Source: Vibrio sp. SCSIO 43137
Lineage (GTDB): Bacteria; Pseudomonadota; Gammaproteobacteria; Enterobacterales; Vibrionaceae
Length of the DNA: 64,000 nucleotides
Direction: 5' to 3'
Assembly: GCF_028201475.1 (NCBI RefSeq)
Contig: NZ_CP116384.1
Location: 620,001 to 684,000 of the forward strand
Shown in pieces: positions 1-64,000 of the stretch. The position numbers and the translations under genes are program-made. Each line of letters opens with the position of its first letter. Position 1 is the first letter of the stretch. The notes beneath the pieces were generated by a model. The model had not been told where the DNA came from, did no database searches, and saw nothing but the letters and a program-made list of their open reading frames with translations.

Positions 1-45
1 TTAAACTAACGTGTGTTATACCTGACCGGAGCCCGGAATTATCCT

Positions 46-1293
46 TTAGTTAAGTTCAACGCAGGCAGCTTGTTTTTCCTCTAGTACTGAAGTATCTGTT
101 AACGGCTTAACCCTGAACGTCATCACTGCCGCCAGCGTAACCAATACTGCGCAGATCATATAAGCAGTGGCATAACTTCCTGTTGTGTCAACAGATATGG
201 CTGCGACTACGGGGCCGATAAATCCGCCTATGCCCCATGCGGTATAGAGCACGCCATAGTTAGCTCCATAGTTTTTCAAACCATAAAGATCTGCCATTAC
301 GGAAGGGAACACAGCGAGCAAAGTTCCGTAGCCGATTCCGGCTAATGCTGCACCAACCATTAACGGCACGCTGGAAACAAACTGGCTAAACAGCAACATA
401 TTGACTGCCTGAAGCACCATAGCGATAGCAAGGGTTTTCAGGCCGCCTATCTTATCGCTTAGTAGTCCTGAAACCAGACGGCCGCCGGAGTTAAATATAG
501 ACAGAGTGACAACAAGATAGGCGCCTTCAGTAATACTTGCCTGCGTCGCAGCAATGGAGGTGATATTGGCAATAATCATCAGACCGGCAGAAGCGCCGAA
601 TGCGTACATCAGCCAAAGTAGATAAAACTGGCGGGTTTTAATCATCTCCTGCCATGTATAGTCGGATTTGATGCCTGATTCCGGTTGTTTTGGTTCTGAA
701 GTATCTGGTGTTTTGTGTAGCTCAGAAGCATAGTCAGAAGGCGGGCTAATAATGGTAAATGAAAGAGGCAGGGCGATCAGAATCAGGCTGGCACCCATTA
801 TCAGAAAAGCGGAGCTTAGCCCAAAACCAGTGATGAGGTAGCTGGTGAGAGGAGCAAGGTAGATAGCCGCCAGGCCGAATGCCGTGGCCAGCAGGCCGTT
901 GACCATGCCTTTTTTCTCAGCGGGAAACCATTTCATTGCTGTCGGATTCAGGCAGGCGTAAGCAAAGCCGATTCCCGCTCCGGTTAGCAAACCGAAACTA
1001 AGATACAAGTTAACGGGAGTAAGGGAGAGGCTGGAAAGCACCATACCGATCCCTGCCAGAAATGTTCCTGCCATCAGTACTTTTTGTGGGCCGATTTTAT
1101 CCTGTATCCTGCCGGCTATCAGTAACGACAGAGATAAAACCACAATGGTAATGGTGTAAGGCATAGAGGCCTGGCTGTTGCTCCAACCCATATTAACAAG
1201 TGCGTTTTTAAACACACTCCAGGTATAGAGAACGCCGATACACAGGTTGACACCGCAGGCGGCAAACAGAATTTGATTTGCTCTTTTTTTCAT
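46..1293 (-). CDS. OFA-family MFS transporter
   Basis: Predicted 415-residue inner-membrane carrier of the major facilitator superfamily, oxalate/formate antiporter (OFA) branch. It has about 12 hydrophobic segments split by a hydrophilic central loop around residues 185-215. The segment after the loop (TRQFYLLWLMYAFG) and the N-terminal CGVNLCIGVLYTWSVFK are typical of OFA proteins. Family members move small carboxylates such as oxalate, formate or pyruvate; nothing here fixes the substrate. It lies on the same strand as the yegTUV-like operon but 91 bp downstream of it, beyond a hairpin, so it probably has its own promoter. No clear ribosome binding site precedes the ATG. Confidence 0.85.
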   Translation of the reverse strand: MKKRANQILFAACGVNLCIGVLYTWSVFKNALVNMGWSNSQASMPYTITIVVLSLSLLIAGRIQDKIGPQKVLMAGTFLAGIGMVLSSLSLTPVNLYLSFGLLTGAGIGFAYACLNPTAMKWFPAEKKGMVNGLLATAFGLAAIYLAPLTSYLITGFGLSSAFLIMGASLILIALPLSFTIISPPSDYASELHKTPDTSEPKQPESGIKSDYTWQEMIKTRQFYLLWLMYAFGASAGLMIIANITSIAATQASITEGAYLVVTLSIFNSGGRLVSGLLSDKIGGLKTLAIAMVLQAVNMLLFSQFVSSVPLMVGAALAGIGYGTLLAVFPSVMADLYGLKNYGANYGVLYTAWGIGGFIGPVVAAISVDTTGSYATAYMICAVLVTLAAVMTFRVKPLTDTSVLEEKQAACVELN

Positions 1294-1316
1294 AGTCTTT
1301 GCTTAACGGAAATAGC

Positions 1317-1351
1317 AAGCATCAGACCCTGAAATTCAGCGCCTGATGCTT
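1317..1351 (-). terminator. Hairpin between the PfkB kinase and MFS genes
   Basis: The 9-base arms AAGCATCAG and CTGATGCTT pair perfectly, and an inner CTGAAATTCAG can extend the structure. It lies just after the stop of the minus-strand kinase gene. No T-run follows on the minus strand, so it may be an mRNA-stabilising or weak terminator structure. Confidence 0.4.
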
Positions 1352-1384
1352 AAGTTAAAAAGATAAAGGAGGTACCGAACCAGA

Positions 1385-2338
1385 TTAGTACTGGTGCAGG
1401 TAGCGGGTGATATCCGGCAGGTTAGGGGCGCAATCACCACCAACATGGCTTACCACATAGGAAGCAACGGCATTCCCAAGCAGAATTGCATCTACCAGAT
1501 CCCAACCTGATGCCAGTCCGGCTAGTACACCACCGGCGTGGGTATCTCCGGCACCAATGGTGTCAACCACATTGGCCTTAAACGGAGCAACATTGCCTGT
1601 TACCTCTTTATCGGCGAACAGGGCTCCGTCACTATCGATGCGCAGGATAAGCGGGCACTGATATTCGGCATACCAGTTTTCAACGAAAGGTGTGATGCCT
1701 TTCATTCCCAGCACTTCAGCTTCCTGACGGTTAAGTGAAATAATAGGCTTAAGGGCAATCAAGCGCTTAAATAGCTCAGGCTCAACATCAGCAATACGCG
1801 GGCCGAAGTCGATAAACATATCTGTGGTTTGCGGCAGGGACTCAAGCCAGCTTACTAACGTTTCACCGCTGGCTGACGAGAGCTGATAACCGGAAAGGTA
1901 GATAATGGCATCATCTTCAATGGCAAGCTGGGCAAGGGTGTCTTTACTCCATTGATTCTCTACACCGCTGACAGAAAGGAAGGTTCTCTCGCCATCCGGC
2001 TCAACTAAGGCCATACACCAGCCGTTATCACCCTCCGGATTGTGCAGGTCGCTGGAGAGGTTGTGCTCTTCCATCGCCGTTTCTACCACATCTGCCCATT
2101 TACCTTTACCGATTGGCAGCGCGTTAAGGGAGTTTAAGCCAAGACGATTCAGCGCAATGGCAATATTCAGGGCACAACCACCAACGTGGATGCCTTTCTC
2201 TTTCAGTTCTACGTCTGCACCGCGTTTTGGCAGCTCAGCCAATTCAGTAACAATATCAACCACCGCTGCGCCAACCAGACAGATCTGGCGCTTATTTCTA
2301 AGGGAAGGGATAAGCTGAATCAAAGAGTTATGAGGCAT
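1385..2338 (-). CDS. yegV: PfkB-family carbohydrate/nucleoside kinase, YegV-like
   Basis: 317-residue cytosolic ribokinase-fold kinase that should phosphorylate a sugar or nucleoside with ATP. Visible signatures are the N-terminal VGAAVVDI (about 22-29), the HVGGCALNIAIAL substrate segment (about 51-63) and the anion-hole motif DTIGAGD at 259-265, whose last Asp is the catalytic base. The start ATG at 2338 has AGGAG about 8 bases upstream and overlaps the end of the hydrolase gene by 11 bases, showing translational coupling. The order transporter, ADP-ribosylglycohydrolase, PfkB kinase matches E. coli yegTUV, whose substrate I do not know. A nucleoside or N-glycoside salvage route is inferred from the neighbours. 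Confidence 0.85.
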   Translation of the reverse strand: MPHNSLIQLIPSLRNKRQICLVGAAVVDIVTELAELPKRGADVELKEKGIHVGGCALNIAIALNRLGLNSLNALPIGKGKWADVVETAMEEHNLSSDLHNPEGDNGWCMALVEPDGERTFLSVSGVENQWSKDTLAQLAIEDDAIIYLSGYQLSSASGETLVSWLESLPQTTDMFIDFGPRIADVEPELFKRLIALKPIISLNRQEAEVLGMKGITPFVENWYAEYQCPLILRIDSDGALFADKEVTGNVAPFKANVVDTIGAGDTHAGGVLAGLASGWDLVDAILLGNAVASYVVSHVGGDCAPNLPDITRYLHQY

Positions 2339-3350
2339 GAGCTTGCTCCTTTAAGGTACGAAGACGTAAGAACTTATCACTGTACTGCTCAAAATCGAGC
2401 TGGTTTTCATCGTCCAGTTGCTTTTTAAGTTTACCATCAATGGCATCAATACCGTTTAGCGCACCGCAAATAGCAGTTGCCATTGCACCGATAGTGTCCG
2501 TATCGCCGCCAAGGTTGGCACACAATATGGCGCAACGGTTAGGGTCTGTTTCAGCAAGCTCAACCATAGCAATGGCGGCTGGAACGGATTCAATGGTACT
2601 TACACCGGCACCGACCAGGTTGTAAATTTTCTCCATCCGGCTCTCGATACCGCTGTTTTCAGACGCAACGGAAAGGGCGAGTTCAATACGCGATGCCATA
2701 GAGGCACTGAAAGTGGTGACGTTTTTGTTTTGTGCCGTAGAGGCAATGGCAGGTAACTGATCACGGATAGTTGCCCAGCTTTCGCCTTCAATGGCTTTGG
2801 AAACAGCCCATGCAATGGCGACTGCACCTGAGATAGCCACATCAGATTTATGAGTCGGGCTCGAGGCTAAAGCGACTTGATCAACAAAGGTATCCAGACA
2901 GTGAGTCGGCAACAGGCAACCCATTGGCGAAACGCGCATTGCGGCTCCGTTAGTTACGCCGTTATTCTCAAGTTCGCTGATTGGCGTACCTTCTTTAATG
3001 GCACGCATAGCGGCTTTGGATGATGGGCCAAAAATGTTTTTGTTAAAGGCATCGAAACCTTCTGCCCAGCTTAGTACGTTTCTGGCGATCACTTCAGGGA
3101 CGATTTCGCCGTCACACTCAATAATAGCATCGGCCAGTGCCAACGCCATTGAGGTGTCGTCAGTAAACTGGCAGGCATCGAAATAACATGCTGCGTTGTT
3201 CTCTTCAGGGCCTGGCAGAAAGCTGTCAATCCAGCCGAAATGGGCTTTAACACGACTTCTTGGCCACAGCTCAGAAGGCATACCCATAGAGTCGCCCAGA
3301 GCCTGTCCATAGAATGCACCCAGAATGCGTTGTTTTTTACTTATGTTCAT
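2328..3350 (-). CDS. yegU: ADP-ribosylglycohydrolase-family protein, YegU-like
   Basis: 340-residue soluble protein of the ADP-ribosyl-glycohydrolase (DraG/ARH) family. Both metal-binding signatures are present: FTDDTSM at 62-68 and GGDTDTIGAM at 281-290. Family members cleave N- or O-glycosidic bonds of ADP-ribose using two divalent metals. Because this copy sits between a nucleoside-type transporter and a PfkB kinase, a small-molecule nucleoside or glycoside substrate is more likely than ADP-ribosylated protein; that is inference. It is the middle gene of a yegTUV-like operon, 92 bp after yegT across a strong hairpin, and its 3' end overlaps the kinase start. Confidence 0.85.
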   Translation of the reverse strand: MNISKKQRILGAFYGQALGDSMGMPSELWPRSRVKAHFGWIDSFLPGPEENNAACYFDACQFTDDTSMALALADAIIECDGEIVPEVIARNVLSWAEGFDAFNKNIFGPSSKAAMRAIKEGTPISELENNGVTNGAAMRVSPMGCLLPTHCLDTFVDQVALASSPTHKSDVAISGAVAIAWAVSKAIEGESWATIRDQLPAIASTAQNKNVTTFSASMASRIELALSVASENSGIESRMEKIYNLVGAGVSTIESVPAAIAMVELAETDPNRCAILCANLGGDTDTIGAMATAICGALNGIDAIDGKLKKQLDDENQLDFEQYSDKFLRLRTLKEQAHAS

Positions 3351-3372
3351 CTTACTACACCAAAAAATAGGT

Positions 3373-3411
3373 TAAAAAATCCTGCTCTGGCGCTCTTACT
3401 GCAAGAGCAGG
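3373..3411 (-). terminator. Intrinsic terminator between yegT-like and yegU-like genes
   Basis: On the minus strand the arms CCTGCTCT and AGAGCAGG (plus-strand 3381-3388 and 3404-3411) are followed by six T residues (3373-3379). It sits between the transporter and hydrolase genes, so it should reduce transcription of the two downstream genes relative to the transporter. Confidence 0.6.
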
Positions 3412-3442
3412 ATAGGGTTTTAATTACGCTTTTGGCGTAGGG

Positions 3443-4726
3443 TTAAGCTTGTGCTTTTTCGGCACTTGGCGTCTGTTTCTCTTTATCGATTTCTATCTCC
3501 TGAATTTCACCGTCTGGTTCACGGAAGAAGAACATAAAGATAACCAGGATGACGGCAATCATGATGCCACCGAAGCCCCACATGCCGGCCCAGTCGAAGG
3601 TCAGGCCATTTTGTGGCTCATCGTAGGCGAACATTTTCTCCATCAGCAGGCCACCCAGACGATAACCCAGCAGGCTACCAATGCCCTGACAACCAAGCGT
3701 GATCAGGCCCTGAGCTGCGGTACGCATATGAGCTGGTGCTTTTTTATCTACATAGATATAAGCGGTTACGAAGTAGAAGTCGTAGCTGATACCGTGTAGC
3801 AGGATACCGGCGAACAGTAGTGAGTACAGGTACCATGTTTCTGCACTGCCGTAGACAAAGAAGCCGTAACGGATAGCTGCAGTGAACAGACCAAGTAATA
3901 GAACCTTTTTAATACCAAAGCGTTTGGTGAAGAAAGGCAGAGCCAGCATAAAGAAGATTTCAGAGAACTGACCCAGCGTCATCCAGCCGGTAGCGTTGCT
4001 CATACCGACTTCTGTCAGGTAACCATTAGCAAAGATATAGTAGAAAGCCAGAGGCATGCTGAACATAAATGAACAGACAAAGAAGGCAAGGAAGTTTCTG
4101 TCTTTCAGCAGAACAATCGCATCCAGACCAAGCATTACTTTCAGGCTAAGCTTACCGGTACTCTTAGGCGGAGTGTTTGGCAGAAGCAGAGCGAATACAC
4201 CAAGTACCGCAGAGCTAAGTGCAGTAATGATCAGCGGGATATTGCTTGAGGAGATATCGCCGTAACCCAGCCAGCCCGGCAGGAAACCGACTGCAATACC
4301 AGAAGCGATCCAACCGATAGTACCCAGAACACGGATACGCGGGAAGTCACGCTCTACATCGTCAACGTTAGAAAACGCAATACTGTTGGTCAGTGCGATG
4401 GTTGGCATATAGGTTAATGCATAGAGCAACAGCAGAGGGAAGAAGCTTGAAAATTCAGTCTGTTGCGCTGCAAGGTACATTAAGGCTGCACCGGCAAGCA
4501 TCATCACGGAGAGTACTTTCTGTGCAGGGAAGAAGCGGTCGGTAATCGAACCGACAAGAATAGGAGAAAGAATGGCTGCAATTGCTGTACACGCATACGA
4601 CCACGCAATCTCTGTCGGAGTAAATCCGTTGGTTGTGAGGATTTGCCAAAGAGGAACAAACCATGCTCCCCAGATAAACCATTCAATGAACATCATGAAT
4701 GATAGTTTTGTATTTGTTAGTTTCAT
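3443..4726 (-). CDS. yegT: Nucleoside:H+ symporter-like MFS transporter, YegT-like
   Basis: 427-residue inner-membrane protein with about 12 transmembrane segments, resembling the NupG/XapB/YegT nucleoside-proton symporters. The N-terminus MKLTNTKLSFMMFIEWFIWGAW and the later LPFFTKRFGIKKVLLLGL are family-like. The start is placed at ATG 4726 because AAGGAA lies a few bases upstream; an upstream in-frame start at 4795 would add 23 residues lying over the repeats that look like an operator. The C-terminus is hydrophilic and acidic (EPDGEIQEIEIDKEKQ). It heads the yegTUV-like operon and presumably imports the compound that the hydrolase and kinase process. Confidence 0.85.
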   Translation of the reverse strand: MKLTNTKLSFMMFIEWFIWGAWFVPLWQILTTNGFTPTEIAWSYACTAIAAILSPILVGSITDRFFPAQKVLSVMMLAGAALMYLAAQQTEFSSFFPLLLLYALTYMPTIALTNSIAFSNVDDVERDFPRIRVLGTIGWIASGIAVGFLPGWLGYGDISSSNIPLIITALSSAVLGVFALLLPNTPPKSTGKLSLKVMLGLDAIVLLKDRNFLAFFVCSFMFSMPLAFYYIFANGYLTEVGMSNATGWMTLGQFSEIFFMLALPFFTKRFGIKKVLLLGLFTAAIRYGFFVYGSAETWYLYSLLFAGILLHGISYDFYFVTAYIYVDKKAPAHMRTAAQGLITLGCQGIGSLLGYRLGGLLMEKMFAYDEPQNGLTFDWAGMWGFGGIMIAVILVIFMFFFREPDGEIQEIEIDKEKQTPSAEKAQA

Positions 4727-4736
4727 ATAGGGTTCC

Positions 4737-4795
4737 TTTGGTACTGTTTGGTACAGGAAAAATAATAATCCCAAAAGATACCAATACAATACCAA
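4737..4795 (-). promoter_or_regulatory. Paired TTGGTA repeats upstream of yegT-like gene (possible operator)
   Basis: TTTGGTAC occurs twice 10 bp apart (4737-4744, 4747-4754) and its inverted counterpart ATACCAA twice 11 bp apart (4778-4784, 4789-4795). The block ends 11 bp upstream of the chosen yegT start. Helical spacing and inverted pairing suggest a dimeric repressor site. The cognate regulator is not identified; E. coli yegTUV is associated with the GntR-type YegW, which is not visible here. Confidence 0.45.
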
Positions 4796-4939
4796 GGTGG
4801 TGTTTTTGTGATCAGAGATCGAAATCCTGCTGATAATATTAAGTATATACGTTATTGAAAAATAGTGCAGTTTAGCGATTAACTTATTGTAATTATTAGG
4901 TTTATCTGGAGGTTAGGCAGAATTTAAATGATCGGATGG

Positions 4940-4969
4940 TTTTTGATTGGTTATATGGCCAATCAAAAA
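4940..4969. other. AT-rich hairpin downstream of xylR
   Basis: An 11-base perfect inverted repeat, TTTTTGATTGG and CCAATCAAAAA, is separated by 8 bases and begins 25 bases past the xylR stop. The T-run is inside the stem, so it is not a standard intrinsic terminator in either direction, but it is the obvious 3' structure of the xylA-xylR transcript. Confidence 0.4.
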
Positions 4970-4994
4970 TAGCAAGGAGTGGAAAAAAGGAGCG

Positions 4995-6167
4995 TTATGA
5001 GCGTGGTCTGCTCCGGAAATCTTTTGGGGTCTGATTGAGGTTTTTCTTAAATACAGAGTACATATACTGAAGCGAGGGATATCCGCAAAGCTCGGCTATT
5101 TCTGCAATAGGAAGAGAAGTATTGACCAGCAGGGTACAGGCTCGATTGAGCTTAGAGTTGTGTATTTCCTGATGAATAGAGTGGCCTCTCTCCTCTTTAA
5201 AGCGTGATTCCATATTGGAGCGTGAAATGCCGACATGGCTAAGCACCTGATCGACCTTAATTCCTTTACAGGCGTTGTGACGAATATAGTGCATAGCCTG
5301 AATAACATAGGGATCTTTCAGTGCTTTAAAATCTGTACTCTGGCGTTCATAAACCTTAGTTGGCGGCACTAATACTCTTGGTAATGAAGAATCGATCTCT
5401 TTTCTTTCCAGCTTTTTATGCAGAATTTTGGCAGCACGATAACCCATCTCTTTGCAACCCTGACCAACTGAACTCAGGGATACCTGGGTCAGGTAGCGGG
5501 CGAGCTCTTCATTGTCGATGCCTACAACAGATACCTTGTCAGGAACCATAATGCCCAGTTGTTCACAGGTCTGAAGTAAGTGACGTGCCCGTGAATCTGT
5601 AACAGCAATAATTCCCACCGGAGTAGGCAGCATCTGAATCCAGTCGGCAAGGCGGTTCATATCGTATTGCCATGTTTTTGATGACGTTTCGGAACCTCTG
5701 TAAACGGAGCTTTTGTATCCCTCCTGCTCTACGATGGAAACAAAGGCAAGCTCTCGTTCCTGTGCCCAGCGCTTCCATGAGTCAGATGGAATTCCGTAAA
5801 ATGCAAAATTTTCCAGCCCTTTCTCTTTTAAGTGCTGAAAAGCCAGTTCAACCAGCGCATGATTGTCTGTGGCAACATAAGGTACTTGAGGATAGGCATT
5901 TTTATCACTGTAAGAGCCGCCAATGGCGACAATGGGGATATCGACGCCTGACAACCTCTCAACTACTTCCGGATTATCGAAATCAGCGATAATACCGTCA
6001 CCTTCCCAGGCGTCGAAGTTTTCCAGATGAGTGACAAAATCTTCCTCAAGGAAGATATCCCATTCACACTGCGAAGCCTGAAGGTACTCACCAATTCCCT
6101 CTATGACCTGACGGTCATAAACTTTATTAGCGTTAAACAGAAGAGTGATTCTATATCGCTTATCCAT
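4995..6167 (-). CDS. xylR: Xylose operon transcription activator XylR
   Basis: 390 residues, close to the 392 of E. coli XylR. The N-terminal ~270 residues have the LacI/periplasmic-binding-protein fold expected to bind D-xylose (for example IIADFDNPEVVERL, VSVVGIDNEELARYL). The C-terminal ~100 residues are an AraC-type double helix-turn-helix (KGIKVDQVLSHVGISRSNM and IAEIAELCGYPSLQYMY, ending PKDFR). It should activate xylA and xylFGHB when xylose is bound. It lies 152 bp downstream of xylA on the same strand, so co-transcription is plausible. Its position next to a full xyl gene set makes the name secure. Confidence 0.93.
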   Translation of the reverse strand: MDKRYRITLLFNANKVYDRQVIEGIGEYLQASQCEWDIFLEEDFVTHLENFDAWEGDGIIADFDNPEVVERLSGVDIPIVAIGGSYSDKNAYPQVPYVATDNHALVELAFQHLKEKGLENFAFYGIPSDSWKRWAQERELAFVSIVEQEGYKSSVYRGSETSSKTWQYDMNRLADWIQMLPTPVGIIAVTDSRARHLLQTCEQLGIMVPDKVSVVGIDNEELARYLTQVSLSSVGQGCKEMGYRAAKILHKKLERKEIDSSLPRVLVPPTKVYERQSTDFKALKDPYVIQAMHYIRHNACKGIKVDQVLSHVGISRSNMESRFKEERGHSIHQEIHNSKLNRACTLLVNTSLPIAEIAELCGYPSLQYMYSVFKKNLNQTPKDFRSRPRS

Positions 6168-6319
6168 ATCGTCTGACGTAGTAAATTAACCAATGTGAGT
6201 GTAACAATAGATAGTATCTGCCAAGTATGATCTAAAACCCAGTTGTGAGATTTCAGAATGGAGATGTGAAAAAACTAAAAGCCTGCAGTGGCAGACTTTT
6301 AGAATTCACGTGTGATTTC

Positions 6320-7642
6320 TTAAGGTTTAAAAATTACGTTATTAACGATATTTTCTAATCGTTCCTGCCGGCCAGATTCCTTTTGCGGAGCGATATTGTT
6401 TTCTATCGCGTAGTGAGCAACTTCCTGAAGGGTAATATCACCGCAAAGAATCTTTCTGCCCAGTTCATCGTTCCAGCCGGCGTATCGTCTGGCAATATTT
6501 TCAGACAGCTCGTCGTTCTGAATCATTCTCGCGGCGCGCTCCAGCGCTAGTGCCATTGTGTCCATACCACCGATATGGCCGTAGAAAAGATCTTCTGCAT
6601 CAATGGATGGACGACGAACCCGTGCATCAAAGTTAAATCCGCCGGTAGTGAAACCGCCGGCTTTTAGGATCTCGTACATAACCAAGGTGTTTTCTTCCAC
6701 ACTGTTAGGGAACTGATCCGTGTCCCAGCCAAGTTGTGGGTCACCGCGGTTTGCATCGATGGAACCGAACAGACCAAGAGATGTTGCTGTAGCGACTTCG
6801 TGCTGAAAACTGTGACCGGCAAGTGTCGCGTGGTTTGCTTCGATATTGACCTTCACTTCTTTTTCAAGGCCAAACTGTTTCAGAAAACCGTATACCGTAG
6901 CCGTATCATAATCATACTGATGCTTTGTAGGCTCCTGTGGTTTTGGTTCAATCAAGATGGTGCCTTTAAAGCCAATCTTGTGTTTGTGCTCAACCACCAT
7001 TTGCATTAGCCGGCCAAGTTGTTTGCGTTCTTGCCGTAGGTCAGTGTTGAGTAGGGTTTCATATCCTTCCCGACCGCCCCACAGCACATAGTTTTCGCCG
7101 CCCAGACGGTGAGTTGCACTCATGGCATTAAATATCTGTGTGGCTGCGTAGGCAAATACCTTTGGATCAGGGTTGGTTGCCGCACCGCACATATAGCGTT
7201 GATTGGAGAAAGCGTTTGCCGTACCCCAAAGCAGTTTTAATCCTGTCTCTTCCTGCTTTTTCTCCAGCACATCAGTCATTTTGGCAAAATTGTTAACATA
7301 CTCTTTAATGTTTGCACCTTCCGGAGCGACGTCAGTATCGTGGAAGCAGTAGTAAGGCACACTCAGTTTGGAAAAGAACTCAAAGGCGGCATCAGCTTTC
7401 ATCATCGCCATTTCCATGGCGTCACCATGTTGCATCCATGGGCGGTCAAAGGTGCCTGCACCAAATATATCTGCACCGGGCCAGCAGAAGTTATGCCAGT
7501 AGCATGCAGCAAATCTTAGGTGCTCCTGCATAGATTTACCTAAGATCACTTTACTTGCATCATAATATTGAAAAGAGAGAGGATTATCAGAATCCGGCCC
7601 TTGGTATTTAATTTTATCTATATTGTCAAAATAGTCTTTCAT
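6320..7642 (-). CDS. xylA: Xylose isomerase
   Basis: Cytosolic enzyme converting D-xylose to D-xylulose; 440 residues, the family-typical length. The catalytic His101 and Asp104 of the FHDTD motif fall at the same numbers as in E. coli. Metal ligands are seen in [18 protein letters not shown] (about 230-247), in [13 protein letters not shown] and in the later [16 protein letters not shown]. It is transcribed away from xylF across a 369-bp control region and is followed by xylR. The chosen ATG begins the conserved N-terminus [16 protein letters not shown]. Confidence 0.96.
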
Positions 7643-8011
7643 AATCGCCTTTCTCTGTTTTATATAAACTGTTTATTAATATTTATACCTAAGGGGTGTC
7701 GGCGCAATTACGATATTTAATATCACTATTTACCTATTTTGCTTGTGTGAGCTAAATCTCTTTGTTGAATATTTTGATTTTATTCTTGTCATCATAAGTT
7801 ATTGTAAAATAAGTGTTATGTGTACCTTGTGGGTATTGTGAGATAAAAGAAAAATATATCTTTGTCACAAAAAAAGCAGTATGTGAAAAAACGTAATTTG
7901 ATTGCGAAATCTGTCAAAAGAAACATGAAAACTACTGTTGTAGAGTGAATTGAGATTCACCAGTTCAGTGAATTTAACTCTATGTGAACGTGAAAAATAA
8001 AGGACAGTAGA
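7643..8011. promoter_or_regulatory. Divergent xylA/xylF control region with CRP-like site
   Basis: This 369-bp gap has no gene and separates the two divergent xyl transcripts. A CRP-like half-palindrome TGTGA-N6-TCTCT lies at 7746-7761 (consensus TGTGA-N6-TCACA). A perfect inverted repeat GTGAAT/ATTCAC lies at 7945-7960 in the probable xylF leader, and TCACA and TGTGA half-sites are scattered between. XylR and CRP control is expected from E. coli, but I cannot place the XylR sites with confidence. The xylF ribosome site AAAGGA is at about 7999-8004. Confidence 0.6.
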
Positions 8012-9007
8012 ATGAATAAATTAATAACTCTTCTATGTGCCGCGCTAATAACCGTGAGCTCTCCCATATTCGCCAAAACAGTAAAAATAGGTATGGTGAT
8101 CGATGATTTACGGTTAGAACGCTGGCAAAAAGATCGGGATATCTTCGTTGATAAAGCTGAGTCACTAGGAGCGAAAGTTTATGTTCAGTCAGCTAACGGC
8201 AATGAACAGACTCAGATCTCTCAGGTTGAAAATATGATCTCCCGCGGCGTTGATGTGTTGGTGATTATCCCGACTAACGGTGAAGTACTTTCTAACGTAA
8301 TTAAAGATGCTAAGCGTGACGGCATTAATGTGCTGGCTTACGACCGCCTGATTAATAATGCGGATATCGATTTTTATCTCTCATTTGATAATGAAAAAGT
8401 CGGTGAAATGCAGGCGTCGGCACTTCTTCAGGCGAAACCTAAGGGTAAATACTTCTTGATGGGCGGCTCTCCGACAGACAACAACGCCAAGCTGTTCCGT
8501 AAAGGTCAGATGAATATTCTGCAAGCAAAAATTGATTCTGGCGATATAAAGGTTATTGGTGATCAATGGGTTGATTCATGGCTGGCTGAAAATGCGCTGA
8601 AAATTATGGAGAACGCGCTAACAGCTAACCACAACGATATTGATGTGGTTGTAGCTTCTAATGACTCAACTGCTGGCGGTGCGATTCAGGCACTGGAAGC
8701 ACAAGGGCTGGCTGGCAAAGTACTGATTTCAGGACAGGACGCCGACTTAGCTGCGGTTCGTCGTATTGTCGGCGGTACGCAGACAATGACCATCTACAAA
8801 CCAATTACTGCACTGGCAACCCGTGCTGCTGAAATTGCCGTTGAGTTAGGCAACGACAAAGCTCCTGCGAGTAACTCTGTACTGAACAATGGCGCAAAAG
8901 ATGTTCCTGCATGGTTGCTAGAGCCGATTGCCGTGAACAAAAACAATCTGAAAACAACGGTAATTGCAGACCAATTCCATTCTGAAGACGACGTTTATCG
9001 TAAATAA
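8012..9007 (+). CDS. xylF: D-xylose ABC transporter periplasmic binding protein
   Basis: 331-residue precursor with a clear Sec signal peptide (MNKLITLLCAALITVSSPIFA, cleavage near residue 21), then a mature protein starting KTVKIGMVIDDLRLERWQKD, the typical XylF N-terminus. It is a type I periplasmic sugar-binding protein that captures xylose and delivers it to XylGH. It is first in the xylFGHB operon, with AAAGGA upstream of its ATG. The hairpin after its stop codon probably keeps its expression above that of the ATPase and permease. Confidence 0.95.
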   Translation: MNKLITLLCAALITVSSPIFAKTVKIGMVIDDLRLERWQKDRDIFVDKAESLGAKVYVQSANGNEQTQISQVENMISRGVDVLVIIPTNGEVLSNVIKDAKRDGINVLAYDRLINNADIDFYLSFDNEKVGEMQASALLQAKPKGKYFLMGGSPTDNNAKLFRKGQMNILQAKIDSGDIKVIGDQWVDSWLAENALKIMENALTANHNDIDVVVASNDSTAGGAIQALEAQGLAGKVLISGQDADLAAVRRIVGGTQTMTIYKPITALATRAAEIAVELGNDKAPASNSVLNNGAKDVPAWLLEPIAVNKNNLKTTVIADQFHSEDDVYRK

Positions 9008-9024
9008 CCATTTATCCGGAGAGA

Positions 9025-9059
9025 GTTGCCCCTGGCTGCGGGCAGCTTTTTCCGGCAAC
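9025..9059 (+). terminator. Stem-loop/attenuator between xylF and xylG
   Basis: GTTGCC (9025-9030) pairs with GGCAAC (9054-9059). Inside it GCTGC and GCAGC (9035-9039, 9042-9046) form a hairpin followed directly by TTTTT (9047-9051). The two structures overlap, as in a partial terminator with processing/stabilisation function between a binding-protein gene and its ATPase gene. Confidence 0.55.
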
Positions 9060-9079
9060 CGTTTTATTGAGGATTGTTT

Positions 9080-10603
9080 ATGTCTCCATTATTGGAAATG
9101 CGCAACATCGTAAAGAAGTTTGGTGTTGTTAAAGCACTCGACGGGGTGAGCATCCGCCTGTCCCGTGGTGAGGTTCTGTCACTGTGTGGGGAAAATGGCT
9201 CAGGTAAATCGACTTTGATGAAAGTACTTTGCGGCATCTACCCCCATGGCGACTATGAAGGGGAAATCTTGTTTGAAGGTAATGCTATTCAACCTAACAA
9301 GATCGCTGATACTGAAGCACTGGGCATCGCCATCATTCATCAGGAACTGACATTAGTTAAAGAACTCAGCATTCTGGAAAACCTGTTCTTAGGCTCAGAG
9401 ATTTGCCGGCACGGGATCATGGATTACGAACTGATGCACCATAAAGCCAGGCAATTATTGAGTAAGGTAAGGCTGGATGTCTCACCTGAAACCATTATTA
9501 GTGACTTGGGGGTGGGGCAGCAGCAGTTAGTTGAGATAGCCAAAGCACTTTCCAAACAAGCAAAGCTTCTGGTACTCGATGAACCGACAGCGCCTTTAAC
9601 AGAGTCAGAAACGGCGATTCTGTTGTCACTGGTAAAAGAACTGAGAGCCAGCGGTGTCAGCTGTATTTACATTTCCCACAAACTAGGGGAGGTAAAGGAG
9701 ATTTCAGACCATATCTGCGTTATCCGCGATGGCCAGTATATTGGCTCTAAGCCTGCTACTGAGATGAGCACTGACGATATTATTACCATGATGGTAGGCA
9801 GGGAAATGAAGCAGCTATTTCCAAGGGAAGAGCATGATATTGGTGACATTGTTCTGGAGGTGGATAACGTTAGTGCCTGGGATAAATCCAACTCATCTAT
9901 TCCCAAGGTAAAAAACGTCAGCTTTAACCTTAGAAAGGGAGAGATACTTGGCGTTTCCGGACTGGTAGGTGCTGGCCGGACGGAGCTGATGGAATGTCTG
10001 TATGGCTGCTATCAGGGAAAGTACAAGGGTGAATTTCGTCTTAAAGGTGAAGAGATTGTTATCAGCAACAGCCGGGAGGCACTTAAGGTAGGAATAGCCA
10101 TGGTGCCGGAAGATCGCAAACGTAACGGTATCGTACCTATTATGGGCGTAGGCGCGAATATATCGCTGGCGGCAATTGACCAGTTTACAAAAGCAGGAGT
10201 GTTAAACGACACCCTTGAATCAAGTGCGATTGCCGACTCTATTGAACGGCTTACGGTAAAAACCCCTAATTCTGAATTGGCTATTAAAAACCTCTCTGGT
10301 GGTAATCAACAGAAAGCCATTCTTGCCCGTTTTCTGATGGTTAACCCCAGCGTTCTTATTCTGGATGAGCCGACCAGAGGTATTGATGTCGGCGCGAAAT
10401 ACGAAATATATAAATTGATGTTCAGGCTGGTAAAGCAGGGCATCAGCATCATCATGGTCTCCTCAGAACTGCCGGAAGTACTCGGAATCAGTGACCGTGT
10501 GCTGGTAATGCATGAGGGAGAGATCAAAGGTGATTTAGTAAACGAGAATTTAACTCAGGAAATTATTCTGGATTGTGCATTATCTGAAGGAGTTGCAGCA
10601 TGA
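9080..10603 (+). CDS. xylG: D-xylose ABC transporter ATP-binding protein
   Basis: 507-residue sugar-type (CUT2) ABC ATPase made of two nucleotide-binding halves. The first half has Walker [10 protein letters not shown] (about residue 37) and [11 protein letters not shown]. The second has a degenerate Walker A ([12 protein letters not shown]), signature LSGGNQQK and Walker [15 protein letters not shown]. The start is set at ATG 9080, preceded by a GAGGA ribosome site; the in-frame TTG six bases upstream is unlikely. It powers xylose uptake with XylF and XylH, and its stop overlaps the xylH start (ATGA). Confidence 0.94.
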
Positions 10604-11775
10604 CTGAACAATCAACAGTACTTAACAATGAAAAAGCAGGCGGATTTGTTCATCAACTCAAACAGATGAATGTTCAACTATTGGTGATGGCGGCGGCGAT
10701 TCTGGTCATTATGCTGTTTTTTAGTGTGATGACTGACTGGAGTTATCTGACTCCGAGGAATATTTCTAACCTGTTCAGGCAAACGGCGATTACCGGCATT
10801 CTTGCTATTGGTATGGTATTTGTCATTATCAGCGGCGAAATAGATCTCTCTGTTGGCTCAATGATGGGCTTGTTGGGAGGTATTGCCGCTATTCTGGATG
10901 TCTGGCTTGGTTTGCCTATTGTATTCACAATTGTGATAACTCTTTCCGCCGGTTTGATGCTAGGTATATGGAATGGCTGGTGGGTGGCTTACCGCAGAGT
11001 GCCTTCTTTTATTGTTACCTTAGCCGGTATGCTTGCGTTTCGCGGTATCTTAATTGGTGTTACGGACGGCACTACAGTTGCACCTACGTCTGAGGCTATG
11101 TCGATTATCGGGCAAAGTTATCTGCCGGATATGGTCAGCCTGATAATTGGTGTGGGTTGTCTGGCGGTTTATCTGGGCTGGCAAAAGAAACGAAACATGA
11201 TGCGTCGTGAGTATCAGTTACCAGTACCGTCGGTTCAGGTGAGTTTGGTTAAAAATGTGCTGCTTGGTATGGCTGTTCTGTCTGTCATCCTTTTGCTTAA
11301 TGATTACCGCGGTGTACCGACGCCGGTATTGCTTTTGTCTGCCTTTTTAGTAGCAGGCACTTTTATCGCTTCAAAGTCCCGCTTTGGTCGTAGAATATAT
11401 GCTATCGGCGGAAATATTGATGCATCGCGCCTGTCGGGTATTAACGTAGAAAAAACTAAGTTAGCTGTATTCGCTATGAATGGCTTTCTGGTGGCGGTGG
11501 CGGCACTGGTATTGAGCTCACGTTTAGGTGCGGGTTCGCCTTCTGCTGGTAATATTGCTGAACTGGATGCTATTGCCGCTTGTGTTATTGGTGGTGCCAG
11601 CCTTGCCGGTGGTGTCGGAACGGTTATCGGGGCCGTTATTGGTGCTTTTATCATGGCGTCTCTTGATAACGGAATGAGCATGATGGATGTCCCGACCTTT
11701 TGGCAGTATGTGGTTAAGGGCGCTATTCTGCTGTTAGCAGTTTGGATGGATAGTGCAACCAAACAGAAACGATAG
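10600..11775 (+). CDS. xylH: D-xylose ABC transporter permease
   Basis: 391-residue polytopic membrane protein forming the translocation channel of the XylFGH importer. It shows about 10 hydrophobic segments and the CUT2 permease motif region [20 protein letters not shown] that contacts the ATPase. The N-terminal ~25 residues are hydrophilic and cytoplasmic. It overlaps xylG by four bases (ATGA) and is followed 13 bases later by xylB, so the four genes form one operon. Confidence 0.94.
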
Positions 11776-11788
11776 GGGCTGTTGACTT

Positions 11789-13240
11789 ATGTATATTGGA
11801 ATCGATCTGGGGACGTCAGGGGTTAAAGTCATTCTGATGGACGATAGTGGTCAACTTATCTGCTCAGCTACCGAGCCATTAGAGGTTTCAAGACCGCAGC
11901 AATTATGGTCTGAGCAAGATCCGGAACAATGGTGGAATGCAACATGTTCAGCTTTCAGCACACTGAAACAGAAGAGTGACCTTTCACTGGTAAAAGGTAT
12001 TGGTTTATCTGGCCAGATGCATGGTGCGGTTCTGCTGGATAACAAAGGAGCCGTATTACGCCCTGCCATCTTATGGAACGATGGACGCAGCTATAAAGAG
12101 TGTTCAGAACTGGAGCAGCAGGTTCCGTTATCCAGAGAGATAACCGGAAACATCATGATGGCAGGTTTTACTGCACCAAAGCTGAAATGGGTGCAAAAGA
12201 ATGAGCCAGAACTGTTTGGCAAAATCCATAAAGTGTTATTACCGAAGGATTATCTGAGATACAGGCTGTCCGGCGATTTTGCCTCGGATATGTCTGATTC
12301 TGCCGGTACTATGTGGTTGGATGTTGCCCGAAGGGACTGGAGTGATGATCTTTTAGCTGCATGCGGCCTTTCGCGGCAACAGATGCCTAAGCTGTATGAA
12401 GGGTGTGAGGTTACCAATTACCTTTCATCCAAACTGTCAGAAAAATGGGGAATACCCGAAGTGGCGATTGCTGCGGGAGCAGGTGACAATGCGGCTGGCG
12501 CAGTGGGCGTTGGTATTGTCGAGCCCGGACAGGCAATGCTCTCTTTAGGCACTTCCGGAGTTTATTTTTCAGTAAGTGATGGCTTTTCGTCTAACCCTGA
12601 TTCGGCTCTGCATAGCTTTTGTCATGCGCTACCCGGCACTTGGCATACCATGTCAGTGACTTTAAGTGCTGCATCTTGTCTGGACTGGGTTGCCAGCCTG
12701 ACGGGGCAGAAAGTAGTGGGTTTGATGCTGGCAGAAACGGAACAGAAAGCTAATCCGCACTCTGATGTGGTTTTTCTGCCTTACCTGTCAGGTGAGCGTA
12801 CACCGCATAATGATCCTAAGGCAAAAGGTGTGTTCTTTGGCATGACACACGACACGAGTAAAGCTGATTTAGTTCAGGCTGTGCTTGAAGGTGTTGGTTT
12901 TGCGCTGGCGGATGGTTTAGATGCCTTGCATGAGGCTGGTGAGAAGCCGGAAGAGATTGCACTTATTGGTGGGGGAGCCAGAAGTGGTTACTGGCGTCAG
13001 ATGCTGGCAGACATTTTTGAAATAAAGTTGGCTTACCGCAGCGGAGGTGAAGTAGGGCCGGCTTTAGGTGCAGCGAGACTGGCTAAGTTAGCTACAACAG
13101 ACAACGTTACAGTTGCAGATATTTGTCCGGTTCCCGAGTTAGTAGAAGTTCATACGCCAAATAAGGAAAAAAGCACATTATTTAAGCAAAAAAGGCAGAC
13201 CTACCAGAAGCTTTATGGCCAACTAAAAGATCTATTTTAG
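11789..13240 (+). CDS. xylB: Xylulokinase
   Basis: 483-residue FGGY-family sugar kinase that phosphorylates D-xylulose with ATP to xylulose 5-phosphate for the pentose phosphate pathway. It begins with the phosphate-binding motif MYIGIDLGTSGVKVI, contains the catalytic segment AAGAGDNAAGAVGVG, and near the C-terminus has the adenosine motif ALIGGGARSGYWRQMLAD. It is the last gene of xylFGHB, with a hairpin after its stop. In E. coli xylB is beside xylA; here it has moved to the transporter operon, an arrangement that still allows co-induction by XylR. Confidence 0.95.
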   Translation: MYIGIDLGTSGVKVILMDDSGQLICSATEPLEVSRPQQLWSEQDPEQWWNATCSAFSTLKQKSDLSLVKGIGLSGQMHGAVLLDNKGAVLRPAILWNDGRSYKECSELEQQVPLSREITGNIMMAGFTAPKLKWVQKNEPELFGKIHKVLLPKDYLRYRLSGDFASDMSDSAGTMWLDVARRDWSDDLLAACGLSRQQMPKLYEGCEVTNYLSSKLSEKWGIPEVAIAAGAGDNAAGAVGVGIVEPGQAMLSLGTSGVYFSVSDGFSSNPDSALHSFCHALPGTWHTMSVTLSAASCLDWVASLTGQKVVGLMLAETEQKANPHSDVVFLPYLSGERTPHNDPKAKGVFFGMTHDTSKADLVQAVLEGVGFALADGLDALHEAGEKPEEIALIGGGARSGYWRQMLADIFEIKLAYRSGGEVGPALGAARLAKLATTDNVTVADICPVPELVEVHTPNKEKSTLFKQKRQTYQKLYGQLKDLF

Positions 13241-13260
13241 GTTACCTCAGCATTCAGAAT

Positions 13261-13297
13261 AGGGTTAAGCTCTGACGGACGACGGAGCTTAAACCCT
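13261..13297 (+). terminator. Hairpin after xylB
   Basis: AGGGTTAAGCTC (13261-13272) pairs with GAGCTTAAACCCT (13285-13297), with one bulged base and a 12-base loop. It starts 21 bases after the xylB stop. There is no T-run, so termination may need other factors. Confidence 0.5.
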
Positions 13298-13408
13298 ACG
13301 AAAATCGCACATCCAGCTGTAATAGACTTTGTGCTACCAAAGAGTTGCGTCTGAACTCAAAAGTAGAAAAATAGTACTTAGATACAGTACTGGCTAAGTG
13401 CGCCTTTT

Positions 13409-13951
13409 CTAAAACACACCATTTGAGTTATTGATATCACCACCCTTTAGCAGGGAATAGAAGCGCATAGACAGATCCAGAGCCTGAATCGAATCCCAGT
13501 GTTCGACAATTCTTCCTTGATCGATACGCCATGTATCAATAATGTTCATACCCTTTTGATCGTCGCCTCTGTCTTCCTTTTTGAGTGTAGCGTGAGAGTG
13601 GAAGATCACGTAGTCGCCGTCAACATAGATATGCTTAACCTCATAGCTGTAGTCCGGATACTCTTCAACAAACTCTTGTAAAAACGCCACCAGACCAGTG
13701 ACTTTATCCGGAAGGTTGCGATTGTGTTGACGATAAGCGCTGTCGTTATAGTGTTGAAGTACATAATCAAAGTTGTGGTCGTTCATCAGGTTCTGCACAA
13801 AGTCGGCTACCAGTTCAGCATTTTTCCGTTCGTGTTCCGTCCAGTTTGATTTTTGTAGTGATGAAAGATCAATTTTAACCGTCTGTTTTTCAGCGGCAAA
13901 TGAAGCTGCGCTCATCAGTAAAAGTGCAGCAGTGAGTAGTGATCTAAACAT
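13409..13951 (-). CDS. Secreted NTF2/SnoaL-like protein
   Basis: 180-residue precursor with a Sec signal peptide (MFRSLLTAALLLMSAASFAA, cleavage about 19). The mature part resembles the SnoaL-like NTF2 superfamily: an alpha-helical start (VADFVQNLMNDHNFDYVLQHY), a central YKVKHI-like strand (YSYEVKHIYVDGDYVIFHSH) and DTWRIDQGRIVEHWDSIQ, a strand set frequent in this fold. Such proteins may be enzymes (cyclases, isomerases) or merely bind ligands; function here is unknown. It is divergent from the HxlR regulator 186 bp away, which may control it. Confidence 0.75.
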   Translation of the reverse strand: MFRSLLTAALLLMSAASFAAEKQTVKIDLSSLQKSNWTEHERKNAELVADFVQNLMNDHNFDYVLQHYNDSAYRQHNRNLPDKVTGLVAFLQEFVEEYPDYSYEVKHIYVDGDYVIFHSHATLKKEDRGDDQKGMNIIDTWRIDQGRIVEHWDSIQALDLSMRFYSLLKGGDINNSNGVF

Positions 13952-14137
13952 AATAAACTCCGGTTGTTATTTGTGGTGCAGGTATATATTGAATACTATA
14001 GTAATTATAAGTAACCTAGCGTGCAAGAAGGCACCAATCTGTGCTTAGGGCACATTTTGGTAACCTGTGTCGTGAAGACGCTAAATAAAAACAGCGACTA
14101 AAACGGCAGGAAAAAGCGGACAAAAAGGAACAGAGAA

Positions 14138-14521
14138 ATGGCAAAAGAAGATAAATCAGAAAGAAGAGTGTTTTACAACGATGAAACCTGTCCTATACGT
14201 AACGTGGTGGCTCAGATTGGTGATAAATGGTCAATGTTGATACTGTTTTCCCTTGTTGACGGGCCGGACAGGTTCAATTCAATAAAGGGCAGAATAATAG
14301 GGATTTCTCAGCGTATGCTCACCCAGACACTGCGCGGGCTGGAACGTGAAGGTTACGTAGACCGGACCGTTTATCCTGAAGTTCCGGTAAAAGTAGAATA
14401 CGCCCTAACAGAAATGGGACAGGATCTGGTTAAACCCTTATACGAGCTAGTCTGCTGGGCGGAAACACACCAGAAAAAAATCGAAAATGCTAGAAAATCT
14501 TATGATGAACAAAGCAAATGA
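14138..14521 (+). CDS. HxlR-family transcriptional regulator
   Basis: 127-residue winged-helix regulator. The HxlR signature is clear: CPIRNVVAQIGDKWSMLILFSL (about 18-39), where the Cys is often the redox- or electrophile-sensing residue, then FNSIKGRIIGISQRMLTQTLRGLEREGYVDR, the recognition helix and wing. It binds DNA as a dimer and usually controls a neighbouring gene in response to aldehydes, quinones or oxidants. Neighbours are the divergent NTF2-like gene and the dioxygenase 78 bp downstream; either could be its target. Confidence 0.88.
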   Translation: MAKEDKSERRVFYNDETCPIRNVVAQIGDKWSMLILFSLVDGPDRFNSIKGRIIGISQRMLTQTLRGLEREGYVDRTVYPEVPVKVEYALTEMGQDLVKPLYELVCWAETHQKKIENARKSYDEQSK

Positions 14522-14599
14522 CATTCTGGATAAGGAAAGAAAATCTCCCTTAAACCGGTTTATTATCAGGTAATTAAAATAACAGTCGGTCAGCGAAAC

Positions 14600-15415
14600 A
14601 TGATAAGAATAGAAAAGATTACCCCTCATATCGGTGCACGTATCCACGGGGTAGATTTAGCAAATTGTAGCGCAACAGAGCTGGATGAAGTTTATCAGGC
14701 TCTGCTTGAGCATCAGGTTATCTTTTTGGATGAGCAAAATTTTTCTCCAGAGCAGCAACTGGCTATCGCTGAACGCTTTGGCAATCTTGAACCTGTACAT
14801 CCATTTTTCCCTAACGTCGAAAATGCTCCTCAGGTCAGTGTTATCGAAACAACACGGGGTAATGCTCCGATGGAAAGTTATTGGCATACGGATTTAACCT
14901 GGCGCAAAAATCCTTCAAAGGCTTCTTTACTACATGCGCAGCATGTTCCTCAGGCTGGTGGCGACACCATCTGGTGTTCAATGAGTGCGGTATTTGATTC
15001 TCTGGACGAAGAGTTAAAAGCCAGATTAAGAAAACTGACGGCAACTCATTCTTTGGTAGCCTTTGAAGGGATAGATGAAGAGCAGGTTGAACTGGAGTGG
15101 CATAAAAAACTGCTAAAAACAGCAGAGGAGAATCCGCCAGTGGTTCACCCTGTCGTAACTGTTCATCCTGAAAGCGGAAGAGAGATCCTTTATATCAATG
15201 AACAGTTTACCCGCTACATTAACGAACTGGAGCGCAAAGAGAGCGATAAACTACTGAACCAGCTTTTTGCAATGGCCCGCCGCCCTGAATATCAGGTTCG
15301 TTTTAAATGGAACAAAGGTTCACTAGCCATCTGGGATAACCGCACGACCCAACACTATGCCGTTATTGATTACGGTGATACTCCACGAAAAATGCATAGA
15401 GTGACGGTGACTTAA
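14600..15415 (+). CDS. TauD/TfdA-family Fe(II)/2-oxoglutarate dioxygenase
   Basis: 271-residue cytosolic oxygenase. The iron-binding facial triad is visible as His96 and Asp98 in YWHTDLTW and distal His252 in TTQHYAVIDY, with the 2-oxoglutarate-binding Arg267 in HRVTV. Family members hydroxylate sulfonates such as taurine, aryloxyalkanoates or other carboxylates. No sulfonate transporter is nearby, so I do not assign taurine as substrate. The ribosome site before the ATG is weak. It lies downstream of the HxlR regulator on the same strand. Confidence 0.85.
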   Translation: MIRIEKITPHIGARIHGVDLANCSATELDEVYQALLEHQVIFLDEQNFSPEQQLAIAERFGNLEPVHPFFPNVENAPQVSVIETTRGNAPMESYWHTDLTWRKNPSKASLLHAQHVPQAGGDTIWCSMSAVFDSLDEELKARLRKLTATHSLVAFEGIDEEQVELEWHKKLLKTAEENPPVVHPVVTVHPESGREILYINEQFTRYINELERKESDKLLNQLFAMARRPEYQVRFKWNKGSLAIWDNRTTQHYAVIDYGDTPRKMHRVTVT

Positions 15416-15453
15416 GATTTGTCTATGACCGTTAGCTGCTCATCTCATTTGAA

Positions 15454-15530
15454 ATTTAGCCAAATAGAGCTAAATGGTTCAATTTAGCTTCTTAGGGCTA
15501 AATTTGCCATTTTAGCCTTTAGAGGCTAAA
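15454..15530 (+). promoter_or_regulatory. Six TTTAGC/GCTAAA half-sites at exact 14-bp spacing (operator array)
   Basis: TTTAGC begins at 15455, 15483 and 15511; its inverse GCTAAA begins at 15469, 15497 and 15525. All six half-sites are therefore exactly 14 bp apart and alternate in orientation, giving three palindromes with 8-base spacers repeated every 28 bp. The third palindrome falls between the predicted -35 and -10 elements of the satD-like gene. The array is best read as an operator for that gene's own helix-turn-helix product or another dimeric regulator. Confidence 0.75.
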
Positions 15531-15532
15531 GT
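15504..15532 (+). promoter_or_regulatory. Candidate promoter of the satD-DUF3307 operon
   Basis: TTGCCA (15504-15509) and TAAAGT (15527-15532) are spaced by 17 bp and would start transcription about 20 bases before the GTG start. The third operator palindrome occupies the spacer, consistent with repression. Confidence 0.4.
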
Positions 15533-15557
15533 AAGCTTGTGCAGAAAGGAGTGTAAT

Positions 15558-16208
15558 GTGAACTCAGAGCAAAAACTAATAGCAGTGATTAGCGGCGACA
15601 TAGTCAATTCGACTAAACTTTCGGCTGTACAGTATGAACAGTTACTTAGGCGGATTAAATATGTCCAGCAACTCATAAGTGAAAAAGAAGTACTGAACGC
15701 GCATAGTATATATCGTGGTGATGAGTTTCAAAGTGTAATACATGACATTGAAAATGCTCTGAGGTACACCATCGCATATCGTGTTGGGATTAAGGCGCTA
15801 GGGAAAGGGTTCGATTGCCGAATCAGCTTCGCTATCGCAGCTAATGCAGACTTACGTGAGCAAGTGTCAGAGTCGATGGGGCAGGCATTTGTTTTGTCAG
15901 GACGAGGATTAAAAGAGTTAAAAAGTAATAGAATGCTGTTTAGCTCAGAATTTCAGGAATTGAACGAACAATTTGAGCTGTACATTCAGTATCTGGATAA
16001 GCAAATTTCCGACCTAACCTTACGTCAATGCGAAGTCATGTTGCCTATGCTTATGGCGAATGAAGAGATAAGTGTGAGTAAGTTGGCAGAACAACTGGAT
16101 ATAGCTATTGCTACCGCTAGCAAATCATTGAAAGCATCGGGGTGGGGCTTAATCAGGGAATTAAACGAAAAGTTTGTAAATAAGGTTATAGGACTTAGGA
16201 ATGACTGA
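15558..16208 (+). CDS. SatD-family protein: cyclase-like domain plus C-terminal HTH
   Basis: 216 residues from GTG 15558, chosen for AAAGGAG six bases upstream; an in-frame TTG at 15537 is less likely. It resembles SatD (named in Streptococcus mutans). Residues 6-130 look like a reduced class III nucleotidyl-cyclase fold: SGDIVNST with metal-type Asp14, RGDEFQ with Asp55, CRISFAIA, then GQAFVLSGRGL, which aligns with the GDAVNLAARL region of cyclases and keeps Arg116 but has Val in place of the catalytic Asn. Residues about 155-195 form a helix-turn-helix (EEISVSKLAEQLDIAIATASKSL). Catalysis is doubtful. The gene overlaps the DUF3307 gene by 8 bases. The cyclase reading is my inference. Confidence 0.7.
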   Translation: MNSEQKLIAVISGDIVNSTKLSAVQYEQLLRRIKYVQQLISEKEVLNAHSIYRGDEFQSVIHDIENALRYTIAYRVGIKALGKGFDCRISFAIAANADLREQVSESMGQAFVLSGRGLKELKSNRMLFSSEFQELNEQFELYIQYLDKQISDLTLRQCEVMLPMLMANEEISVSKLAEQLDIAIATASKSLKASGWGLIRELNEKFVNKVIGLRND

Positions 16209-16959
16209 TTTTTCTCAATTGTTGGTGGCATTGCTTCTTATGCATGTTGTATGCGAGTTTTATCTGCAGCCAGCTAAATGGGAAAAATCTAAAAGAGAAA
16301 GAAAGTACCAATCTGTCGAGCTTTATTATTACTCCATCATGCATAGTATTGCGGTTGTATTACCCGTTCTTTTGCTAAATATCAGTTGGGTACCAGCTTT
16401 GTATCTTGCGCTCGCCGTTATGGCAGGTCACTTTATTATCGAGCTCTGGAAAAATACGGGAACTGATGACAAAAGGCTCTCATATTTAATAATTAGTCAG
16501 GGTTTATATCTCTTGGGCTATGTAGTCATTACATGTTTTTTGACAGCGGAGACTCGATTCGAGGCCGTGTTAGAACATGAAAAATTTTGGCATGTCGTTC
16601 TTATTATTTTTGCATATTTACTAATTTTTAAGCCTGCTTCATTGCTGATTGGAAGTGTGTTACGAAAACATTCTATATCCGCTCCGGATGCAAATAGTAA
16701 TGACGATGGACTAACTTCTGGCGGTGAGTTGATTGGGTATCTGGAGCGAACGTTAATATTAACTTTTACTCTGGTTGGCAGCTATGCGGCTGTGGGATTT
16801 GTATTGGCTGCTAAATCAATATTCAGGTTCGGGGAGTTGAATAGAGCAGATGACAGAAGAATGACGGAGTATGTCCTAGTCGGTTCATTGCTGTCGGTTG
16901 TTATTACGACAATAGTCGGTGCTTTGATATCACTTTGGTTGGGAATATCAATAAACTAA
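16201..16959 (+). CDS. DUF3307 integral membrane protein
   Basis: 252-residue membrane protein with about seven hydrophobic segments. The N-terminal LLVALLLMHVVCEFYLQPAKW and the HSIAVVLPVLLL region match DUF3307, including conserved His residues near the start (His15) and in MHS. The function of the family is unknown to me. It is translationally coupled to the satD-like gene, an association seen repeatedly for these two families, so the two products probably work together, with the membrane protein as partner or effector of the soluble one. Confidence 0.8.
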   Translation: MTDFSQLLVALLLMHVVCEFYLQPAKWEKSKRERKYQSVELYYYSIMHSIAVVLPVLLLNISWVPALYLALAVMAGHFIIELWKNTGTDDKRLSYLIISQGLYLLGYVVITCFLTAETRFEAVLEHEKFWHVVLIIFAYLLIFKPASLLIGSVLRKHSISAPDANSNDDGLTSGGELIGYLERTLILTFTLVGSYAAVGFVLAAKSIFRFGELNRADDRRMTEYVLVGSLLSVVITTIVGALISLWLGISIN

Positions 16960-16963
16960 ATAA

Positions 16964-16981
16964 GGCGGCACTAACACCGCC
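16964..16981. terminator. Bidirectional hairpin between convergent genes
   Basis: GGCGG (16964-16968) and CCGCC (16977-16981) flank an 8-base loop between the convergent DUF3307 and GST genes. On the minus strand a T-rich tail (TTATTTAGTTT) follows, so it should terminate the GST transcript. Confidence 0.5.
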
Positions 16982-17008
16982 AATTACTATCACAAGGAAG
17001 CTGAACGG

Positions 17009-17656
17009 CTACACCTCTTCACCCGCTTCATCCTCTTCAACAATATCTGTTTCTGTACTGGCCTCTTTAACCCATTGCCGGATAGCACTGCTGTTAAGTA
17101 CCTTCTGCTGATATTTTTTTGCTCCTTCCGATAGCTCTATCCCGTAGGTTTCAAATCTTAGGGCTATGGGGGCGTACATAGCGTCGGCGATGGACCATTC
17201 GCCAAATAACCAGCCATCGGGATACTGTTCCTGTTGCTCTGACCAAATTACGTCTATACGGGCAATATCCTTGATGGCGCCTTCGCTTAACTCTACTTTC
17301 CTTCGGGCACGAATATTCATTGGCAGTTCGTTTCGTAAATCACTAAAGCCGGAGTGCATTTCTGCTGCGATAGCGCGCGCCTTGGCCTTCTTTGCAATGT
17401 TGTCCGGCCATGCCTTTCCCTGTAAAAACTGTTCGTTCACATACTCCAGAATAGCAAGGGAGTCCCAGACGGTAATATCATTGTCTACAAGGGTTGGCAC
17501 TTTTGCCGCTGGAGTGATGTTTTCCAGCCTTTGATAAAAGTCATTAGTAAACAGTTTAAGTTTAACAATCTCTATATCCAGTTGATGCTGAGAGAAGATC
17601 AGCCAGGCGCGAAGCGACCAGCTTGAGTAGTTTTGATTGCCGATAAATAGCTGCAT
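17009..17656 (-). CDS. Glutathione S-transferase family protein
   Basis: 215-residue cytosolic GST. The start is set at ATG 17656 because GGAGG lies five bases upstream and MQLFIGNQNYSSWSLRAWL is the usual start of this subgroup; the longer frame would add 16 residues. The N-terminal thioredoxin fold holds the SSWSLR active-site segment and TPAAKVPTLVDNDITVWDSLAI, the glutathione gamma-glutamyl site. The C-terminal helical domain contains WLFGEWSIADAMYAP. Substrate unknown. A LysR regulator is divergently transcribed 127 bp away and is its likely controller. Confidence 0.88.
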   Translation of the reverse strand: MQLFIGNQNYSSWSLRAWLIFSQHQLDIEIVKLKLFTNDFYQRLENITPAAKVPTLVDNDITVWDSLAILEYVNEQFLQGKAWPDNIAKKAKARAIAAEMHSGFSDLRNELPMNIRARRKVELSEGAIKDIARIDVIWSEQQEQYPDGWLFGEWSIADAMYAPIALRFETYGIELSEGAKKYQQKVLNSSAIRQWVKEASTETDIVEEDEAGEEV

Positions 17657-17783
17657 TTTAGCCTCCATACTTATTGAGTTGTGACTTGTCGTGTGAGTTG
17701 TCACAATATCTGATTGTTTTATGGTGAACTAACGGATAGTTTTAATAGGTCAGTTCAATAAAACCGATGGATGGATTACAGAG

Positions 17784-18626
17784 ATGGATATCGAGGCGTT
17801 ACGCAGCTTTCTGGCCTTTGCTGAAACGGGCAGTTTTACCCGTGCAGCAAGACAGATAAACCGGACACAATCTGCATTCAGTGCGCAGATGCGTAAGCTG
17901 GAAGATGAGCTGGGCGTCGGGTTATTTGAAAAAGAGGGTCGTAACCTGATCCTGAGCGAAGCAGGGCTGGCACTGCGCTCTCATGCTGAGCAGCTTGTCA
18001 GCCTGCATAATCAGGCACTAAAACAGGTAAAACGCTACGAAAACAAGCGTCCGTTGCGTCTGGGGTGCCCGGAAGATTACAACAGCACTGTACTTCCAAA
18101 CGTTATCCGTAGTTTTCAGCAGGCAGAGCCTACTTGCTCAATTCAGGTTTTTAGTGAGCCCAGTATCAATCTGCGCAAAAAAATAGATGCAGGTGAACTG
18201 GATGCCGCCATTGTTACCCGTACTCCGGGCAGCGAAGAAGGCTACTGGCTGGCCAGTGACAAAGGCGTCTGGATTAGCCATCCTGATCTTGAAATAGATA
18301 GCGATGAACCATTACCATTGGCACTTTTTCAGGCCGACTGTAAGTATCATGCTGCGGCCATTGATGGTTTAACTAAGCAGGGCCGGATGTTTCGCTTGTT
18401 GGCGTGCTGCAATACTGCCTCAGCCCAAACAGCGATAGTGCGTTCAAAGCTGGCTATCGGAGCTATGGGAAGTATCAGCGTGCCGGATGATCTTAAAATT
18501 CTGCATCATATGCCGCCGTTGCCAGCAGTAGATATAGTACTACTTACTGGTAGTGAGCCACATTCGTTATTAGATAAACAACATCTGGCTCAGTTTGTAT
18601 GGTCAGAAACATTAGAGAGGTGTTAA
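17784..18626 (+). CDS. LysR-family transcriptional regulator
   Basis: 280 residues. Residues 1-60 form the winged helix-turn-helix (MDIEALRSFLAFAETGSFTRAARQ, then SAFSAQMRKLEDELG). The rest is the periplasmic-binding-protein-like effector domain beginning near residue 90 (PLRLGCPEDYNSTVLPNVI). It is divergent from the GST gene, the classic layout in which a LysR protein controls its neighbour from the shared 127-bp region. The effector cannot be read from the sequence. Confidence 0.88.
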   Translation: MDIEALRSFLAFAETGSFTRAARQINRTQSAFSAQMRKLEDELGVGLFEKEGRNLILSEAGLALRSHAEQLVSLHNQALKQVKRYENKRPLRLGCPEDYNSTVLPNVIRSFQQAEPTCSIQVFSEPSINLRKKIDAGELDAAIVTRTPGSEEGYWLASDKGVWISHPDLEIDSDEPLPLALFQADCKYHAAAIDGLTKQGRMFRLLACCNTASAQTAIVRSKLAIGAMGSISVPDDLKILHHMPPLPAVDIVLLTGSEPHSLLDKQHLAQFVWSETLERC

Positions 18627-19173
18627 CTTCCTCATATTTATCTTTACTCAGGCTTGTAAAGCTGCGGCAGGTTAAGCTTTTAAAGTTATGTGTAATGCAA
18701 CCCCCTTCCTTAAAAGCTCAATAAAGGGAGAAAACTGGTAATCGATTACAGAATAACCGGGCTGATTAAAATGTTTACACTGGCGAATAAATTTTAGTTT
18801 TGCCAAACAGTTAGCGTGCTGCTCAATGAGTCCGGATAGTTCTCATAAATTATCAATTTGTCGTTAAGCAAGCAGAATAGTATGTGGAATGTATACAAAT
18901 ATCTTTGAGCTGTATACGTGTGCCATTCTGTAATGTAATATAATATTTCTCTTATATGAGCGTTTATATATTATTAAATTATAAGTGGATTTAATTGCTG
19001 ATAGAAATAGTAATAAGCGGTATTTTTAAACAGCAAATCCAATAATGTAATAGTTATGCACTTTTTGAGTGTAATATTTATAACTGATTAGTTTTGACAC
19101 AGCTATACAAATGGAAGAGTCGGAGTGATGTGATTTAGCTCACTGTGACTATGTTGATGAATTGAGAAATAAT
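18627..19173. other. 547-bp AT-rich non-coding region
   Basis: No credible gene is present. It contains an inverted repeat AGCTTTTAA (18675-18683) and TTAAAAGCT (18710-18718), which may end the LysR transcript, followed by strongly AT-rich DNA with several in-frame stops, and a CRP-like site just before the AraC-type gene. It is probably a long regulatory region. Confidence 0.55.
19129..19144 (+). promoter_or_regulatory. CRP-like binding site
   Basis: TGTGA-TTTAGC-TCACT matches the TGTGA-N6-TCACA consensus in nine of ten fixed positions. It ends 29 bases before the ATG of the AraC-type gene, close enough to overlap its promoter or leader. Confidence 0.6.
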
Positions 19174-19731
19174 ATGGATGATTTTGATTTCTTTGAGAGT
19201 GGTGCAGATAAAGCGTTATATATTTCAAAGAAAGAGGAGAAGATTATTGAATCGATTGTTAACAATATTCAGGCTGAGCTTGACTTTCATCTAGATGACT
19301 TTAACGAAGATGTTATCGTTACCAAGCTGGAGTTTACATTCGATTGCTCAAAGCGCTTTTACAGGCAAAAGTTCACCATCAGAAAGCAATCAAACACACG
19401 TGTTGTGTCTAAGTTTGAGTCACTACTGATGAATTATTTTAACCGTGAACTTCAAAAAAAGCAGGGCATTCCTACCATCAAGTACTTTGCACATGAACTG
19501 TGTTACTCCCCTAATTACCTGAGTGGAATAATAAAAAGAGAAACACACAAAACCGTTTTGGAACATGTGCATGACAGAGTGATAGAAATCGCCAAAAAAG
19601 AACTTCGCAATAGCGATAAGCAAGTGTCTGAAATAGCATTCGATCTAGGCTTTGAATACTCACAATATTTTAGCCGGTTATTTAAGAAAAAAACGGGAAT
19701 GACACCGAGAGAATATCGAATATCTACTTAA
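19174..19731 (+). CDS. Short AraC-type regulator lacking the cupin domain
   Basis: 185 residues from ATG 19174 (an in-frame TTG lies four codons upstream). The C-terminal ~100 residues are a complete AraC/XylS double helix-turn-helix: TIKYFAHELCYSPNYLSGIIKRETHKTVLEHV, then VSEIAFDLGFEYSQYFSRLFKKKTGMTPREYR. The N-terminal ~85 residues resemble only the helical linker region of longer members; the ~150-residue ligand-binding cupin is absent, compared with a usual length near 300. It may be an intact short regulator or an eroded gene. The DNA-binding part shows no damage. It is isolated, 340 bp before the EAL gene. Confidence 0.8.
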   Translation: MDDFDFFESGADKALYISKKEEKIIESIVNNIQAELDFHLDDFNEDVIVTKLEFTFDCSKRFYRQKFTIRKQSNTRVVSKFESLLMNYFNRELQKKQGIPTIKYFAHELCYSPNYLSGIIKRETHKTVLEHVHDRVIEIAKKELRNSDKQVSEIAFDLGFEYSQYFSRLFKKKTGMTPREYRIST

Positions 19732-20067
19732 TGATTGTGATGTCTTTATGCATTATTAATCTTGATTGAAATTTATCATCTGGACAAATTATTGACTCAC
19801 AGTCCTTTATTTTTGGTGGATTAGCCTTGATTATTCATTTCGGAAAAAAGTAACAATAGCGTTGAATTTAAAATTCCCGGTTATGTTGAAAATGCTTGTA
19901 TTCAAAACTGTTTCCGGATGCTGATTTTTCCGGAACACTTATTGTTCGTATTGATAAATGTGTTTTTAAGCGATGAGCTAGTGGTTATTTTTCGTTGTAA
20001 GCTCAATAGTAATCGTCAGTTACTCAGCTTTAAGAAAAGATTAGCAGAACTATTTTTACGCTGTGGC
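19732..20067. other. Non-coding region before the EAL gene
   Basis: About 336 bp with no gene I can support. An open frame from 19918 would encode 64 residues of no recognisable family and runs into the EAL gene in another frame. Only the strong ribosome site near 20068 is clearly functional-looking. Confidence 0.4.
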
Positions 20068-20075
20068 GGAGGTGA
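20068..20075 (+). promoter_or_regulatory. Strong Shine-Dalgarno ahead of an AUU codon
   Basis: GGAGGTGA is an eight-base match to the anti-Shine-Dalgarno of 16S rRNA. It lies six bases (from GGAGG) before ATT at 20079, which is in frame with the EAL protein. No ATG, GTG or TTG in that frame is correctly placed for it. Confidence 0.5.
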
Positions 20076-20147
20076 TTTATTGGTTCCCATGCAATTTCAG
20101 GATCTTCATTAAAATCGGCACAATTCATCATTGATTCTGATGGGTTA

Positions 20148-21710
20148 GTGCATTTACAGGAAGATGCTGGTCTCTATTCCGGTTGTTACTCTTTATGTTT
20201 TTCAGAACTGAGTAAAACCGTCCATAAAGATGATTTTGACTACTTGTCAGAGGCCATAAGTCAAATGCTTAGCGGTCAGGTTTCTGAAATGACGGTAGAG
20301 TTCAGAAAAGAGAGTATTTCAGGTGAGTTTTATCTGATGTCCTGGCAATGTGAAGCCGATGATCAGATGTCCGGTATTATGGTGGAGCAGTCAGCATATC
20401 TTCCGGAACTTCGGCCTGATCAGCACGTCTACCATAAGGAGTGGATTGAGACACCTTATCACTTTTTTCATTATCGGAAGCTTGTTGATGATCTGAATGA
20501 GGTCGTCTCACAGAAGCGGAATGTAACCTTGTTTTACTTCAATATCAGCAAGGTTAGAACGCTGGTAAACCAGTACGGGTATGACATTCTGGATCGGATT
20601 TACAACTGCATTTTTGATGCTTTTGACGGATTAGCTTATCACTCTATTAGCCGTTATCAGTCGATATTAGGTAACTTCGTTGTGCTAATTGATCATCCCC
20701 TAAGTGATGAGGTAATTAAAGCTACCTGTGAACGCATTATTTCAGGTTCTGAAAATTGCTCAAAAACTGATTCTGTTATGGGCTTATGTGAACTGGGTTT
20801 GGGCGTGATTAAATTGCCTTCGCAGATAAGTACTCCGCGGGAGTTGCTACACGCTGTTGCAAGAACCAGCGAATACGCCCTGAGAAAAAGCAAACAGAGA
20901 TGGGAAATGGTAGATTGTGATGAAAATAGTAAAATTTCACGTCATTTCTACATTGAAAAAGAGCTGAGAAGTGCAATAGCCAATGATCGCCTTACCGTTA
21001 AATTTCAGCCAATTTTAGACCGGGAAACAGCCCAGCCACAAAGCTTTGAAATACTATCCCGCTGGGAGGAGAGCGACTTCGGTGAGATCTATCCCGATGA
21101 ATTTATACCCGTTGCTGAATCACAGAACCTGATTAACGAGCTTGGCTGGGCGGTTCTGAGAAAGGCGTGCCGTTTTCTGTGCAGAATGAGTGACGCCGGG
21201 TTTAGTGATGTAAAAGTGAATGTTAATGTCTCGGTTCTTCAGCTTCAGGATTCGGAGTTTTACCTTAAAGCTCTGGGTATTGTTACTGAGTTCGGAGTCT
21301 CTCCTGACAGAGTAGTAATTGAAATCACCGAGTCAGTCCTATTAGACAACAGCTCGTTGGCTTGTACCCAGTTATTGTCTGTTTCGCAGCTAGGGTTCAC
21401 TATTTCACTGGACGATTTTGGCTCAGGTTACAGCACTCTCAATAGTTTGTTTTCCCTTCCGATACAACAGATAAAGCTTGATAAAGGAACAGCCAGTAAA
21501 GCCATGCAACATCAGGAAGCGATGAACTACATCTGCTTTCTTCTGGATATGTGTAACCGCAATGATGTCCAGTTTTTGGTGGAAGGTATAGAAACGGAAG
21601 GGATGTTTAACACGTACGTAGAGAAACAAGTGCACTGCCTACAGGGATTTTATATCGCTAAACCTATGTATGAGGACGCGGTACTTGAATATCTCAATAG
21701 TAGCAAGTAG
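20148..21710 (+). CDS. EAL-domain c-di-GMP phosphodiesterase with degenerate GGDEF
   Basis: 520 residues from GTG 20148, but that codon has no ribosome site and the frame is open back to 20076; an AUU start at 20079 with a perfect Shine-Dalgarno would give 543 residues. The first ~110 residues may be a PAS-like sensor. The middle is a GGDEF-type fold whose signature is lost (SILGNF at the site). The C-terminal 250 residues are an EAL domain with EIL at 301-303 for EAL, VNVNVS, EITES, DDFGSGYS (422-429), IKLDKG, VEGIETE and LQGFYIAKP. The metal and catalytic residues appear kept, so it may hydrolyse c-di-GMP to pGpG. It appears monocistronic. Confidence 0.85.
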   Translation: MHLQEDAGLYSGCYSLCFSELSKTVHKDDFDYLSEAISQMLSGQVSEMTVEFRKESISGEFYLMSWQCEADDQMSGIMVEQSAYLPELRPDQHVYHKEWIETPYHFFHYRKLVDDLNEVVSQKRNVTLFYFNISKVRTLVNQYGYDILDRIYNCIFDAFDGLAYHSISRYQSILGNFVVLIDHPLSDEVIKATCERIISGSENCSKTDSVMGLCELGLGVIKLPSQISTPRELLHAVARTSEYALRKSKQRWEMVDCDENSKISRHFYIEKELRSAIANDRLTVKFQPILDRETAQPQSFEILSRWEESDFGEIYPDEFIPVAESQNLINELGWAVLRKACRFLCRMSDAGFSDVKVNVNVSVLQLQDSEFYLKALGIVTEFGVSPDRVVIEITESVLLDNSSLACTQLLSVSQLGFTISLDDFGSGYSTLNSLFSLPIQQIKLDKGTASKAMQHQEAMNYICFLLDMCNRNDVQFLVEGIETEGMFNTYVEKQVHCLQGFYIAKPMYEDAVLEYLNSSK

Positions 21711-21721
21711 CAGATGGGCAG

Positions 21722-22336
21722 CTACTGCCGGCTAAGTAAAAGATTGCCACCTGAAACAGCCAAAAAAAGCGAGCATGCTTTATTAAAGCGTTTTGCCATT
21801 TTTGGTTGTGAAAACCAATGCCGTAAATATAAACCGAAAGCTGCGTAGATTGATATCGCCACCATCTCAAGCAATAGAAAGGTGCTGCCTAAAGAGAAAA
21901 ACTGAGCCTTTACGTCACCTTGAGTTTCTACAAATTGTGGCAGAAAAGCGATAAAAATCAGAATTGCCTTAGGGTTACCGGCTGCTAAAGCAAACTCTTG
22001 CCTTGCCAGCTCGTATAGGTTTTTACTTTCCTTTATGCCGGACAGAGGACTCGACTCTGATCTCCATAGATTGAATGCAATCCAAAGCAGATAGAAAGCT
22101 CCAAATACCTTTATAAGGAAAAACAGGGTTTCTGATGCATATAATACTGCTGCTAACCCGGAAGCTGCCAATGCAATCATAACTGAAAATGCAGCAATGC
22201 GACCTAAACCGGCGGTCACTGCCGATTTAAATCCATAACATCTTGCATTGTTCATAGATAGCAAGTTGTTAGGACCCGAAGCCATATTAAGGGCAAAACA
22301 GGCAGGTATAAAAAGGAGTAGCTTCCAGATTTCCAT
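21722..22336 (-). CDS. LysE/RhtB-family exporter
   Basis: 204-residue inner-membrane protein with about six hydrophobic segments. Family marks are the N-terminal FIPACFALNMASGPNNLLSMNNARCYGFKSA (GPN segment, preceding the first loop), then GAFYLLWIAFNLWRS and NPKAILIFIAFLPQF. LysE/RhtB proteins export amino acids such as lysine, threonine or homoserine lactone derivatives; the substrate here is unknown. It converges on the EAL gene 11 bases away and appears to be transcribed alone. Confidence 0.88.
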   Translation of the reverse strand: MEIWKLLLFIPACFALNMASGPNNLLSMNNARCYGFKSAVTAGLGRIAAFSVMIALAASGLAAVLYASETLFFLIKVFGAFYLLWIAFNLWRSESSPLSGIKESKNLYELARQEFALAAGNPKAILIFIAFLPQFVETQGDVKAQFFSLGSTFLLLEMVAISIYAAFGLYLRHWFSQPKMAKRFNKACSLFLAVSGGNLLLSRQ

Positions 22337-22571
22337 GATATCCCTATCAGAATTGATCTTGGTAGAAACTCGCTAGGCTAGCACAATAGACTAGCAAGGG
22401 TAACCCGCATTAAGCAGGTTACTTAATAGTTACTGTTTTTGGTTAGTCATTCATTGTATATAACCTAATGCTATTATTGTTTATATAAATAATTCAATAA
22501 CCTACGGAGACCTCATAATAAGAGTCTGATTGGTTTCCCGTCAACTTATTACCGGATGCCACCCTAAACAA

Positions 22572-22609
22572 AAAGCCTGTGGCACTCCGAGAGTGAAGCC
22601 ACAGGCTTT
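22572..22609 (-). terminator. Intrinsic terminator of the aldo/keto reductase gene
   Basis: A perfect 12-base stem, AAAGCCTGTGGC (22572-22583) with GCCACAGGCTTT (22598-22609), has a T-run on the minus strand. It lies 22 bases after the reductase stop codon. Confidence 0.8.
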
Positions 22610-22630
22610 AATACTATTCACTCGTTATGA

Positions 22631-23593
22631 TTAAACCAGAGTCGCGCCTTTAATTGCGCCGATTGGCGCGATTTTATCCAGTTTAGCTAATGTCTCTTCA
22701 GACAGTGTTACCGATAGTGCTGCGAGGTTTTCATCAATACGGGATGTTTTTCGGCTGCCCGGAATCGGAATAATGTTGTCGCCTTGTGCAACCAGCCATG
22801 CCAGTGTCAGTTGTGCCGGAGTGATATCGTACTCACCGGCGATTTTCTTAATTTCTTCCAGCCTTTGCAGATTGTTTGTGAAGTTTTCACCCTGCATTTT
22901 CGGGTTGTTGTTCCGGAAGTCATTTTCATCCAGCTCCTGAACCTGACCTGTCAGGAAACCGGCTCCAAGTGGCGACCAGCAAATAAGTGATGCACCAATC
23001 TGCTTAACCGCAGGAAGAATGTCGTTTTCTGCTTCGCGGCGGAACAATGAGTACTCATACTGAACAGCAGAAATCGGGTGGATTTCGTTGGCCATAAGGA
23101 CTTCTGCCGCAGTAACATTAGAAAGACCGATAGCTTTCACCTTACCTGCTTTTACCGCATCTGCCATAGCGGATACCGTCTCTGCAAGGGGAACCTGAGG
23201 ATCAAGGTAGTGGGCGTACATCAGATCTATCTGCTCAATACCAAGGCGCTCAAGGCTGTTGTCGATAGCACGCGCAACATACTCTTTTGTGCCGTTAATC
23301 GTAAGGGGAAAACCTCAGCCCGTATCTACCGTACTACCTGTCTGTCCCTCTTCAAATACGATACCAAACTTGCTCGCAATAAAGGCTTTCTCATTTGTCT
23401 GCTCAAGGGCTATCTTAATTAGATCTTCGTTGTGGCCAGCACCATAAGCATCAGCCGTATCTATCATCATGCCTTTTTCGATGGCGTGTACCAGAGTTTT
23501 TACCGATTCTGTATCGTCACTTTCGCCATAGTAACCTTCCAGCCCCATTGCGCCGTAACCGATCTGTTTAATTGCTTCGAAATTGTCAGACAT
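22631..23593 (-). pseudogene. Aldo/keto reductase interrupted by one in-frame TGA
   Basis: An aldo/keto reductase of about 320 residues is read in one frame from ATG 23593 to 22631 except for a TGA at 23317-23315 (codon 93). The first part has DTADAY (catalytic Asp and Tyr) and IASKFG (Lys). Right after the stop, translation continues GFPLTINGTKEYVARAIDNSL and then MYAHYLDP with the catalytic His, and the rest is intact to the C-terminus. A single base change, for example TGG to TGA (Trp), explains this. Loss is recent or the base is a sequencing error. Members reduce aldehydes and ketones with NADPH. Its terminator is still present. Confidence 0.85.
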
Positions 23594-23865
23594 CTTTCTT
23601 CTCCAAATAGCATTGTATGAAATAACAGCCGGTAAGCTGCCTTACTAACTTAAGGCAAAGATTAGCAATGGAACGGATAAGGAGATTGAAGATAGTTGCC
23701 TGAACATTTGTACTTTATTGAGACGGACTTGACTACTAAACAGTGGTGCGCAATTTTCTACCAAAGGCAAAGCAGCAATTTCCAATCCCGAATGACTTGT
23801 TATCGTTAATATAAAGGAACTGAAAACTAGTTTTTGTCTTAAACAGAGTTAAAAGGGAGTAAACA

Positions 23866-24564
23866 GTGAGCCATTCAAATCCAATTGCCTTGGTAACCGG
23901 CGCTAATCGTGGGCTTGGCAAAGAAGTAAGTCGGCAACTCGCCGAACAGGGCTATACAGTGATAGTGACGTCACGCTCTTTACAGAATGCACAAAGTGCC
24001 GTGGAAGAGTTAAAAGGGAACAACCTGATTGCAGCTCAGTTGGATGTGGCTAACCCAGACAGCATCAAACAGCTTAGTGAGCAGGTATTACAGCAGTTTG
24101 GCCGCATTGATGTATTGGTAAACAACGCGGCTATTCACTACGATACATGGCAGAGTGCTTATAACGCGGATATGAACACGGTACAGGAAGCCATGCAAAC
24201 TGACGTTTACGGAGCATGGCGAATGGTGCAGACCTTTCTTCCTCTACTCAGAAAGAGTGCTCACCCGCGCATTGTCAATGTCAGTAGCGGGGGAGGTGCG
24301 TTAAATGGGATGTCCGGCGGAACTCCTGCTTATAGCGTCACTAAAGCTTCTCTTAATGCCCTGACTTTGATGCTGGCCGATGAGCTGAAACGGGAAAAAT
24401 TTTTAGTAAATGCAGTTTGCCCGGGCTGGGTTGCCACTGATATGGGCGGTTTTGGTGGCCGGCCTGTTAAAGACGGCGCGAGTGGAATTGTCTGGGCAGC
24501 AACACTTCCTGTTAATGGCCCTACCGGCGGTTTTTTCCGTGATGGGAAGAGGATTGATTGGTAG
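23866..24564 (+). CDS. Short-chain dehydrogenase/reductase
   Basis: 232-residue classical SDR that uses NADP(H) or NAD(H). It begins at GTG 23866 with AAAAGGGAG seven bases upstream. It has the cofactor motif TGANRGLGKEV near residue 12, NNAA at about 84, and the catalytic YSVTKASLN (Tyr-xxx-Lys), with a Ser in VNVSSGGGA before it. This subgroup resembles carbonyl-reductase-like proteins of plants and bacteria (CPGWVATDMGG). Substrate not deducible. It converges on the diguanylate cyclase gene 25 bases away. Confidence 0.87.
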   Translation: MSHSNPIALVTGANRGLGKEVSRQLAEQGYTVIVTSRSLQNAQSAVEELKGNNLIAAQLDVANPDSIKQLSEQVLQQFGRIDVLVNNAAIHYDTWQSAYNADMNTVQEAMQTDVYGAWRMVQTFLPLLRKSAHPRIVNVSSGGGALNGMSGGTPAYSVTKASLNALTLMLADELKREKFLVNAVCPGWVATDMGGFGGRPVKDGASGIVWAATLPVNGPTGGFFRDGKRIDW

Positions 24565-24589
24565 CAGAGTGTTTATTTGTATCAACCGT

Positions 24590-26071
24590 CTAGTCTGAGC
24601 CCTCTATATTCAACTGCTCACCATACATCACAGTGTTGCGGCCAGACTCTTTGCCGCTATAGAGTTGTTCGTCTGCTTTCATAAGTGCTTTCTGAACAAG
24701 CTGCTCTGCCTGCTCGACGGTAACGGTATTTAGAGTTGAAGTAATAGGAACCGCGCCGACAGAAACAGTGACAACATGATGGGGCGGATTTCCCCGGTGG
24801 GGTATAGCCAGTTTTAGTACCGCTAGCCTTAGGGCGTCGATCTTTTTCTGCAGTTGTGTCTGGTCCTTACCGGAGAGGATAAACACAAACTCCTCACCAC
24901 CGATCCGGCACGCCAGCTCTTGCTCGTCAATCAGCTCATTCATTGTGTTGGCAACATCAGTCAGAACGTTATCGCCTTCGGTATGACCGTATAAATCATT
25001 AAAACGTTTAAAGTTGTCTATATCGCAGATCACAATATAGACAGTATTACCTTTTTGCAGAGCGTGCTGAGCGATTTCCGCGGCATATTTCTGGTACTTG
25101 AACCGGGAGCCGATGCCTGTCAACGGGTCGGTTTCAGCTTGGCTTTTCAAAATGCGTAACTGATTTTTTATCCGTGTGGTGAGGCTTGAATAAGATCTGG
25201 CCAGATCGCCAATCTCGTCTGCCCGGTTAATTTCAGGGATTCGGGACTGGTCGATTTTTTCAATGTCTTGCTTCATCGAAGTAGCGAGCCCTTTCAGCGG
25301 GCTCACTATCCAGAGTGTGATGATATAGATAAGAAAAAACGAAATAGCTAGCGCAATAAGAGCTTCTTTTAATACGTCAGCCAGAAGTTTATTTTTTATC
25401 TCTGTCAACGAAGTGGCATCAATGATTGCCCATAAATGACCACCATTTTTGTTGCGAAGCGTTATACGGACGTGTAGCAGGTTGGCTTCTTCGTCCAGAT
25501 AGTGGCTAGAGTGTTGCATCTGGTGCGGAGCTGCCGGAATTGAGAGAGATTGCAGCTCAATATTTTCGTTTACCACTTTTAGGTCGAGCTTAACTTTGTT
25601 GATCAACCGGTTTAGTTTTTTGATGTGGACGCTATTTTCTTCTGGTGTGCTTGCTAAGGCGCTTTCCAGCCGGTTTAGTTTAACCGAAAGCTGCTTAGCA
25701 TCCTCTTGGGTGACATCCAGCCGCCAGCCTTTACTTTTCTCAATGGAGTAACGCACTTCAACATTGTGGTTTGTATAGTCGCTGGTGCCGATAATTTCAG
25801 CAAACTTCAGGTTCGGAATGGCCTTGAGGCTGTCGAATGTCGACTGCATGAGTAGGTTGGCATAATTTCGCCCTGCTACTGATCCGGAGAAAAAGGTGTT
25901 GTATGCGGCTATATGGCTGGCAGACGTGTCAGCAAGGTATTGGACTTTTGTCTCCCAGTCACTTTGATAGCGGGAGTAAGACATACCGCAAATGATGGAT
26001 AAAACAAGCGCCAGATGCGAAATAAACAGCATCTGGTTTATGGTTAACCAGCCAAATAATCGATCACGCAA
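24590..26071 (-). CDS. Membrane diguanylate cyclase (GGDEF domain)
   Basis: 493 residues. One transmembrane helix near the N-terminus (about 10-28) and a second near 235-255 enclose a ~200-residue periplasmic sensor. A HAMP-like linker follows (VSPLKGLATSMKQDIEKID, RADEIGDLARSYSSL). The C-terminal GGDEF domain has SRFKYQKYAAEI, DIDNFKRFNDLYGH and the active-site GGEEF at 391-395. It should make c-di-GMP from two GTP. The autoinhibitory RxxD five residues upstream is not apparent. It starts five bases after the stop of the c-heme protein gene, so the two are co-transcribed and the heme protein may feed its sensor domain. Confidence 0.9.
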   Translation of the reverse strand: MRDRLFGWLTINQMLFISHLALVLSIICGMSYSRYQSDWETKVQYLADTSASHIAAYNTFFSGSVAGRNYANLLMQSTFDSLKAIPNLKFAEIIGTSDYTNHNVEVRYSIEKSKGWRLDVTQEDAKQLSVKLNRLESALASTPEENSVHIKKLNRLINKVKLDLKVVNENIELQSLSIPAAPHQMQHSSHYLDEEANLLHVRITLRNKNGGHLWAIIDATSLTEIKNKLLADVLKEALIALAISFFLIYIITLWIVSPLKGLATSMKQDIEKIDQSRIPEINRADEIGDLARSYSSLTTRIKNQLRILKSQAETDPLTGIGSRFKYQKYAAEIAQHALQKGNTVYIVICDIDNFKRFNDLYGHTEGDNVLTDVANTMNELIDEQELACRIGGEEFVFILSGKDQTQLQKKIDALRLAVLKLAIPHRGNPPHHVVTVSVGAVPITSTLNTVTVEQAEQLVQKALMKADEQLYSGKESGRNTVMYGEQLNIEGSD

Positions 26072-26076
26072 AGTGG

Positions 26077-26634
26077 TTACTCGTTCTTGTAGGTATCAAG
26101 TACTGGTTCAGTACAAGTGCCGTTGATGCAGATATCTTTGTAGGTAATATGGCAGTTGGCGCAAAAGCCCGGCTCCAGAGACGGGTGCAAGGATGTGATG
26201 TCGTTGCCTTCCCTGTCATAGCTGCCGTATAACGCCATTCCTTCTATATGTTCGGTTACCCAGATGATTCCCTGTACTTCGGAAACGGCGACAACGGTCG
26301 GCCCGTCTGTATATGGGCCATGGGTTTTGTACTGCTCAAGTTTTTCCGGGTTAACTCTTATCGTCAGTGGTGAACCTTTACCTTCATTTATCCATGCGTA
26401 GGCGCGAACAGACTCTTGAATAAACAGAGATGTGTCTGGTGGTAAAACGGTATCGGCAGGAAGGTTCATGGATTCTTTTACTACCGGCCACTGTTCCCAC
26501 CCTTGCGGATAACTGGCTTCAGACTCGGCGAAGGCGCTACCTGTTCCGCTTAGAAATGCTAAGACGCACATCAAATGAACCAATTTTTGTACAATTTTCT
26601 TCACTTTATTCCTTAGACTAGGGTGTTTGATCAA
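26077..26634 (-). CDS. Periplasmic c-heme protein, cytochrome P460-like
   Basis: 185-residue precursor with a basic, long signal peptide ending about residue 36. The mature part starts SEASYPQGWEQWPVVKESMNLP and contains a single heme-c attachment motif CANCH (158-162) near the C-terminus, with a following cysteine pair (CINGTC). Residues HGPYTDGPTVVAVSEVQGIIWVTEHI resemble cytochrome P460-like domains, which place the heme motif at the C-terminal end. It is exported and should carry a covalent heme. It immediately precedes, five bases apart, a periplasm-sensing diguanylate cyclase, which suggests a redox or gas (NO, O2) sensory role. Family assignment is tentative, the heme motif is not. Confidence 0.75.
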   Translation of the reverse strand: MIKHPSLRNKVKKIVQKLVHLMCVLAFLSGTGSAFAESEASYPQGWEQWPVVKESMNLPADTVLPPDTSLFIQESVRAYAWINEGKGSPLTIRVNPEKLEQYKTHGPYTDGPTVVAVSEVQGIIWVTEHIEGMALYGSYDREGNDITSLHPSLEPGFCANCHITYKDICINGTCTEPVLDTYKNE

Positions 26635-26910
26635 TTACTGTGTAATGGACAGTAAGTGATAATTTAGTATTTCCTTACCTTATGGTGGGAATAGTACGAT
26701 TCAAGCTGCGAATATGTAAAGTGACAGATCTCTTATTTTGTTTAGCTCACTATAGTTCTTAAGAGGCTTTTAAGAGTAACGCCGTGTTTCTCATGACATT
26801 GGAGTTGGCCTGTCGACTCATGTTTCCTATAGAATCTATTCGCAAACTAGCGAGTGAAACGTTTATACAGCAGGTTTTCTATAACTTACCAAGCAACCTA
26901 AGGAGAAGTG

Positions 26911-27435
26911 GTGAGTACTAGGATAATAGAGGTAGTTGATTATAGGCCTTCTTGGGTTGATGAGTTCAACAAGGAAAAAGAGCTTCTTCAATCTGCCTTG
27001 AATGTAACTAATGTAGTGGAAATTCACCATATTGGTAGCACATCGGTAAAAGACCTGTGTGCAAAGCCCATTATCGATATTCTTATTGAAGTACAGTCTC
27101 TGGAACAGCTAGATCGAGATAACTATTTAATGCAAACCCTTGGGTATGAAGTAAAAGGCGAGTTTGGCATTGCTGGCAGGCGTTATTTCCAAAAAGGCGG
27201 TGTACAACGAAGCCATCAAGTTCATGCTTTTCTTGTAGGGTCAGCAGAAGTAACAAGGCATATTGCTTTCCGGGATTACTTGATTGAATTTCCTGATATC
27301 GCCTCGATGTATGGTAGCTTGAAGCGGGAAGGGGCTCTGGTTTGTGATAACGACATAGAGCTATATTGCAAGCACAAAGAGAGCTTTATCAAAGAACACC
27401 AAGAAAGTGCACTTTGCTGGAAATATACCTTATGA
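26911..27435 (+). CDS. GrpB-family (UPF0157) protein
   Basis: 174 residues from the second of two adjacent GTG codons, chosen because TAAGGAG is five bases upstream. Typical GrpB features are VDYRPSWVDEF, IHHIGSTSVKDLCAKPIIDILIEV and RSHQVHAFLVGSAEVTRHIAFRDYL. The fold is nucleotidyltransferase-like (a GST-S and DxD-like acidic set), but no activity is established for the family. It stands alone, with a 276-bp upstream gap lacking obvious structure. Confidence 0.85.
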   Translation: MSTRIIEVVDYRPSWVDEFNKEKELLQSALNVTNVVEIHHIGSTSVKDLCAKPIIDILIEVQSLEQLDRDNYLMQTLGYEVKGEFGIAGRRYFQKGGVQRSHQVHAFLVGSAEVTRHIAFRDYLIEFPDIASMYGSLKREGALVCDNDIELYCKHKESFIKEHQESALCWKYTL

Positions 27436-27535
27436 GTGTTAATGGCCGTTGTCAAACGCTAGGCTAACGCCAAAACCGACAACTACAGATCCGTTATACT
27501 TAACAGATACCAAGCAAGATCAGAGGAAGTAAACC

Positions 27536-28024
27536 ATGTATTCGTTTACCCCGAATTTAACTAAGTTTGTCGGCGGACTCATGTCACTGCTGCTTTTAAT
27601 GACAAGTTATTCCGCGCTTGCCTATGAGCGGAATAAAGCGGTTCCTGTAGAAAAGGTGGTTTATGGGCAGGTTGAGTCGATTCGTTATCTCACTGAGAAA
27701 CAGCTGATTGAAGAGCGCAATGCCGGTTGGAGAACTTTTGGTGGCGCTGTCGCTGGCGGTATTATCGGCCATCAATTTGGTAAAGGTTCAGGGCAGGACA
27801 TTGCCACTATTCTCGGCGCTGTCATTGGTGGTGTTGCGGCCAGTAACCATGGTGACGCCACACGTATTCAGCAATATAAATTAATTGAGCTGATGATCAA
27901 TCTAGAAGATGGAAGTCAGGTAATGGTGCTGCAGGATGTTGATCCGCAAATGCCATTTAGTGCCGGAGACGAAGTGCGTGTGGTATACCTGACAGGCTAC
28001 GTGCGCGTTGATATTGCCATGTGA
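27536..28024 (+). CDS. Glycine-zipper 2TM envelope protein
   Basis: 162-residue exported protein. Residues 1-30 form a signal peptide (FVGGLMSLLLLMTSYSALA). The centre carries a glycine-zipper 2TM domain (GGAVAGGIIGHQFG and ILGAVIGGVAASN), as in SlyB-like outer-membrane proteins. The C-terminus is a small beta-rich part (LINLEDGSQVMVLQDVDPQMPF). No lipobox Cys is visible, unlike SlyB. Glycine zippers pack against membranes or oligomerise; role probably envelope-structural. AGAGGAAG precedes the ATG. Confidence 0.8.
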   Translation: MYSFTPNLTKFVGGLMSLLLLMTSYSALAYERNKAVPVEKVVYGQVESIRYLTEKQLIEERNAGWRTFGGAVAGGIIGHQFGKGSGQDIATILGAVIGGVAASNHGDATRIQQYKLIELMINLEDGSQVMVLQDVDPQMPFSAGDEVRVVYLTGYVRVDIAM

Positions 28025-28111
28025 AACCAACTTAGTACGCTGCTTTTTGAATTTATGCGACTTATTGTCATGAACAGCATGGCAAGGATAAAAAGAATCG
28101 ACCAACTGATA

Positions 28112-29500
28112 TTAATCTAATATCGCCTCTTTTAATTTGTCGAAAGCAAACACAAGTTCTGCGTCATCGCCCGGGCAACTGATGCTGACGCGAATAAAGC
28201 GGTCTCTGTTTTTCTTGGATACTGAAAAAGAGGCACAGGTGAGGGTAAATATGCCTGCTTGCTTCAGATCGTCAACCACCGCAGATGCCTTTTTGTGTTC
28301 AGGCAGCTGAAGGTAATAGTGAGGAGAGTATTTGCTTGTCGTGTATTGAATGTTTGCCAGATAGCTTTCGACCAGTTTTTTCCGTCTTAAGATCTCCTTC
28401 TTCTGAATACTAAGCAACTCAAAAGCTTGCCCGCCATCAATAAATACAGAAGCGACCTGATGATTGACCGGCGATGCCATCCAGCCGCTGTCTCGCAGTA
28501 CATCTGTCGCTTTCTGCTTGAAAGCTTCGGGAAAGTAGAGGTATCCAACTCTTAGTCCGGGAAGAAAGATCTTACTCAGGCTGGAGATCAACATGGTTCT
28601 TTCTGGTGCCATCATCTGAATGGGCTGTTGTTCTGCGCCTGACAACACGCTGAACACGCTATCTTCGATGATAAACAAGTTGTACTCCCTGCATACTTCA
28701 ACAAGTTCCATTCTGCGTGACTGCGGCATTATCAAACCAGTCGGATTATGAATCTGAGGACAGAGGTAGATGGCAGAGCTAGAGTTGCAACTGCAGAAAT
28801 CGCTCAGTTCACCGGGGTTCATTCCGGACTCATCAGAGGCGATGCCGACCAGTTTCCTGCCTAACTGTTTACAAAGCTGAATCAGTCCGGGATAGGTGAA
28901 CTCATCGGCAACTATGGTATCACCGGGGTTGGTCGTCATTAACAGGCTGCATAGCAGAGCGTGTTGGGCTCCATTGGTACACGCTATTTGACCTACGTTT
29001 CCTTTGATTCCGCAATGTAGCAACCAGTTCAGTCCTGACTGTTTGTGTTCAGTAAAACCTAGCTCTGGGCCATACTCTCCTAAATAGTCATCAAGCAGAT
29101 TCGTCAGCTTTACCTCATCTCTGACTTTAGATATCGACGAGAGTATTTCTGGTGTATGTATGCTTGAACTCTTGGAGAGATCAATTGCCGACGGAGTGGG
29201 ATGGTAATTCTGGAACTTGTCCTGATTACTATTGACTAGTTTATCACCGTTAACATAAGTACCTTTACCTATGATGCCTATAACCAGTCCCTCTCTTTCC
29301 AGCTCTTTATAGGCTCTGGATACGGTGACACTTGTCACATTTATCTTGTCAGCCAGTTGTCGGTGAGGTGGTAACTGACTTCCTTTGATTAATATATTTT
29401 CTGTAATTAAACGTGCAAGACATTTATAGATTGCTCTGTATTTTGGGTCAAATGTAGAAGATAGCTCTTTGATTAAAATTGATACTATATCATTTTTCAT
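28112..29500 (-). CDS. MocR-type regulator: GntR HTH plus aminotransferase-like domain
   Basis: 462 residues from ATG 29500. The N-terminal ~75 residues are a GntR winged helix (LITENILIKGSQLPPHRQLADKIN, TVSRAYKELEREGLV). The remainder is a fold-type I PLP-dependent aminotransferase domain with TNGAQHALL, CPQIHNPTG and the PLP-binding lysine in SSLSKIFLPGLRVGY. MocR proteins sense PLP or amino-group metabolites and regulate adjacent genes. It is divergent from a DMT permease gene, 107 bp away, which is the likely target. No vitamin B6 synthesis gene is visible nearby. Confidence 0.88.
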   Translation of the reverse strand: MKNDIVSILIKELSSTFDPKYRAIYKCLARLITENILIKGSQLPPHRQLADKINVTSVTVSRAYKELEREGLVIGIIGKGTYVNGDKLVNSNQDKFQNYHPTPSAIDLSKSSSIHTPEILSSISKVRDEVKLTNLLDDYLGEYGPELGFTEHKQSGLNWLLHCGIKGNVGQIACTNGAQHALLCSLLMTTNPGDTIVADEFTYPGLIQLCKQLGRKLVGIASDESGMNPGELSDFCSCNSSSAIYLCPQIHNPTGLIMPQSRRMELVEVCREYNLFIIEDSVFSVLSGAEQQPIQMMAPERTMLISSLSKIFLPGLRVGYLYFPEAFKQKATDVLRDSGWMASPVNHQVASVFIDGGQAFELLSIQKKEILRRKKLVESYLANIQYTTSKYSPHYYLQLPEHKKASAVVDDLKQAGIFTLTCASFSVSKKNRDRFIRVSISCPGDDAELVFAFDKLKEAILD

Positions 29501-29607
29501 CTTGACCAAAACCTCTTAAATAAATCTACTGAGTGCTGTCTAAGCATTATTCCTGATGGGATATACATGCTGAAATTCTTAATTACAATTACGCTAGGTT
29601 ACAGCAA

Positions 29608-30540
29608 ATGTCAGAAAAATCAGTAAATAAATTTCATCAGAGATCTATTTTTAAATTAATAGAAAAAAAGTATTTAATTTATTTTATTCTTTACTCAATA
29701 GTGTGCCTCTGTTGGGGCACTACTTGGATTGGCATCAAGTACGCCACCTTATCAATCCCGCCTCTAACCGCATCAGGGCTTAGATTTGTGATTGCATTTC
29801 CTTTCTTTCTTCTGATAGCAAGGGTGATGAAAGTACCCATATTTTATCCGGAAGGAAAGACTACATTCTTCTGGTTTATTACCCTTGTTTACTTTTCTAT
29901 TCCCTATTTTTTAATCGGCTTTGCATCAACTCAAGTGAGTTCCGGGCTTATATCGCTATTATTTAGCACCATGCCAATATTTATTATTATTTTCTCCGCT
30001 CTGTTTAATGATGAGAGATGCAATAGCAGGCAGGTTGCCGGTATATTAGTTGGCTTTACCTCTTTATTTTTTATTATTCTAAACCAAGGCATAAGTATCG
30101 GATTTACCAGCTATACAGGCGTTATAGCTGTAGCTTGCGCAGCGGCGTTACATGGGTTGTGTTACGTGTTAACGAAAAAGCATGGGCAGGGGATAAACGT
30201 TCTGACTTTTAACACTCTTCCCGTTGGCATTGCAGGTATCGGAATGACTATCTTGGGTTATTTTGTCGAAGACTGGAACGTGGAAAGCTTTAGCCAGCAA
30301 AGTGTTTTTGGCCTGCTGTACCTCGGTTTAATCGCATCTGTGGCGGGATTTCTTGCATATTTTTATTTGCTTAAGAGAATTAACCCGACGATATTATCTT
30401 ATGTGTTTGTTATTTTTCCGGTAGTTGCCATTTACATTGGCGCCAGATTTGCCGGTGAAGTGGTTAACGAAACATTTATTATGTTGGTAATACTGATGCT
30501 GCTGGGGATTTCTTATACCAAATATCACACTCCGGACTGA
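29608..30540 (+). CDS. EamA/DMT-family transporter (first copy)
   Basis: 310 residues with two EamA repeats of five helices and a hydrophilic start (MSEKSVNKFHQRSIFKLIEKK). Typical marks are CWGTTWIGIKYA near residue 40, GLRFVIAFPFFLLIAR and the LLFSTMPIFIIIFSALFNDER and LLKRINPTILSYVFVIFPVVA repeats. DMT transporters export or import small metabolites; here the divergent MocR regulator suggests an amino acid or B6-related substrate. No terminator was found after it, but two palindromic repeats follow. Confidence 0.85.
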   Translation: MSEKSVNKFHQRSIFKLIEKKYLIYFILYSIVCLCWGTTWIGIKYATLSIPPLTASGLRFVIAFPFFLLIARVMKVPIFYPEGKTTFFWFITLVYFSIPYFLIGFASTQVSSGLISLLFSTMPIFIIIFSALFNDERCNSRQVAGILVGFTSLFFIILNQGISIGFTSYTGVIAVACAAALHGLCYVLTKKHGQGINVLTFNTLPVGIAGIGMTILGYFVEDWNVESFSQQSVFGLLYLGLIASVAGFLAYFYLLKRINPTILSYVFVIFPVVAIYIGARFAGEVVNETFIMLVILMLLGISYTKYHTPD

Positions 30541-30548
30541 TGAACTTG

Positions 30549-30569
30549 TTCCCACGGTCTCCGTGGGAA
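30549..30569 (+). repeat. Dispersed palindrome, TTCCCACGG family (copy A)
   Basis: TTCCCACGG and CCGTGGGAA flank TCT. Reading the reverse strand, GTATGTATTCCCACGGAGACC and the following GTGGGAA are the same as in the elements at 48299-48321 and 48445-48467, so a ~28-bp unit recurs in opposite orientation. It ends the DMT gene and can form a 9-bp hairpin. Confidence 0.7.
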
Positions 30570-30627
30570 TACATACCTGAAGTGATAATAGCTAGTTAAG
30601 GTCAGAATATATAAGTTTCCGTAATCA

Positions 30628-30648
30628 TTGCCACGCAAAGCATGGCAA
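30628..30648 (+). repeat. Palindromic hairpin TTGCCACGC
   Basis: TTGCCACGC and GCATGGCAA flank AAA, with one G-T pair. It resembles the TTCCCACGG hairpin in design, sits 59 bp beyond it, and could belong to the same repeat class. Confidence 0.5.
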
Positions 30649-30723
30649 CGAGTCGTGAGTGGGAAGTGTTGAGTTATGAAGTTGTAGACCTGGCAACCGG
30701 ATGTTAGTAGATAGGAATAGACA

Positions 30724-31299
30724 ATGAACATAGGGATATACATTTATGATGAAGCGGAAGTGCTCGACTTTTCAGGCCCTTTCGAGGTGTTTAGCACAGC
30801 TAAGCGGTTGCAAGCTGATAGCTGGAATGTTTTTCTGATAGCGGAGCGGTTAGAGCCGGTACGTGCACGGGGCGGCTTTATGGTGACGCCGCACTATTCC
30901 ATCGATAATCACCCTGAGCTTGATGTGCTAATCGTGGTAGGCGGTGTACATACTGATGAGCTAGATAAGCCCGGTGTGATTGAGTGGATTAAAAATACCG
31001 GATCGCAAACTACAAAAGTCGCTTCTGTATGCACAGGCGCTTTTCTGCTTGCTAAGGCAGGTTTGCTGGATGGATTAAAGGTAACCACGCATTGGGAAGA
31101 TATTCCGGATCTTATGCACTCTTTTCCGCAGTTAAGGGTTGTAGAAAAAGAGCGTTGGGTCTGTGACGGAAAATATGTTACCTCCGGCGGCATCTCTGCC
31201 GGTATCGATATGAGCCTGTTTCTGGTATCTGAATTGCACAGCAAAGCGTTAGCGGAGTTAACCGCGAAGCAGATGGAATACCGCTATCTGCCGAAATGA
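30724..31299 (+). CDS. DJ-1/PfpI-family protein
   Basis: 191-residue class I glutamine-amidotransferase-like protein of the DJ-1/ThiJ/PfpI superfamily. The reactive Cys103 lies in the nucleophile elbow ASVCTGAFLLAKAG, with an N-terminal acidic partner in LDFSGPFEVFSTA (Glu21). TTHWEDIP and YVTSGGISAGIDM complete the isonitrile-hydratase/AraC-activator-type subgroup lacking its DNA-binding domain. Possible roles are isonitrile hydratase or stress protease/glyoxalase. The neighbouring DMT gene is downstream. Confidence 0.85.
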   Translation: MNIGIYIYDEAEVLDFSGPFEVFSTAKRLQADSWNVFLIAERLEPVRARGGFMVTPHYSIDNHPELDVLIVVGGVHTDELDKPGVIEWIKNTGSQTTKVASVCTGAFLLAKAGLLDGLKVTTHWEDIPDLMHSFPQLRVVEKERWVCDGKYVTSGGISAGIDMSLFLVSELHSKALAELTAKQMEYRYLPK

Positions 31300-31303
31300 G
31301 ATC

Positions 31304-31332
31304 TTGACATAACCGGCAGTTAAGAATAAAAA
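31304..31332 (+). promoter_or_regulatory. Candidate promoter of the second DMT gene
   Basis: TTGACA (31304-31309) and TAAAAA (31327-31332) are 17 bp apart. Transcription would begin about 70 bp before the DMT start. Confidence 0.4.
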
Positions 31333-31409
31333 GTGATGCATATCTAATCACCAATTATGTTCAAGCGTTACCTGTCGTTTATCCGCGCTTTAATCATCTG
31401 AGAACCACT

Positions 31410-32321
31410 ATGAATCGAGAGTTATTAAAAGCTCATATGGCGGTGTTGACTGCCGTTATTGTCTGGTCGACCTCCTTTATCGCCCTGAAAGTTGCTATTG
31501 GAGAAGTGGAGCCTATGGTGGTGGTCTTTTTGCGAATGGCGGTGGGTTCAGTGGCATTCCTTGCCTTCTGGCCTTTGATTCGTAAAGGCATTAACTATCA
31601 GGCAGGAGACTGGAAGCTGTTAGCGGGTATGGCGCTGTTTGAACCTTGCCTCTATTTTATCTTCGAAGCGCAGGCAATACGTTACACCAGTGCCGGTCAG
31701 GCTGGTATGGTTACCGCTATGCTGCCTTTGATGGTGGCTGTTGCCGCTTACTTTTTCTTAAAAGAACGTAATACGCCACGTCAGTGGACCGGGCTTTTTA
31801 TGGCGGTGATTGGTGTGGTCTGGATGACCTTGAGCGGAACAGAGAGTGAGCAGGCTCCTAATCCGGTGTTAGGGAACTTGCTGGAATTTGGCGCTATGGT
31901 GATGGCGGTGGGTTACACCATGCTGATCAAGAAGTTGACACAGCGTTATTCGGCGTTCTTCCTGACGGCAATTCAAAGCTATATTGGTACGGTGTTCTTT
32001 TTCCCGCTGGCGATGGCTTCAGGCTGGCCGACGGATATTTCTGTCAACGCCATTGCCTGCATTATCTATTTAGGTTTGGTTGTCTCTTTGGGCGGGTACG
32101 GATTGTATAACTACTCGCTATCCTATATCAAAGCATCGACTTCGGCTGGCTACATTAATCTACTTCCGGCTTTTACCTTGCTGTTCTCTATGGTGTTGCT
32201 GGATGAGCGTCTGGTGACAACGCAATGGCTAGCCATCGGGATTATCTTCTTCGGCGTGCTGTTAAGTCAGGAACGATCGGCAAAAGCGCCAAAAGAGGCG
32301 ATTTCAGGCGCAGCAGGTTAA
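31410..32321 (+). CDS. EamA/DMT-family transporter (second copy)
   Basis: 303 residues, ten predicted helices in two EamA repeats (TAVIVWSTSFIALKVAIGEVEP at the start, TYIKASTSAG-like later half YSLSYIKASTSAGYINLLPAFTLLFSM). It is not a close copy of the DMT protein at 29608. It has its own likely promoter and a strong terminator, so it appears monocistronic. Substrate unknown. Confidence 0.87.
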   Translation: MNRELLKAHMAVLTAVIVWSTSFIALKVAIGEVEPMVVVFLRMAVGSVAFLAFWPLIRKGINYQAGDWKLLAGMALFEPCLYFIFEAQAIRYTSAGQAGMVTAMLPLMVAVAAYFFLKERNTPRQWTGLFMAVIGVVWMTLSGTESEQAPNPVLGNLLEFGAMVMAVGYTMLIKKLTQRYSAFFLTAIQSYIGTVFFFPLAMASGWPTDISVNAIACIIYLGLVVSLGGYGLYNYSLSYIKASTSAGYINLLPAFTLLFSMVLLDERLVTTQWLAIGIIFFGVLLSQERSAKAPKEAISGAAG

Positions 32322-32387
32322 GTAAGGTTTGTATTCAGTGATGTTTTATCATTGAATAACCGCATCAGATTAAAGAAATATCAATAG

Positions 32388-32426
32388 AAGGCAATAACTG
32401 TATATCTATACAGTTGTTGCCTTTTT
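32388..32426 (+). terminator. Intrinsic terminator after the second DMT gene
   Basis: A 15-base near-perfect stem from AAGGCAA at 32388 to TTGCCTT, with one G-T pair, is followed by a run of five T residues. Confidence 0.85.
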
Positions 32427-32489
32427 CTGTATTATGCGCGCCATCCGGCTACCTATTGGTAGCTTATTTATCTGTCCGGAAGTGCAAAT

Positions 32490-33410
32490 ATGAGTCATCA
32501 CCAATTGGAACAAGGTATCCGCCAGCTTGTAGAAGAGTTTATTGAAGCAGGTTGTCCGTCAGTAAAAGATCAAACCATTTCTGAACGTCGGCAGGGTTAC
32601 ATAAACAGTGTTCAGCTTGCCGGTGAACAGGAGCCTGTTTCTGAGGTGTTCGAAACCGAAATTGAAGGTGCCGTTTTAAAGGTATTTAAACCGTCGGACA
32701 AAACAGATGTGCCTGTGGTGATTTATTATCATGGCGGTTGCTTTGTCAGTGGCGGGTTCGAGACCCATGAGCAGCAGCTAAGAAAGCTTGCGAACTTGTC
32801 CGGAGCCATTGTTGTTGCTGTTAAGTACCGGCTGGCACCGGAATTTACTTATCCGGCAGCTCACGATGATGCTTTCCATGCGGCTCAGGTGATTTATAAA
32901 CACTGTAAAAACTGGGGTGGAAACCCGAAAAACATAACCCTTGCCGGTGACAGTGCCGGAGGACATATCACCTTGGTGACCAGTTTGCGCCTTGCTGAAC
33001 AGGGTAGTTGGCTGCCTGCGAAACAGGTGCTTATTTACCCCATGCTGGATGCCACCGCATCTTCAGAAAGTTACGCCACCAACGGCGAATACTTTATTAT
33101 TACCCGCGATACCCTGACCACTGGATTTGAACTATACCTTGGAGATTTACCGCGCAGACACCCTGAAGCCAGCCCTCTATTCCGCGATGACCTTTCCGCT
33201 CTGCCGGAAACACATATTTTAACGGCTGAGTTTGATCCACTGCTGGATGAAGGGGAGCAACTATACAGAAAGCTATTGGATTGCGGTGTGAATGTACAGT
33301 GCAAGAGATATTCCGGTGTTATTCATGGCTTCTTCCAGCTTTCAGGTGTTAGTCAGTCAGCAAGGGAATCTATCCGACACGTTTCGGATATTGTGAGTAC
33401 TGATGAGTAA
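32490..33410 (+). CDS. Alpha/beta hydrolase, hormone-sensitive-lipase type
   Basis: 306-residue serine hydrolase of the HSL (Aes-like) family. The oxyanion-hole motif YYHGGCFV lies near residue 90, the nucleophile elbow is GDSAGG, and the triad is completed by an Asp in TAEFDPLLDEG and the His in VIHGFFQ. It should hydrolyse short acyl esters. No signal peptide is evident, so it is cytosolic. Upstream is the DMT terminator; downstream is a long spacer before a coiled-coil protein gene. Confidence 0.88.
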   Translation: MSHHQLEQGIRQLVEEFIEAGCPSVKDQTISERRQGYINSVQLAGEQEPVSEVFETEIEGAVLKVFKPSDKTDVPVVIYYHGGCFVSGGFETHEQQLRKLANLSGAIVVAVKYRLAPEFTYPAAHDDAFHAAQVIYKHCKNWGGNPKNITLAGDSAGGHITLVTSLRLAEQGSWLPAKQVLIYPMLDATASSESYATNGEYFIITRDTLTTGFELYLGDLPRRHPEASPLFRDDLSALPETHILTAEFDPLLDEGEQLYRKLLDCGVNVQCKRYSGVIHGFFQLSGVSQSARESIRHVSDIVSTDE

Positions 33411-33627
33411 TGGGATCAGACAGAAAATGATTCTCATATTTGGTTATTTGTAACTATATACCCGCTGGGCCTTTTGCCTGTTAATTCTTCGTACTCTAGT
33501 CTTTGTTATAGGTGAAGCGGGCGGTGTTTATTATTAGAGTTGTTGCAATCAGATAAGAAATAGCCGCCACTTGTAGCTTTGTTGATAAGGCCGAGCCATG
33601 ATTCGGTATCCGAAACTGGAGCGCAAA

Positions 33628-34044
33628 ATGATCAAGTTATTTCCTCTATTACTACTAATCGTTTCTGCCAGTGTTGCAGCTGAGAAACCTTCATGGGCAG
33701 GAAAGGGCAAACCCTCCTCTGAAGATATGCAAAATGGGATTGGTTTGAAGGTTGGTATCGAGTGTGAAAACAAAGACGATGCCTGTAAAGAGCGCCTGAA
33801 AGCACAGCAAGAGGCGAAGATAGAAAAGCGCAAACGCGCAAAAGAGTTTGAAAAAGAGAGAAGGAAAAAAGAGATAGAGGCTAAAAAGCAAGCGCTCAAA
33901 AAGGAAAGAGAGTTAAGAAAACAAGCTGCTGAGCGGCGTAAAGAACAGGCGAAAAGAAACAAAGAGATGTCTGAACGCAACAAAGAGCGGGAAAAAGAGC
34001 GGCTAGAACAGCTACTAGAACAACAAAAAGCCGAAGATAAATAG
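33628..34044 (+). CDS. Exported charged coiled-coil protein
   Basis: 138 residues from ATG 33628, chosen for GGAG six bases upstream; a longer frame would add 10 residues. A signal peptide (MIKLFPLLLLIVSASVAA) ends near residue 18. From about residue 55 to the end the protein is nearly all Lys, Arg and Glu with Gln and Ala, in alternating charge blocks (KEFEKERRKKEIEAKKQ), as in a single alpha-helix or coiled coil. An N-terminal Cys pair (ECENKDDACKER) may form a disulfide. No family recognised; role unknown. Confidence 0.7.
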   Translation: MIKLFPLLLLIVSASVAAEKPSWAGKGKPSSEDMQNGIGLKVGIECENKDDACKERLKAQQEAKIEKRKRAKEFEKERRKKEIEAKKQALKKERELRKQAAERRKEQAKRNKEMSERNKEREKERLEQLLEQQKAEDK

Positions 34045-34119
34045 CGGGTGTTGAGTAGGGAGTGAGACAGGACAACTATCTTTGAACGCTTAACAGTTTA
34101 GAAGTCAGCGAACAATTAA

Positions 34120-34152
34120 TTGCCGGCACCCTTGATAACCGGGTACCGGCAA
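34120..34152 (-). terminator. Hairpin after the malic enzyme gene
   Basis: TTGCCGGCACCC (34120-34131) and GGGTACCGGCAA (34141-34152) pair with one mismatch. It lies 24 bases after the minus-strand malic enzyme stop. No strong T-run follows. Confidence 0.5.
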
Positions 34153-34175
34153 TCTATCAAGATTGATATTCGAAA

Positions 34176-35867
34176 TTAGAAAGCTGAGCGGCGGTACTCG
34201 CGATACTCCGGGTTCCAGAAGTTCTCTTCAATCTTCTCTTTCAGGCGTTCGTCAGTCGATTTAGAAGCCTTACCTTGCTCCATCGCTTTCTTAGCAACCG
34301 CAAAGGCGATTTTGCAGGAGACTTCGCGGATATCTTCCAGCGGTGGCAGTAACGGGCCGTGACCTTTCTTCGCCAGTGGCGAACACTCAGCCAGTGCCCG
34401 GCTGGACTCCATCAACATCTCATCGGTAACTCTTTTTGCTCTTGCAGCTAATACGCCCAGACCAATGCCCGGGAAGATGTAGCTGTTATTACACTGGGCA
34501 ATGGGGAAGGTCTTGTCACCAAGCACAACAGGATCGAACGGGCTGCCGGTAGCAACCAGTGCTTCACCATTTGTCCAGCGCAGGATATCTTCCGGTAGCG
34601 CCTCTACGCGGCTGGTCGGGTTAGAGAGCGGGAAAATAATCGGACGTTTGCAATGCTTGTGCATTTCCGTAACCACATCTTCACTAAACAAACCGGGAGC
34701 GCCGGATACGCCGATCAGCACTGTCGGCTTACCGTTCTTAATTACTTCCAGCAGGGAAACGTCACTGCCTTCTTTTTCCCATTTATTCAGCACACTGCGC
34801 TTCTGAACCAACTTTTTCTGGAAGTCGAGCAGGTTAGGCATATCGTCAGCCAGCAGACCCCAACGATCAACCATAAATACCTGTGAGCGCGCTTGTTTAT
34901 CGCTTATCCCTTCTGAAACCATCTGGGCAATAATCGCCTCGGCAATGCCGCAACCGGCAGAACCGGCACCAAGGAAGGCAACGCGCTGTTCACTTAGTTT
35001 AGACTTGGCCGCTTTACAGGCGGCAAGCAGGGAACCAACCGTAACGGCAGCGGTGCCCTGAATATCGTCATTAAAGCAGCACACTTTGTCTTTATAACGC
35101 TCAAGCAAAGGCATGGCGTTCTTCTGAGCAAAATCTTCAAACTGAATAAGGGTTTCCGGCCAGCGGTTCTTCACTGCCTGAATAAACTCATCCACAAACT
35201 CATCGTAATCCTGCTTGCTGATACGCGGATGACGCCAGCCCATATACATCGGGTCAGATAAACGTTGTGGGTTATTAGTGCCCACATCAAGAACGATAGG
35301 CAATGTATAAGCCGGGCTGATACCACCACAAGCGGTATAGAGTGACAGCTTACCAATCGGGATACCCATGCCGCCAATGCCCTGATCGCCAAGGCCAAGA
35401 ATTCGTTCGCCGTCTGTTACAACGATGATTTTGATGTTATTACGTGAAGCATTATTGAGGATTTCATCGATTTTATGACGGTTCGGATAAGAGATAATCA
35501 GGCCGCGTGCACGCCGGTAAATGCTGGAGAAGTTCTCACAGGCAGCACCAACAGTTGGGGTGTAGATGATTGGCATCATCTCTGAAATATGGTTTTGCAC
35601 CAGACGGTAGAACAGGGTTTCGTTGGTATCCTGAATGTTTCTCAGGTAGATATGTTTATCCATATCTGATTCAAAGTTCTGGTACTGGTGATAGGCTCTG
35701 TCGACCTGCTCTTCAATACTCTCAATCGCTTCAGGCAGTAAGCCTTGCAGGTTAAACTGAGTTCGTTCTTCTTGTGTAAAGGCACCGCCTTTGTTTAGTA
35801 GTGGTGATTCAAGTAGGACAGGACCGGCGTAGGGGATATATAAGGGGCGTTGGCTTTTGTTCTTCAT
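34176..35867 (-). CDS. maeA: NAD-dependent malic enzyme
   Basis: 563 residues, the length of MaeA/SfcA. It decarboxylates malate to pyruvate with NAD+. Visible motifs are [18 protein letters not shown] near residue 105, [15 protein letters not shown], the Lys-bearing [13 protein letters not shown] and the dinucleotide motif [13 protein letters not shown] near residue 292. It is a standalone gene on the minus strand. The tandem-fused C-terminal phosphotransacetylase domain of MaeB is absent, which supports the MaeA type. Confidence 0.94.
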
Positions 35868-35932
35868 TCTTTACTCATTATTGCGGTTGCGTAGTGCGGA
35901 AAACCAGAACATCTTATTACAATTGTTAATAG

Positions 35933-35970
35933 AAAGTAATGACCAGCCCCAGTTTGGTCATTACTTTTTT
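35933..35970. terminator. Strong intrinsic terminator between maeA and the MATE gene
   Basis: AAAGTAATGACCA (35933-35945) pairs perfectly with TGGTCATTACTTT (35955-35967), followed on the plus strand by TTT. The MATE gene ends just beyond it, so it must serve the minus strand, where TTTCT follows the stem. Confidence 0.7.
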
Positions 35971-35981
35971 AACATAAGCAA

Positions 35982-37355
35982 TTAATCTGCTGCATAGTGG
36001 CGGGGAATTAATGAATGTCGTCCTTCTTCTTTTGCAATAGCATGCTTAAGCTGAACAAGAAGTAGCACGCCCGTTACACCAAGCCCGACACCTATACCAC
36101 CCCAGATTCCGGCCAATTGATACTTATCTAATAACCACCACGCAGCAGGCAGGCCGAACAACCAGTAGCCAATGGCGGTGACAACGGTTGGGGCTACTAC
36201 AATTTTCATTCCGCGCAGCAGGTTGATGGCCAGCAACTGCCATGCATCTACAGCAAAGCAAAGAGCCACAACCCAGAGCACGCCGGATAATATCTCGCTC
36301 ATACCTTGTTGACTGTCGCTGCCACCAGCGCTATCCAATTGGAACAGATCGGCAATGGCGTTCGGCCAGATAATAAATACGGCCGCCAGAATCAGGCTGG
36401 CGATGGTGACCAACACAAAGCTCTTAAGGGAAGTTTGCTTAATGCCTTCCGGATTACCGGCGCCGAAATCCTGCCCGACCAGAATGGCTGCCGCCTGTGA
36501 AAAGCCGAAGTTGATGTTCCATGTAAAGCTAAGGCACTGCAGTAGTATTTGATGAAGCGCCAGAGCGGAAACGCTTATCATGCCGGCCATTAATGTTCCG
36601 CCGTAAATCAGGCCGTGTTCCAGCAGCGCAGCAAGGGCAATGGGTAATCCCATCGCCAATAGTGGTTTAAGCAGTTTAAAAGAGTACTCATCAAGCTGTT
36701 TCCACGGAGCATAGCTGATATAGGTATGATGGCGGAACACCCAGAATGAGTAACCGATTAAAACCACCAGTGTTGCAATAGCAGTACCGGCTCCCAGCCC
36801 TGCAATGCCCCAGTTCAGGCTGAAGGCGAGCAGATAACTCAAAGGAATGTTAAGCAGTACCGTAATCACCGACATAACCATCACTGAACGGGTATTGCCC
36901 AGCGCACTGGTCAGCCCGCGCACCACCAGCAGAAGCAAAGTTGGCAGCATTGCCCATTTCAGGGTGTCGAGGTAGCGCATAGCGATCTCTATTACTTGCG
37001 GTGACTGCTGTGCTCTCTCCAGTATAAGGGGAGCGTAGCTAAAACTGGCGGTAAGGATCAGAGTCAGAATAAACGACAGTAATACAGCCCCTTTTACTGC
37101 TGCACGAATTTGGCTTTGACCGTATTCAGGACGAGAAAGGCTCTGGCCGTAAGCGATCGCAATCAGGTTAGCGCAGCAACCTACCGTGCTGCCGGCAACA
37201 ATAAACACAAATGAGTAGATTGAAGCACCAAGGCCACCCGCTGCCAGATCAGCAATACTTAATCGCGACATCATCCAGACGTCAGTCAGAACCAGTGCCA
37301 TTGCGATCAGTTGCGATATGATTAGCGGGAATGCCAGTGTTAAAATCTTTTTCAT
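35982..37355 (-). CDS. MATE-family multidrug/Na+ antiporter
   Basis: 457-residue 12-helix inner-membrane efflux pump of the MATE family, NorM-like. The N-terminal half contains ILTLAFPLIISQLIAMALVLTD, and the repeat is echoed in the second half (LLKPLLAMGLPIALAALLEHGL and QDFGAGNPEGIKQTS). It exports cationic drugs coupled to Na+ or H+. It is divergent from a LysR regulator, 89 bp away, a likely regulator. Confidence 0.9.
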   Translation of the reverse strand: MKKILTLAFPLIISQLIAMALVLTDVWMMSRLSIADLAAGGLGASIYSFVFIVAGSTVGCCANLIAIAYGQSLSRPEYGQSQIRAAVKGAVLLSFILTLILTASFSYAPLILERAQQSPQVIEIAMRYLDTLKWAMLPTLLLLVVRGLTSALGNTRSVMVMSVITVLLNIPLSYLLAFSLNWGIAGLGAGTAIATLVVLIGYSFWVFRHHTYISYAPWKQLDEYSFKLLKPLLAMGLPIALAALLEHGLIYGGTLMAGMISVSALALHQILLQCLSFTWNINFGFSQAAAILVGQDFGAGNPEGIKQTSLKSFVLVTIASLILAAVFIIWPNAIADLFQLDSAGGSDSQQGMSEILSGVLWVVALCFAVDAWQLLAINLLRGMKIVVAPTVVTAIGYWLFGLPAAWWLLDKYQLAGIWGGIGVGLGVTGVLLLVQLKHAIAKEEGRHSLIPRHYAAD

Positions 37356-37444
37356 AAGTACCTCATTGCTATATGGGGTAAAAATAGGCTTTCAGGGGCT
37401 GTTCTTCAATTGATAAATATGCGATTCTGACATTACATAAACTC

Positions 37445-38410
37445 ATGCGAATAATTATGACGCCATTTCCCAATTTACCTAACTCTCATAACGCCCTGAA
37501 AGTGTTTGAATCTGTAGCCCGTCTGCTCAGCTTTACCCATGCCGCTGATGAGCTACACGTTACCCAGAGCGCTGTAAGCCGGCAGGTTAAACAGCTGGAA
37601 GATGAGCTGAATGTTCAGTTGATTGTGCGCAAACACAGAGCCATCGAACTGACACTAGCTGGTCAGGAGTTGTATGCACTTCTCAACAAGAGCTTTCACT
37701 CCCTCGAATCTCTTTTTCATTCATGGAATAAGCCGGAAAAAAAGAAGATTGTGATTAAGTCGGCGTTAAGCTACGCCATTCGTAGCCTGATCCCAAAGAT
37801 GCAGGTGTTGAATGCTAAGTTTCCCGATACGGAGATTGTGATTATTCCAACCATGGATGAAGAGCAGAGCATTCGTAGTGATGAATATGACCTGCTGATC
37901 TTTAATAGTCGGGTAGGCAGTCGCTATCATAATCAGGCGGATATCTATTTCTTGCGGGATGAATATATGGCGCCGGTGTATTCTTCCAATATGTCTGAAA
38001 AGCGTATGTCGCTGGAGGAGATCGTCGCTCTGCCAAGGCTTCATCCGACAACGGATCATCACGACTGGAAAAACTGGCTGGGTAATATGGGCATTCAGGA
38101 TACTTATCGCACTTCAGACACCACGTTTTACTCTCTTGATCTGGCGTTAAGTGCCTGTGCGGCCGGGCAAGGGGCAACAGTAACAGATTTGCTGTTGATT
38201 TTGCCTGAGCTTGAGCGTGAGTTTTTGATCTGTCCGTCGGGTGCACCCATCCACTACAGTGCATGGAAGTACTTTTTTCACCGCAGAACTCAGTCGCCGG
38301 AAGTGGATCAAATCATCTCATGGCTGACAGCCGAAACGGAGCAAGAGCTTGTTGCCCTGCGAAGACTCGGAGAGCAACATCACTGGTGTGGGGTTATTAG
38401 CGCAGAGTAA
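37445..38410 (+). CDS. LysR-family regulator, GcvA-type
   Basis: 321 residues. The DNA-binding part reads LPNSHNALKVFESVARLLSFTHAADELHVTQSAVSRQVKQLEDELN, the GcvA-type pattern. The effector domain follows from residue 100. It is divergent from the MATE pump across 89 bp and converges on the PHP gene, so MATE regulation is the natural hypothesis. An ATG four codons downstream is an alternative start; neither has a clear ribosome site. Confidence 0.85.
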   Translation: MRIIMTPFPNLPNSHNALKVFESVARLLSFTHAADELHVTQSAVSRQVKQLEDELNVQLIVRKHRAIELTLAGQELYALLNKSFHSLESLFHSWNKPEKKKIVIKSALSYAIRSLIPKMQVLNAKFPDTEIVIIPTMDEEQSIRSDEYDLLIFNSRVGSRYHNQADIYFLRDEYMAPVYSSNMSEKRMSLEEIVALPRLHPTTDHHDWKNWLGNMGIQDTYRTSDTTFYSLDLALSACAAGQGATVTDLLLILPELEREFLICPSGAPIHYSAWKYFFHRRTQSPEVDQIISWLTAETEQELVALRRLGEQHHWCGVISAE

Positions 38411-38412
38411 GG

Positions 38413-39255
38413 CTACTCCAGCCCGATATCCTGCCAGCGGTTATTCAGAAGCACTCTCTGGCTTTTGTATCCGGCTTGTAGCATAAGATCGCGGCAATGC
38501 TCCTGATGAACACCCAAGTGGTGCGGTGCATGGGCGTCTGCATTAATCTGCATTGGAATGTTTCGTCTATTGGCTTGTTTCATTAGCCAGAGTGGAGGAT
38601 AAACATCTTTCGTTGAACCACGCAGAATGCCGCCGAAGTTCACCTCCATAATCACACCGCTTTTAGCGACATCATCAAGGGTTGAAATTGCAATATCGCG
38701 ATACCAGCTTTCCGATTCATCAAAGAAGTTAAGGCGCAGGTTATGCTTTTTTACCAGATCGTAATGGCCTAGAATATCGAAACCGCCTGCCTGACAGAGG
38801 GCTGATACTTTCTGATAATAATCTTCCACCAGACGACGGCCGTTGCCCTGATAAATATCATTAAGAAGGAAGTCCATATCGTCGTCCAGTCCGTCAACGC
38901 ACATCATGTCCTGCTTTTCGTCTGAGAACATAACGCCGTGCACAGAGCCGATGACATAGTCTAATCCAAGGGTTTTCCACCTGCTGTCAGCCGGTTGCAG
39001 GTAGCCTTCAAGAAAGTCAATTTCCAGCCCGAGATAAACCTCTATATTGTGTCGCGATTTCTGCTTGTTGACAGCGTCAAGGTAGGCGGGCAGATCTTGT
39101 TCCTGCATCGAATAATCATTGGCGAAGGGCAGCGGGGCATGAGAACTGAACCCGATAGCTTCGTAGCCAAGCTCGACAGCTTTGTTTACAACCTCTTCCG
39201 GCGTACCTTTACCGTCACAATAGTGGCAATGAGTATGGTAGTTGGTTAGTCGCAT
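38413..39255 (-). CDS. PHP-domain histidinol-phosphatase-family protein
   Basis: 280-residue metal-dependent phosphoesterase of the PHP superfamily, HisJ/HisK type. It has metal ligands in NYHTHCHYCDGKG, EIDF-like GLEIDFLEGY, VIGSVHG and ILGHYDLV, and the late NADAH. It may dephosphorylate histidinol phosphate, but with no his genes nearby that reaction is not certain. It converges on the LysR gene with a two-base gap. Confidence 0.82.
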   Translation of the reverse strand: MRLTNYHTHCHYCDGKGTPEEVVNKAVELGYEAIGFSSHAPLPFANDYSMQEQDLPAYLDAVNKQKSRHNIEVYLGLEIDFLEGYLQPADSRWKTLGLDYVIGSVHGVMFSDEKQDMMCVDGLDDDMDFLLNDIYQGNGRRLVEDYYQKVSALCQAGGFDILGHYDLVKKHNLRLNFFDESESWYRDIAISTLDDVAKSGVIMEVNFGGILRGSTKDVYPPLWLMKQANRRNIPMQINADAHAPHHLGVHQEHCRDLMLQAGYKSQRVLLNNRWQDIGLE

Positions 39256-39393
39256 ATTTGAGCCCCTGATTCTGATACTGACCCTGATGATACCGTTTTA
39301 AGCGAACCTGTCCATGTGACGATTGTCAAAATTAGCATTCTGTGCTTCAGTAAAAGAGAAGTCGCTAAAATACCTTTACCGGAGTACTTGCTG

Positions 39394-40842
39394 TTGAAAC
39401 TAACCAACTCGTATAGGGAACTTGGACGTGAATTTTATCAGGAGATTCGTCCAACGCATATCGAGCATCCTCATTTGGTGTTATGGAATAAGAAACTTGC
39501 CGGTGAATTTTTGCTGCCAGATAGTTTTATTGCCAATGCCGCAAACTATCTAAGCGGAAATCAACTTATCCCAGAATCCATTCCTATCGCTCAGGCTTAT
39601 GCAGGCCATCAGTTTGGCGGTTTTAGCCCTCAACTTGGTGACGGCAGGGCGCACTTGCTTGGTGAGATATACGACCTTAATGACAATGTTTATGACTTAC
39701 AGTTAAAAGGATCGGGTCAGACCCGCTTTTCCCGCAGGGGAGATGGGCGCTGTGCAGTGAAACCGGCTGCGCGTGAGTTTATTATGAGCGAAGCCATGCA
39801 TGCTCTGGGTATTGCTACTACCCGGAGTTTGTCTGTGGTGACAACGGGAGAGACTCTTTATCGTGGAATTGGTGTGCCGGGAGCCGTTGTCAGCAGAGTT
39901 GCCAGCAGCCATATCCGTGTAGGAACATTTCAGTATTTTGCCGCACGCAATGACGTTACTTCACTTAGAAAGCTGTTGAGTTACTCTATCAGCCGCCACT
40001 ATCCGGAGATCGATTTTGATCCTACCCTGACAGAAAATGAGCGTGTTGCCTGTTTTCTGCAGTTGGTGATTGACAGACAAATTGAAACCATTGTCGGCTG
40101 GATGCGGGTTGGCTTTATCCATGGTGTGATGAATACCGACAATATGACCATCTCCGGAGAGACGATAGATTATGGACCGTGCGCCATGATGGGTGTCTAC
40201 GATCCTTTGACAGTTTATAGCTCTATTGATGAACAGGGCAGATACGCTTACGGTAATCAGCCTGTGATCGCTCAGTGGAATCTGGCCAGACTAGCTGAAA
40301 CCTTATTGCCGTTGATCGAAGGAACCGAGGATGAGGCACTGGCACTGCTTGAGCCTCTGGTTATAGAGTATGGGGAGAAATATCAAAATGCCTACTACAC
40401 CATGATGGCCGGTAAACTTGGCCTGGTTAACCGTGAGCAGGATGATAATCAATTTATCGATAAGCTATTGTCTCAAATGCAAAAACAGCAATTGGATTAT
40501 ACCGATACCTTTATTCAGTTAATGAGCGTTGCCCGTGGAGCCGTTGATCATAATCTGGAAAAACCCCTCGACGGCTGGTTTCGCAAATGGAAAAAACGTG
40601 TCCATAACACCCGGCAAGGAGATGCTATTGATCTTATGCAAAGAAGCAACCCTGTGGTTATTCCAAGAAACCATCATGTGGAAAAGGTATTGAGTGAGTG
40701 TCAGGACAACGACAATTATCAGCCGGCTGAAGATTTTCTATATGTGCTTCGTTCTCCCTACAAGCCTCTGGTGGAAACCATTCTTTATCAAGACCTTCCG
40801 CCTGATGGCGACCGGAGTTACCGTACATTTTGTGGCACCTGA
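39394..40842 (+). CDS. selO: SelO-family protein AMPylase
   Basis: 482 residues from a TTG at 39394; GGAG is nine bases upstream and the SelO family starts with K-L-T-N-S-Y-type sequence (LKLTNSYRELGREFY). A GTG at 39316 would add 26 unmatched residues. It is a pseudokinase-fold protein that transfers AMP to proteins. The glycine-rich LQLKGSGQTRFSRRGDGR, EFIMSEAMHALGIATTR, MNTDNM and IDYGPCAMM segments hold the ATP and metal ligands (Lys, Glu, Arg, Asn, Asp). A Cys close to the C-terminus (RTFCGT) may be the conserved redox Cys. It acts in oxidative stress in other bacteria. Confidence 0.88.
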   Translation: MKLTNSYRELGREFYQEIRPTHIEHPHLVLWNKKLAGEFLLPDSFIANAANYLSGNQLIPESIPIAQAYAGHQFGGFSPQLGDGRAHLLGEIYDLNDNVYDLQLKGSGQTRFSRRGDGRCAVKPAAREFIMSEAMHALGIATTRSLSVVTTGETLYRGIGVPGAVVSRVASSHIRVGTFQYFAARNDVTSLRKLLSYSISRHYPEIDFDPTLTENERVACFLQLVIDRQIETIVGWMRVGFIHGVMNTDNMTISGETIDYGPCAMMGVYDPLTVYSSIDEQGRYAYGNQPVIAQWNLARLAETLLPLIEGTEDEALALLEPLVIEYGEKYQNAYYTMMAGKLGLVNREQDDNQFIDKLLSQMQKQQLDYTDTFIQLMSVARGAVDHNLEKPLDGWFRKWKKRVHNTRQGDAIDLMQRSNPVVIPRNHHVEKVLSECQDNDNYQPAEDFLYVLRSPYKPLVETILYQDLPPDGDRSYRTFCGT

Positions 40843-40908
40843 GCCTGTGCTGCTCAGCCATTAGATAGTTAACATCTAAAATATTTTTCATTTATGCACT
40901 GTCTTTCA

Positions 40909-40937
40909 TTGACACTGAACAATTAGCTAATTAAACT
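40909..40937 (+). promoter_or_regulatory. Promoter of the orphan trpB
   Basis: TTGACA (40909-40914), a 17-bp spacer and TAAACT (40932-40937). The predicted start of transcription falls about 40944, next to the TrpR-like operator. Confidence 0.55.
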
Positions 40938-40947
40938 GCGATCTAGT

Positions 40948-40965
40948 GTACTAGTTCGCTAGATC
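40948..40965 (+). promoter_or_regulatory. TrpR-like operator before trpB
   Basis: GTACTAGTTCGCTAGATC-like sequence closely follows the TrpR box GTACTAGTTAACTAGTAC, keeping the CTAG cores in inverted orientation. It lies just after the -10 element, where bound TrpR would block initiation. A trpR gene is not in the window. Confidence 0.6.
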
Positions 40966-41031
40966 ATAAATCTGGTGAATAAATAACGAATAAGAGTCAG
41001 CCTCAGTATTTAGCCTAGAAGGAATCCGGTA

Positions 41032-42255
41032 ATGAAAAACAGTTTTGAACATGCAATGCCTAACAGTGACGGTTATTTTGGTGAATATGGCGGAAGTTTT
41101 ATCCCGCCGGAGCTGGAAACCATTATGAAAGACATTACCGAGGCTTATGACAGTTGCCGCAAAGATCCGGAATTCAAAGCTGAGTTAGCACGTCTGTATA
41201 AACATTTTGTTGGTCGTCCAAGTCCTATCTTCCATGCGCAGAACTTGTCTGAAAAGTACGGTGTGGATATCTATCTGAAGCGTGAAGATCTAAACCATAC
41301 CGGTGCCCATAAAATTAACCACTGCCTGGGTGAAGCTCTGCTTGGTAAAAAAATGGGTAAGAAAAAGCTAATTGCTGAAACCGGTGCGGGTCAGCATGGT
41401 GTCGCATTGGCAACCGCAGCGGCATTGGTGGGGCTTGAGTGTGATATTTATATGGGTGAAGTGGATATCGCTAAAGAGCACCCCAACGTTGTACGTATGC
41501 GTATTCTTGGTGCCAATGTTATTCCCGTGTCTCATGGCCGCAAAACATTGAAAGAAGCCGTTGATGCAGCTTTTGAAGCTTACCTGAAAGATCCTGTTAC
41601 TCAGCTATACGCTATTGGTTCGGTTGTAGGTCCGCACCCGTTCCCTATGATGGTAAGGGACTTCCAGTCTATTATCGGCAACGAAGCCCGTGTCCAGTTT
41701 CAGGAAATGACAGGTCAACTGCCTGATAATCTGGTGGCTTGTGTGGGCGGCGGTTCAAATGCGATGGGCTTGTTCAGTGCTTTCCTTGAAGATGAAGCCG
41801 TTGCTATTCATGGTGTTGAGCCTGCGGGCCATACGCTGGAGGAAGAAGGCGAACATGCTGCTACGCTGACTCTTGGTGAACCGGGTGTGATGCACGGCTT
41901 TAAATCTTATATGCTGAAAGACAGTGCCGGTGAACCACAGGAAGTTTACTCAGTGGCCAGTGGTCTGGACTATCCGTCTGTAGGGCCTCAGCACAGTTAT
42001 CTGAAGGATGCCGGACGCGTTGCTTACGGTACGGTGAATGATCAGGAAGCTATTGATGCCTTCTTTGAGCTTTCCCGTCTGGAAGGCATTATTCCTGCAA
42101 TTGAGTCATCTCATGCGGTTGCTTATGCCTTTAAACTCGCAAAACAGGGTGTTAAGGGGAGTGTGCTGATTAACCTGTCCGGACGTGGTGATAAAGATAT
42201 CGATTTTGTGGTGGAGAACTACGGTTCTGATTACGGTATTAAGTCGCTTCTCTAG
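41032..42255 (+). CDS. trpB: Tryptophan synthase beta subunit, orphan copy
   Basis: 407-residue PLP enzyme that joins indole and serine to tryptophan. The PLP lysine is Lys94 in HTGAHKINH, the catalytic Glu is Glu116 in AETGAGQHG, and the phosphate loop is VGGGSNAMG. It is TrpB1-like in sequence but there is no trpA or other trp gene adjacent, so it may make tryptophan from salvaged indole or supply a TrpA encoded elsewhere. A promoter and TrpR-like operator lie upstream and a strong terminator follows, so it is monocistronic and probably tryptophan-controlled. Confidence 0.92.
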
Positions 42256-42285
42256 TTTCCATTGCTGACGCGAAATATTGATAGC

Positions 42286-42310
42286 AAGCCTGCCATACGG
42301 CAGGCTTTTT
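42286..42310 (+). terminator. Intrinsic terminator after trpB
   Basis: AAGCCTGCC and GGCAGGCTT flank ATAC and are followed by TTT; it begins about 30 bases after the trpB stop and separates it from the convergent kinase gene. Confidence 0.85.
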
Positions 42311-42352
42311 GCTGTTCACAGAATAGGATTGTCAGGTTTTAGAGGAAAGTTG

Positions 42353-43726
42353 CTAGTGAGTAACTTTCCCTTCAGGGCTAATTAAAACAGTGAACCGAGC
42401 GCCACTCAGTTGTTCAGAACGTCCGACCAACAGCTCTGCATTAATTTTACGTGCAGCATTGCGGGCGATGGCCAAGCCCAGACCAAGCCCGCCGGTTTTC
42501 TGGTTACGGCTCTTATCCAGACGGGAAAAAGGAATAAAGATGGTCTGGTATTTGTCTTCAGGAATGCCGGGACCGTCATCTTCTACGCTAAGGCTAATAC
42601 TATTTTTATGCTGGCTCACATTAACGGCAACTTGCTGACTGGCATAGGTCATGGCATTTTTCAGCAGGTTATCCAGCAACAGCCTTATATGAACCGGATA
42701 ACACTGGATAATGGCGGAGTCATCGCAGTTAATGGTGATATTAATATCCGACTCTGCGTACAGCAGCTTGCTTCTGCAGCTGACAAATTCAGCCAACTGA
42801 ATCGCTTCTTTTTGTTGCTCAGTCTCTTCATGTTCAACTGAGTTAAGTTTGGAGTAAGCGACTACCTGTGAGGTAAGGGAGTTTAGGTCATCAACATAAG
42901 TATCAATGTTAGTTAATAACTCTTGCTGCAACGGATCATCACACTTACGCCGTAACAAGCCGGTGGCCAGTTGCACCCGGCTCAACGGGGTACGCATTTC
43001 ATGGGGAACGGCCTGAGCAAATATCTGGCTCTCTTTAACCGTATCTGAGATCTCTTCAGCCATACGGTTAAAGTTAACCGCAAGCTGCTTAACAGGCTGA
43101 GGGATTTTCTCGTTTGCTCTGGTAGATAACTTGCCCTGACCAAAGGCCTTGTAGGTATTGTTTAGCTGCTCGATCTGCTTTTGTAGTTTAAAAGCTGGGT
43201 AATAAAGTACGCAGCCGATCACGACTAACACAATAATTAACAGCCCGAAGGTGGCTGCAATTTCAGGGTCTTCAAACAGCCCTATATCTTCATCCGTTAT
43301 AATCACGTCCGGCACATAAGGCAGGGGGAGCCCTATGGCAAGGGAGCCTGAAAACTGCTTGATAGTGTATATGGCTAATAAATTATCGGCAGGAAGTTCC
43401 CAGAAGAGCTCTGCGTTTCCATATTTGGAAATGTAATCACAACCGGGACACAGGTTTTCAGTATCTGTGCCGGCTTTCCAGTCCAGTTTATAGCCGTATC
43501 GATATAGAGTTTCACCGGCAAAGAGTTTAGCGGGAGTCATGTTACCGGCGAGCAACTCTGTGTTAACTTCGTGGTAAATATAGTCAGTGTCTTTTAAGAA
43601 AAAGTGAATTTCATCGTTTTCAAGATAGAAGGAGACGGCAAAGACAGTAACAAAAACGGTCGCCACAACGGCTATGATCATGCCGACGTATATGCGTAAA
43701 AATGTTGGTGGGATAAGTTTAGCCAT
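42353..43726 (-). CDS. RstB-like sensor histidine kinase
   Basis: 457 residues. Transmembrane helices at about 12-32 and 160-178 enclose a periplasmic sensor of ~125 residues that contains a CPGC pair. A HAMP domain (AFGQGKLSTRANEKIPQPVK) precedes the phosphoacceptor motif HEMRTPLSRV, then N-box LLDNLLKNAMTYA, VEDDGPGIPE and GLGLGLAIA. The RR gene overlaps it by eight bases and starts upstream, so they form one operon. The RstB likeness comes from its partner's RstA features and the architecture; signal unknown. Confidence 0.85.
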   Translation of the reverse strand: MAKLIPPTFLRIYVGMIIAVVATVFVTVFAVSFYLENDEIHFFLKDTDYIYHEVNTELLAGNMTPAKLFAGETLYRYGYKLDWKAGTDTENLCPGCDYISKYGNAELFWELPADNLLAIYTIKQFSGSLAIGLPLPYVPDVIITDEDIGLFEDPEIAATFGLLIIVLVVIGCVLYYPAFKLQKQIEQLNNTYKAFGQGKLSTRANEKIPQPVKQLAVNFNRMAEEISDTVKESQIFAQAVPHEMRTPLSRVQLATGLLRRKCDDPLQQELLTNIDTYVDDLNSLTSQVVAYSKLNSVEHEETEQQKEAIQLAEFVSCRSKLLYAESDINITINCDDSAIIQCYPVHIRLLLDNLLKNAMTYASQQVAVNVSQHKNSISLSVEDDGPGIPEDKYQTIFIPFSRLDKSRNQKTGGLGLGLAIARNAARKINAELLVGRSEQLSGARFTVLISPEGKVTH

Positions 43727-44411
43727 TAACCAGCATATATCCTTTATTACGTATAGTGAGTATTAGCTTGTATGGCGATTTTGCGTCACCAAGTTTTTTT
43801 CGTAACCCGGAGATACGCATATCGACTGAACGGTCGTTAAAATCGTAGTTAATTCCCCGTAACGACTGACAGCAATCTTCACGGCTTACAGGTTGTCCGG
43901 CGTTTTTTGCCAGAATGTAAAGCATGTCATATTCCGCTGTTGCCAGTTCAACGGGCTCTCCTTTAAAGGTCACTTGTTTAGAGCGGCTGTCGATCTCTAT
44001 ATCACCGACCTGTAAATGATCCGTATGGTGAGCAGGCGCAGATGTATTCACCCGGCGCAATAGCGCCTCAATTCTGGCGATCATAATGTGAGGGCGGATA
44101 GGCTTAGTCAGGTAGTCATCAGCTCCAAGCTTGAGCAGGCTAATCTCGCTGATATCATCATCGCGGGCTGTCATCACCAGTATCGGACCATGGTAGAACT
44201 CACGGCACCGTTTACAAACTTCAACACCATCAACTTCCGGCAGCATTAGATCGAGAATCACAAGATCAGGATCTTGTTCTCTGATACTGGCCAGAGCCTG
44301 TGCCCCATCGTAGGCGGTTAAAGTATCGTAGCCTTCAGCCTGAAGATACATATCTGTCAGACGGGAGATTTCGACATCATCTTCTACTATCAAAATCTGT
44401 TTTTTGCTCAT
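43719..44411 (-). CDS. RstA-like OmpR-family response regulator
   Basis: 230 residues: receiver domain with the acidic Glu-Asp-Asp pocket (IVEDDVEI), phosphoacceptor Asp in LVILDLMLPEVDG and Lys in YLTKPIRP, then an OmpR-type winged helix (ELATAEYDMLYILAKN, RGINYDFNDRSVDMRISGLRKKL). The last motif is close to that of E. coli RstA (RGVSYDGLDRSVDVAISRLRKKL). It should bind TACATNTNGTTACA-like boxes; one lies upstream at 44518. The kinase gene follows with an eight-base overlap. Confidence 0.87.
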   Translation of the reverse strand: MSKKQILIVEDDVEISRLTDMYLQAEGYDTLTAYDGAQALASIREQDPDLVILDLMLPEVDGVEVCKRCREFYHGPILVMTARDDDISEISLLKLGADDYLTKPIRPHIMIARIEALLRRVNTSAPAHHTDHLQVGDIEIDSRSKQVTFKGEPVELATAEYDMLYILAKNAGQPVSREDCCQSLRGINYDFNDRSVDMRISGLRKKLGDAKSPYKLILTIRNKGYMLVNG

Positions 44412-44517
44412 AACTGCCTCGAAATTTAATAGCGCCGCTCGTCATACATGAATAGACGATTTAACATCAGCTTGCCTATTAATACTATCCCTCAGTTTGT
44501 CTTATTTGAAGCCCCCT

Positions 44518-44562
44518 TACATTTGCTTACATCCTACCTTTTTCAGCTTACATAGCCTTACC
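44518..44562. promoter_or_regulatory. RstA-box-like sites in the divergent RR intergenic region
   Basis: TACATTTGCTTACA (44518-44531) matches the E. coli RstA box TACATNTNGTTACA at all fixed positions but one. A weaker repeat, TACATAGCCTTACC, begins 31 bp later at 44549. The 257-bp gap lies between the RstA-like gene (minus) and the atypical RR gene (plus), so binding could control both. No other gene-like frame is present. Confidence 0.55.
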
Positions 44563-44668
44563 CAACCCAATCAGCATTTCTGTCAGACTAACCATATTGT
44601 CAATTAGCGTTGACTAACCAATAGATTCAACACATTTATTTCAACTTAGACATTGTAGAGAGATTGAT

Positions 44669-45352
44669 ATGAACTCAAGAGAAATCAATATACTTTTTGT
44701 ATCTGCGGCAAATGACTTTGCACTGTCTGTAGACGATAACCTTGCTGCGGCTAATATCTGTTGTGACTATGCCTGTCGCAGTAAAACGGCGCTCAATCTG
44801 GCGAAAAAAGAGCAGTATAGCGCGATAGTGATTGATCTGGACTGCCAGACCCTTAACGGCATTGAGCTGTGCCGGACTTTGCGCGGTGACGGGGTCGACA
44901 TACCGGTTCTTATGCTCTCTGACAGAGAAGACATTGACAGTAAAGAGACAGCATTCCACGCAGGAACCGATGACTATCTGGTTAAACCGTTCGCTATGAA
45001 AGAGTTGGAGCTACGAACCAAAGCCCTTTCAGCACGCAGAAGCGGACAGGTTAAGAAACTGAGAGTAGCCGATCTTGAGCTGCATATTGATACCAAACAG
45101 GTGATCCGCAGTGGTAAAGCGGTGAAGCTTACGCCAACAAACCTCAAGCTGCTGGAACTGCTGATGCGAAAAAGCCCTTCTATTATCACCCGCCATGAAA
45201 TAGAAGATGAGATCTGGCCTGAAGGTGCACCGGACAGCGATAACCTTAAGGTTCAGCTTTATCAATTAAGAACCCGTGTTGATAAAGCGTTTGGATCATC
45301 TCTGATTCAGACAGTAACAGGGCAGGGAGTGAGAATAGGCGCGTCGGCTTAG
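44669..45352 (+). CDS. Atypical OmpR-family response regulator
   Basis: 227 residues: receiver-like domain and OmpR-type winged helix (VKLTPTNLKLLELLMRK, LKVQLYQLRTRVDKAF). The expected acidic pair after the first strand is replaced by Ser12-Ala13 (INILFVSAAND). Asp56 at the phospho-site (IDLDCQTLNG) and Lys106 (LVKPF) remain. Without the acidic metal site, phosphorylation is doubtful, so it may work as an atypical or unphosphorylated regulator. There is no kinase partner downstream. It is divergent from the RstA-like operon and ends at a strong compound terminator. Confidence 0.82.
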   Translation: MNSREINILFVSAANDFALSVDDNLAAANICCDYACRSKTALNLAKKEQYSAIVIDLDCQTLNGIELCRTLRGDGVDIPVLMLSDREDIDSKETAFHAGTDDYLVKPFAMKELELRTKALSARRSGQVKKLRVADLELHIDTKQVIRSGKAVKLTPTNLKLLELLMRKSPSIITRHEIEDEIWPEGAPDSDNLKVQLYQLRTRVDKAFGSSLIQTVTGQGVRIGASA

Positions 45353-45404
45353 AAATAAACCCTGAAAAATCGCTCAGTAGTATTCAAATTAGTCTCTAGT
45401 TTTT

Positions 45405-45460
45405 ACCGGCATGATTTGTCACTCAGTTCCCCACTGAGTTTCAGAACATGCCGGTTTTTT
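45405..45460 (+). terminator. Compound intrinsic terminator
   Basis: Outer stem ACCGGCATG and CATGCCGGT encloses an inner perfect stem ACTCAGT and ACTGAGT, and the 3' side ends in TTTTTT. It follows the atypical RR gene by about 50 bases. Confidence 0.85.
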
Positions 45461-45487
45461 ACGTCCTACAACTTTAGAAATAGATAA

Positions 45488-45507
45488 ATGATACGATTGC
45501 GTATCAT
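45488..45507 (+). promoter_or_regulatory. TetR operator candidate
   Basis: A 20-bp palindrome with 8-base perfect arms, ATGATACG and CGTATCAT, around ATTG, lies 50 bp before the TetR-type gene. This size and position fit autoregulation. Confidence 0.6.
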
Positions 45508-45556
45508 AAATAATTTGGCTAGGATAAGTACAGCTGATGTTGATTAGAGGTTGTGA

Positions 45557-46207
45557 ATGACAGGGAACAGTAACTTACCGGCAGGAAGACCGGTAGATAA
45601 GAAAAAAACGAAAAAGATTTTCGATTCCGTTGATGAGATTCTGCTGTCGGAGGGTGTTGCCTCCTTGTCTATGGAGGGAATTGCCCGTTTGGCTGGTATC
45701 TCTAAAGCGACACTCTACCGGAGATTTGGCAGCCTGAAAGGGCTTGTGAACCAGTATGTGGTGAATGAAGTTCAACCACTGTTTTCCCTTATCAGCAGTT
45801 ATGACTCTGATGAAAGCAACATTAACTTTGACTTTGAGAAGAGACTAACGGATTACGGTACAGAGCTTATGAGTGTTATATCTCAGCCCAGAATCATTGC
45901 TTTTGATAATGCCATTCTTGCTGGGGGAGTAGAGTTTTCCAGTATCAAATCAGAGTTGTATCAAAACGGGCCTGTTAAAGCATTGGACTTGCTGTCTGAG
46001 TTACTGGAAAGAGAGAAGCTCTCCAGCGATTTTTTTAATTCACAGCAACTGGCTGATGTTCTTTTTCATCTGTGGCGAAGTGGATTCTATGACCAGTGTA
46101 AAGTCACGGGAAAATGTGTTTTGAATGAGACAGAGCTCCGTTGCCATGTCTCTGAACGCACCCGTTACTTTCTATCCACTGTCGCAATTGGGGAGAAGCA
46201 TAAATGA
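45557..46207 (+). CDS. TetR/AcrR-family transcriptional regulator
   Basis: 216 residues. The N-terminal helix-turn-helix reads IFDSVDEILLSEGVASLSMEGIARLAGISKATLYRRFGS, and the rest is an all-helical ligand-binding domain with little conservation. It overlaps the start of the reductase-like gene by four bases (ATGA), so the pair is co-transcribed. A 20-bp palindrome lies 50 bp upstream, probably its own operator. The ligand is unknown. Confidence 0.87.
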   Translation: MTGNSNLPAGRPVDKKKTKKIFDSVDEILLSEGVASLSMEGIARLAGISKATLYRRFGSLKGLVNQYVVNEVQPLFSLISSYDSDESNINFDFEKRLTDYGTELMSVISQPRIIAFDNAILAGGVEFSSIKSELYQNGPVKALDLLSELLEREKLSSDFFNSQQLADVLFHLWRSGFYDQCKVTGKCVLNETELRCHVSERTRYFLSTVAIGEKHK

Positions 46208-47067
46208 ATACTAGTTGTAAAATTCTGGTCGCGGGTTCTACCGGCTATCTGGGGCGCCATATTGTTTCTGAACTGATCAGCAGTAAGGCTGATTTTACTG
46301 CTCTTGCACGTAACCCTGAGAAACTCAGGTCCATGGGCGTTCAGGAGCAGAAAATTACCTTGGCTCAGGTCACTGAACCGGACTCACTGTCGGGCTGTTG
46401 CGACGGAGTAGACATTGTAATTTCAGTACTGGGCATTACCCGCCAGCAGGATGGTATGGCATATATGGATGTAGACTATCAGGCTAACCTCAACCTATTG
46501 CGGGAAGCAGAGCGCGCCGGAGTGAAAAAATTTATTTATATATCGGCTTTTAAAGCTAACGAATATAAGCAGGTACGTTTGCTGGCAGCTAAAGAGAAGT
46601 TTGCTGAACAACTGCTGCGCTCAGACAAGCTGATGCCTTGTGTTATCCGCCCCAATGGTTTCTATTCCGATCTGGAAGAGGTTTACCGTATGGCTAGTTC
46701 CGGCAGAGCTTATCTGTTCGATCATGGCAGGGTGAAACTCAACCCGATTCATGGTCAGGATCTGGCTCGTTTCTGTATCGAATCCATTGATAGTAACGAC
46801 ACCCAACTGGATATAGGCGGGCCGGATATTTTGTCCGGCAAAGAGATCGCTGAACTGGCATTTCACGCTCAGAATAAGCCGGTATCGACTCTTTCTTTAC
46901 CCGATTGGGTTAGAAAGCTGTCTCTTGCTGTGATGAAAAAACTACCTGAGAAGTGGGGTGGTCCGGCAGAGTTTTTTCTGACGGTGATGTCGGGCGATAT
47001 GATTGCACCCAGATATGGCGAGATCACTCTTAAGCAGCATTTTGAATCGCTGGCAGGTAAGCAGTAA
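46204..47067 (+). CDS. NmrA/SDR-type NAD(P)-binding protein
   Basis: 287 residues with an N-terminal Rossmann motif ILVAGSTGYLGRHIV (GxxGxxG). It is of the atypical short-chain dehydrogenase type (NmrA-like), with a YISAFKANEYK segment where a Tyr-xxx-Lys might lie. The C-terminus (PDWVRKLSLAVMKKLPEKW) is hydrophobic-basic. It may be a regulator sensing the nucleotide redox ratio or an enzyme acting on the ligand of the coupled TetR regulator; not proven. Confidence 0.82.
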   Translation: MNTSCKILVAGSTGYLGRHIVSELISSKADFTALARNPEKLRSMGVQEQKITLAQVTEPDSLSGCCDGVDIVISVLGITRQQDGMAYMDVDYQANLNLLREAERAGVKKFIYISAFKANEYKQVRLLAAKEKFAEQLLRSDKLMPCVIRPNGFYSDLEEVYRMASSGRAYLFDHGRVKLNPIHGQDLARFCIESIDSNDTQLDIGGPDILSGKEIAELAFHAQNKPVSTLSLPDWVRKLSLAVMKKLPEKWGGPAEFFLTVMSGDMIAPRYGEITLKQHFESLAGKQ

Positions 47068-47098
47068 GAGCCCTGCCGTGTAAAAAATAGAATAAAAG

Positions 47099-47125
47099 CC
47101 TGAACCCTTATGACAAGGGTTCAGG
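47099..47125. terminator. Bidirectional terminator
   Basis: CCTGAACCCTT and AAGGGTTCAGG pair perfectly around ATGAC. T-rich tails lie on both sides, and it serves the convergent reductase-like and DUF2860 genes. Confidence 0.8.
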
Positions 47126-47136
47126 TTTCAATAGAC

Positions 47137-48111
47137 TTAGAACAGGTAAGTTACTCCGACACCGGCAATATAGTCATGCTTGTCGTAGAAGGTAATGTTA
47201 GACTCGGTTTTGTTGTAGCCTAACAGAGCATTTAGCCCCCAGTTTTCCCACCCCGGAATATCAGTGTATTCATAGCTGAAATTTACCCCAAAGTTGTTGT
47301 CTTTCTGGGTCTTGTTAAACACAGGATTGGAAGCATCAAACTTCTTGCCGGAGTACTCTCCCCTTAATGCAAAAGTATGTGTTTCAACGATGCGGATATA
47401 GGTCATCGACAGACCATACTGATCAAATGAGACCGCTTTACCGTCGGCATCAAAGCTATGGTAGAAGATGGAAGGCTTGATAAATGCGGTTTTAGCAATA
47501 GGAAGCCTCATATTAATGTTGGTATAAATACCTTTACCATCCCTTTGCATCGCTTTTTGAGCATCCGCTGACAGTGTACTTGCGGAACTTTCTTTATCTA
47601 CATCAAGGGTGTAATAAGCAAGCTCTGCATTGAGGCCGGAACCAATGATATTGTCGTACTGAATACGATATGTGTTACCGGTAAGGTCAGTTTTTTTACG
47701 CTTTGTATTAACCAGATAAGGGTCTTCGAACACGTCACCGCTGGCGATAGTCGGAAGAGTCGAAACAGAGAGAACGGATTCATTATCGAACTCAAAGGCG
47801 TAGCCCACTTCCAGGGTCATTACTCCTTCGATAATGTCATTTCTTGATGTACCAATAAACAGTTGCTGATCATTTTCCTGACCAAAGGTATATCGCAGCT
47901 GTCCCAACGGTACGATAACAAATTTCGAATCTGATTCTGCTTCGCTGTTGAGCGTACCTGATTTGGTTTTGTTTTCTGTATTCAGGTTATCTTTGTTGCC
48001 GCTAAAACCGGTTAGCAGGTTGACTTCTCCGCTAAACCCGGCTTCACCCAGCTCAGCATTAGCAGCGCCGCTTAACAGAACGCCAGCAGCTAAAATATAG
48101 ATAGCTTTCAT
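47137..48111 (-). CDS. DUF2860 outer-membrane beta-barrel protein
   Basis: 324-residue precursor with signal peptide MKAIYILAAGVLLSGAANA. The mature protein has alternating amphipathic beta-strands and ends in an aromatic residue (GVTYLF), typical of an outer-membrane beta-barrel. Segments FSGEVNLLTGFSGNKDN and DKHDYIAGVGVTYLF fit DUF2860, a family found in vibrios. Its function is not known. It stands alone, and its start lies upstream of a repeat-rich gap. Confidence 0.82.
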   Translation of the reverse strand: MKAIYILAAGVLLSGAANAELGEAGFSGEVNLLTGFSGNKDNLNTENKTKSGTLNSEAESDSKFVIVPLGQLRYTFGQENDQQLFIGTSRNDIIEGVMTLEVGYAFEFDNESVLSVSTLPTIASGDVFEDPYLVNTKRKKTDLTGNTYRIQYDNIIGSGLNAELAYYTLDVDKESSASTLSADAQKAMQRDGKGIYTNINMRLPIAKTAFIKPSIFYHSFDADGKAVSFDQYGLSMTYIRIVETHTFALRGEYSGKKFDASNPVFNKTQKDNNFGVNFSYEYTDIPGWENWGLNALLGYNKTESNITFYDKHDYIAGVGVTYLF

Positions 48112-48216
48112 AACAATTTCCTATGCCAACTTAATTGTAGTTATTAACACTATGAACCAAATCATAGTGATTAGTTAATGATTTTAAAAGGTGTTTTGGT
48201 AGATTGAATGCACTGT

Positions 48217-48337
48217 ATCGTTCTTATGCTATTAGTGGAGGAATGCCGACCTTTAGTATGAAGAAGCAAGTTAATCAGGTATTTTGATCTGAGTATGTAT
48301 TCCCATGGAGACCGTGGGAATAAGTGCCTTGAGGGGA
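48217..48337. repeat. 121-bp direct repeat, copy 1 (contains TTCCCATGG palindrome)
   Basis: The copy at 48363-48483 is the same 121-bp unit with only a few base differences (GTGGAGGAATGCC versus GTGAGGGAATGC, and CATGGAG versus CACGGAG). The palindrome with arms ATTCCCATGG and CCGTGGGAAT lies at 48299-48321. Confidence 0.85.
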
Positions 48338-48362
48338 GGCTGCTCGCAGGTTTCAGCAATGC

Positions 48363-48483
48363 ATCGTTCTTATGCTATTAGTGAGGGAATGCAGACCTTT
48401 AGTATGAAGAAGCAAGTTAATCAGGTATTTTGATCTGAGTATGTATTCCCACGGAGACCGTGGGAATAAGTGCCTTGAGGGGA
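48363..48483. repeat. 121-bp direct repeat, copy 2 (contains TTCCCACGG palindrome)
   Basis: Starts 146 bp after copy 1 begins. Its palindrome, arms ATTCCCACGG and CCGTGGGAAT around AGA (48445-48467), is perfect. The copy ends directly at the stop codon of the short-chain dehydrogenase gene, so it can serve as its 3' hairpin. Confidence 0.85.
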
Positions 48484-49203
48484 TTAAGGTTGCTGACGAG
48501 TTGCAGCAATTACGATTTCACGTACACATACGCCTTGAGGCTGTTGATATGCGTAAGATACAGCGCGTGCGATATCATCAGCAACCAGTGCTCCACCCAT
48601 GCTCTCTTTCCAGTCTTCATAGCCATCTTTGATTTCAGTAGAAGTAGTGTGAGAAAGTAGTTCTGTTTCTACAGCACCCGGGGCAATTGTGGTTACACGT
48701 ACGTTAGCGTCAGCAACTTCTTCACGAACGTTTTCAGAAATAGCATGTACAGCGAACTTAGTACCGCAGTAAGCCGCGTGGCTAGGGAATGTTTTTCTGC
48801 CTGCGATTGAGCTTACGTTGATGATAGTACCGGATTTGCGCTCGATCATTGGTGAAAGTACTGCCTGCATACCGTTCATCAGGCCGATAACGTTAACGTC
48901 AAACATGGTTTTCCACTCAGAAGCGTCCTGAGTATCCAGAGAACCCAGCAGCATTGCGCCTGCGTTGTTAACGATACAGTCTACGGCACCAAACTGCTGC
49001 TCTGCTTTTTCAATAGCGGAAACAAATGATGCTTTGTCAGTGACATCTACTTTCTCACATAGAGTGTTTGGCAGATTAAGTGCTTCAAGGCGGTCAATAC
49101 GACGGGCTAACAGCAGAAGCGGGTGACCTTCATCGCTAAGACGACGTGCAATCGCTTCACCAATACCAGAACTTGCGCCAGTAACAACAATCAGTTTTTT
49201 CAT
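48484..49203 (-). CDS. Short-chain dehydrogenase/reductase
   Basis: 239 residues from ATG 49203, chosen for GGAG six bases upstream. Classical SDR: TGASSGIGEAIARRL near the start, NNAG, the Ser in VNVSSIAG and the catalytic YCGTKFAVHAISENVREE. Resembles the YdfG-type NADP serine/3-hydroxy acid dehydrogenases. It is divergent from nothing; a LysR gene lies upstream on the same strand, 167 bp away. Its stop codon touches the second 121-bp repeat. Confidence 0.88.
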   Translation of the reverse strand: MKKLIVVTGASSGIGEAIARRLSDEGHPLLLLARRIDRLEALNLPNTLCEKVDVTDKASFVSAIEKAEQQFGAVDCIVNNAGAMLLGSLDTQDASEWKTMFDVNVIGLMNGMQAVLSPMIERKSGTIINVSSIAGRKTFPSHAAYCGTKFAVHAISENVREEVADANVRVTTIAPGAVETELLSHTTSTEIKDGYEDWKESMGGALVADDIARAVSYAYQQPQGVCVREIVIAATRQQP

Positions 49204-49370
49204 CATTATCTCCAATAGATTAATCAGTTAAGCAACATATCGGCATTTTAAATGCAGCCCCTGTTGCGATACGTCTATATTAGGCAAATGATGATTGATG
49301 ATATATATCGATTTAGTTCAATAACTGTTGCAGCATAGCAACAATAGTCCGGAGAAGTGAGTTTCCTCTT

Positions 49371-50270
49371 TTATTCGCCTTGCTTACAGCACCATTCACG
49401 ACAGAGACGAATAAACTTTTTCAGTGCAGGGCTCTGGTATTTATCCTTATGCAGCAACAGATAAAAATCTCTTGTTAATGGATGTTCTATACGTAACATT
49501 TTTACCCGGCCATCTTTTACAGCAGAGTCGACAGCCAGAACCGAAAGGCAGGCGATACCGAGTCCGGCCGAGACTGAGTTGATAATGGCTTCTGTGCTGT
49601 TTAACTCCATCACCTCCTGCCAGTGAGTGAGTTCGGCAGCTACATTATGGATAAAGTACTCCCTTGTTCCTGACCCCGGTTCGCGTAAAATCCACTGATG
49701 GTTATCAAGTTGCAGTAATTGGATCTGCTGTTGATCGGCCAGAGGATGATTAGCCGGAACGATAAAGCACATTTCGTCGCCACAAAACGGTTCTGCAATC
49801 AAGTCAGGGTGGGCGGTTTTACCTTCAATAAGCGCTAAATCCAGTTGGTAGTCCAGTAACATATCGCAGATAGTGGCACTGTTAGAAATGAGTAACTGGT
49901 GCATTTTCTGTTTTGAACCTTGAAACAACTCACCAAGTAATTTCGGTACTAATTGGTTTCCTACCGTTTCACTTGCGCCTAATTTTAGCGCACTATGCCA
50001 CTGAGACTGTTGGGAAAACAGGCTATCAAGTTCATTAGATCGGGCAAGTAACTCCTCAGCAAGGGGCAGTAATGTCCGTCCCTCCTGATTAAGCAATAAG
50101 CGATTATTTACCCTGTCAAACAGCTTATGCTCTAACTGCTTCTCCAACTCAGCTAGTGCCATGCTGACAGCAGCTTTTGACAATGCCAGATGTTCAGCAG
50201 CTTCTGTCAGGGTTCCGTACTGAGTGATGGTAAAGAAAACCCGCAGCTGTCTTAAAGATACGTTGCTCAT
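49371..50270 (-). CDS. LysR-family transcriptional regulator
   Basis: 299 residues from ATG 50270, the start of the conserved sequence MSNVSLRQLRVFFTITQYGTLTEAAEHLALSKAAVSMALAELEKQL; the longer frame adds 23 atypical residues. The effector domain follows (KLGASETVGNQLVPKLLG), similar to the CysB/YeiE group. It is divergent from the GST pair across 184 bp, where three inverted repeats lie, but those repeats look more like TetR-type than LysR-type sites. Confidence 0.86.
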   Translation of the reverse strand: MSNVSLRQLRVFFTITQYGTLTEAAEHLALSKAAVSMALAELEKQLEHKLFDRVNNRLLLNQEGRTLLPLAEELLARSNELDSLFSQQSQWHSALKLGASETVGNQLVPKLLGELFQGSKQKMHQLLISNSATICDMLLDYQLDLALIEGKTAHPDLIAEPFCGDEMCFIVPANHPLADQQQIQLLQLDNHQWILREPGSGTREYFIHNVAAELTHWQEVMELNSTEAIINSVSAGLGIACLSVLAVDSAVKDGRVKMLRIEHPLTRDFYLLLHKDKYQSPALKKFIRLCREWCCKQGE

Positions 50271-50375
50271 AATAGTTATGGTTTTAGGAAATCTAAGCTG
50301 GATTATGCCCAGAGTGAACAAGGGGTTGCAAGCCTGCATATCTACGGTAGCGACAGTGAGGGGAAACGTAATTAA

Positions 50376-50437
50376 TTGAACAAGAGTTCAAATTGTATTT
50401 GAGCGACTGTTCAGTTTGTGTTTGAATGAACGTTCAA
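50376..50437 (+). promoter_or_regulatory. Three 16-bp inverted repeats at exact 23-bp spacing (operator array)
   Basis: TTGAACAAGAGTTCAA at 50376-50391, TTGAGCGACTGTTCAG at 50399-50414 and TTGAATGAACGTTCAA at 50422-50437 begin 23 bp apart each time. The arms are TTGAAC/GTTCAA-like around four bases. The third ends 17 bp before the first GST start, overlapping the leader. Confidence 0.65.
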
Positions 50438-50454
50438 GCAATAAGGAGATAACC

Positions 50455-51123
50455 ATGCTGAAGTTCTATTTTCATATGACACCAAACCCAATGAAGGTTG
50501 CACTTTACCTACAGGAGACTGGCTTACCGTATGAGCTGGTTGCTATTGACACCCTTAAAGGTGAGCAACATACACCGGAGTACCGGGTTATCAACCCAAA
50601 TGGCAAAACACCAGCCATAGAAGATGATGGTGTGCGGGTATTTGATTCAAATGCGATTCTTCTCTATCTGGCAGAGAAAACCGGTCAGCTGGGCGGAAAA
50701 GAAAAAGACCGCGCTGAATTACTCTCTTGGATAATGTTCATTGCAACAGGGCTTGGGCCATTCTCCGGACAATCAGTGCACTTTCAGCGTGCGGCTCCGG
50801 CAGGTAACGAATACGCACTTAACCGCTACATGAAGGAAGCGCATCGACACTATGCCGTTCTTGATTCTCATCTTGAAAACAGAACCTATGTGGTTGGGGA
50901 TGAGTACACTATCGCTGATATCTCAGCATGGGGTTGGATTGATAAAGCAAATGTAGTGCTGGGTGAAGGTGCCCTGAAAGCGTATCCCAATATTCAGCGT
51001 TGGTTTGACGGTATTAATAGTCGCCCGGCGGTAGAGAGAGCAAGAAACATGACTAAAGGTATTGAGTTTAAGACTGAAATGGATGATGTCGCCAAAAGGG
51101 CACTATTTCCATCAAACTTCTAG
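50455..51123 (+). CDS. Glutathione S-transferase (first of pair)
   Basis: 222 residues from ATG 50455, chosen for AAGGAG upstream; a longer frame adds 13 residues. Thioredoxin-like N-terminal part (MLKFYFHMTPNPMKVALYLQET) with INPNGKTPAIEDDGVRVFDSNAILLYL, the glutathione-binding cis-Pro and Ser, and a C-terminal helical domain with YTIADISAWGW. It resembles the YfcG/nu-class GSTs. It is 10 bases upstream of a second GST, so they are an operon controlled by the 23-bp array. Confidence 0.88.
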   Translation: MLKFYFHMTPNPMKVALYLQETGLPYELVAIDTLKGEQHTPEYRVINPNGKTPAIEDDGVRVFDSNAILLYLAEKTGQLGGKEKDRAELLSWIMFIATGLGPFSGQSVHFQRAAPAGNEYALNRYMKEAHRHYAVLDSHLENRTYVVGDEYTIADISAWGWIDKANVVLGEGALKAYPNIQRWFDGINSRPAVERARNMTKGIEFKTEMDDVAKRALFPSNF

Positions 51124-51133
51124 GGGATAGGAA

Positions 51134-51802
51134 ATGATAGAACTTTACACAGCAGCGACGCCAAACGGCTACAAAATCTCTATCGCACTGGAAGAGATGG
51201 GATTGGACTATTGTGTCCATCAATTGGATCTGAGTGCTCTGGAGCAGAAGTCAGCGGAGTTTATTGAAATCAACCCTAACGGTAGAATTCCGGCTATTAT
51301 CGACCGTGATAATGATGATTTCGCCGTATTTGAATCGGGTGCAATACTTCTTTATCTGGCGGAAAAAACAGGAAAATTTCTGCCTGCCGATGCGAAGAAA
51401 CGTTCTGAGGCTATTCAGTGGTTAATGTTTCAGATGGGCGGAGTCGGTCCAATGATGGGGCAGGCTAATGTCTTCTATCGTTACTTTCCTGAAAAAATAC
51501 CGGCGGCCATTGAAAGATATCAAAATGAAGGCCGTAGACTGTTTGAGGTGATGGACGGACAACTGGAAAAACATGCTTATCTGGCTGGTGATGAGTACAC
51601 TATTGCCGATATTGCTACATGGCCGTGGGCGAGAATACATGAATGGAGTGGGGTCGATATTTCTGGTTTGTCACATTTGCAGAGGTGGCTAAATGAACTT
51701 GCCTTGCGTCCGGCATGTCAGGCTGGCTTACAAAACCCCTTGCCATCTCAGTTAACGGCAGAACAGAAAGTGGCACAGATTAACAAAATGGTGACAAGGT
51801 AA
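51134..51802 (+). CDS. Glutathione S-transferase (second of pair)
   Basis: 222 residues with [27 protein letters not shown] and [18 protein letters not shown], again YfcG-like. It is a diverged neighbour of the first GST (both have the YTIADI element and similar length), consistent with an old duplication. It is preceded by GGGATAGGAA and followed by an intrinsic terminator. Substrate unknown. Confidence 0.88.
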
Positions 51803-51841
51803 CTCTTTACTGTAAACCGTTAACTGCATAAGTAGCATAAG

Positions 51842-51870
51842 TAGGCCACATTAGTTGTGGCCTATGTTTT
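51842..51870 (+). terminator. Intrinsic terminator after the GST pair
   Basis: TAGGCCACA (51842-51850) pairs with TGTGGCCTA (51856-51864) around TTAGT and is followed by TGTTTTT. Confidence 0.85.
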
Positions 51871-52424
51871 TACCAATTAAGGTCAACAGTATATTTAGGG
51901 TGCAACTATGTCTTGTCTCAAGCATAGTTATCATTGGCGGGAACATAAGCCATAACAATCTTTATATCACCATTTTTTACTTAAATTATCATTCATTTTA
52001 TTTATATAACTGTACATATTATCAACTGGTTTTTATATTACTAACCTGATAGCTAACGATATATATCGAGTTGACAGGTAATTATCCTGTGTAACAATAA
52101 TAATAAGGTTGAAATAATGTGGTATAAATCTCATTATTCAAAATTAGAATTATATCGAAACTATCGAGGCAAAAACTTTTTTTGACTTTTTCTGGATTTA
52201 AAATAAGGTGCTTTTTTCTTTTTTAACAGTGATTTATTTTTGTTCTTGTAATATAAGTATATTCTAACGTGTTTAGCTAATAACTGAGTTGTTAGCATTT
52301 TGATTTGTATTTTATTTATTGTGCTAACGATTTTTTGGTTTAATATTAATAATTTAATTAATAAGAATTTGGCGAAATTCTTATCGCAAGTGCTTGAGTT
52401 ATTAATTGAAGGTTTGGAGGTCGT
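51871..52424. other. AT-rich region upstream of flp (about 550 bp)
   Basis: No gene is evident. It holds a CGATATATATCG palindrome (52057-52068), TTGACA at 52071-52076 as a possible -35 element, and an inverted repeat GTTAGCA (52291-52297) with TGCTAAC (52322-52328). The strong AT bias is a likely target for H-NS-type silencing and fits regulation of the Tad locus. Confidence 0.5.
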
Positions 52425-52643
52425 ATGCTGTACGATATATTAGCACGTATTGAGTTAATTAAAGGAAGATTTACACATGATGAGCGAGGCGTAACTGCAG
52501 TAGAATACGCCATTGTAGCTGTTGCTATGTCTGCTGTAGTTTTAGCTGTTTATACAAATGGTGATTTGGTTAAGGCGATGAAAGATGCAATGGCAGAGGT
52601 GGGTAAGAATATTTCTGCTGCCAAAACGGTACCTACTAAGTAG
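52425..52643 (+). CDS. flp: Flp-type pilin
   Basis: 72-residue class III type IVb prepilin. The leader is MLYDILARIELIKGRFTHDERG, cut after Gly22 before VTAVEYAIVAVAMSAVVLAVY, where Glu27 is the residue 5 of the mature pilin and Tyr28 follows, the Flp hallmark. The mature pilin is about 50 residues. It is the structural subunit of the Tad pilus and heads the cluster, after GGAGG. It is separated by a short gap from rcpC and has its own likely promoter in the AT-rich region. Confidence 0.93.
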   Translation: MLYDILARIELIKGRFTHDERGVTAVEYAIVAVAMSAVVLAVYTNGDLVKAMKDAMAEVGKNISAAKTVPTK

Positions 52644-52755
52644 GTAATGACGATTAAATATACCTTTAATATAGTTCTAAGAAAAATAGAGTATTATTGA
52701 AGGTATAGTTTTTTTCTTTTTAATATGAGCACAACTGTATTCGTTGGGAGTAACA

Positions 52756-54069
52756 ATGAGTCGTTCTATCCGGTTTATTTTAGTTGCTACTGTGCTTTTT
52801 TTGTTGTTTTACTTTTCTGTGCATCAGTTCTTGTTTCCCTCATCTGAGACAACCGTTACTGAGGTTGTTGAGCCTAAAGTTGATATTTATGTGCTGGACA
52901 ACTCCGCTGAGAAAAATCAAATCGTTCAAGAGCAGATGCTATCGGTACAGAGCTATACAAAGGCAGAACTAAAAGGGCGCTCTTACTCTCCGGTTCAAGA
53001 TTTTACCTTATCACCTAAAACACGTTTTACCCGTAATATATCAAATGGTAGTTATTTAACCGTGAGTGATGTGATTAATCCTGATCATGATGATTATATA
53101 TTCTATGCGCTAAATAAGGGGGAGTTGCCTTATTGGTATGACGTTACTGAACTTATAAATAACAAAGCGTTAGTCGTCAAAAGTGGTGATTATGTCAGCT
53201 TTATTTTAATACCACGGACTTCTTTCCTGACCAGTAAACTTATCGTTAAACAGGCGCGAGTCCTTAAATTAACTGAGCTTTCATCGCTGACTGGCAGCCA
53301 AAATGCTCCTTTTTCTTACCAACTGGTTCTGGCACTCACATTAAACGACATTCTGAAGTTAGAAAAAATCCGGCAATCGAAAACTGATGCTCTTGAAATC
53401 GTTTTAACAACCAATATTAACAAACAAAATGACTCTGTTTCAGAGGTCTACGCCCTAAACAAACAGGTATTGCGCGGACAGACTATAAGGCAAGAAGATT
53501 TAACTGTCCGCAGGCTTGATCCAATAGGTGTTAGTCAGGACTATACGGAAATAAGTGAGCTCATGCTTTTGCCCGGCGCGGTGTATAAGGGTGGCTATGA
53601 AGCTGGTACCGTTTTGACAACGAATATGGTTGCCAATACTGATGATAGTGATTATCCGTTACAGTTTTTAAAAGGTGGAGAGTTACCTTACTGGGTAGAC
53701 GTAACAACGCTAGTTAATCAGGGAGGATTTACAGCAAAGCGGGGAAATACAGTTAGTTTTATCTTACGTTATCAACCTGAGGGAACGGCAGTTGTGGTCA
53801 GTAAGATAATTGCAGATCAGGTAAAAGTATTGCATTTAAAAGCTCATCAAAGCCTACAGGGAATCGTTACCTATAATTTGATTGTTGCTCTGGAAACTTC
53901 CCAGATTCTTAAATTAGAAACTGCTAAAAAAACGGGAGAATTGATAGTAATGCTCTCGTCTAATTTAACTATAAATGGTGAGAATAGAGGTAGTTTTAGC
54001 AGTAAAGAGTTTACTGATAAAAAAATAAGAACAATTAAAGTTAAAGCGTTACGGGGACAGGGGGAATAG
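52756..54069 (+). CDS. rcpC: Tad pilus assembly protein RcpC/CpaB, duplicated module
   Basis: 437 residues from ATG 52756 (GGGAG upstream). One N-terminal transmembrane helix, then two tandem copies of an SAF/CpaB-like module. The motif KGELPYWYDVTELIN (first) returns as GGELPYWVDVTTLVN (second), and FSYQLVLALTLNDILKLEKI returns as TYNLIVALETSQILKLETA. Normal CpaB/RcpC are about 250-300 residues and have one module. The protein is thought to help the secretin channel of the Tad machine. A stop-start gap of three bases links it to rcpA. Confidence 0.85.
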   Translation: MSRSIRFILVATVLFLLFYFSVHQFLFPSSETTVTEVVEPKVDIYVLDNSAEKNQIVQEQMLSVQSYTKAELKGRSYSPVQDFTLSPKTRFTRNISNGSYLTVSDVINPDHDDYIFYALNKGELPYWYDVTELINNKALVVKSGDYVSFILIPRTSFLTSKLIVKQARVLKLTELSSLTGSQNAPFSYQLVLALTLNDILKLEKIRQSKTDALEIVLTTNINKQNDSVSEVYALNKQVLRGQTIRQEDLTVRRLDPIGVSQDYTEISELMLLPGAVYKGGYEAGTVLTTNMVANTDDSDYPLQFLKGGELPYWVDVTTLVNQGGFTAKRGNTVSFILRYQPEGTAVVVSKIIADQVKVLHLKAHQSLQGIVTYNLIVALETSQILKLETAKKTGELIVMLSSNLTINGENRGSFSSKEFTDKKIRTIKVKALRGQGE

Positions 54070-54072
54070 CAA

Positions 54073-55404
54073 TTGCGTATACCTAAATTATTTTTACTTG
54101 TACTGTTGTTTTGCTCTGCTTTCTCTCACGCTGATGAGTTGCTTATGTTGAGTAAAGGAAGTGCAAAGACAATTAATACAACAATTAATTCATCTACAGT
54201 ATTTATTTCCAATCCAGATATTGCTGATTATAAGATTATAAATTCTAAAACTGTTGTAGTTTATGGTGTTGATTTAGGCTTTAGCTCAATCATCATCTAT
54301 AACTCTAAAGGCGAAGAAATATATAACAGTGATATTATTGTTAACTTAAATATGAAGTTGTTAAGGCAAGCAATTGAAAACAGATTTCCGGACGAGGATA
54401 TTAAGATAAGTAATGTGTCAGATAATATTGTTTTGGATGGTGTTGTCAGTTCGGAAGAGATAAAAGATCAGGTATATCAAATGGTGGGAACATTGTTGAC
54501 AAAGGAAAGTGAGGTGTTTAACTATGAAATAGTTAACAAGAATTATAGTGATGACGGCGATCCACTTTTATATACCGGTAAGTATCAATATAAAAATATT
54601 ATGAATAACTTAAAGGTACTGTCCAGTAACCAAATTAATGTGAAGGTAACCATTGCAGAAGTATCAAACTCATTTTTGACAGATCTCGGTATGTCTTATG
54701 GAATAGGTAATGAGCAAGGTACATTTGTTAATAAATTGCTGGATTTTACCGCTAAAGATATTGTAGCTGTTATTTCCGCTGTTGGTAACGAAAGTGTGGG
54801 GAAAATACTTGCTGAACCCAATCTAACTGTTTTCTCCGGTGAACAAGCTAGCTTTTTGGTTGGCGGAGAATTACCAATTGCGGTGAGGGAAGATAACGGG
54901 ATCTCGATTCATTATAAAGAGTATGGCGTACGGCTTTCGATGGTGGCGAAAGTTGTAGATGCGGATAGTATTCGTTTAACTTTACAGCCAGAAGTAAGCT
55001 CATTTGACAAATCTTATACTACTAGTACAGGTCAAGTGGACATCCCTGCCTTTCAAACCCGAAAAGCTAAAACTACGGTACAGCTTAAAAATGGTCAGAG
55101 CTTTATCTTAGCCGGACTACTCTCTTCAGAAGACGCTGAATCTCTCTCAAAAATTCCTTATTTAGGTGATATTCCAATCCTTGGAGCGTTATTTAGCAGC
55201 ACTAAATCTGTACGTTCCAAAAAAGAACTAATTATTGTTGCTACCGTTAATTTTGTTAATCCGGTTGCTGCGGAAGAGATTAAGTTACCAGTGTTTAAAC
55301 CTAGTAGTGATATTGAAAGACTGTTTGGTATGGAATTCTCTACAAAACAGAAGCAATCATCCCCTGCGCTAGTCGATATCATCAATGACGGAGGGTTTAA
55401 CTAA
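54073..55404 (+). CDS. rcpA: Tad secretin RcpA/CpaC
   Basis: 443-residue outer-membrane secretin. It starts at TTG 54073, with GGGGA about 8 bases upstream and no ATG before the mature region. A signal peptide (FLLVLLFCSAFSHA) is followed by a BON-like segment and the secretin domain (ILAEPNLTVFSGEQASFLVGGELPIAV, SIRLTLQPEVSSFDKSY, SLSKIPYLGDIPILGALF). It forms the pore through which the Flp pilus leaves. The TAATG overlap joins it to rcpB. Confidence 0.9.
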   Translation: MRIPKLFLLVLLFCSAFSHADELLMLSKGSAKTINTTINSSTVFISNPDIADYKIINSKTVVVYGVDLGFSSIIIYNSKGEEIYNSDIIVNLNMKLLRQAIENRFPDEDIKISNVSDNIVLDGVVSSEEIKDQVYQMVGTLLTKESEVFNYEIVNKNYSDDGDPLLYTGKYQYKNIMNNLKVLSSNQINVKVTIAEVSNSFLTDLGMSYGIGNEQGTFVNKLLDFTAKDIVAVISAVGNESVGKILAEPNLTVFSGEQASFLVGGELPIAVREDNGISIHYKEYGVRLSMVAKVVDADSIRLTLQPEVSSFDKSYTTSTGQVDIPAFQTRKAKTTVQLKNGQSFILAGLLSSEDAESLSKIPYLGDIPILGALFSSTKSVRSKKELIIVATVNFVNPVAAEEIKLPVFKPSSDIERLFGMEFSTKQKQSSPALVDIINDGGFN

Positions 55405-55892
55405 TGCGTTGTTCTTGGTTCTTTATGGTATACGCGTTTAGTCTTTCTGGTTGTGGATATCATATCTTCACAGCCAAAACTTTGTTCAATAATGCTGACG
55501 TTGTGCAACAACAGTATGTCGTGCCTCTGCAAGTACAAGAGCGGGAAGGAGCCGAATTTTATGCATCACCAAAGCTTATTTCTTTATTGGTGAGACTTAA
55601 TAGAGAACATCCTAAATCTGTATTTACAATCACCTATCCGGCTGAAGCTGTTAGTTCAATGAATGAACTGAAAGAAGAGCTTAAATGGTTAAGTATTGCT
55701 CCGGAGCGGTTCAACTTTAAAGCGAATAACCAATATTCGTTAAATTTACATGTTCGTGTTAGCTATCCGCTAGTAAAAGACAGAGATTGCGGCGTGTTGA
55801 GTATACATAAACACAACTCATACCCTTTTGGATGTACGCTGGAATATAACTACCAGATGAGTTTGGCTCAGCCGATCAGGGAGACCGAGTAA
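55404..55892 (+). CDS. rcpB: Tad lipoprotein RcpB
   Basis: 162 residues with an N-terminal lipobox LSGC (Cys17), so a lipoprotein, probably anchored in the outer membrane. Conserved sequence is weak; position between the secretin and tadZ fits RcpB (called CpaD in Caulobacter). It has a Cys pair (RDCGVL and FGCTLEY) that may form a disulfide. One-base overlaps occur at both ends. Identification rests mainly on position and lipobox. Confidence 0.7.
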   Translation: MRCSWFFMVYAFSLSGCGYHIFTAKTLFNNADVVQQQYVVPLQVQEREGAEFYASPKLISLLVRLNREHPKSVFTITYPAEAVSSMNELKEELKWLSIAPERFNFKANNQYSLNLHVRVSYPLVKDRDCGVLSIHKHNSYPFGCTLEYNYQMSLAQPIRETE

Positions 55893-57115
55893 TGGCGTCT
55901 GATTTAACTTCATTTCTTTCCAAAGTTCAGACTGGTTCTGATGATAAAAAGCGTCGGGATTTAATAGTTTCTAAAGACCAACAATTAATGGACTGCGTCA
56001 AAGAGCTATATATCAGAGAAGGATTTTCATCTTTGGAAACGAGTTCGCTTCTGAATGAGAGCAACATTCATCGCTATACCAGCGCTGATATCATAAATGT
56101 TATTTTAGATTTCCGAGGTGTCGAGGAATCTGAGCAATGCTCAAAGGTTACGCAAATGGTGACCTTATTGGATACCAGTATCACCGTCATCGTGTTGAGT
56201 GATATTGACTCAATCAGTTTACAAAATCAGATTTATCATTTGGGGGCAGAGTATGTGTTATGGGATGAAGCCCTACATAACCTGACTATAACTATTGCTT
56301 CCCACATAGACAAATCGAATACACGTCGACAGTCAATCAGAAGTGCTAAACGAGTATTGGTGATCGGAACAAAAGGCGGAGTAGGCGTGTCTTGTTTTAG
56401 TTCAGTATTAGCCAATATTCTGGCGGTTAAGGCGCGCCTTAAAGTAATGCTGGTGGAACATGATAGCCATGCTATCTCATCGGATGCGTATCTGGGTTTA
56501 AAGCAGTTCAAGGCTAAACAAAACCCTGGCAATCTTGCGTTACTGGATATTGATGCTGCAGTAGCAGAAAGCTATTTATATAAGGTACAGGACAAACTGG
56601 ATTACGTTGCTTTGGATAGCCGCTTAGTATCACTTCAGGAACATACGGAACTGCTGTACCGGTTGTCTCACGAACTTTCTGTGAACTACAACTTTGTTAT
56701 CGACTCGGTACCAGTCTCATCTTTTGAGTCACTGAAATTGCAAGAACATCTTGACCGTTATCACCGTATTTATCTTATTTGTGAACCCTCTGTGGCCTCT
56801 TTACGGGCGCTTAATGCAGTGGTTCGCACTTTGGCTGGTAGTAACTTTCAAACGGTATTTAATCTGACTCGCCCTGAAAAAGATTACTTAATGACAACCA
56901 ATAGTGCTCAAAAACGTGTTAAAGACACTTCTGGCATACGTTTTATTTATGATTCCGGATTGGAAAAGCAGCTGTTTCAACAGGGGATCTCCAGTATAAG
57001 TAACCGCCAATACTTTTCTCCGTTCACCGCTATTGTTAAAGACCTGACAGGGAAAGATATTCGATCCAAAGTTACTTTTTCATTGTTCAACAAGCTTTCA
57101 CCATTTAAAAAATGA
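55892..57115 (+). CDS. tadZ: Tad localization ATPase TadZ/CpaE
   Basis: 407-residue MinD/ParA-type ATPase with a receiver-like N-terminal domain (about 1-140) lacking clear acidic residues. The deviant Walker A is GTKGGVGVSCFSS (Ser in place of the last Thr), with a later DSVPVSSFE segment and a YLICEPSVASLRALNAV segment. TadZ positions the machine at the cell pole. ATGA overlap with tadA. Confidence 0.88.
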   Translation: MASDLTSFLSKVQTGSDDKKRRDLIVSKDQQLMDCVKELYIREGFSSLETSSLLNESNIHRYTSADIINVILDFRGVEESEQCSKVTQMVTLLDTSITVIVLSDIDSISLQNQIYHLGAEYVLWDEALHNLTITIASHIDKSNTRRQSIRSAKRVLVIGTKGGVGVSCFSSVLANILAVKARLKVMLVEHDSHAISSDAYLGLKQFKAKQNPGNLALLDIDAAVAESYLYKVQDKLDYVALDSRLVSLQEHTELLYRLSHELSVNYNFVIDSVPVSSFESLKLQEHLDRYHRIYLICEPSVASLRALNAVVRTLAGSNFQTVFNLTRPEKDYLMTTNSAQKRVKDTSGIRFIYDSGLEKQLFQQGISSISNRQYFSPFTAIVKDLTGKDIRSKVTFSLFNKLSPFKK

Positions 57116-58377
57116 AAAGATTAGAAGCCGTTTATGTTTCATTGCGAGACGATATTTTTGATGCTTTGGATGCTTCATCTCTCGTTGAAGTCAGAGCGGA
57201 GGATTTGGCTGCCCAACTAAGAGAATCTGTCGATCTGCTTATTCAGAAGAAAGATCTTCAAGTGACTTCTTCGGGCAGAGAAGAGATAGTGAGTTCTTTG
57301 GTTGCGGAGTTAAAAGGACTGGGGCCTCTGCAAACATTGTTGGATAATGATGCTATATCGGACATTATGATTAACGGCCATCAAAACGTGTTTGTGGAAA
57401 TCGATGGTAAGGTGAGCAAATCATCGATTCGTTTTGTGGATGAAGAACAGCTTGTCGCGATAGCTAAGCGCATTGCAGCCAATGTAGGTCGTCGTGTTGA
57501 TGAATCGACCCCCTTATGTGATGCAAGAATGCACAATGGCAGTCGTGTAAACATAGTAATTCCACCTTTATCTCTGGATGGCACATCAGTTTCCATACGT
57601 AAATTCAGAGAACAGAAAATACAGTTAGACAACTTAATTGAATTTGGCGCTATGTCTTTAGAAATGGCTAAGTTCTTATCAATTGCATGTTATTGCAAGT
57701 GCAATATCTTGATTTCAGGTGGTACAGGTTCGGGAAAAACCACTCTTCTCAATGCAATATCCGGCTTTATTCATGACTCAGAACGAGTAGTGACTATCGA
57801 AGATGCAGCTGAACTACAGCTGCAAAAGCCAAATGTAGTCAGGCTGGAAACCCGACCACCAAGTATTGAGGGTACAGGGCTGGTTACTGCCCGGGATTTA
57901 GTCATTAACTCACTTCGTATGCGCCCGGATCGGGTGATTGTCGGTGAGTGTCGGGGAGGTGAAGCGTTTGAAATGCTGCAGGCGATGAATACCGGACACG
58001 ATGGTTCTATGTCAACGCTACATGCAAATACGCCACTGGACGCAATTTCACGAGTGGAAAGCATGGTGATGATGGCAACCTCGAATCTGCCGGTTGAAGC
58101 TATCCGGCGTATCATTGTGAGCGCGGTGGATCTGATCGTACAGGTAAAACGGTTGCATGATGGGACAAGAAAAATCATTCATATAACGGAAGTCTCTGGT
58201 TTAGAGGGGCAACAAGTTGTAATGGATGACATATATCGTTATCAATCTAGCACTGATTCTGATGAAGACATCGCACGAGGGGAATTTATATCTTCAGGAT
58301 TATCTCAGCGGTCTGTGGTTTATCAGAAAGCAAAATATTTGGGACTAGAAGAGAAAGTGAAGGAGATATTAGCATGA
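57112..58377 (+). CDS. tadA: Tad secretion ATPase TadA/CpaF
   Basis: 421-residue VirB11-type hexameric ATPase that powers pilin extension and retraction. Walker A GGTGSGKTT (about residues 203-211), an Asp box (TIEDAAEL), Walker B-like VIVGECRGGEA and the His box DGSMSTLHANTPLD are all present. It overlaps tadZ and tadB by four bases each. Confidence 0.95.
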   Translation: MKRLEAVYVSLRDDIFDALDASSLVEVRAEDLAAQLRESVDLLIQKKDLQVTSSGREEIVSSLVAELKGLGPLQTLLDNDAISDIMINGHQNVFVEIDGKVSKSSIRFVDEEQLVAIAKRIAANVGRRVDESTPLCDARMHNGSRVNIVIPPLSLDGTSVSIRKFREQKIQLDNLIEFGAMSLEMAKFLSIACYCKCNILISGGTGSGKTTLLNAISGFIHDSERVVTIEDAAELQLQKPNVVRLETRPPSIEGTGLVTARDLVINSLRMRPDRVIVGECRGGEAFEMLQAMNTGHDGSMSTLHANTPLDAISRVESMVMMATSNLPVEAIRRIIVSAVDLIVQVKRLHDGTRKIIHITEVSGLEGQQVVMDDIYRYQSSTDSDEDIARGEFISSGLSQRSVVYQKAKYLGLEEKVKEILA

Positions 58378-59291
58378 ATTTTCTTTTGATCTTTATCGTG
58401 TTAGCAAGTTGTATTTTGTATTTATTATTAGAGCAGCGTAGCAACAAAAAACAGTTGGATATTTGGCTTAATATTGATAGTGATAAGCAAAATAAGAATG
58501 AAAAAGTGAATGTGATCGACTTTCGAAATTTTGATCTCAATTTTAACAACCGAATGTTACGATCCATTGGGAAAATAATACGAGTATTTAACCCCAATGC
58601 GCCTTTAAAAATAATCCTGTTCTTTCTTATCACAGCGTTACTCTGCCATTGGGTTAATCATCTCTTTTTCCGTTTTACCTACTGGAAATGTCTTTTGATT
58701 GTAGAGCCCATTTTGTTTTACCTTTTCTATAACAAACTTAAGCAACATCAGGAAAATAAATTTCGAGACCAGTTTCCGGATGCATTAAATATCCTAGTTA
58801 GTGCATTCTCTTCTGGACAAGGTATTGTTCAGGCATTTGAATACGTAGGTAATCAGCTTGATAATGAAATTGGAAAAGAGTTTGAGTATATGGCGAAACG
58901 ATTTCTTATAGGTGAGGCACATGATGATGTTCTGGAGCGAAGTAGTCAGCGTTTTCCTTATCTGGAATATTTTTTCTTTATATCGGCTATTAGAGTAAAT
59001 ATTGCCCGTGGCGGCCAACTCAAAGAATTGATTGGGAGAATAAACCGCCTGATTTTTGTATCAAGGAATATCGAAAAAAAGAAAAACTCTTTAACATCAG
59101 AAGCGAGAATGTCTGCAAAAATCATCGGATTTTTACCTGTGGTGTTTTTAATGATTTTATATTTCACTAATGTTGAAAGTTATAATTTTGTTATGTATGA
59201 GGACGCCGGAAAACCTATATTTTACTATGTTCTGGTTAGCGAGTTGATTGGTTTTTTTGTTATCAGGCTTATTCTCAGAGGAGTTAAGTGA
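58374..59291 (+). CDS. tadB: Tad inner-membrane platform protein TadB
   Basis: 305 residues, GspF-like, with transmembrane helices near residues 1-20, 80-125 and at the C-terminus. The cytoplasmic domain between has FRDQFPDALNILVSAFSSGQG and the later ISAIRVNIARGGQLKELI, the TadB pattern. With TadC it forms the platform of the machine. ATGA overlap with tadA and a TGATG overlap with tadC. Confidence 0.9.
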   Translation: MNFLLIFIVLASCILYLLLEQRSNKKQLDIWLNIDSDKQNKNEKVNVIDFRNFDLNFNNRMLRSIGKIIRVFNPNAPLKIILFFLITALLCHWVNHLFFRFTYWKCLLIVEPILFYLFYNKLKQHQENKFRDQFPDALNILVSAFSSGQGIVQAFEYVGNQLDNEIGKEFEYMAKRFLIGEAHDDVLERSSQRFPYLEYFFFISAIRVNIARGGQLKELIGRINRLIFVSRNIEKKKNSLTSEARMSAKIIGFLPVVFLMILYFTNVESYNFVMYEDAGKPIFYYVLVSELIGFFVIRLILRGVK

Positions 59292-60157
59292 TGAATATAT
59301 ATTTTACCATTTATGTTGTAATCATTTTCTTGACGATGATTCTGTCAGCTATTATTTTGAAATTGTTTGATAAAGTTAGATTAGATGTGTTAACAGCAAG
59401 TTTGATTGGAGTTGAGGAAAAGCAAAGTAAGATAATTCCAAGCATGTTAAAAGTAATAGGAAGCGTAAAATACAATAAAGATGAAATCCAAAACAGGTTG
59501 ATTACTGCTGGAATCTACAGTGAGCATATTGCTAGTGGATATTATTTTCTTAAGATTGTTCCATTTGTTCTCTTCACTATCATTATAGGTTATGGCCTAT
59601 ATGAAGAATGGATTTCAATGCTAATTTTCACCCTAGCATTTTTGACTGGATTGACGATATTCGTTATAGCGCCGGATATGTATATTTCCAGCAGGGGAAA
59701 GTCAAACATTAACAGAATGAACCATAGGCTGCCATTTTTGTTAGATTTGATGAATGTTTGTATCAACTCAGGAATGACAATAGATGCAAGCCTGTCTTTT
59801 TTGGCAAAAGAAATAAGCATTATAGATCGTGATTTAGCTTATGTGATCAAAAAAACAGTAGACAGAATAGAAGTTGTTGGTATTCATAAAGCTCTTGACC
59901 AGTTCCATGAAATGCTCCCCACTCCGGAAGCGAAAAGTTTTGTCATGACGATACAGAATAACGCTAAGTTTGGTTCTTCTATTGGTCCTATATTGTTTAC
60001 TTTAGCCAACGATATCCGTGAGATTAATATGTTGGAAGTAGAGGAAAAAGTGGGGAAAATGAGCGCTAAGATGTCTATTCCTATGATTGTTTTTATTATG
60101 ATTCCTATTGTTGTTCTTATTGTTGCTCCCGGTGTTATGAGAATATTTATGCTATGA
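59291..60157 (+). CDS. tadC: Tad inner-membrane platform protein TadC
   Basis: 288 residues from ATG 59291 (a GTG three bases upstream is unneeded). GspF-like, with hydrophobic helices at the ends and in the middle, and the conserved RLPFLLDLMNVCINSGMTIDAS and AKFGSSIGPILFTLANDIRE. It is the second platform subunit. Overlaps tadB and tadD. Confidence 0.9.
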   Translation: MNIYFTIYVVIIFLTMILSAIILKLFDKVRLDVLTASLIGVEEKQSKIIPSMLKVIGSVKYNKDEIQNRLITAGIYSEHIASGYYFLKIVPFVLFTIIIGYGLYEEWISMLIFTLAFLTGLTIFVIAPDMYISSRGKSNINRMNHRLPFLLDLMNVCINSGMTIDASLSFLAKEISIIDRDLAYVIKKTVDRIEVVGIHKALDQFHEMLPTPEAKSFVMTIQNNAKFGSSIGPILFTLANDIREINMLEVEEKVGKMSAKMSIPMIVFIMIPIVVLIVAPGVMRIFML

Positions 60158-61284
60158 ATAAATTATTTTTTCTTGTTTTAAATTTAAGTGTTTTGTCTGG
60201 GTGCTCTGTGAATAATAAAAATAGCAACTCATTTTCAGATCATATGAAGATAAAAGAACATTTGCTTGTTTCAGCAGATAATAAACAAAAGCTAGTCGAG
60301 TTTTACAAAGATAACTTACGCTTCGAACCGGACTATAAACTAAAGCTCGTAGAGCTTTATCTTGAAATGAATGATGTTCCTTCCGCTGAGCTGTATAGGA
60401 ATACTTATACTAAGGCTGAGCTTGAACTGCCGGAATATATTTTTACTTCTGCAGAAATTCTGTATCGAAAGAAAAATTTCAAACTGGCAGAAAAAGAACT
60501 GCAACGTTATCGGAAAAATGGAGGTAATTTAGATAAGTACTATCTGTTACACGGTAAAGCACTAGCACAATCCGGGAAATATCAACAAGGGATTGAGGCT
60601 TTTAAGGAAAGTAGGAAAGCCGGTGCATCGGATAAAGAAGTCAATAACAATATCGCGGTTGTTTACATGATGCAGCAGGATTTCACGGCTGCCGACCAAA
60701 TTCTACAAGGCCTTTACCGCCATTTTCCCGATGATAATAAGGTGCGATCCAATTATTTGATTACCTTAGTGCACCTAAAGAAATATGATGTTGCGCTCAA
60801 TATCCTTAAAAGGAACCATGGCGAGCATAAAGCGGTTCATTTGTTAGCTAAGTTGATGGGGGCAATAGATGGCTCGTCAGTCGAAGAAAATCAAGAGCAT
60901 GAGTTAAATCGGTGTATTGGTGAAATATTGCATCCCGCCACTGATACGGCTTTAGACAGTAAAGAAGCAAATATTCCCGTCCATTCAAGTTCGTCACCTG
61001 AGCGTAATCGATCCTCCGTGAAGAGCGTTGCTGCGAAGAAAATCTACCGTATTCAGGTATTAGTGGTGAATCATAAACATGATATCGATAAGAGCTATCT
61101 GAACTTAATGCGGGAGAAATATGGTGATGTGTATTCGCACTCGGTGGAACACTGGCGAAAATACAGTATAGGTAAATTTTCGAGCTTTGAAGAAGCTAAG
61201 ATCTATCTGCAAAAGGTCAAGGTTAAAGGGGCTTTTGTTGTCAGCAACGGTCATTTATACACAAAGGTTAGCGTCCATGATTAA
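60154..61284 (+). CDS. tadD: TPR lipoprotein TadD with C-terminal SPOR-like domain
   Basis: 376 residues. Lipobox LSGC near residue 17 gives a lipoprotein. TPR-like helices occupy about 60-250 (for example YYLLHGKALAQSGKYQQGIEAF, VNNNIAVVYMMQQDFTAADQIL). After a low-complexity linker (SSSSPERNRSSVKSV) the final ~75 residues (YRIQVLVVNHKHD, YSIGKFSSFEEAKIYLQKVK, FVVSNGHLY) resemble a SPOR peptidoglycan-binding domain. Standard TadD is only the TPR part. It overlaps tadC (ATGA) and tadE. Confidence 0.85.
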   Translation: MNKLFFLVLNLSVLSGCSVNNKNSNSFSDHMKIKEHLLVSADNKQKLVEFYKDNLRFEPDYKLKLVELYLEMNDVPSAELYRNTYTKAELELPEYIFTSAEILYRKKNFKLAEKELQRYRKNGGNLDKYYLLHGKALAQSGKYQQGIEAFKESRKAGASDKEVNNNIAVVYMMQQDFTAADQILQGLYRHFPDDNKVRSNYLITLVHLKKYDVALNILKRNHGEHKAVHLLAKLMGAIDGSSVEENQEHELNRCIGEILHPATDTALDSKEANIPVHSSSSPERNRSSVKSVAAKKIYRIQVLVVNHKHDIDKSYLNLMREKYGDVYSHSVEHWRKYSIGKFSSFEEAKIYLQKVKVKGAFVVSNGHLYTKVSVHD

Positions 61285-61807
61285 GCGTAATGGTATGGGG
61301 GGAACAATTGCGGTTGAAGCCGCTATAGGGCTGCCCGTTTTACTGTTTGTGGTTCTGTTATGGGTGGAGTTATGCTTTATTTTTTATGCTATTAGTTCAA
61401 CGGAACACGCGTTTGCAAGTGCTGTAATTTATGCGAAAAAAGTAAATATTGAAGATAGTAGCTGGGAAAAATATCAGGATATTGTTGAGTTAAAGCTTAA
61501 AGAATCAAAGTCAGCCAGAATACTTTGGGGAAGAACAACTGTGCCCTCAAGTGTTTCCATCAATGTGACCTATTTTAAGGAGTATGCCTTTCTTTCTCAG
61601 TGTTCGGAACTATATCTGTCTTCGCACAAATGTCCTTCTGGTTCATCCGATTATAAAAACGGGGCTATCGCTATATATAGCCTGAGTTATACCTATCAAC
61701 CGCTGCTGCTAAATTGGTTACCTGCTATGCCTATAAAGCGTGAAATCATGGCGGTTCAAGAATATGAACGCTGCGCGTTAACTGTTTCAGGGAGGAGTTG
61801 TGATTAA
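61277..61807 (+). CDS. tadE: Pseudopilin TadE
   Basis: 176 residues from ATG 61277, which overlaps the tadD end by eight bases; a longer frame adds 30 residues of other sequence. An N-terminal MGGTIAVEAAIGLPVLLFVVLLWVEL with Glu five residues after the likely cleavage point is a TadE-like hydrophobic segment. The rest is a periplasmic domain. TadE is a minor pseudopilin processed by the prepilin peptidase. Confidence 0.85.
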   Translation: MIKRNGMGGTIAVEAAIGLPVLLFVVLLWVELCFIFYAISSTEHAFASAVIYAKKVNIEDSSWEKYQDIVELKLKESKSARILWGRTTVPSSVSINVTYFKEYAFLSQCSELYLSSHKCPSGSSDYKNGAIAIYSLSYTYQPLLLNWLPAMPIKREIMAVQEYERCALTVSGRSCD

Positions 61808-62417
61808 CAGAATAAAAAGAGGTAAGGGAGTATTTACGATTGAACTGGCATTCGGTTTACTGTTTCTGTCTGGAATGTTGGTTATTGTTTTAAATCACTT
61901 GCTTGTTTTTAATAAAAAAGGTGCATTGGACAGAGCGGCCTATTCCGTCGCCACCATAATTTCGGAACGTAAGCAACTGTTTAACAATAAAATGAGCTTG
62001 TGCTCCGATGATAACAGTTGCCAATCAGAGGCTAAAACTGCCTATGATATAGTGGTCGCTTCTTTACGTCGAATGGATACCACTTTTGATAAAAGCAAAC
62101 TGGGTATGCGTATTGATTATGTCTCTATCGCGGTGAAAGGATCGCCGGCTCAGTTTTCGCTAGATACAAATAAGCCTTTAATCTTTGGCAATACCCACCA
62201 GTGTCATTTCAATGCTGTAAAGGATATCGATCTGGACACGGCAATGGCGCTACTGCCAAAAATATCTGTTGAAGCAACAAATTTGTTGGGCAGCAGCGTT
62301 TATCTACCACTTTATCAAGTCTCATTGTGTTATGAAATTCCCCTTGATTTGATTGGCGGGATGACAGGTGAAGCGTTTCGCCTGATTAGCACCTCCTATA
62401 CATTTGCCAGGATATAA
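61800..62417 (+). CDS. tadF: Pseudopilin TadF
   Basis: 205 residues starting at GTG 61800, just after GGGAGGAG. N-terminal segment KGVFTIELAFGLLFLSGMLVIVLNHLL has a Glu in the pilin position; a Cys-rich region (SLCSDDNSCQSE) follows and the C-terminus is beta-rich. Position and N-terminus fit TadF, the second minor pseudopilin. Overlaps tadE by eight bases. Confidence 0.82.
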   Translation: MINRIKRGKGVFTIELAFGLLFLSGMLVIVLNHLLVFNKKGALDRAAYSVATIISERKQLFNNKMSLCSDDNSCQSEAKTAYDIVVASLRRMDTTFDKSKLGMRIDYVSIAVKGSPAQFSLDTNKPLIFGNTHQCHFNAVKDIDLDTAMALLPKISVEATNLLGSSVYLPLYQVSLCYEIPLDLIGGMTGEAFRLISTSYTFARI

Positions 62418-62419
62418 TT

Positions 62420-63721
62420 ATGATTTCTAATCACAAGTATCAGGGAATGGCTACGGTTGTACTGCTTGTATTTTTGCCGGTTATGATTCTGATGGCCCTT
62501 TTTGCTATTTATGTATCACAACAGTATTTAACTCATATACGAAATATGGAAGCGACAGAAGTAACGGCTTTGGCTATGATCGCAAGGGAAAATCAAAAGC
62601 TGAGTACTTCACAGGACCTTACGTACGCAAATAACCTGATCCAACGTTATATGGGAGATAGCCTGAAAACAGAGGTTAACTTAAGCAAAACACAGTGTGC
62701 TTATGGTGACGGTTGCGATATAGCTTACGTCCGAAATACACTGAGAGTCTCTACAGTGCATGACTCATGGCTGGCCTCTCTTCAACCTAGCAAAGGTAAG
62801 GCTCCTCTTTTTGAGCCGCAGTTTAATGTTATTGGTGGTGAGATAGTAGCGGAAAAATATGTAGCCCGGCCTGTGGACATCCATTTTATCGTGGATATGA
62901 GTGGCTCGATGAGAAAGATATGGCTTCAGGGGCATGGGCTAAGCAGAATAGAGGCGGTCAAATATACTATTAAGAATGTGTTAGATTATTTAAAGACCAA
63001 GCAGAACCCGGATTATCCTGCAAGAGTGTCTATGTCAGTATATAATTCAAAATCTATTCAGAAAATTGGTAGTGATACTTATAGCGTTGAACATAGCTAT
63101 AATGGCAGTTCTCTTTCACCAATATACCATTACCCCACATTTAAGATGATGTGGATTCACCCTAAGGACTGGGTACATCACCCTGAAATACCTGTTTATG
63201 AGGGCAAAAGAAAAATACTGGTGAAAAAAGCACATTTAGAATTTCATGATCTGACACCGACAACGGATTACTCTGATTTTTATGCTAAGTTTTCGACGTT
63301 TTATCCTTATGGGCCGACAGCGTCCTGGCAGGGTATTATTGCCGCCGCTCAGATGGCTGACAAAGCAACCAATGATCCTAAAGTAGTTAATCCGGAGCAG
63401 ATATTTATCCTGTTAGCCGATGGTTATGATGATTCGGATGACAAGCCGATGGCAAATGCGCTGATAGAAAAATATAAAATGTGTAATGAAATCCGAAAGC
63501 GTATCGGTAGTAAAAACAACCGCTTTTCAGCAGTCGGCGGCGCACCTACAAAGGTAACAATGGGAGTGATAGGGGTAGATTTTGACGGTGTAACAAAAAA
63601 TTCTGCGTTTAAGTCCTGTTTCGGTAATAAAATTTATGTCGCTAAAACCGGAGCCGACGAGATATATAAACATATTCTGACATTGATTGAAGATGTTTCA
63701 GGACACCTTAAAGCCAAATAA
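62420..63721 (+). CDS. tadG: TadG, von Willebrand factor A domain protein
   Basis: 433 residues with an N-terminal hydrophobic segment (TVVLLVFLPVMILMALFAIYV) typical of TadG, then a vWA domain from about residue 150. The MIDAS motif DMSGS begins at Asp159, and a later LLADGYDDSDD supplies further acidic residues. It probably contacts the envelope or pilus base. Its start lies two bases after tadF. A tail of about 90 residues after the domain ends KHILTLIEDVSG. Confidence 0.88.
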   Translation: MISNHKYQGMATVVLLVFLPVMILMALFAIYVSQQYLTHIRNMEATEVTALAMIARENQKLSTSQDLTYANNLIQRYMGDSLKTEVNLSKTQCAYGDGCDIAYVRNTLRVSTVHDSWLASLQPSKGKAPLFEPQFNVIGGEIVAEKYVARPVDIHFIVDMSGSMRKIWLQGHGLSRIEAVKYTIKNVLDYLKTKQNPDYPARVSMSVYNSKSIQKIGSDTYSVEHSYNGSSLSPIYHYPTFKMMWIHPKDWVHHPEIPVYEGKRKILVKKAHLEFHDLTPTTDYSDFYAKFSTFYPYGPTASWQGIIAAAQMADKATNDPKVVNPEQIFILLADGYDDSDDKPMANALIEKYKMCNEIRKRIGSKNNRFSAVGGAPTKVTMGVIGVDFDGVTKNSAFKSCFGNKIYVAKTGADEIYKHILTLIEDVSGHLKAK

Positions 63722-63739
63722 TGTAAAGCATTGATTGAA

Positions 63740-64000
63740 ATGGATTCATCTATTGCTAACTTACAGGAAGAGAGGTTATTGGCTTTTTATATATTATGTG
63801 TTTTATCTGTGCGGATTATTTTCTGTGATATAAAAACAAGAAGGATTCCGGATGTTTTGAGCGCATGTGTATTGCTTGTTGGTCTGATTAACGCCTGGAT
63901 AAGTGGTTTTGTAGTGGATTCTATACCGGTCGCTTTTATCGTGTTTATTATATTTTTTGTCCTCTGGTTTCTGAAAGTTATGGGTGGGGGAGACGTTAAG
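63740..64000 (+). CDS. tadV: Prepilin peptidase TadV/CpaA (5' part)
   Basis: The frame from ATG 63740 is open to the window end, giving 87 residues of an A24-type aspartic peptidase. The motifs DIKTRRIPD (catalytic Asp of the D-x-K type) and GGGDVK (G-x-G-D) are both present, and three hydrophobic segments lie between. It should process Flp and the pseudopilins. An alternative start is TTG 63779, after AGAGG. In most tad clusters this gene is just after flp; here it comes after tadG. Confidence 0.85.
   Translation, partial: MDSSIANLQEERLLAFYILCVLSVRIIFCDIKTRRIPDVLSACVLLVGLINAWISGFVVDSIPVAFIVFIIFFVLWFLKVMGGGDVK

Follow-up and report, generated by a model that had tools for sequence, protein, structure and literature searches.

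A SatD–DUF3307 gene pair in Vibrio with a cyclase-fold domain and an upstream palindrome array: a candidate autorepressor circuit for a membrane protein

Locus organisation

The window, a 64,000-nucleotide stretch of Vibrio sp. SCSIO 43137 contig NZ_CP116384.1, carries on its forward strand a SatD-like gene (15558..16208) followed by a gene for a DUF3307 membrane protein of 252 amino acids (16201..16959), with a palindrome array at 15455-15530. Both open reading frames lie where a preliminary description, made from the letters alone, had placed them; it had called them fused by overlap, and an overlap of 8 nt does exist, but the genes are separate. The best start of satD is the GTG at 15558, giving 216 amino acids as in the identical database protein P0001, to which a precomputed source table assigns PF16264.12. 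The window protein, which has 184 homologues, scores 26.5 bits against PF16264 (SatD; E 6e-6), below the curated Pfam cut-off of 29, while its partner matches PF11750 (DUF3307) with 66.6 bits (E 2.7e-18), above the curated cut-off of 23. The pair is flanked by genes named by eye as a TauD/TfdA-like dioxygenase (14600-15415) and a GST-like protein (17009-17704), the latter convergent to the pair with its end at 17009; the two flanks together were not found in the relatives searched.

A cyclase fold and a helix-turn-helix in SatD

The N-terminal part of SatD (residues 7-130; 15576..15947, forward strand) has a cyclase-homology fold, as evidenced by an AF2 model, Foldseek and VIA-align, and thereby contains the ferredoxin-like core that the preliminary description had predicted. 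A profile-profile alignment with class III cyclases reached 79% probability (pairwise E 1.6e-5), compared with at most 0.5% for column-shuffled controls. It pairs the SatD motif GDIV (D14, codon 15597-15599) with FADIV, the first-metal motif of the cyclases, RGDEFQ (D55, codon 15720-15722) with IGDAVM, their second-metal motif, and the RIS strand with their RIG strand, in agreement with the earlier reading of Asp14 and Asp55 as metal aspartates and of CRISFAIA as a cyclase strand. The fourth proposed correspondence, GQAFVLSGRGL with GDAVNLAARL, falls outside this local alignment and is not borne out by it.

Residues D14, S18, G54 and D55 each occur in 94 of 96 aligned SatD proteins, the remaining two being gapped there, and R88 (95/96), Q58 (92/96) and R53 (90/96) are similarly conserved. 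Arg116, previously described as kept, is arginine in only 56 of the 96 proteins and in 16 of 38 after dereplication. The reported loss of the cyclase Asn holds, since by the preliminary alignment this position is V112 in the window protein and V in 48/96; SatD therefore lacks the transition-state Asn of class III cyclases and is variable at the Arg. Neither PF00211 (class III cyclase) nor PF00990 (GGDEF) matches SatD in Pfam at E≤1, and RGDEF stands in place of a GGDEF/GGEEF motif. A "degenerate active site" thus describes the Asn and Arg positions but not the metal pair, and metal binding is probably kept, to judge by conservation. Given this combination, we read SatD as binding a nucleotide more than catalysing a reaction; without the cyclase Asn, and often without the Arg, the domain could also be a mere dimerisation scaffold. 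The genome of this strain has 67 GGDEF matches and zero PF00211 matches.

The C-terminus (residues 155-193; 16020..16136, forward strand) carries the helix-turn-helix noted earlier, with weak matches to several helix-turn-helix families in Pfam and agreeing helices in the AF2 model. Among PDB sequences the SatD profile matches AdcR best (E 0.0018), in the helix-turn-helix region only.

A palindrome array with conserved geometry

Directly upstream of satD lie three exact TTTAGC-N8-GCTAAA palindromes with a 28-bp period (15455..15474, 15483..15502 and 15511..15530), and the genome holds no further exact copy. A spacer of 8 bp likewise separates each palindrome from the next, which puts half-sites of alternating orientation at 14-bp intervals. 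Three 28-bp repeats amount arithmetically to 8.0 turns at 10.5 bp per turn, a spacing that would suit helical protein assembly. The preliminary description does not mention this array, though its start coordinate falls there. A copy with one mismatch (TTTATC-N8-GCTAAA) within the DUF3307 gene at 16259-16278 may be due to chance. A putative promoter-like element, TTGCCA-17-TAAAGT (15504..15532, forward strand; 9/12 in a consensus scan), surrounds the third palindrome; such hits are no commoner than in shuffled sequence, and the sharing of one offset to the array by 11 of 32 loci is only suggestive.

In most relatives an upstream array keeps the geometry and changes the letters. An array test allowing periods of 24-32 was applied to 102 of 114 SatD loci (the 12 omitted being duplicates, second copies and edge cases), and 88 upstream regions beat all 60 dinucleotide shuffles, although related species among the loci mean that these counts are not independent. 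The best period in 77 significant triples was 28 (55), 29 (21) or 27 (1), and 29 of 38 representatives sharing <70% identity beat all shuffles, every one at 28 or 29. The test failed at 14 loci (L015, L019, L052, L054, L074, L086, L088, L100-L103, L107, L109, L111). By exact matching, at least two same-letter palindromes occur in 77 of 99 upstream regions (duplicate loci included, as well as L094, scored on a wrong 5,942-nt stretch), compared with 14 of 1980 shuffles and 7 of 1813 control windows.

The palindromes read AGTAAC/GTTACT in another genome of the genus, TATTAC/GTAATA in Flavobacterium, ATTCGC types in Serratia, CAACC types in Parabacteroides and on an Enterobacter kobei plasmid, and TGACCC and TGAACC types in other classes, while GTTCG/CGAAC palindromes precede the pair on a haloarchaeal plasmid (L110, Haloplanus, upstream of 2829). 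Longer arrays in 29-bp steps comprise seven palindromes in Aeromonas (L047, upstream of 4342) and five in Alteromonas (L050, upstream of 4348). Operator letters and SatD diverge in parallel (r 0.65), and partial correlations with the N-terminal domain of SatD (0.25) and its helix-turn-helix (0.21) indicate that the letters track the former as closely as the latter, so that recognition by the helix-turn-helix is not singled out.

Gene pairing, distribution and genomic context

Surveys from either gene found the two as neighbours. Starting from DUF3307, with the best 80 of 551 confirmed relatives among the matches listed in a scan for the peptide AAKSIFRF (a set that leaves out the rest of the 551 and short DUF3307 proteins), SatD is directly upstream at 80/80 loci, although SatD is a truncated open reading frame in L070 and at a contig edge in L094, and DUF3307 is split in L051. 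Starting from SatD, DUF3307 follows in 16/16 places outside the Vibrio genome itself. An exception outside these samples, in genome G784, is a DUF3307 remnant without SatD, with an intact pair elsewhere in the same genome.

The pair is accessory, occurring in 20 of 196 genomes of the genus, the present one included. A plasmid collection holds 19 records with a DUF3307 match, and a SatD-like gene stands in front in 7/7 inspected, one of which, from Fusobacterium, is chromosome-sized. On the 3,770-bp E. coli plasmid pEC34A (L105) the pair is the main cargo, accompanied by rop, mobA and one small open reading frame; five Klebsiella records of 3,770 bp carry the same DUF3307, and a 4,424-bp Klebsiella plasmid (L106) carries a relative. 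L105 and L106 are both small and ColE1-like, with a SatD–DUF3307 pair as the main cargo. Lesions affect either gene: DUF3307 is broken and SatD intact in G010 and L051, G011 has a stop near the DUF3307 start, and SatD is frameshifted with DUF3307 intact in L070 and in G797, where the breaks adjoin runs of one base and are possibly an assembly error. The DUF3307 lesions favour the idea of a repressor with a harmful partner, and the SatD lesions count against it.

A phage origin of the pair was considered and rejected, as the window DUF3307 matches none of 50,697 phage records. One Acinetobacter phage (two records) weakly matches part of the Fusobacterium DUF3307, and phage scans with that protein and with SatD confirmed none; these scans are insensitive, since the one IMG/VR contig among the loci (L112) does encode a SatD.

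We likewise reject a known defence system, on the grounds that no component matched and the flanking genes are not defence genes. PADLOC gave two weak matches for SatD (pAgo_II, E 0.0035; CasR, E 0.025), none for the window DUF3307, and a KwaB match (E 0.0039) in one of 40 DUF3307 proteins; no Pycsar component in PADLOC-DB 2.0.0 matched the pair at E≤1. Among flanking open reading frames (128 of 154, at 37 of 39 loci) 15 PADLOC families appeared, each in one or two genes and several of them helicase components, and Pfam placed no family in more than 4 of the 128.

The DUF3307 membrane partner

Hydropathy places membrane segments in DUF3307 but not in SatD. The AF2 model of DUF3307 is all helical (pLDDT 87.6), and its comparison with the PDB gave no convincing fold match; Pfam detected no cyclic-nucleotide-binding domain at E≤1. 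Across 40 aligned DUF3307 proteins seven residues of the C-terminal half are invariant (E182, R183, K205, S206, R209, E223, S232), and ten of the N-terminal half are each kept in 36-39 (H15, D19, Q23, H44, H77, D81, K84, D99, Q100, H103). The latter look like a polar or metal cluster. All ten are kept in 87 of 116 distinct sequences; the window protein retains five of them along with all seven C-half residues. Comparable losses occur in Psychromonas (L026, L027), Salinivibrio (L052, L054, L111) and L011, L057, L074, L102 and L135, and of the 18 aligned rows with seven or fewer N-half residues several are fragments or very divergent proteins. On these conservation patterns the two halves seem to be constrained differently, and the function of the N-terminal half may be altered in the window copy.

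A proposed autorepressor circuit

The earlier notion of a cyclase-like sensor with a membrane partner gains support from the fold, the profile alignment and the conserved metal aspartates. The helix-turn-helix of SatD and the operator-like array before its own gene further point to transcriptional autoregulation. We posit, as a probable though by no means assured reading, that SatD is a nucleotide-responsive, cooperative autorepressor which uses the conserved array as its operator to control DUF3307, its dedicated membrane effector. The cyclase-fold domain of this one-component regulator would be the sensor, binding a nucleotide together with a divalent metal, and the C-terminal helix-turn-helix would bind the array, where several SatD dimers could cover the promoter cooperatively; the alternation of half-sites every 14 bp, with palindromes every 28-29 bp, would let them fit side by side. 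A change in the sensed ligand would release the assembly and allow a burst of expression of the two-gene operon, until newly made SatD closed it again. The output would be the overlapping DUF3307 protein, its dose held low, possibly because it is harmful.

If correct, this would mean that a transcription factor with an operator array of its own can use the cyclase/GGDEF/Cas10 palm for sensing. Our search of the literature found no mechanism for SatD and none for DUF3307, the latter being named in one paper, in a gene table; for these two families the analysis now provides a fold, a likely target on the DNA and a circuit that can be tested. The circuit might also explain a published puzzle, that of an accessory gene whose loss appears lethal. 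In S. pyogenes, satD alone among accessory genes ranks in the top quarter of essentiality, and it occurs in 178 of 249 genomes (PMC11323703); this would fit SatD repressing a harmful DUF3307 if the two genes are neighbours there. A broader and rather unlikely extension would make the pair a self-silencing module, widespread in bacteria and haloarchaea, whose one-component repressor senses a nucleotide with its cyclase fold, assembles on a strict lattice of alternating half-sites every 14 bp and holds down a membrane effector that is lethal once released; S. pyogenes satD would then act as an antitoxin-like repressor instead of serving a housekeeping function.

Taken further, the autorepressor model becomes a toxin-antitoxin-like or addiction module, in which DUF3307 is harmful, SatD silences it by repression and perhaps by direct contact, and loss of SatD alone kills or cripples the cell. 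The autorepressor-first, overlapping gene order, the accessory distribution (20/196), the dominance of the pair on pEC34A, the copies with broken DUF3307 and intact SatD (G010, L051) and, provided that DUF3307 is the neighbour there, the essentiality of S. pyogenes satD (PMC11323703) all agree with it, whereas the frameshifted satD beside intact DUF3307 in L070 and, assembly error aside, G797, the G784 remnant and the loss of five of ten conserved N-half residues from the window protein argue against it; on balance we regard it as tentative and somewhat unlikely.

To a like degree doubtful is a homeostatic role, whereby DUF3307 transports or alters an ion or small molecule, harms nothing, and has its level adjusted by SatD. 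The conserved polar residues of its helical N-terminal half (H15, D19, H77, D81, D99, H103) would accord with such a role, as would the S. mutans sat genes, which are reported in connection with acid tolerance and to rise two- to threefold with fructose (PMC12077213). Sporadic distribution and carriage on small plasmids would however be unusual for a housekeeping function, and the essentiality of an accessory satD (PMC11323703) also speaks against it.

It is improbable that SatD works as a nucleotidyl cyclase or a related enzyme and signals to DUF3307 through its product in a Pycsar-like manner, with the helix-turn-helix giving only feedback on expression: the fold and both metal aspartates are kept, yet the Asn position is Val in the window protein, Arg116 is variable, Pfam detects no cyclic-nucleotide-binding domain in DUF3307, PADLOC finds no Pycsar match, and the flanks show no defence context. 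Regular repeats can be iterons, but it is very improbable that the array serves replication or partition in the manner of iterons, or acts as an RNA element, with no relation to SatD: such arrays immediately precede satD on plasmids and on chromosomes from several phyla, and every Rfam match falls well short of its gathering score.

Comparison with known systems

SatD shares with class III nucleotidyl cyclases (PF00211) the fold, the order of the two metal-Asp motifs and the RIS/RIG strand, and departs from them in lacking a Pfam match, in its Val and variable Arg, and in adding a helix-turn-helix and an operator array. From GGDEF diguanylate cyclases (PF00990) it differs in reading R-G-D for G-G-D, in its DNA-binding C-terminus and in the absence of a family match. 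The likeness to Pycsar drawn in the preliminary description extends to a cyclase-fold soluble protein beside a membrane protein; it is not sustained further, as the PADLOC matches are few, weak and to other systems, the partner has no detected cyclic-nucleotide-binding domain, the flanks are not defence genes, and SatD has its own helix-turn-helix and array.

The C-terminal helix-turn-helix resembles that of MarR/AdcR-type and other winged-helix repressors, from which SatD is set apart by a match confined to that region, a cyclase-fold sensor and a multi-palindrome array. As in autoregulated toxin-antitoxin operons, a proposed regulator comes first, its partner overlaps, putative operators may lie at the promoter, and the genes are accessory or plasmid-borne and paired in a two-gene operon, with the G784 remnant as the exception; unlike in those operons, the partner is a large membrane protein without a known fold match. 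Mycobacterial cyclase–helix-turn-helix fusions join a cyclase and a DNA-binding domain in one chain, as SatD does.
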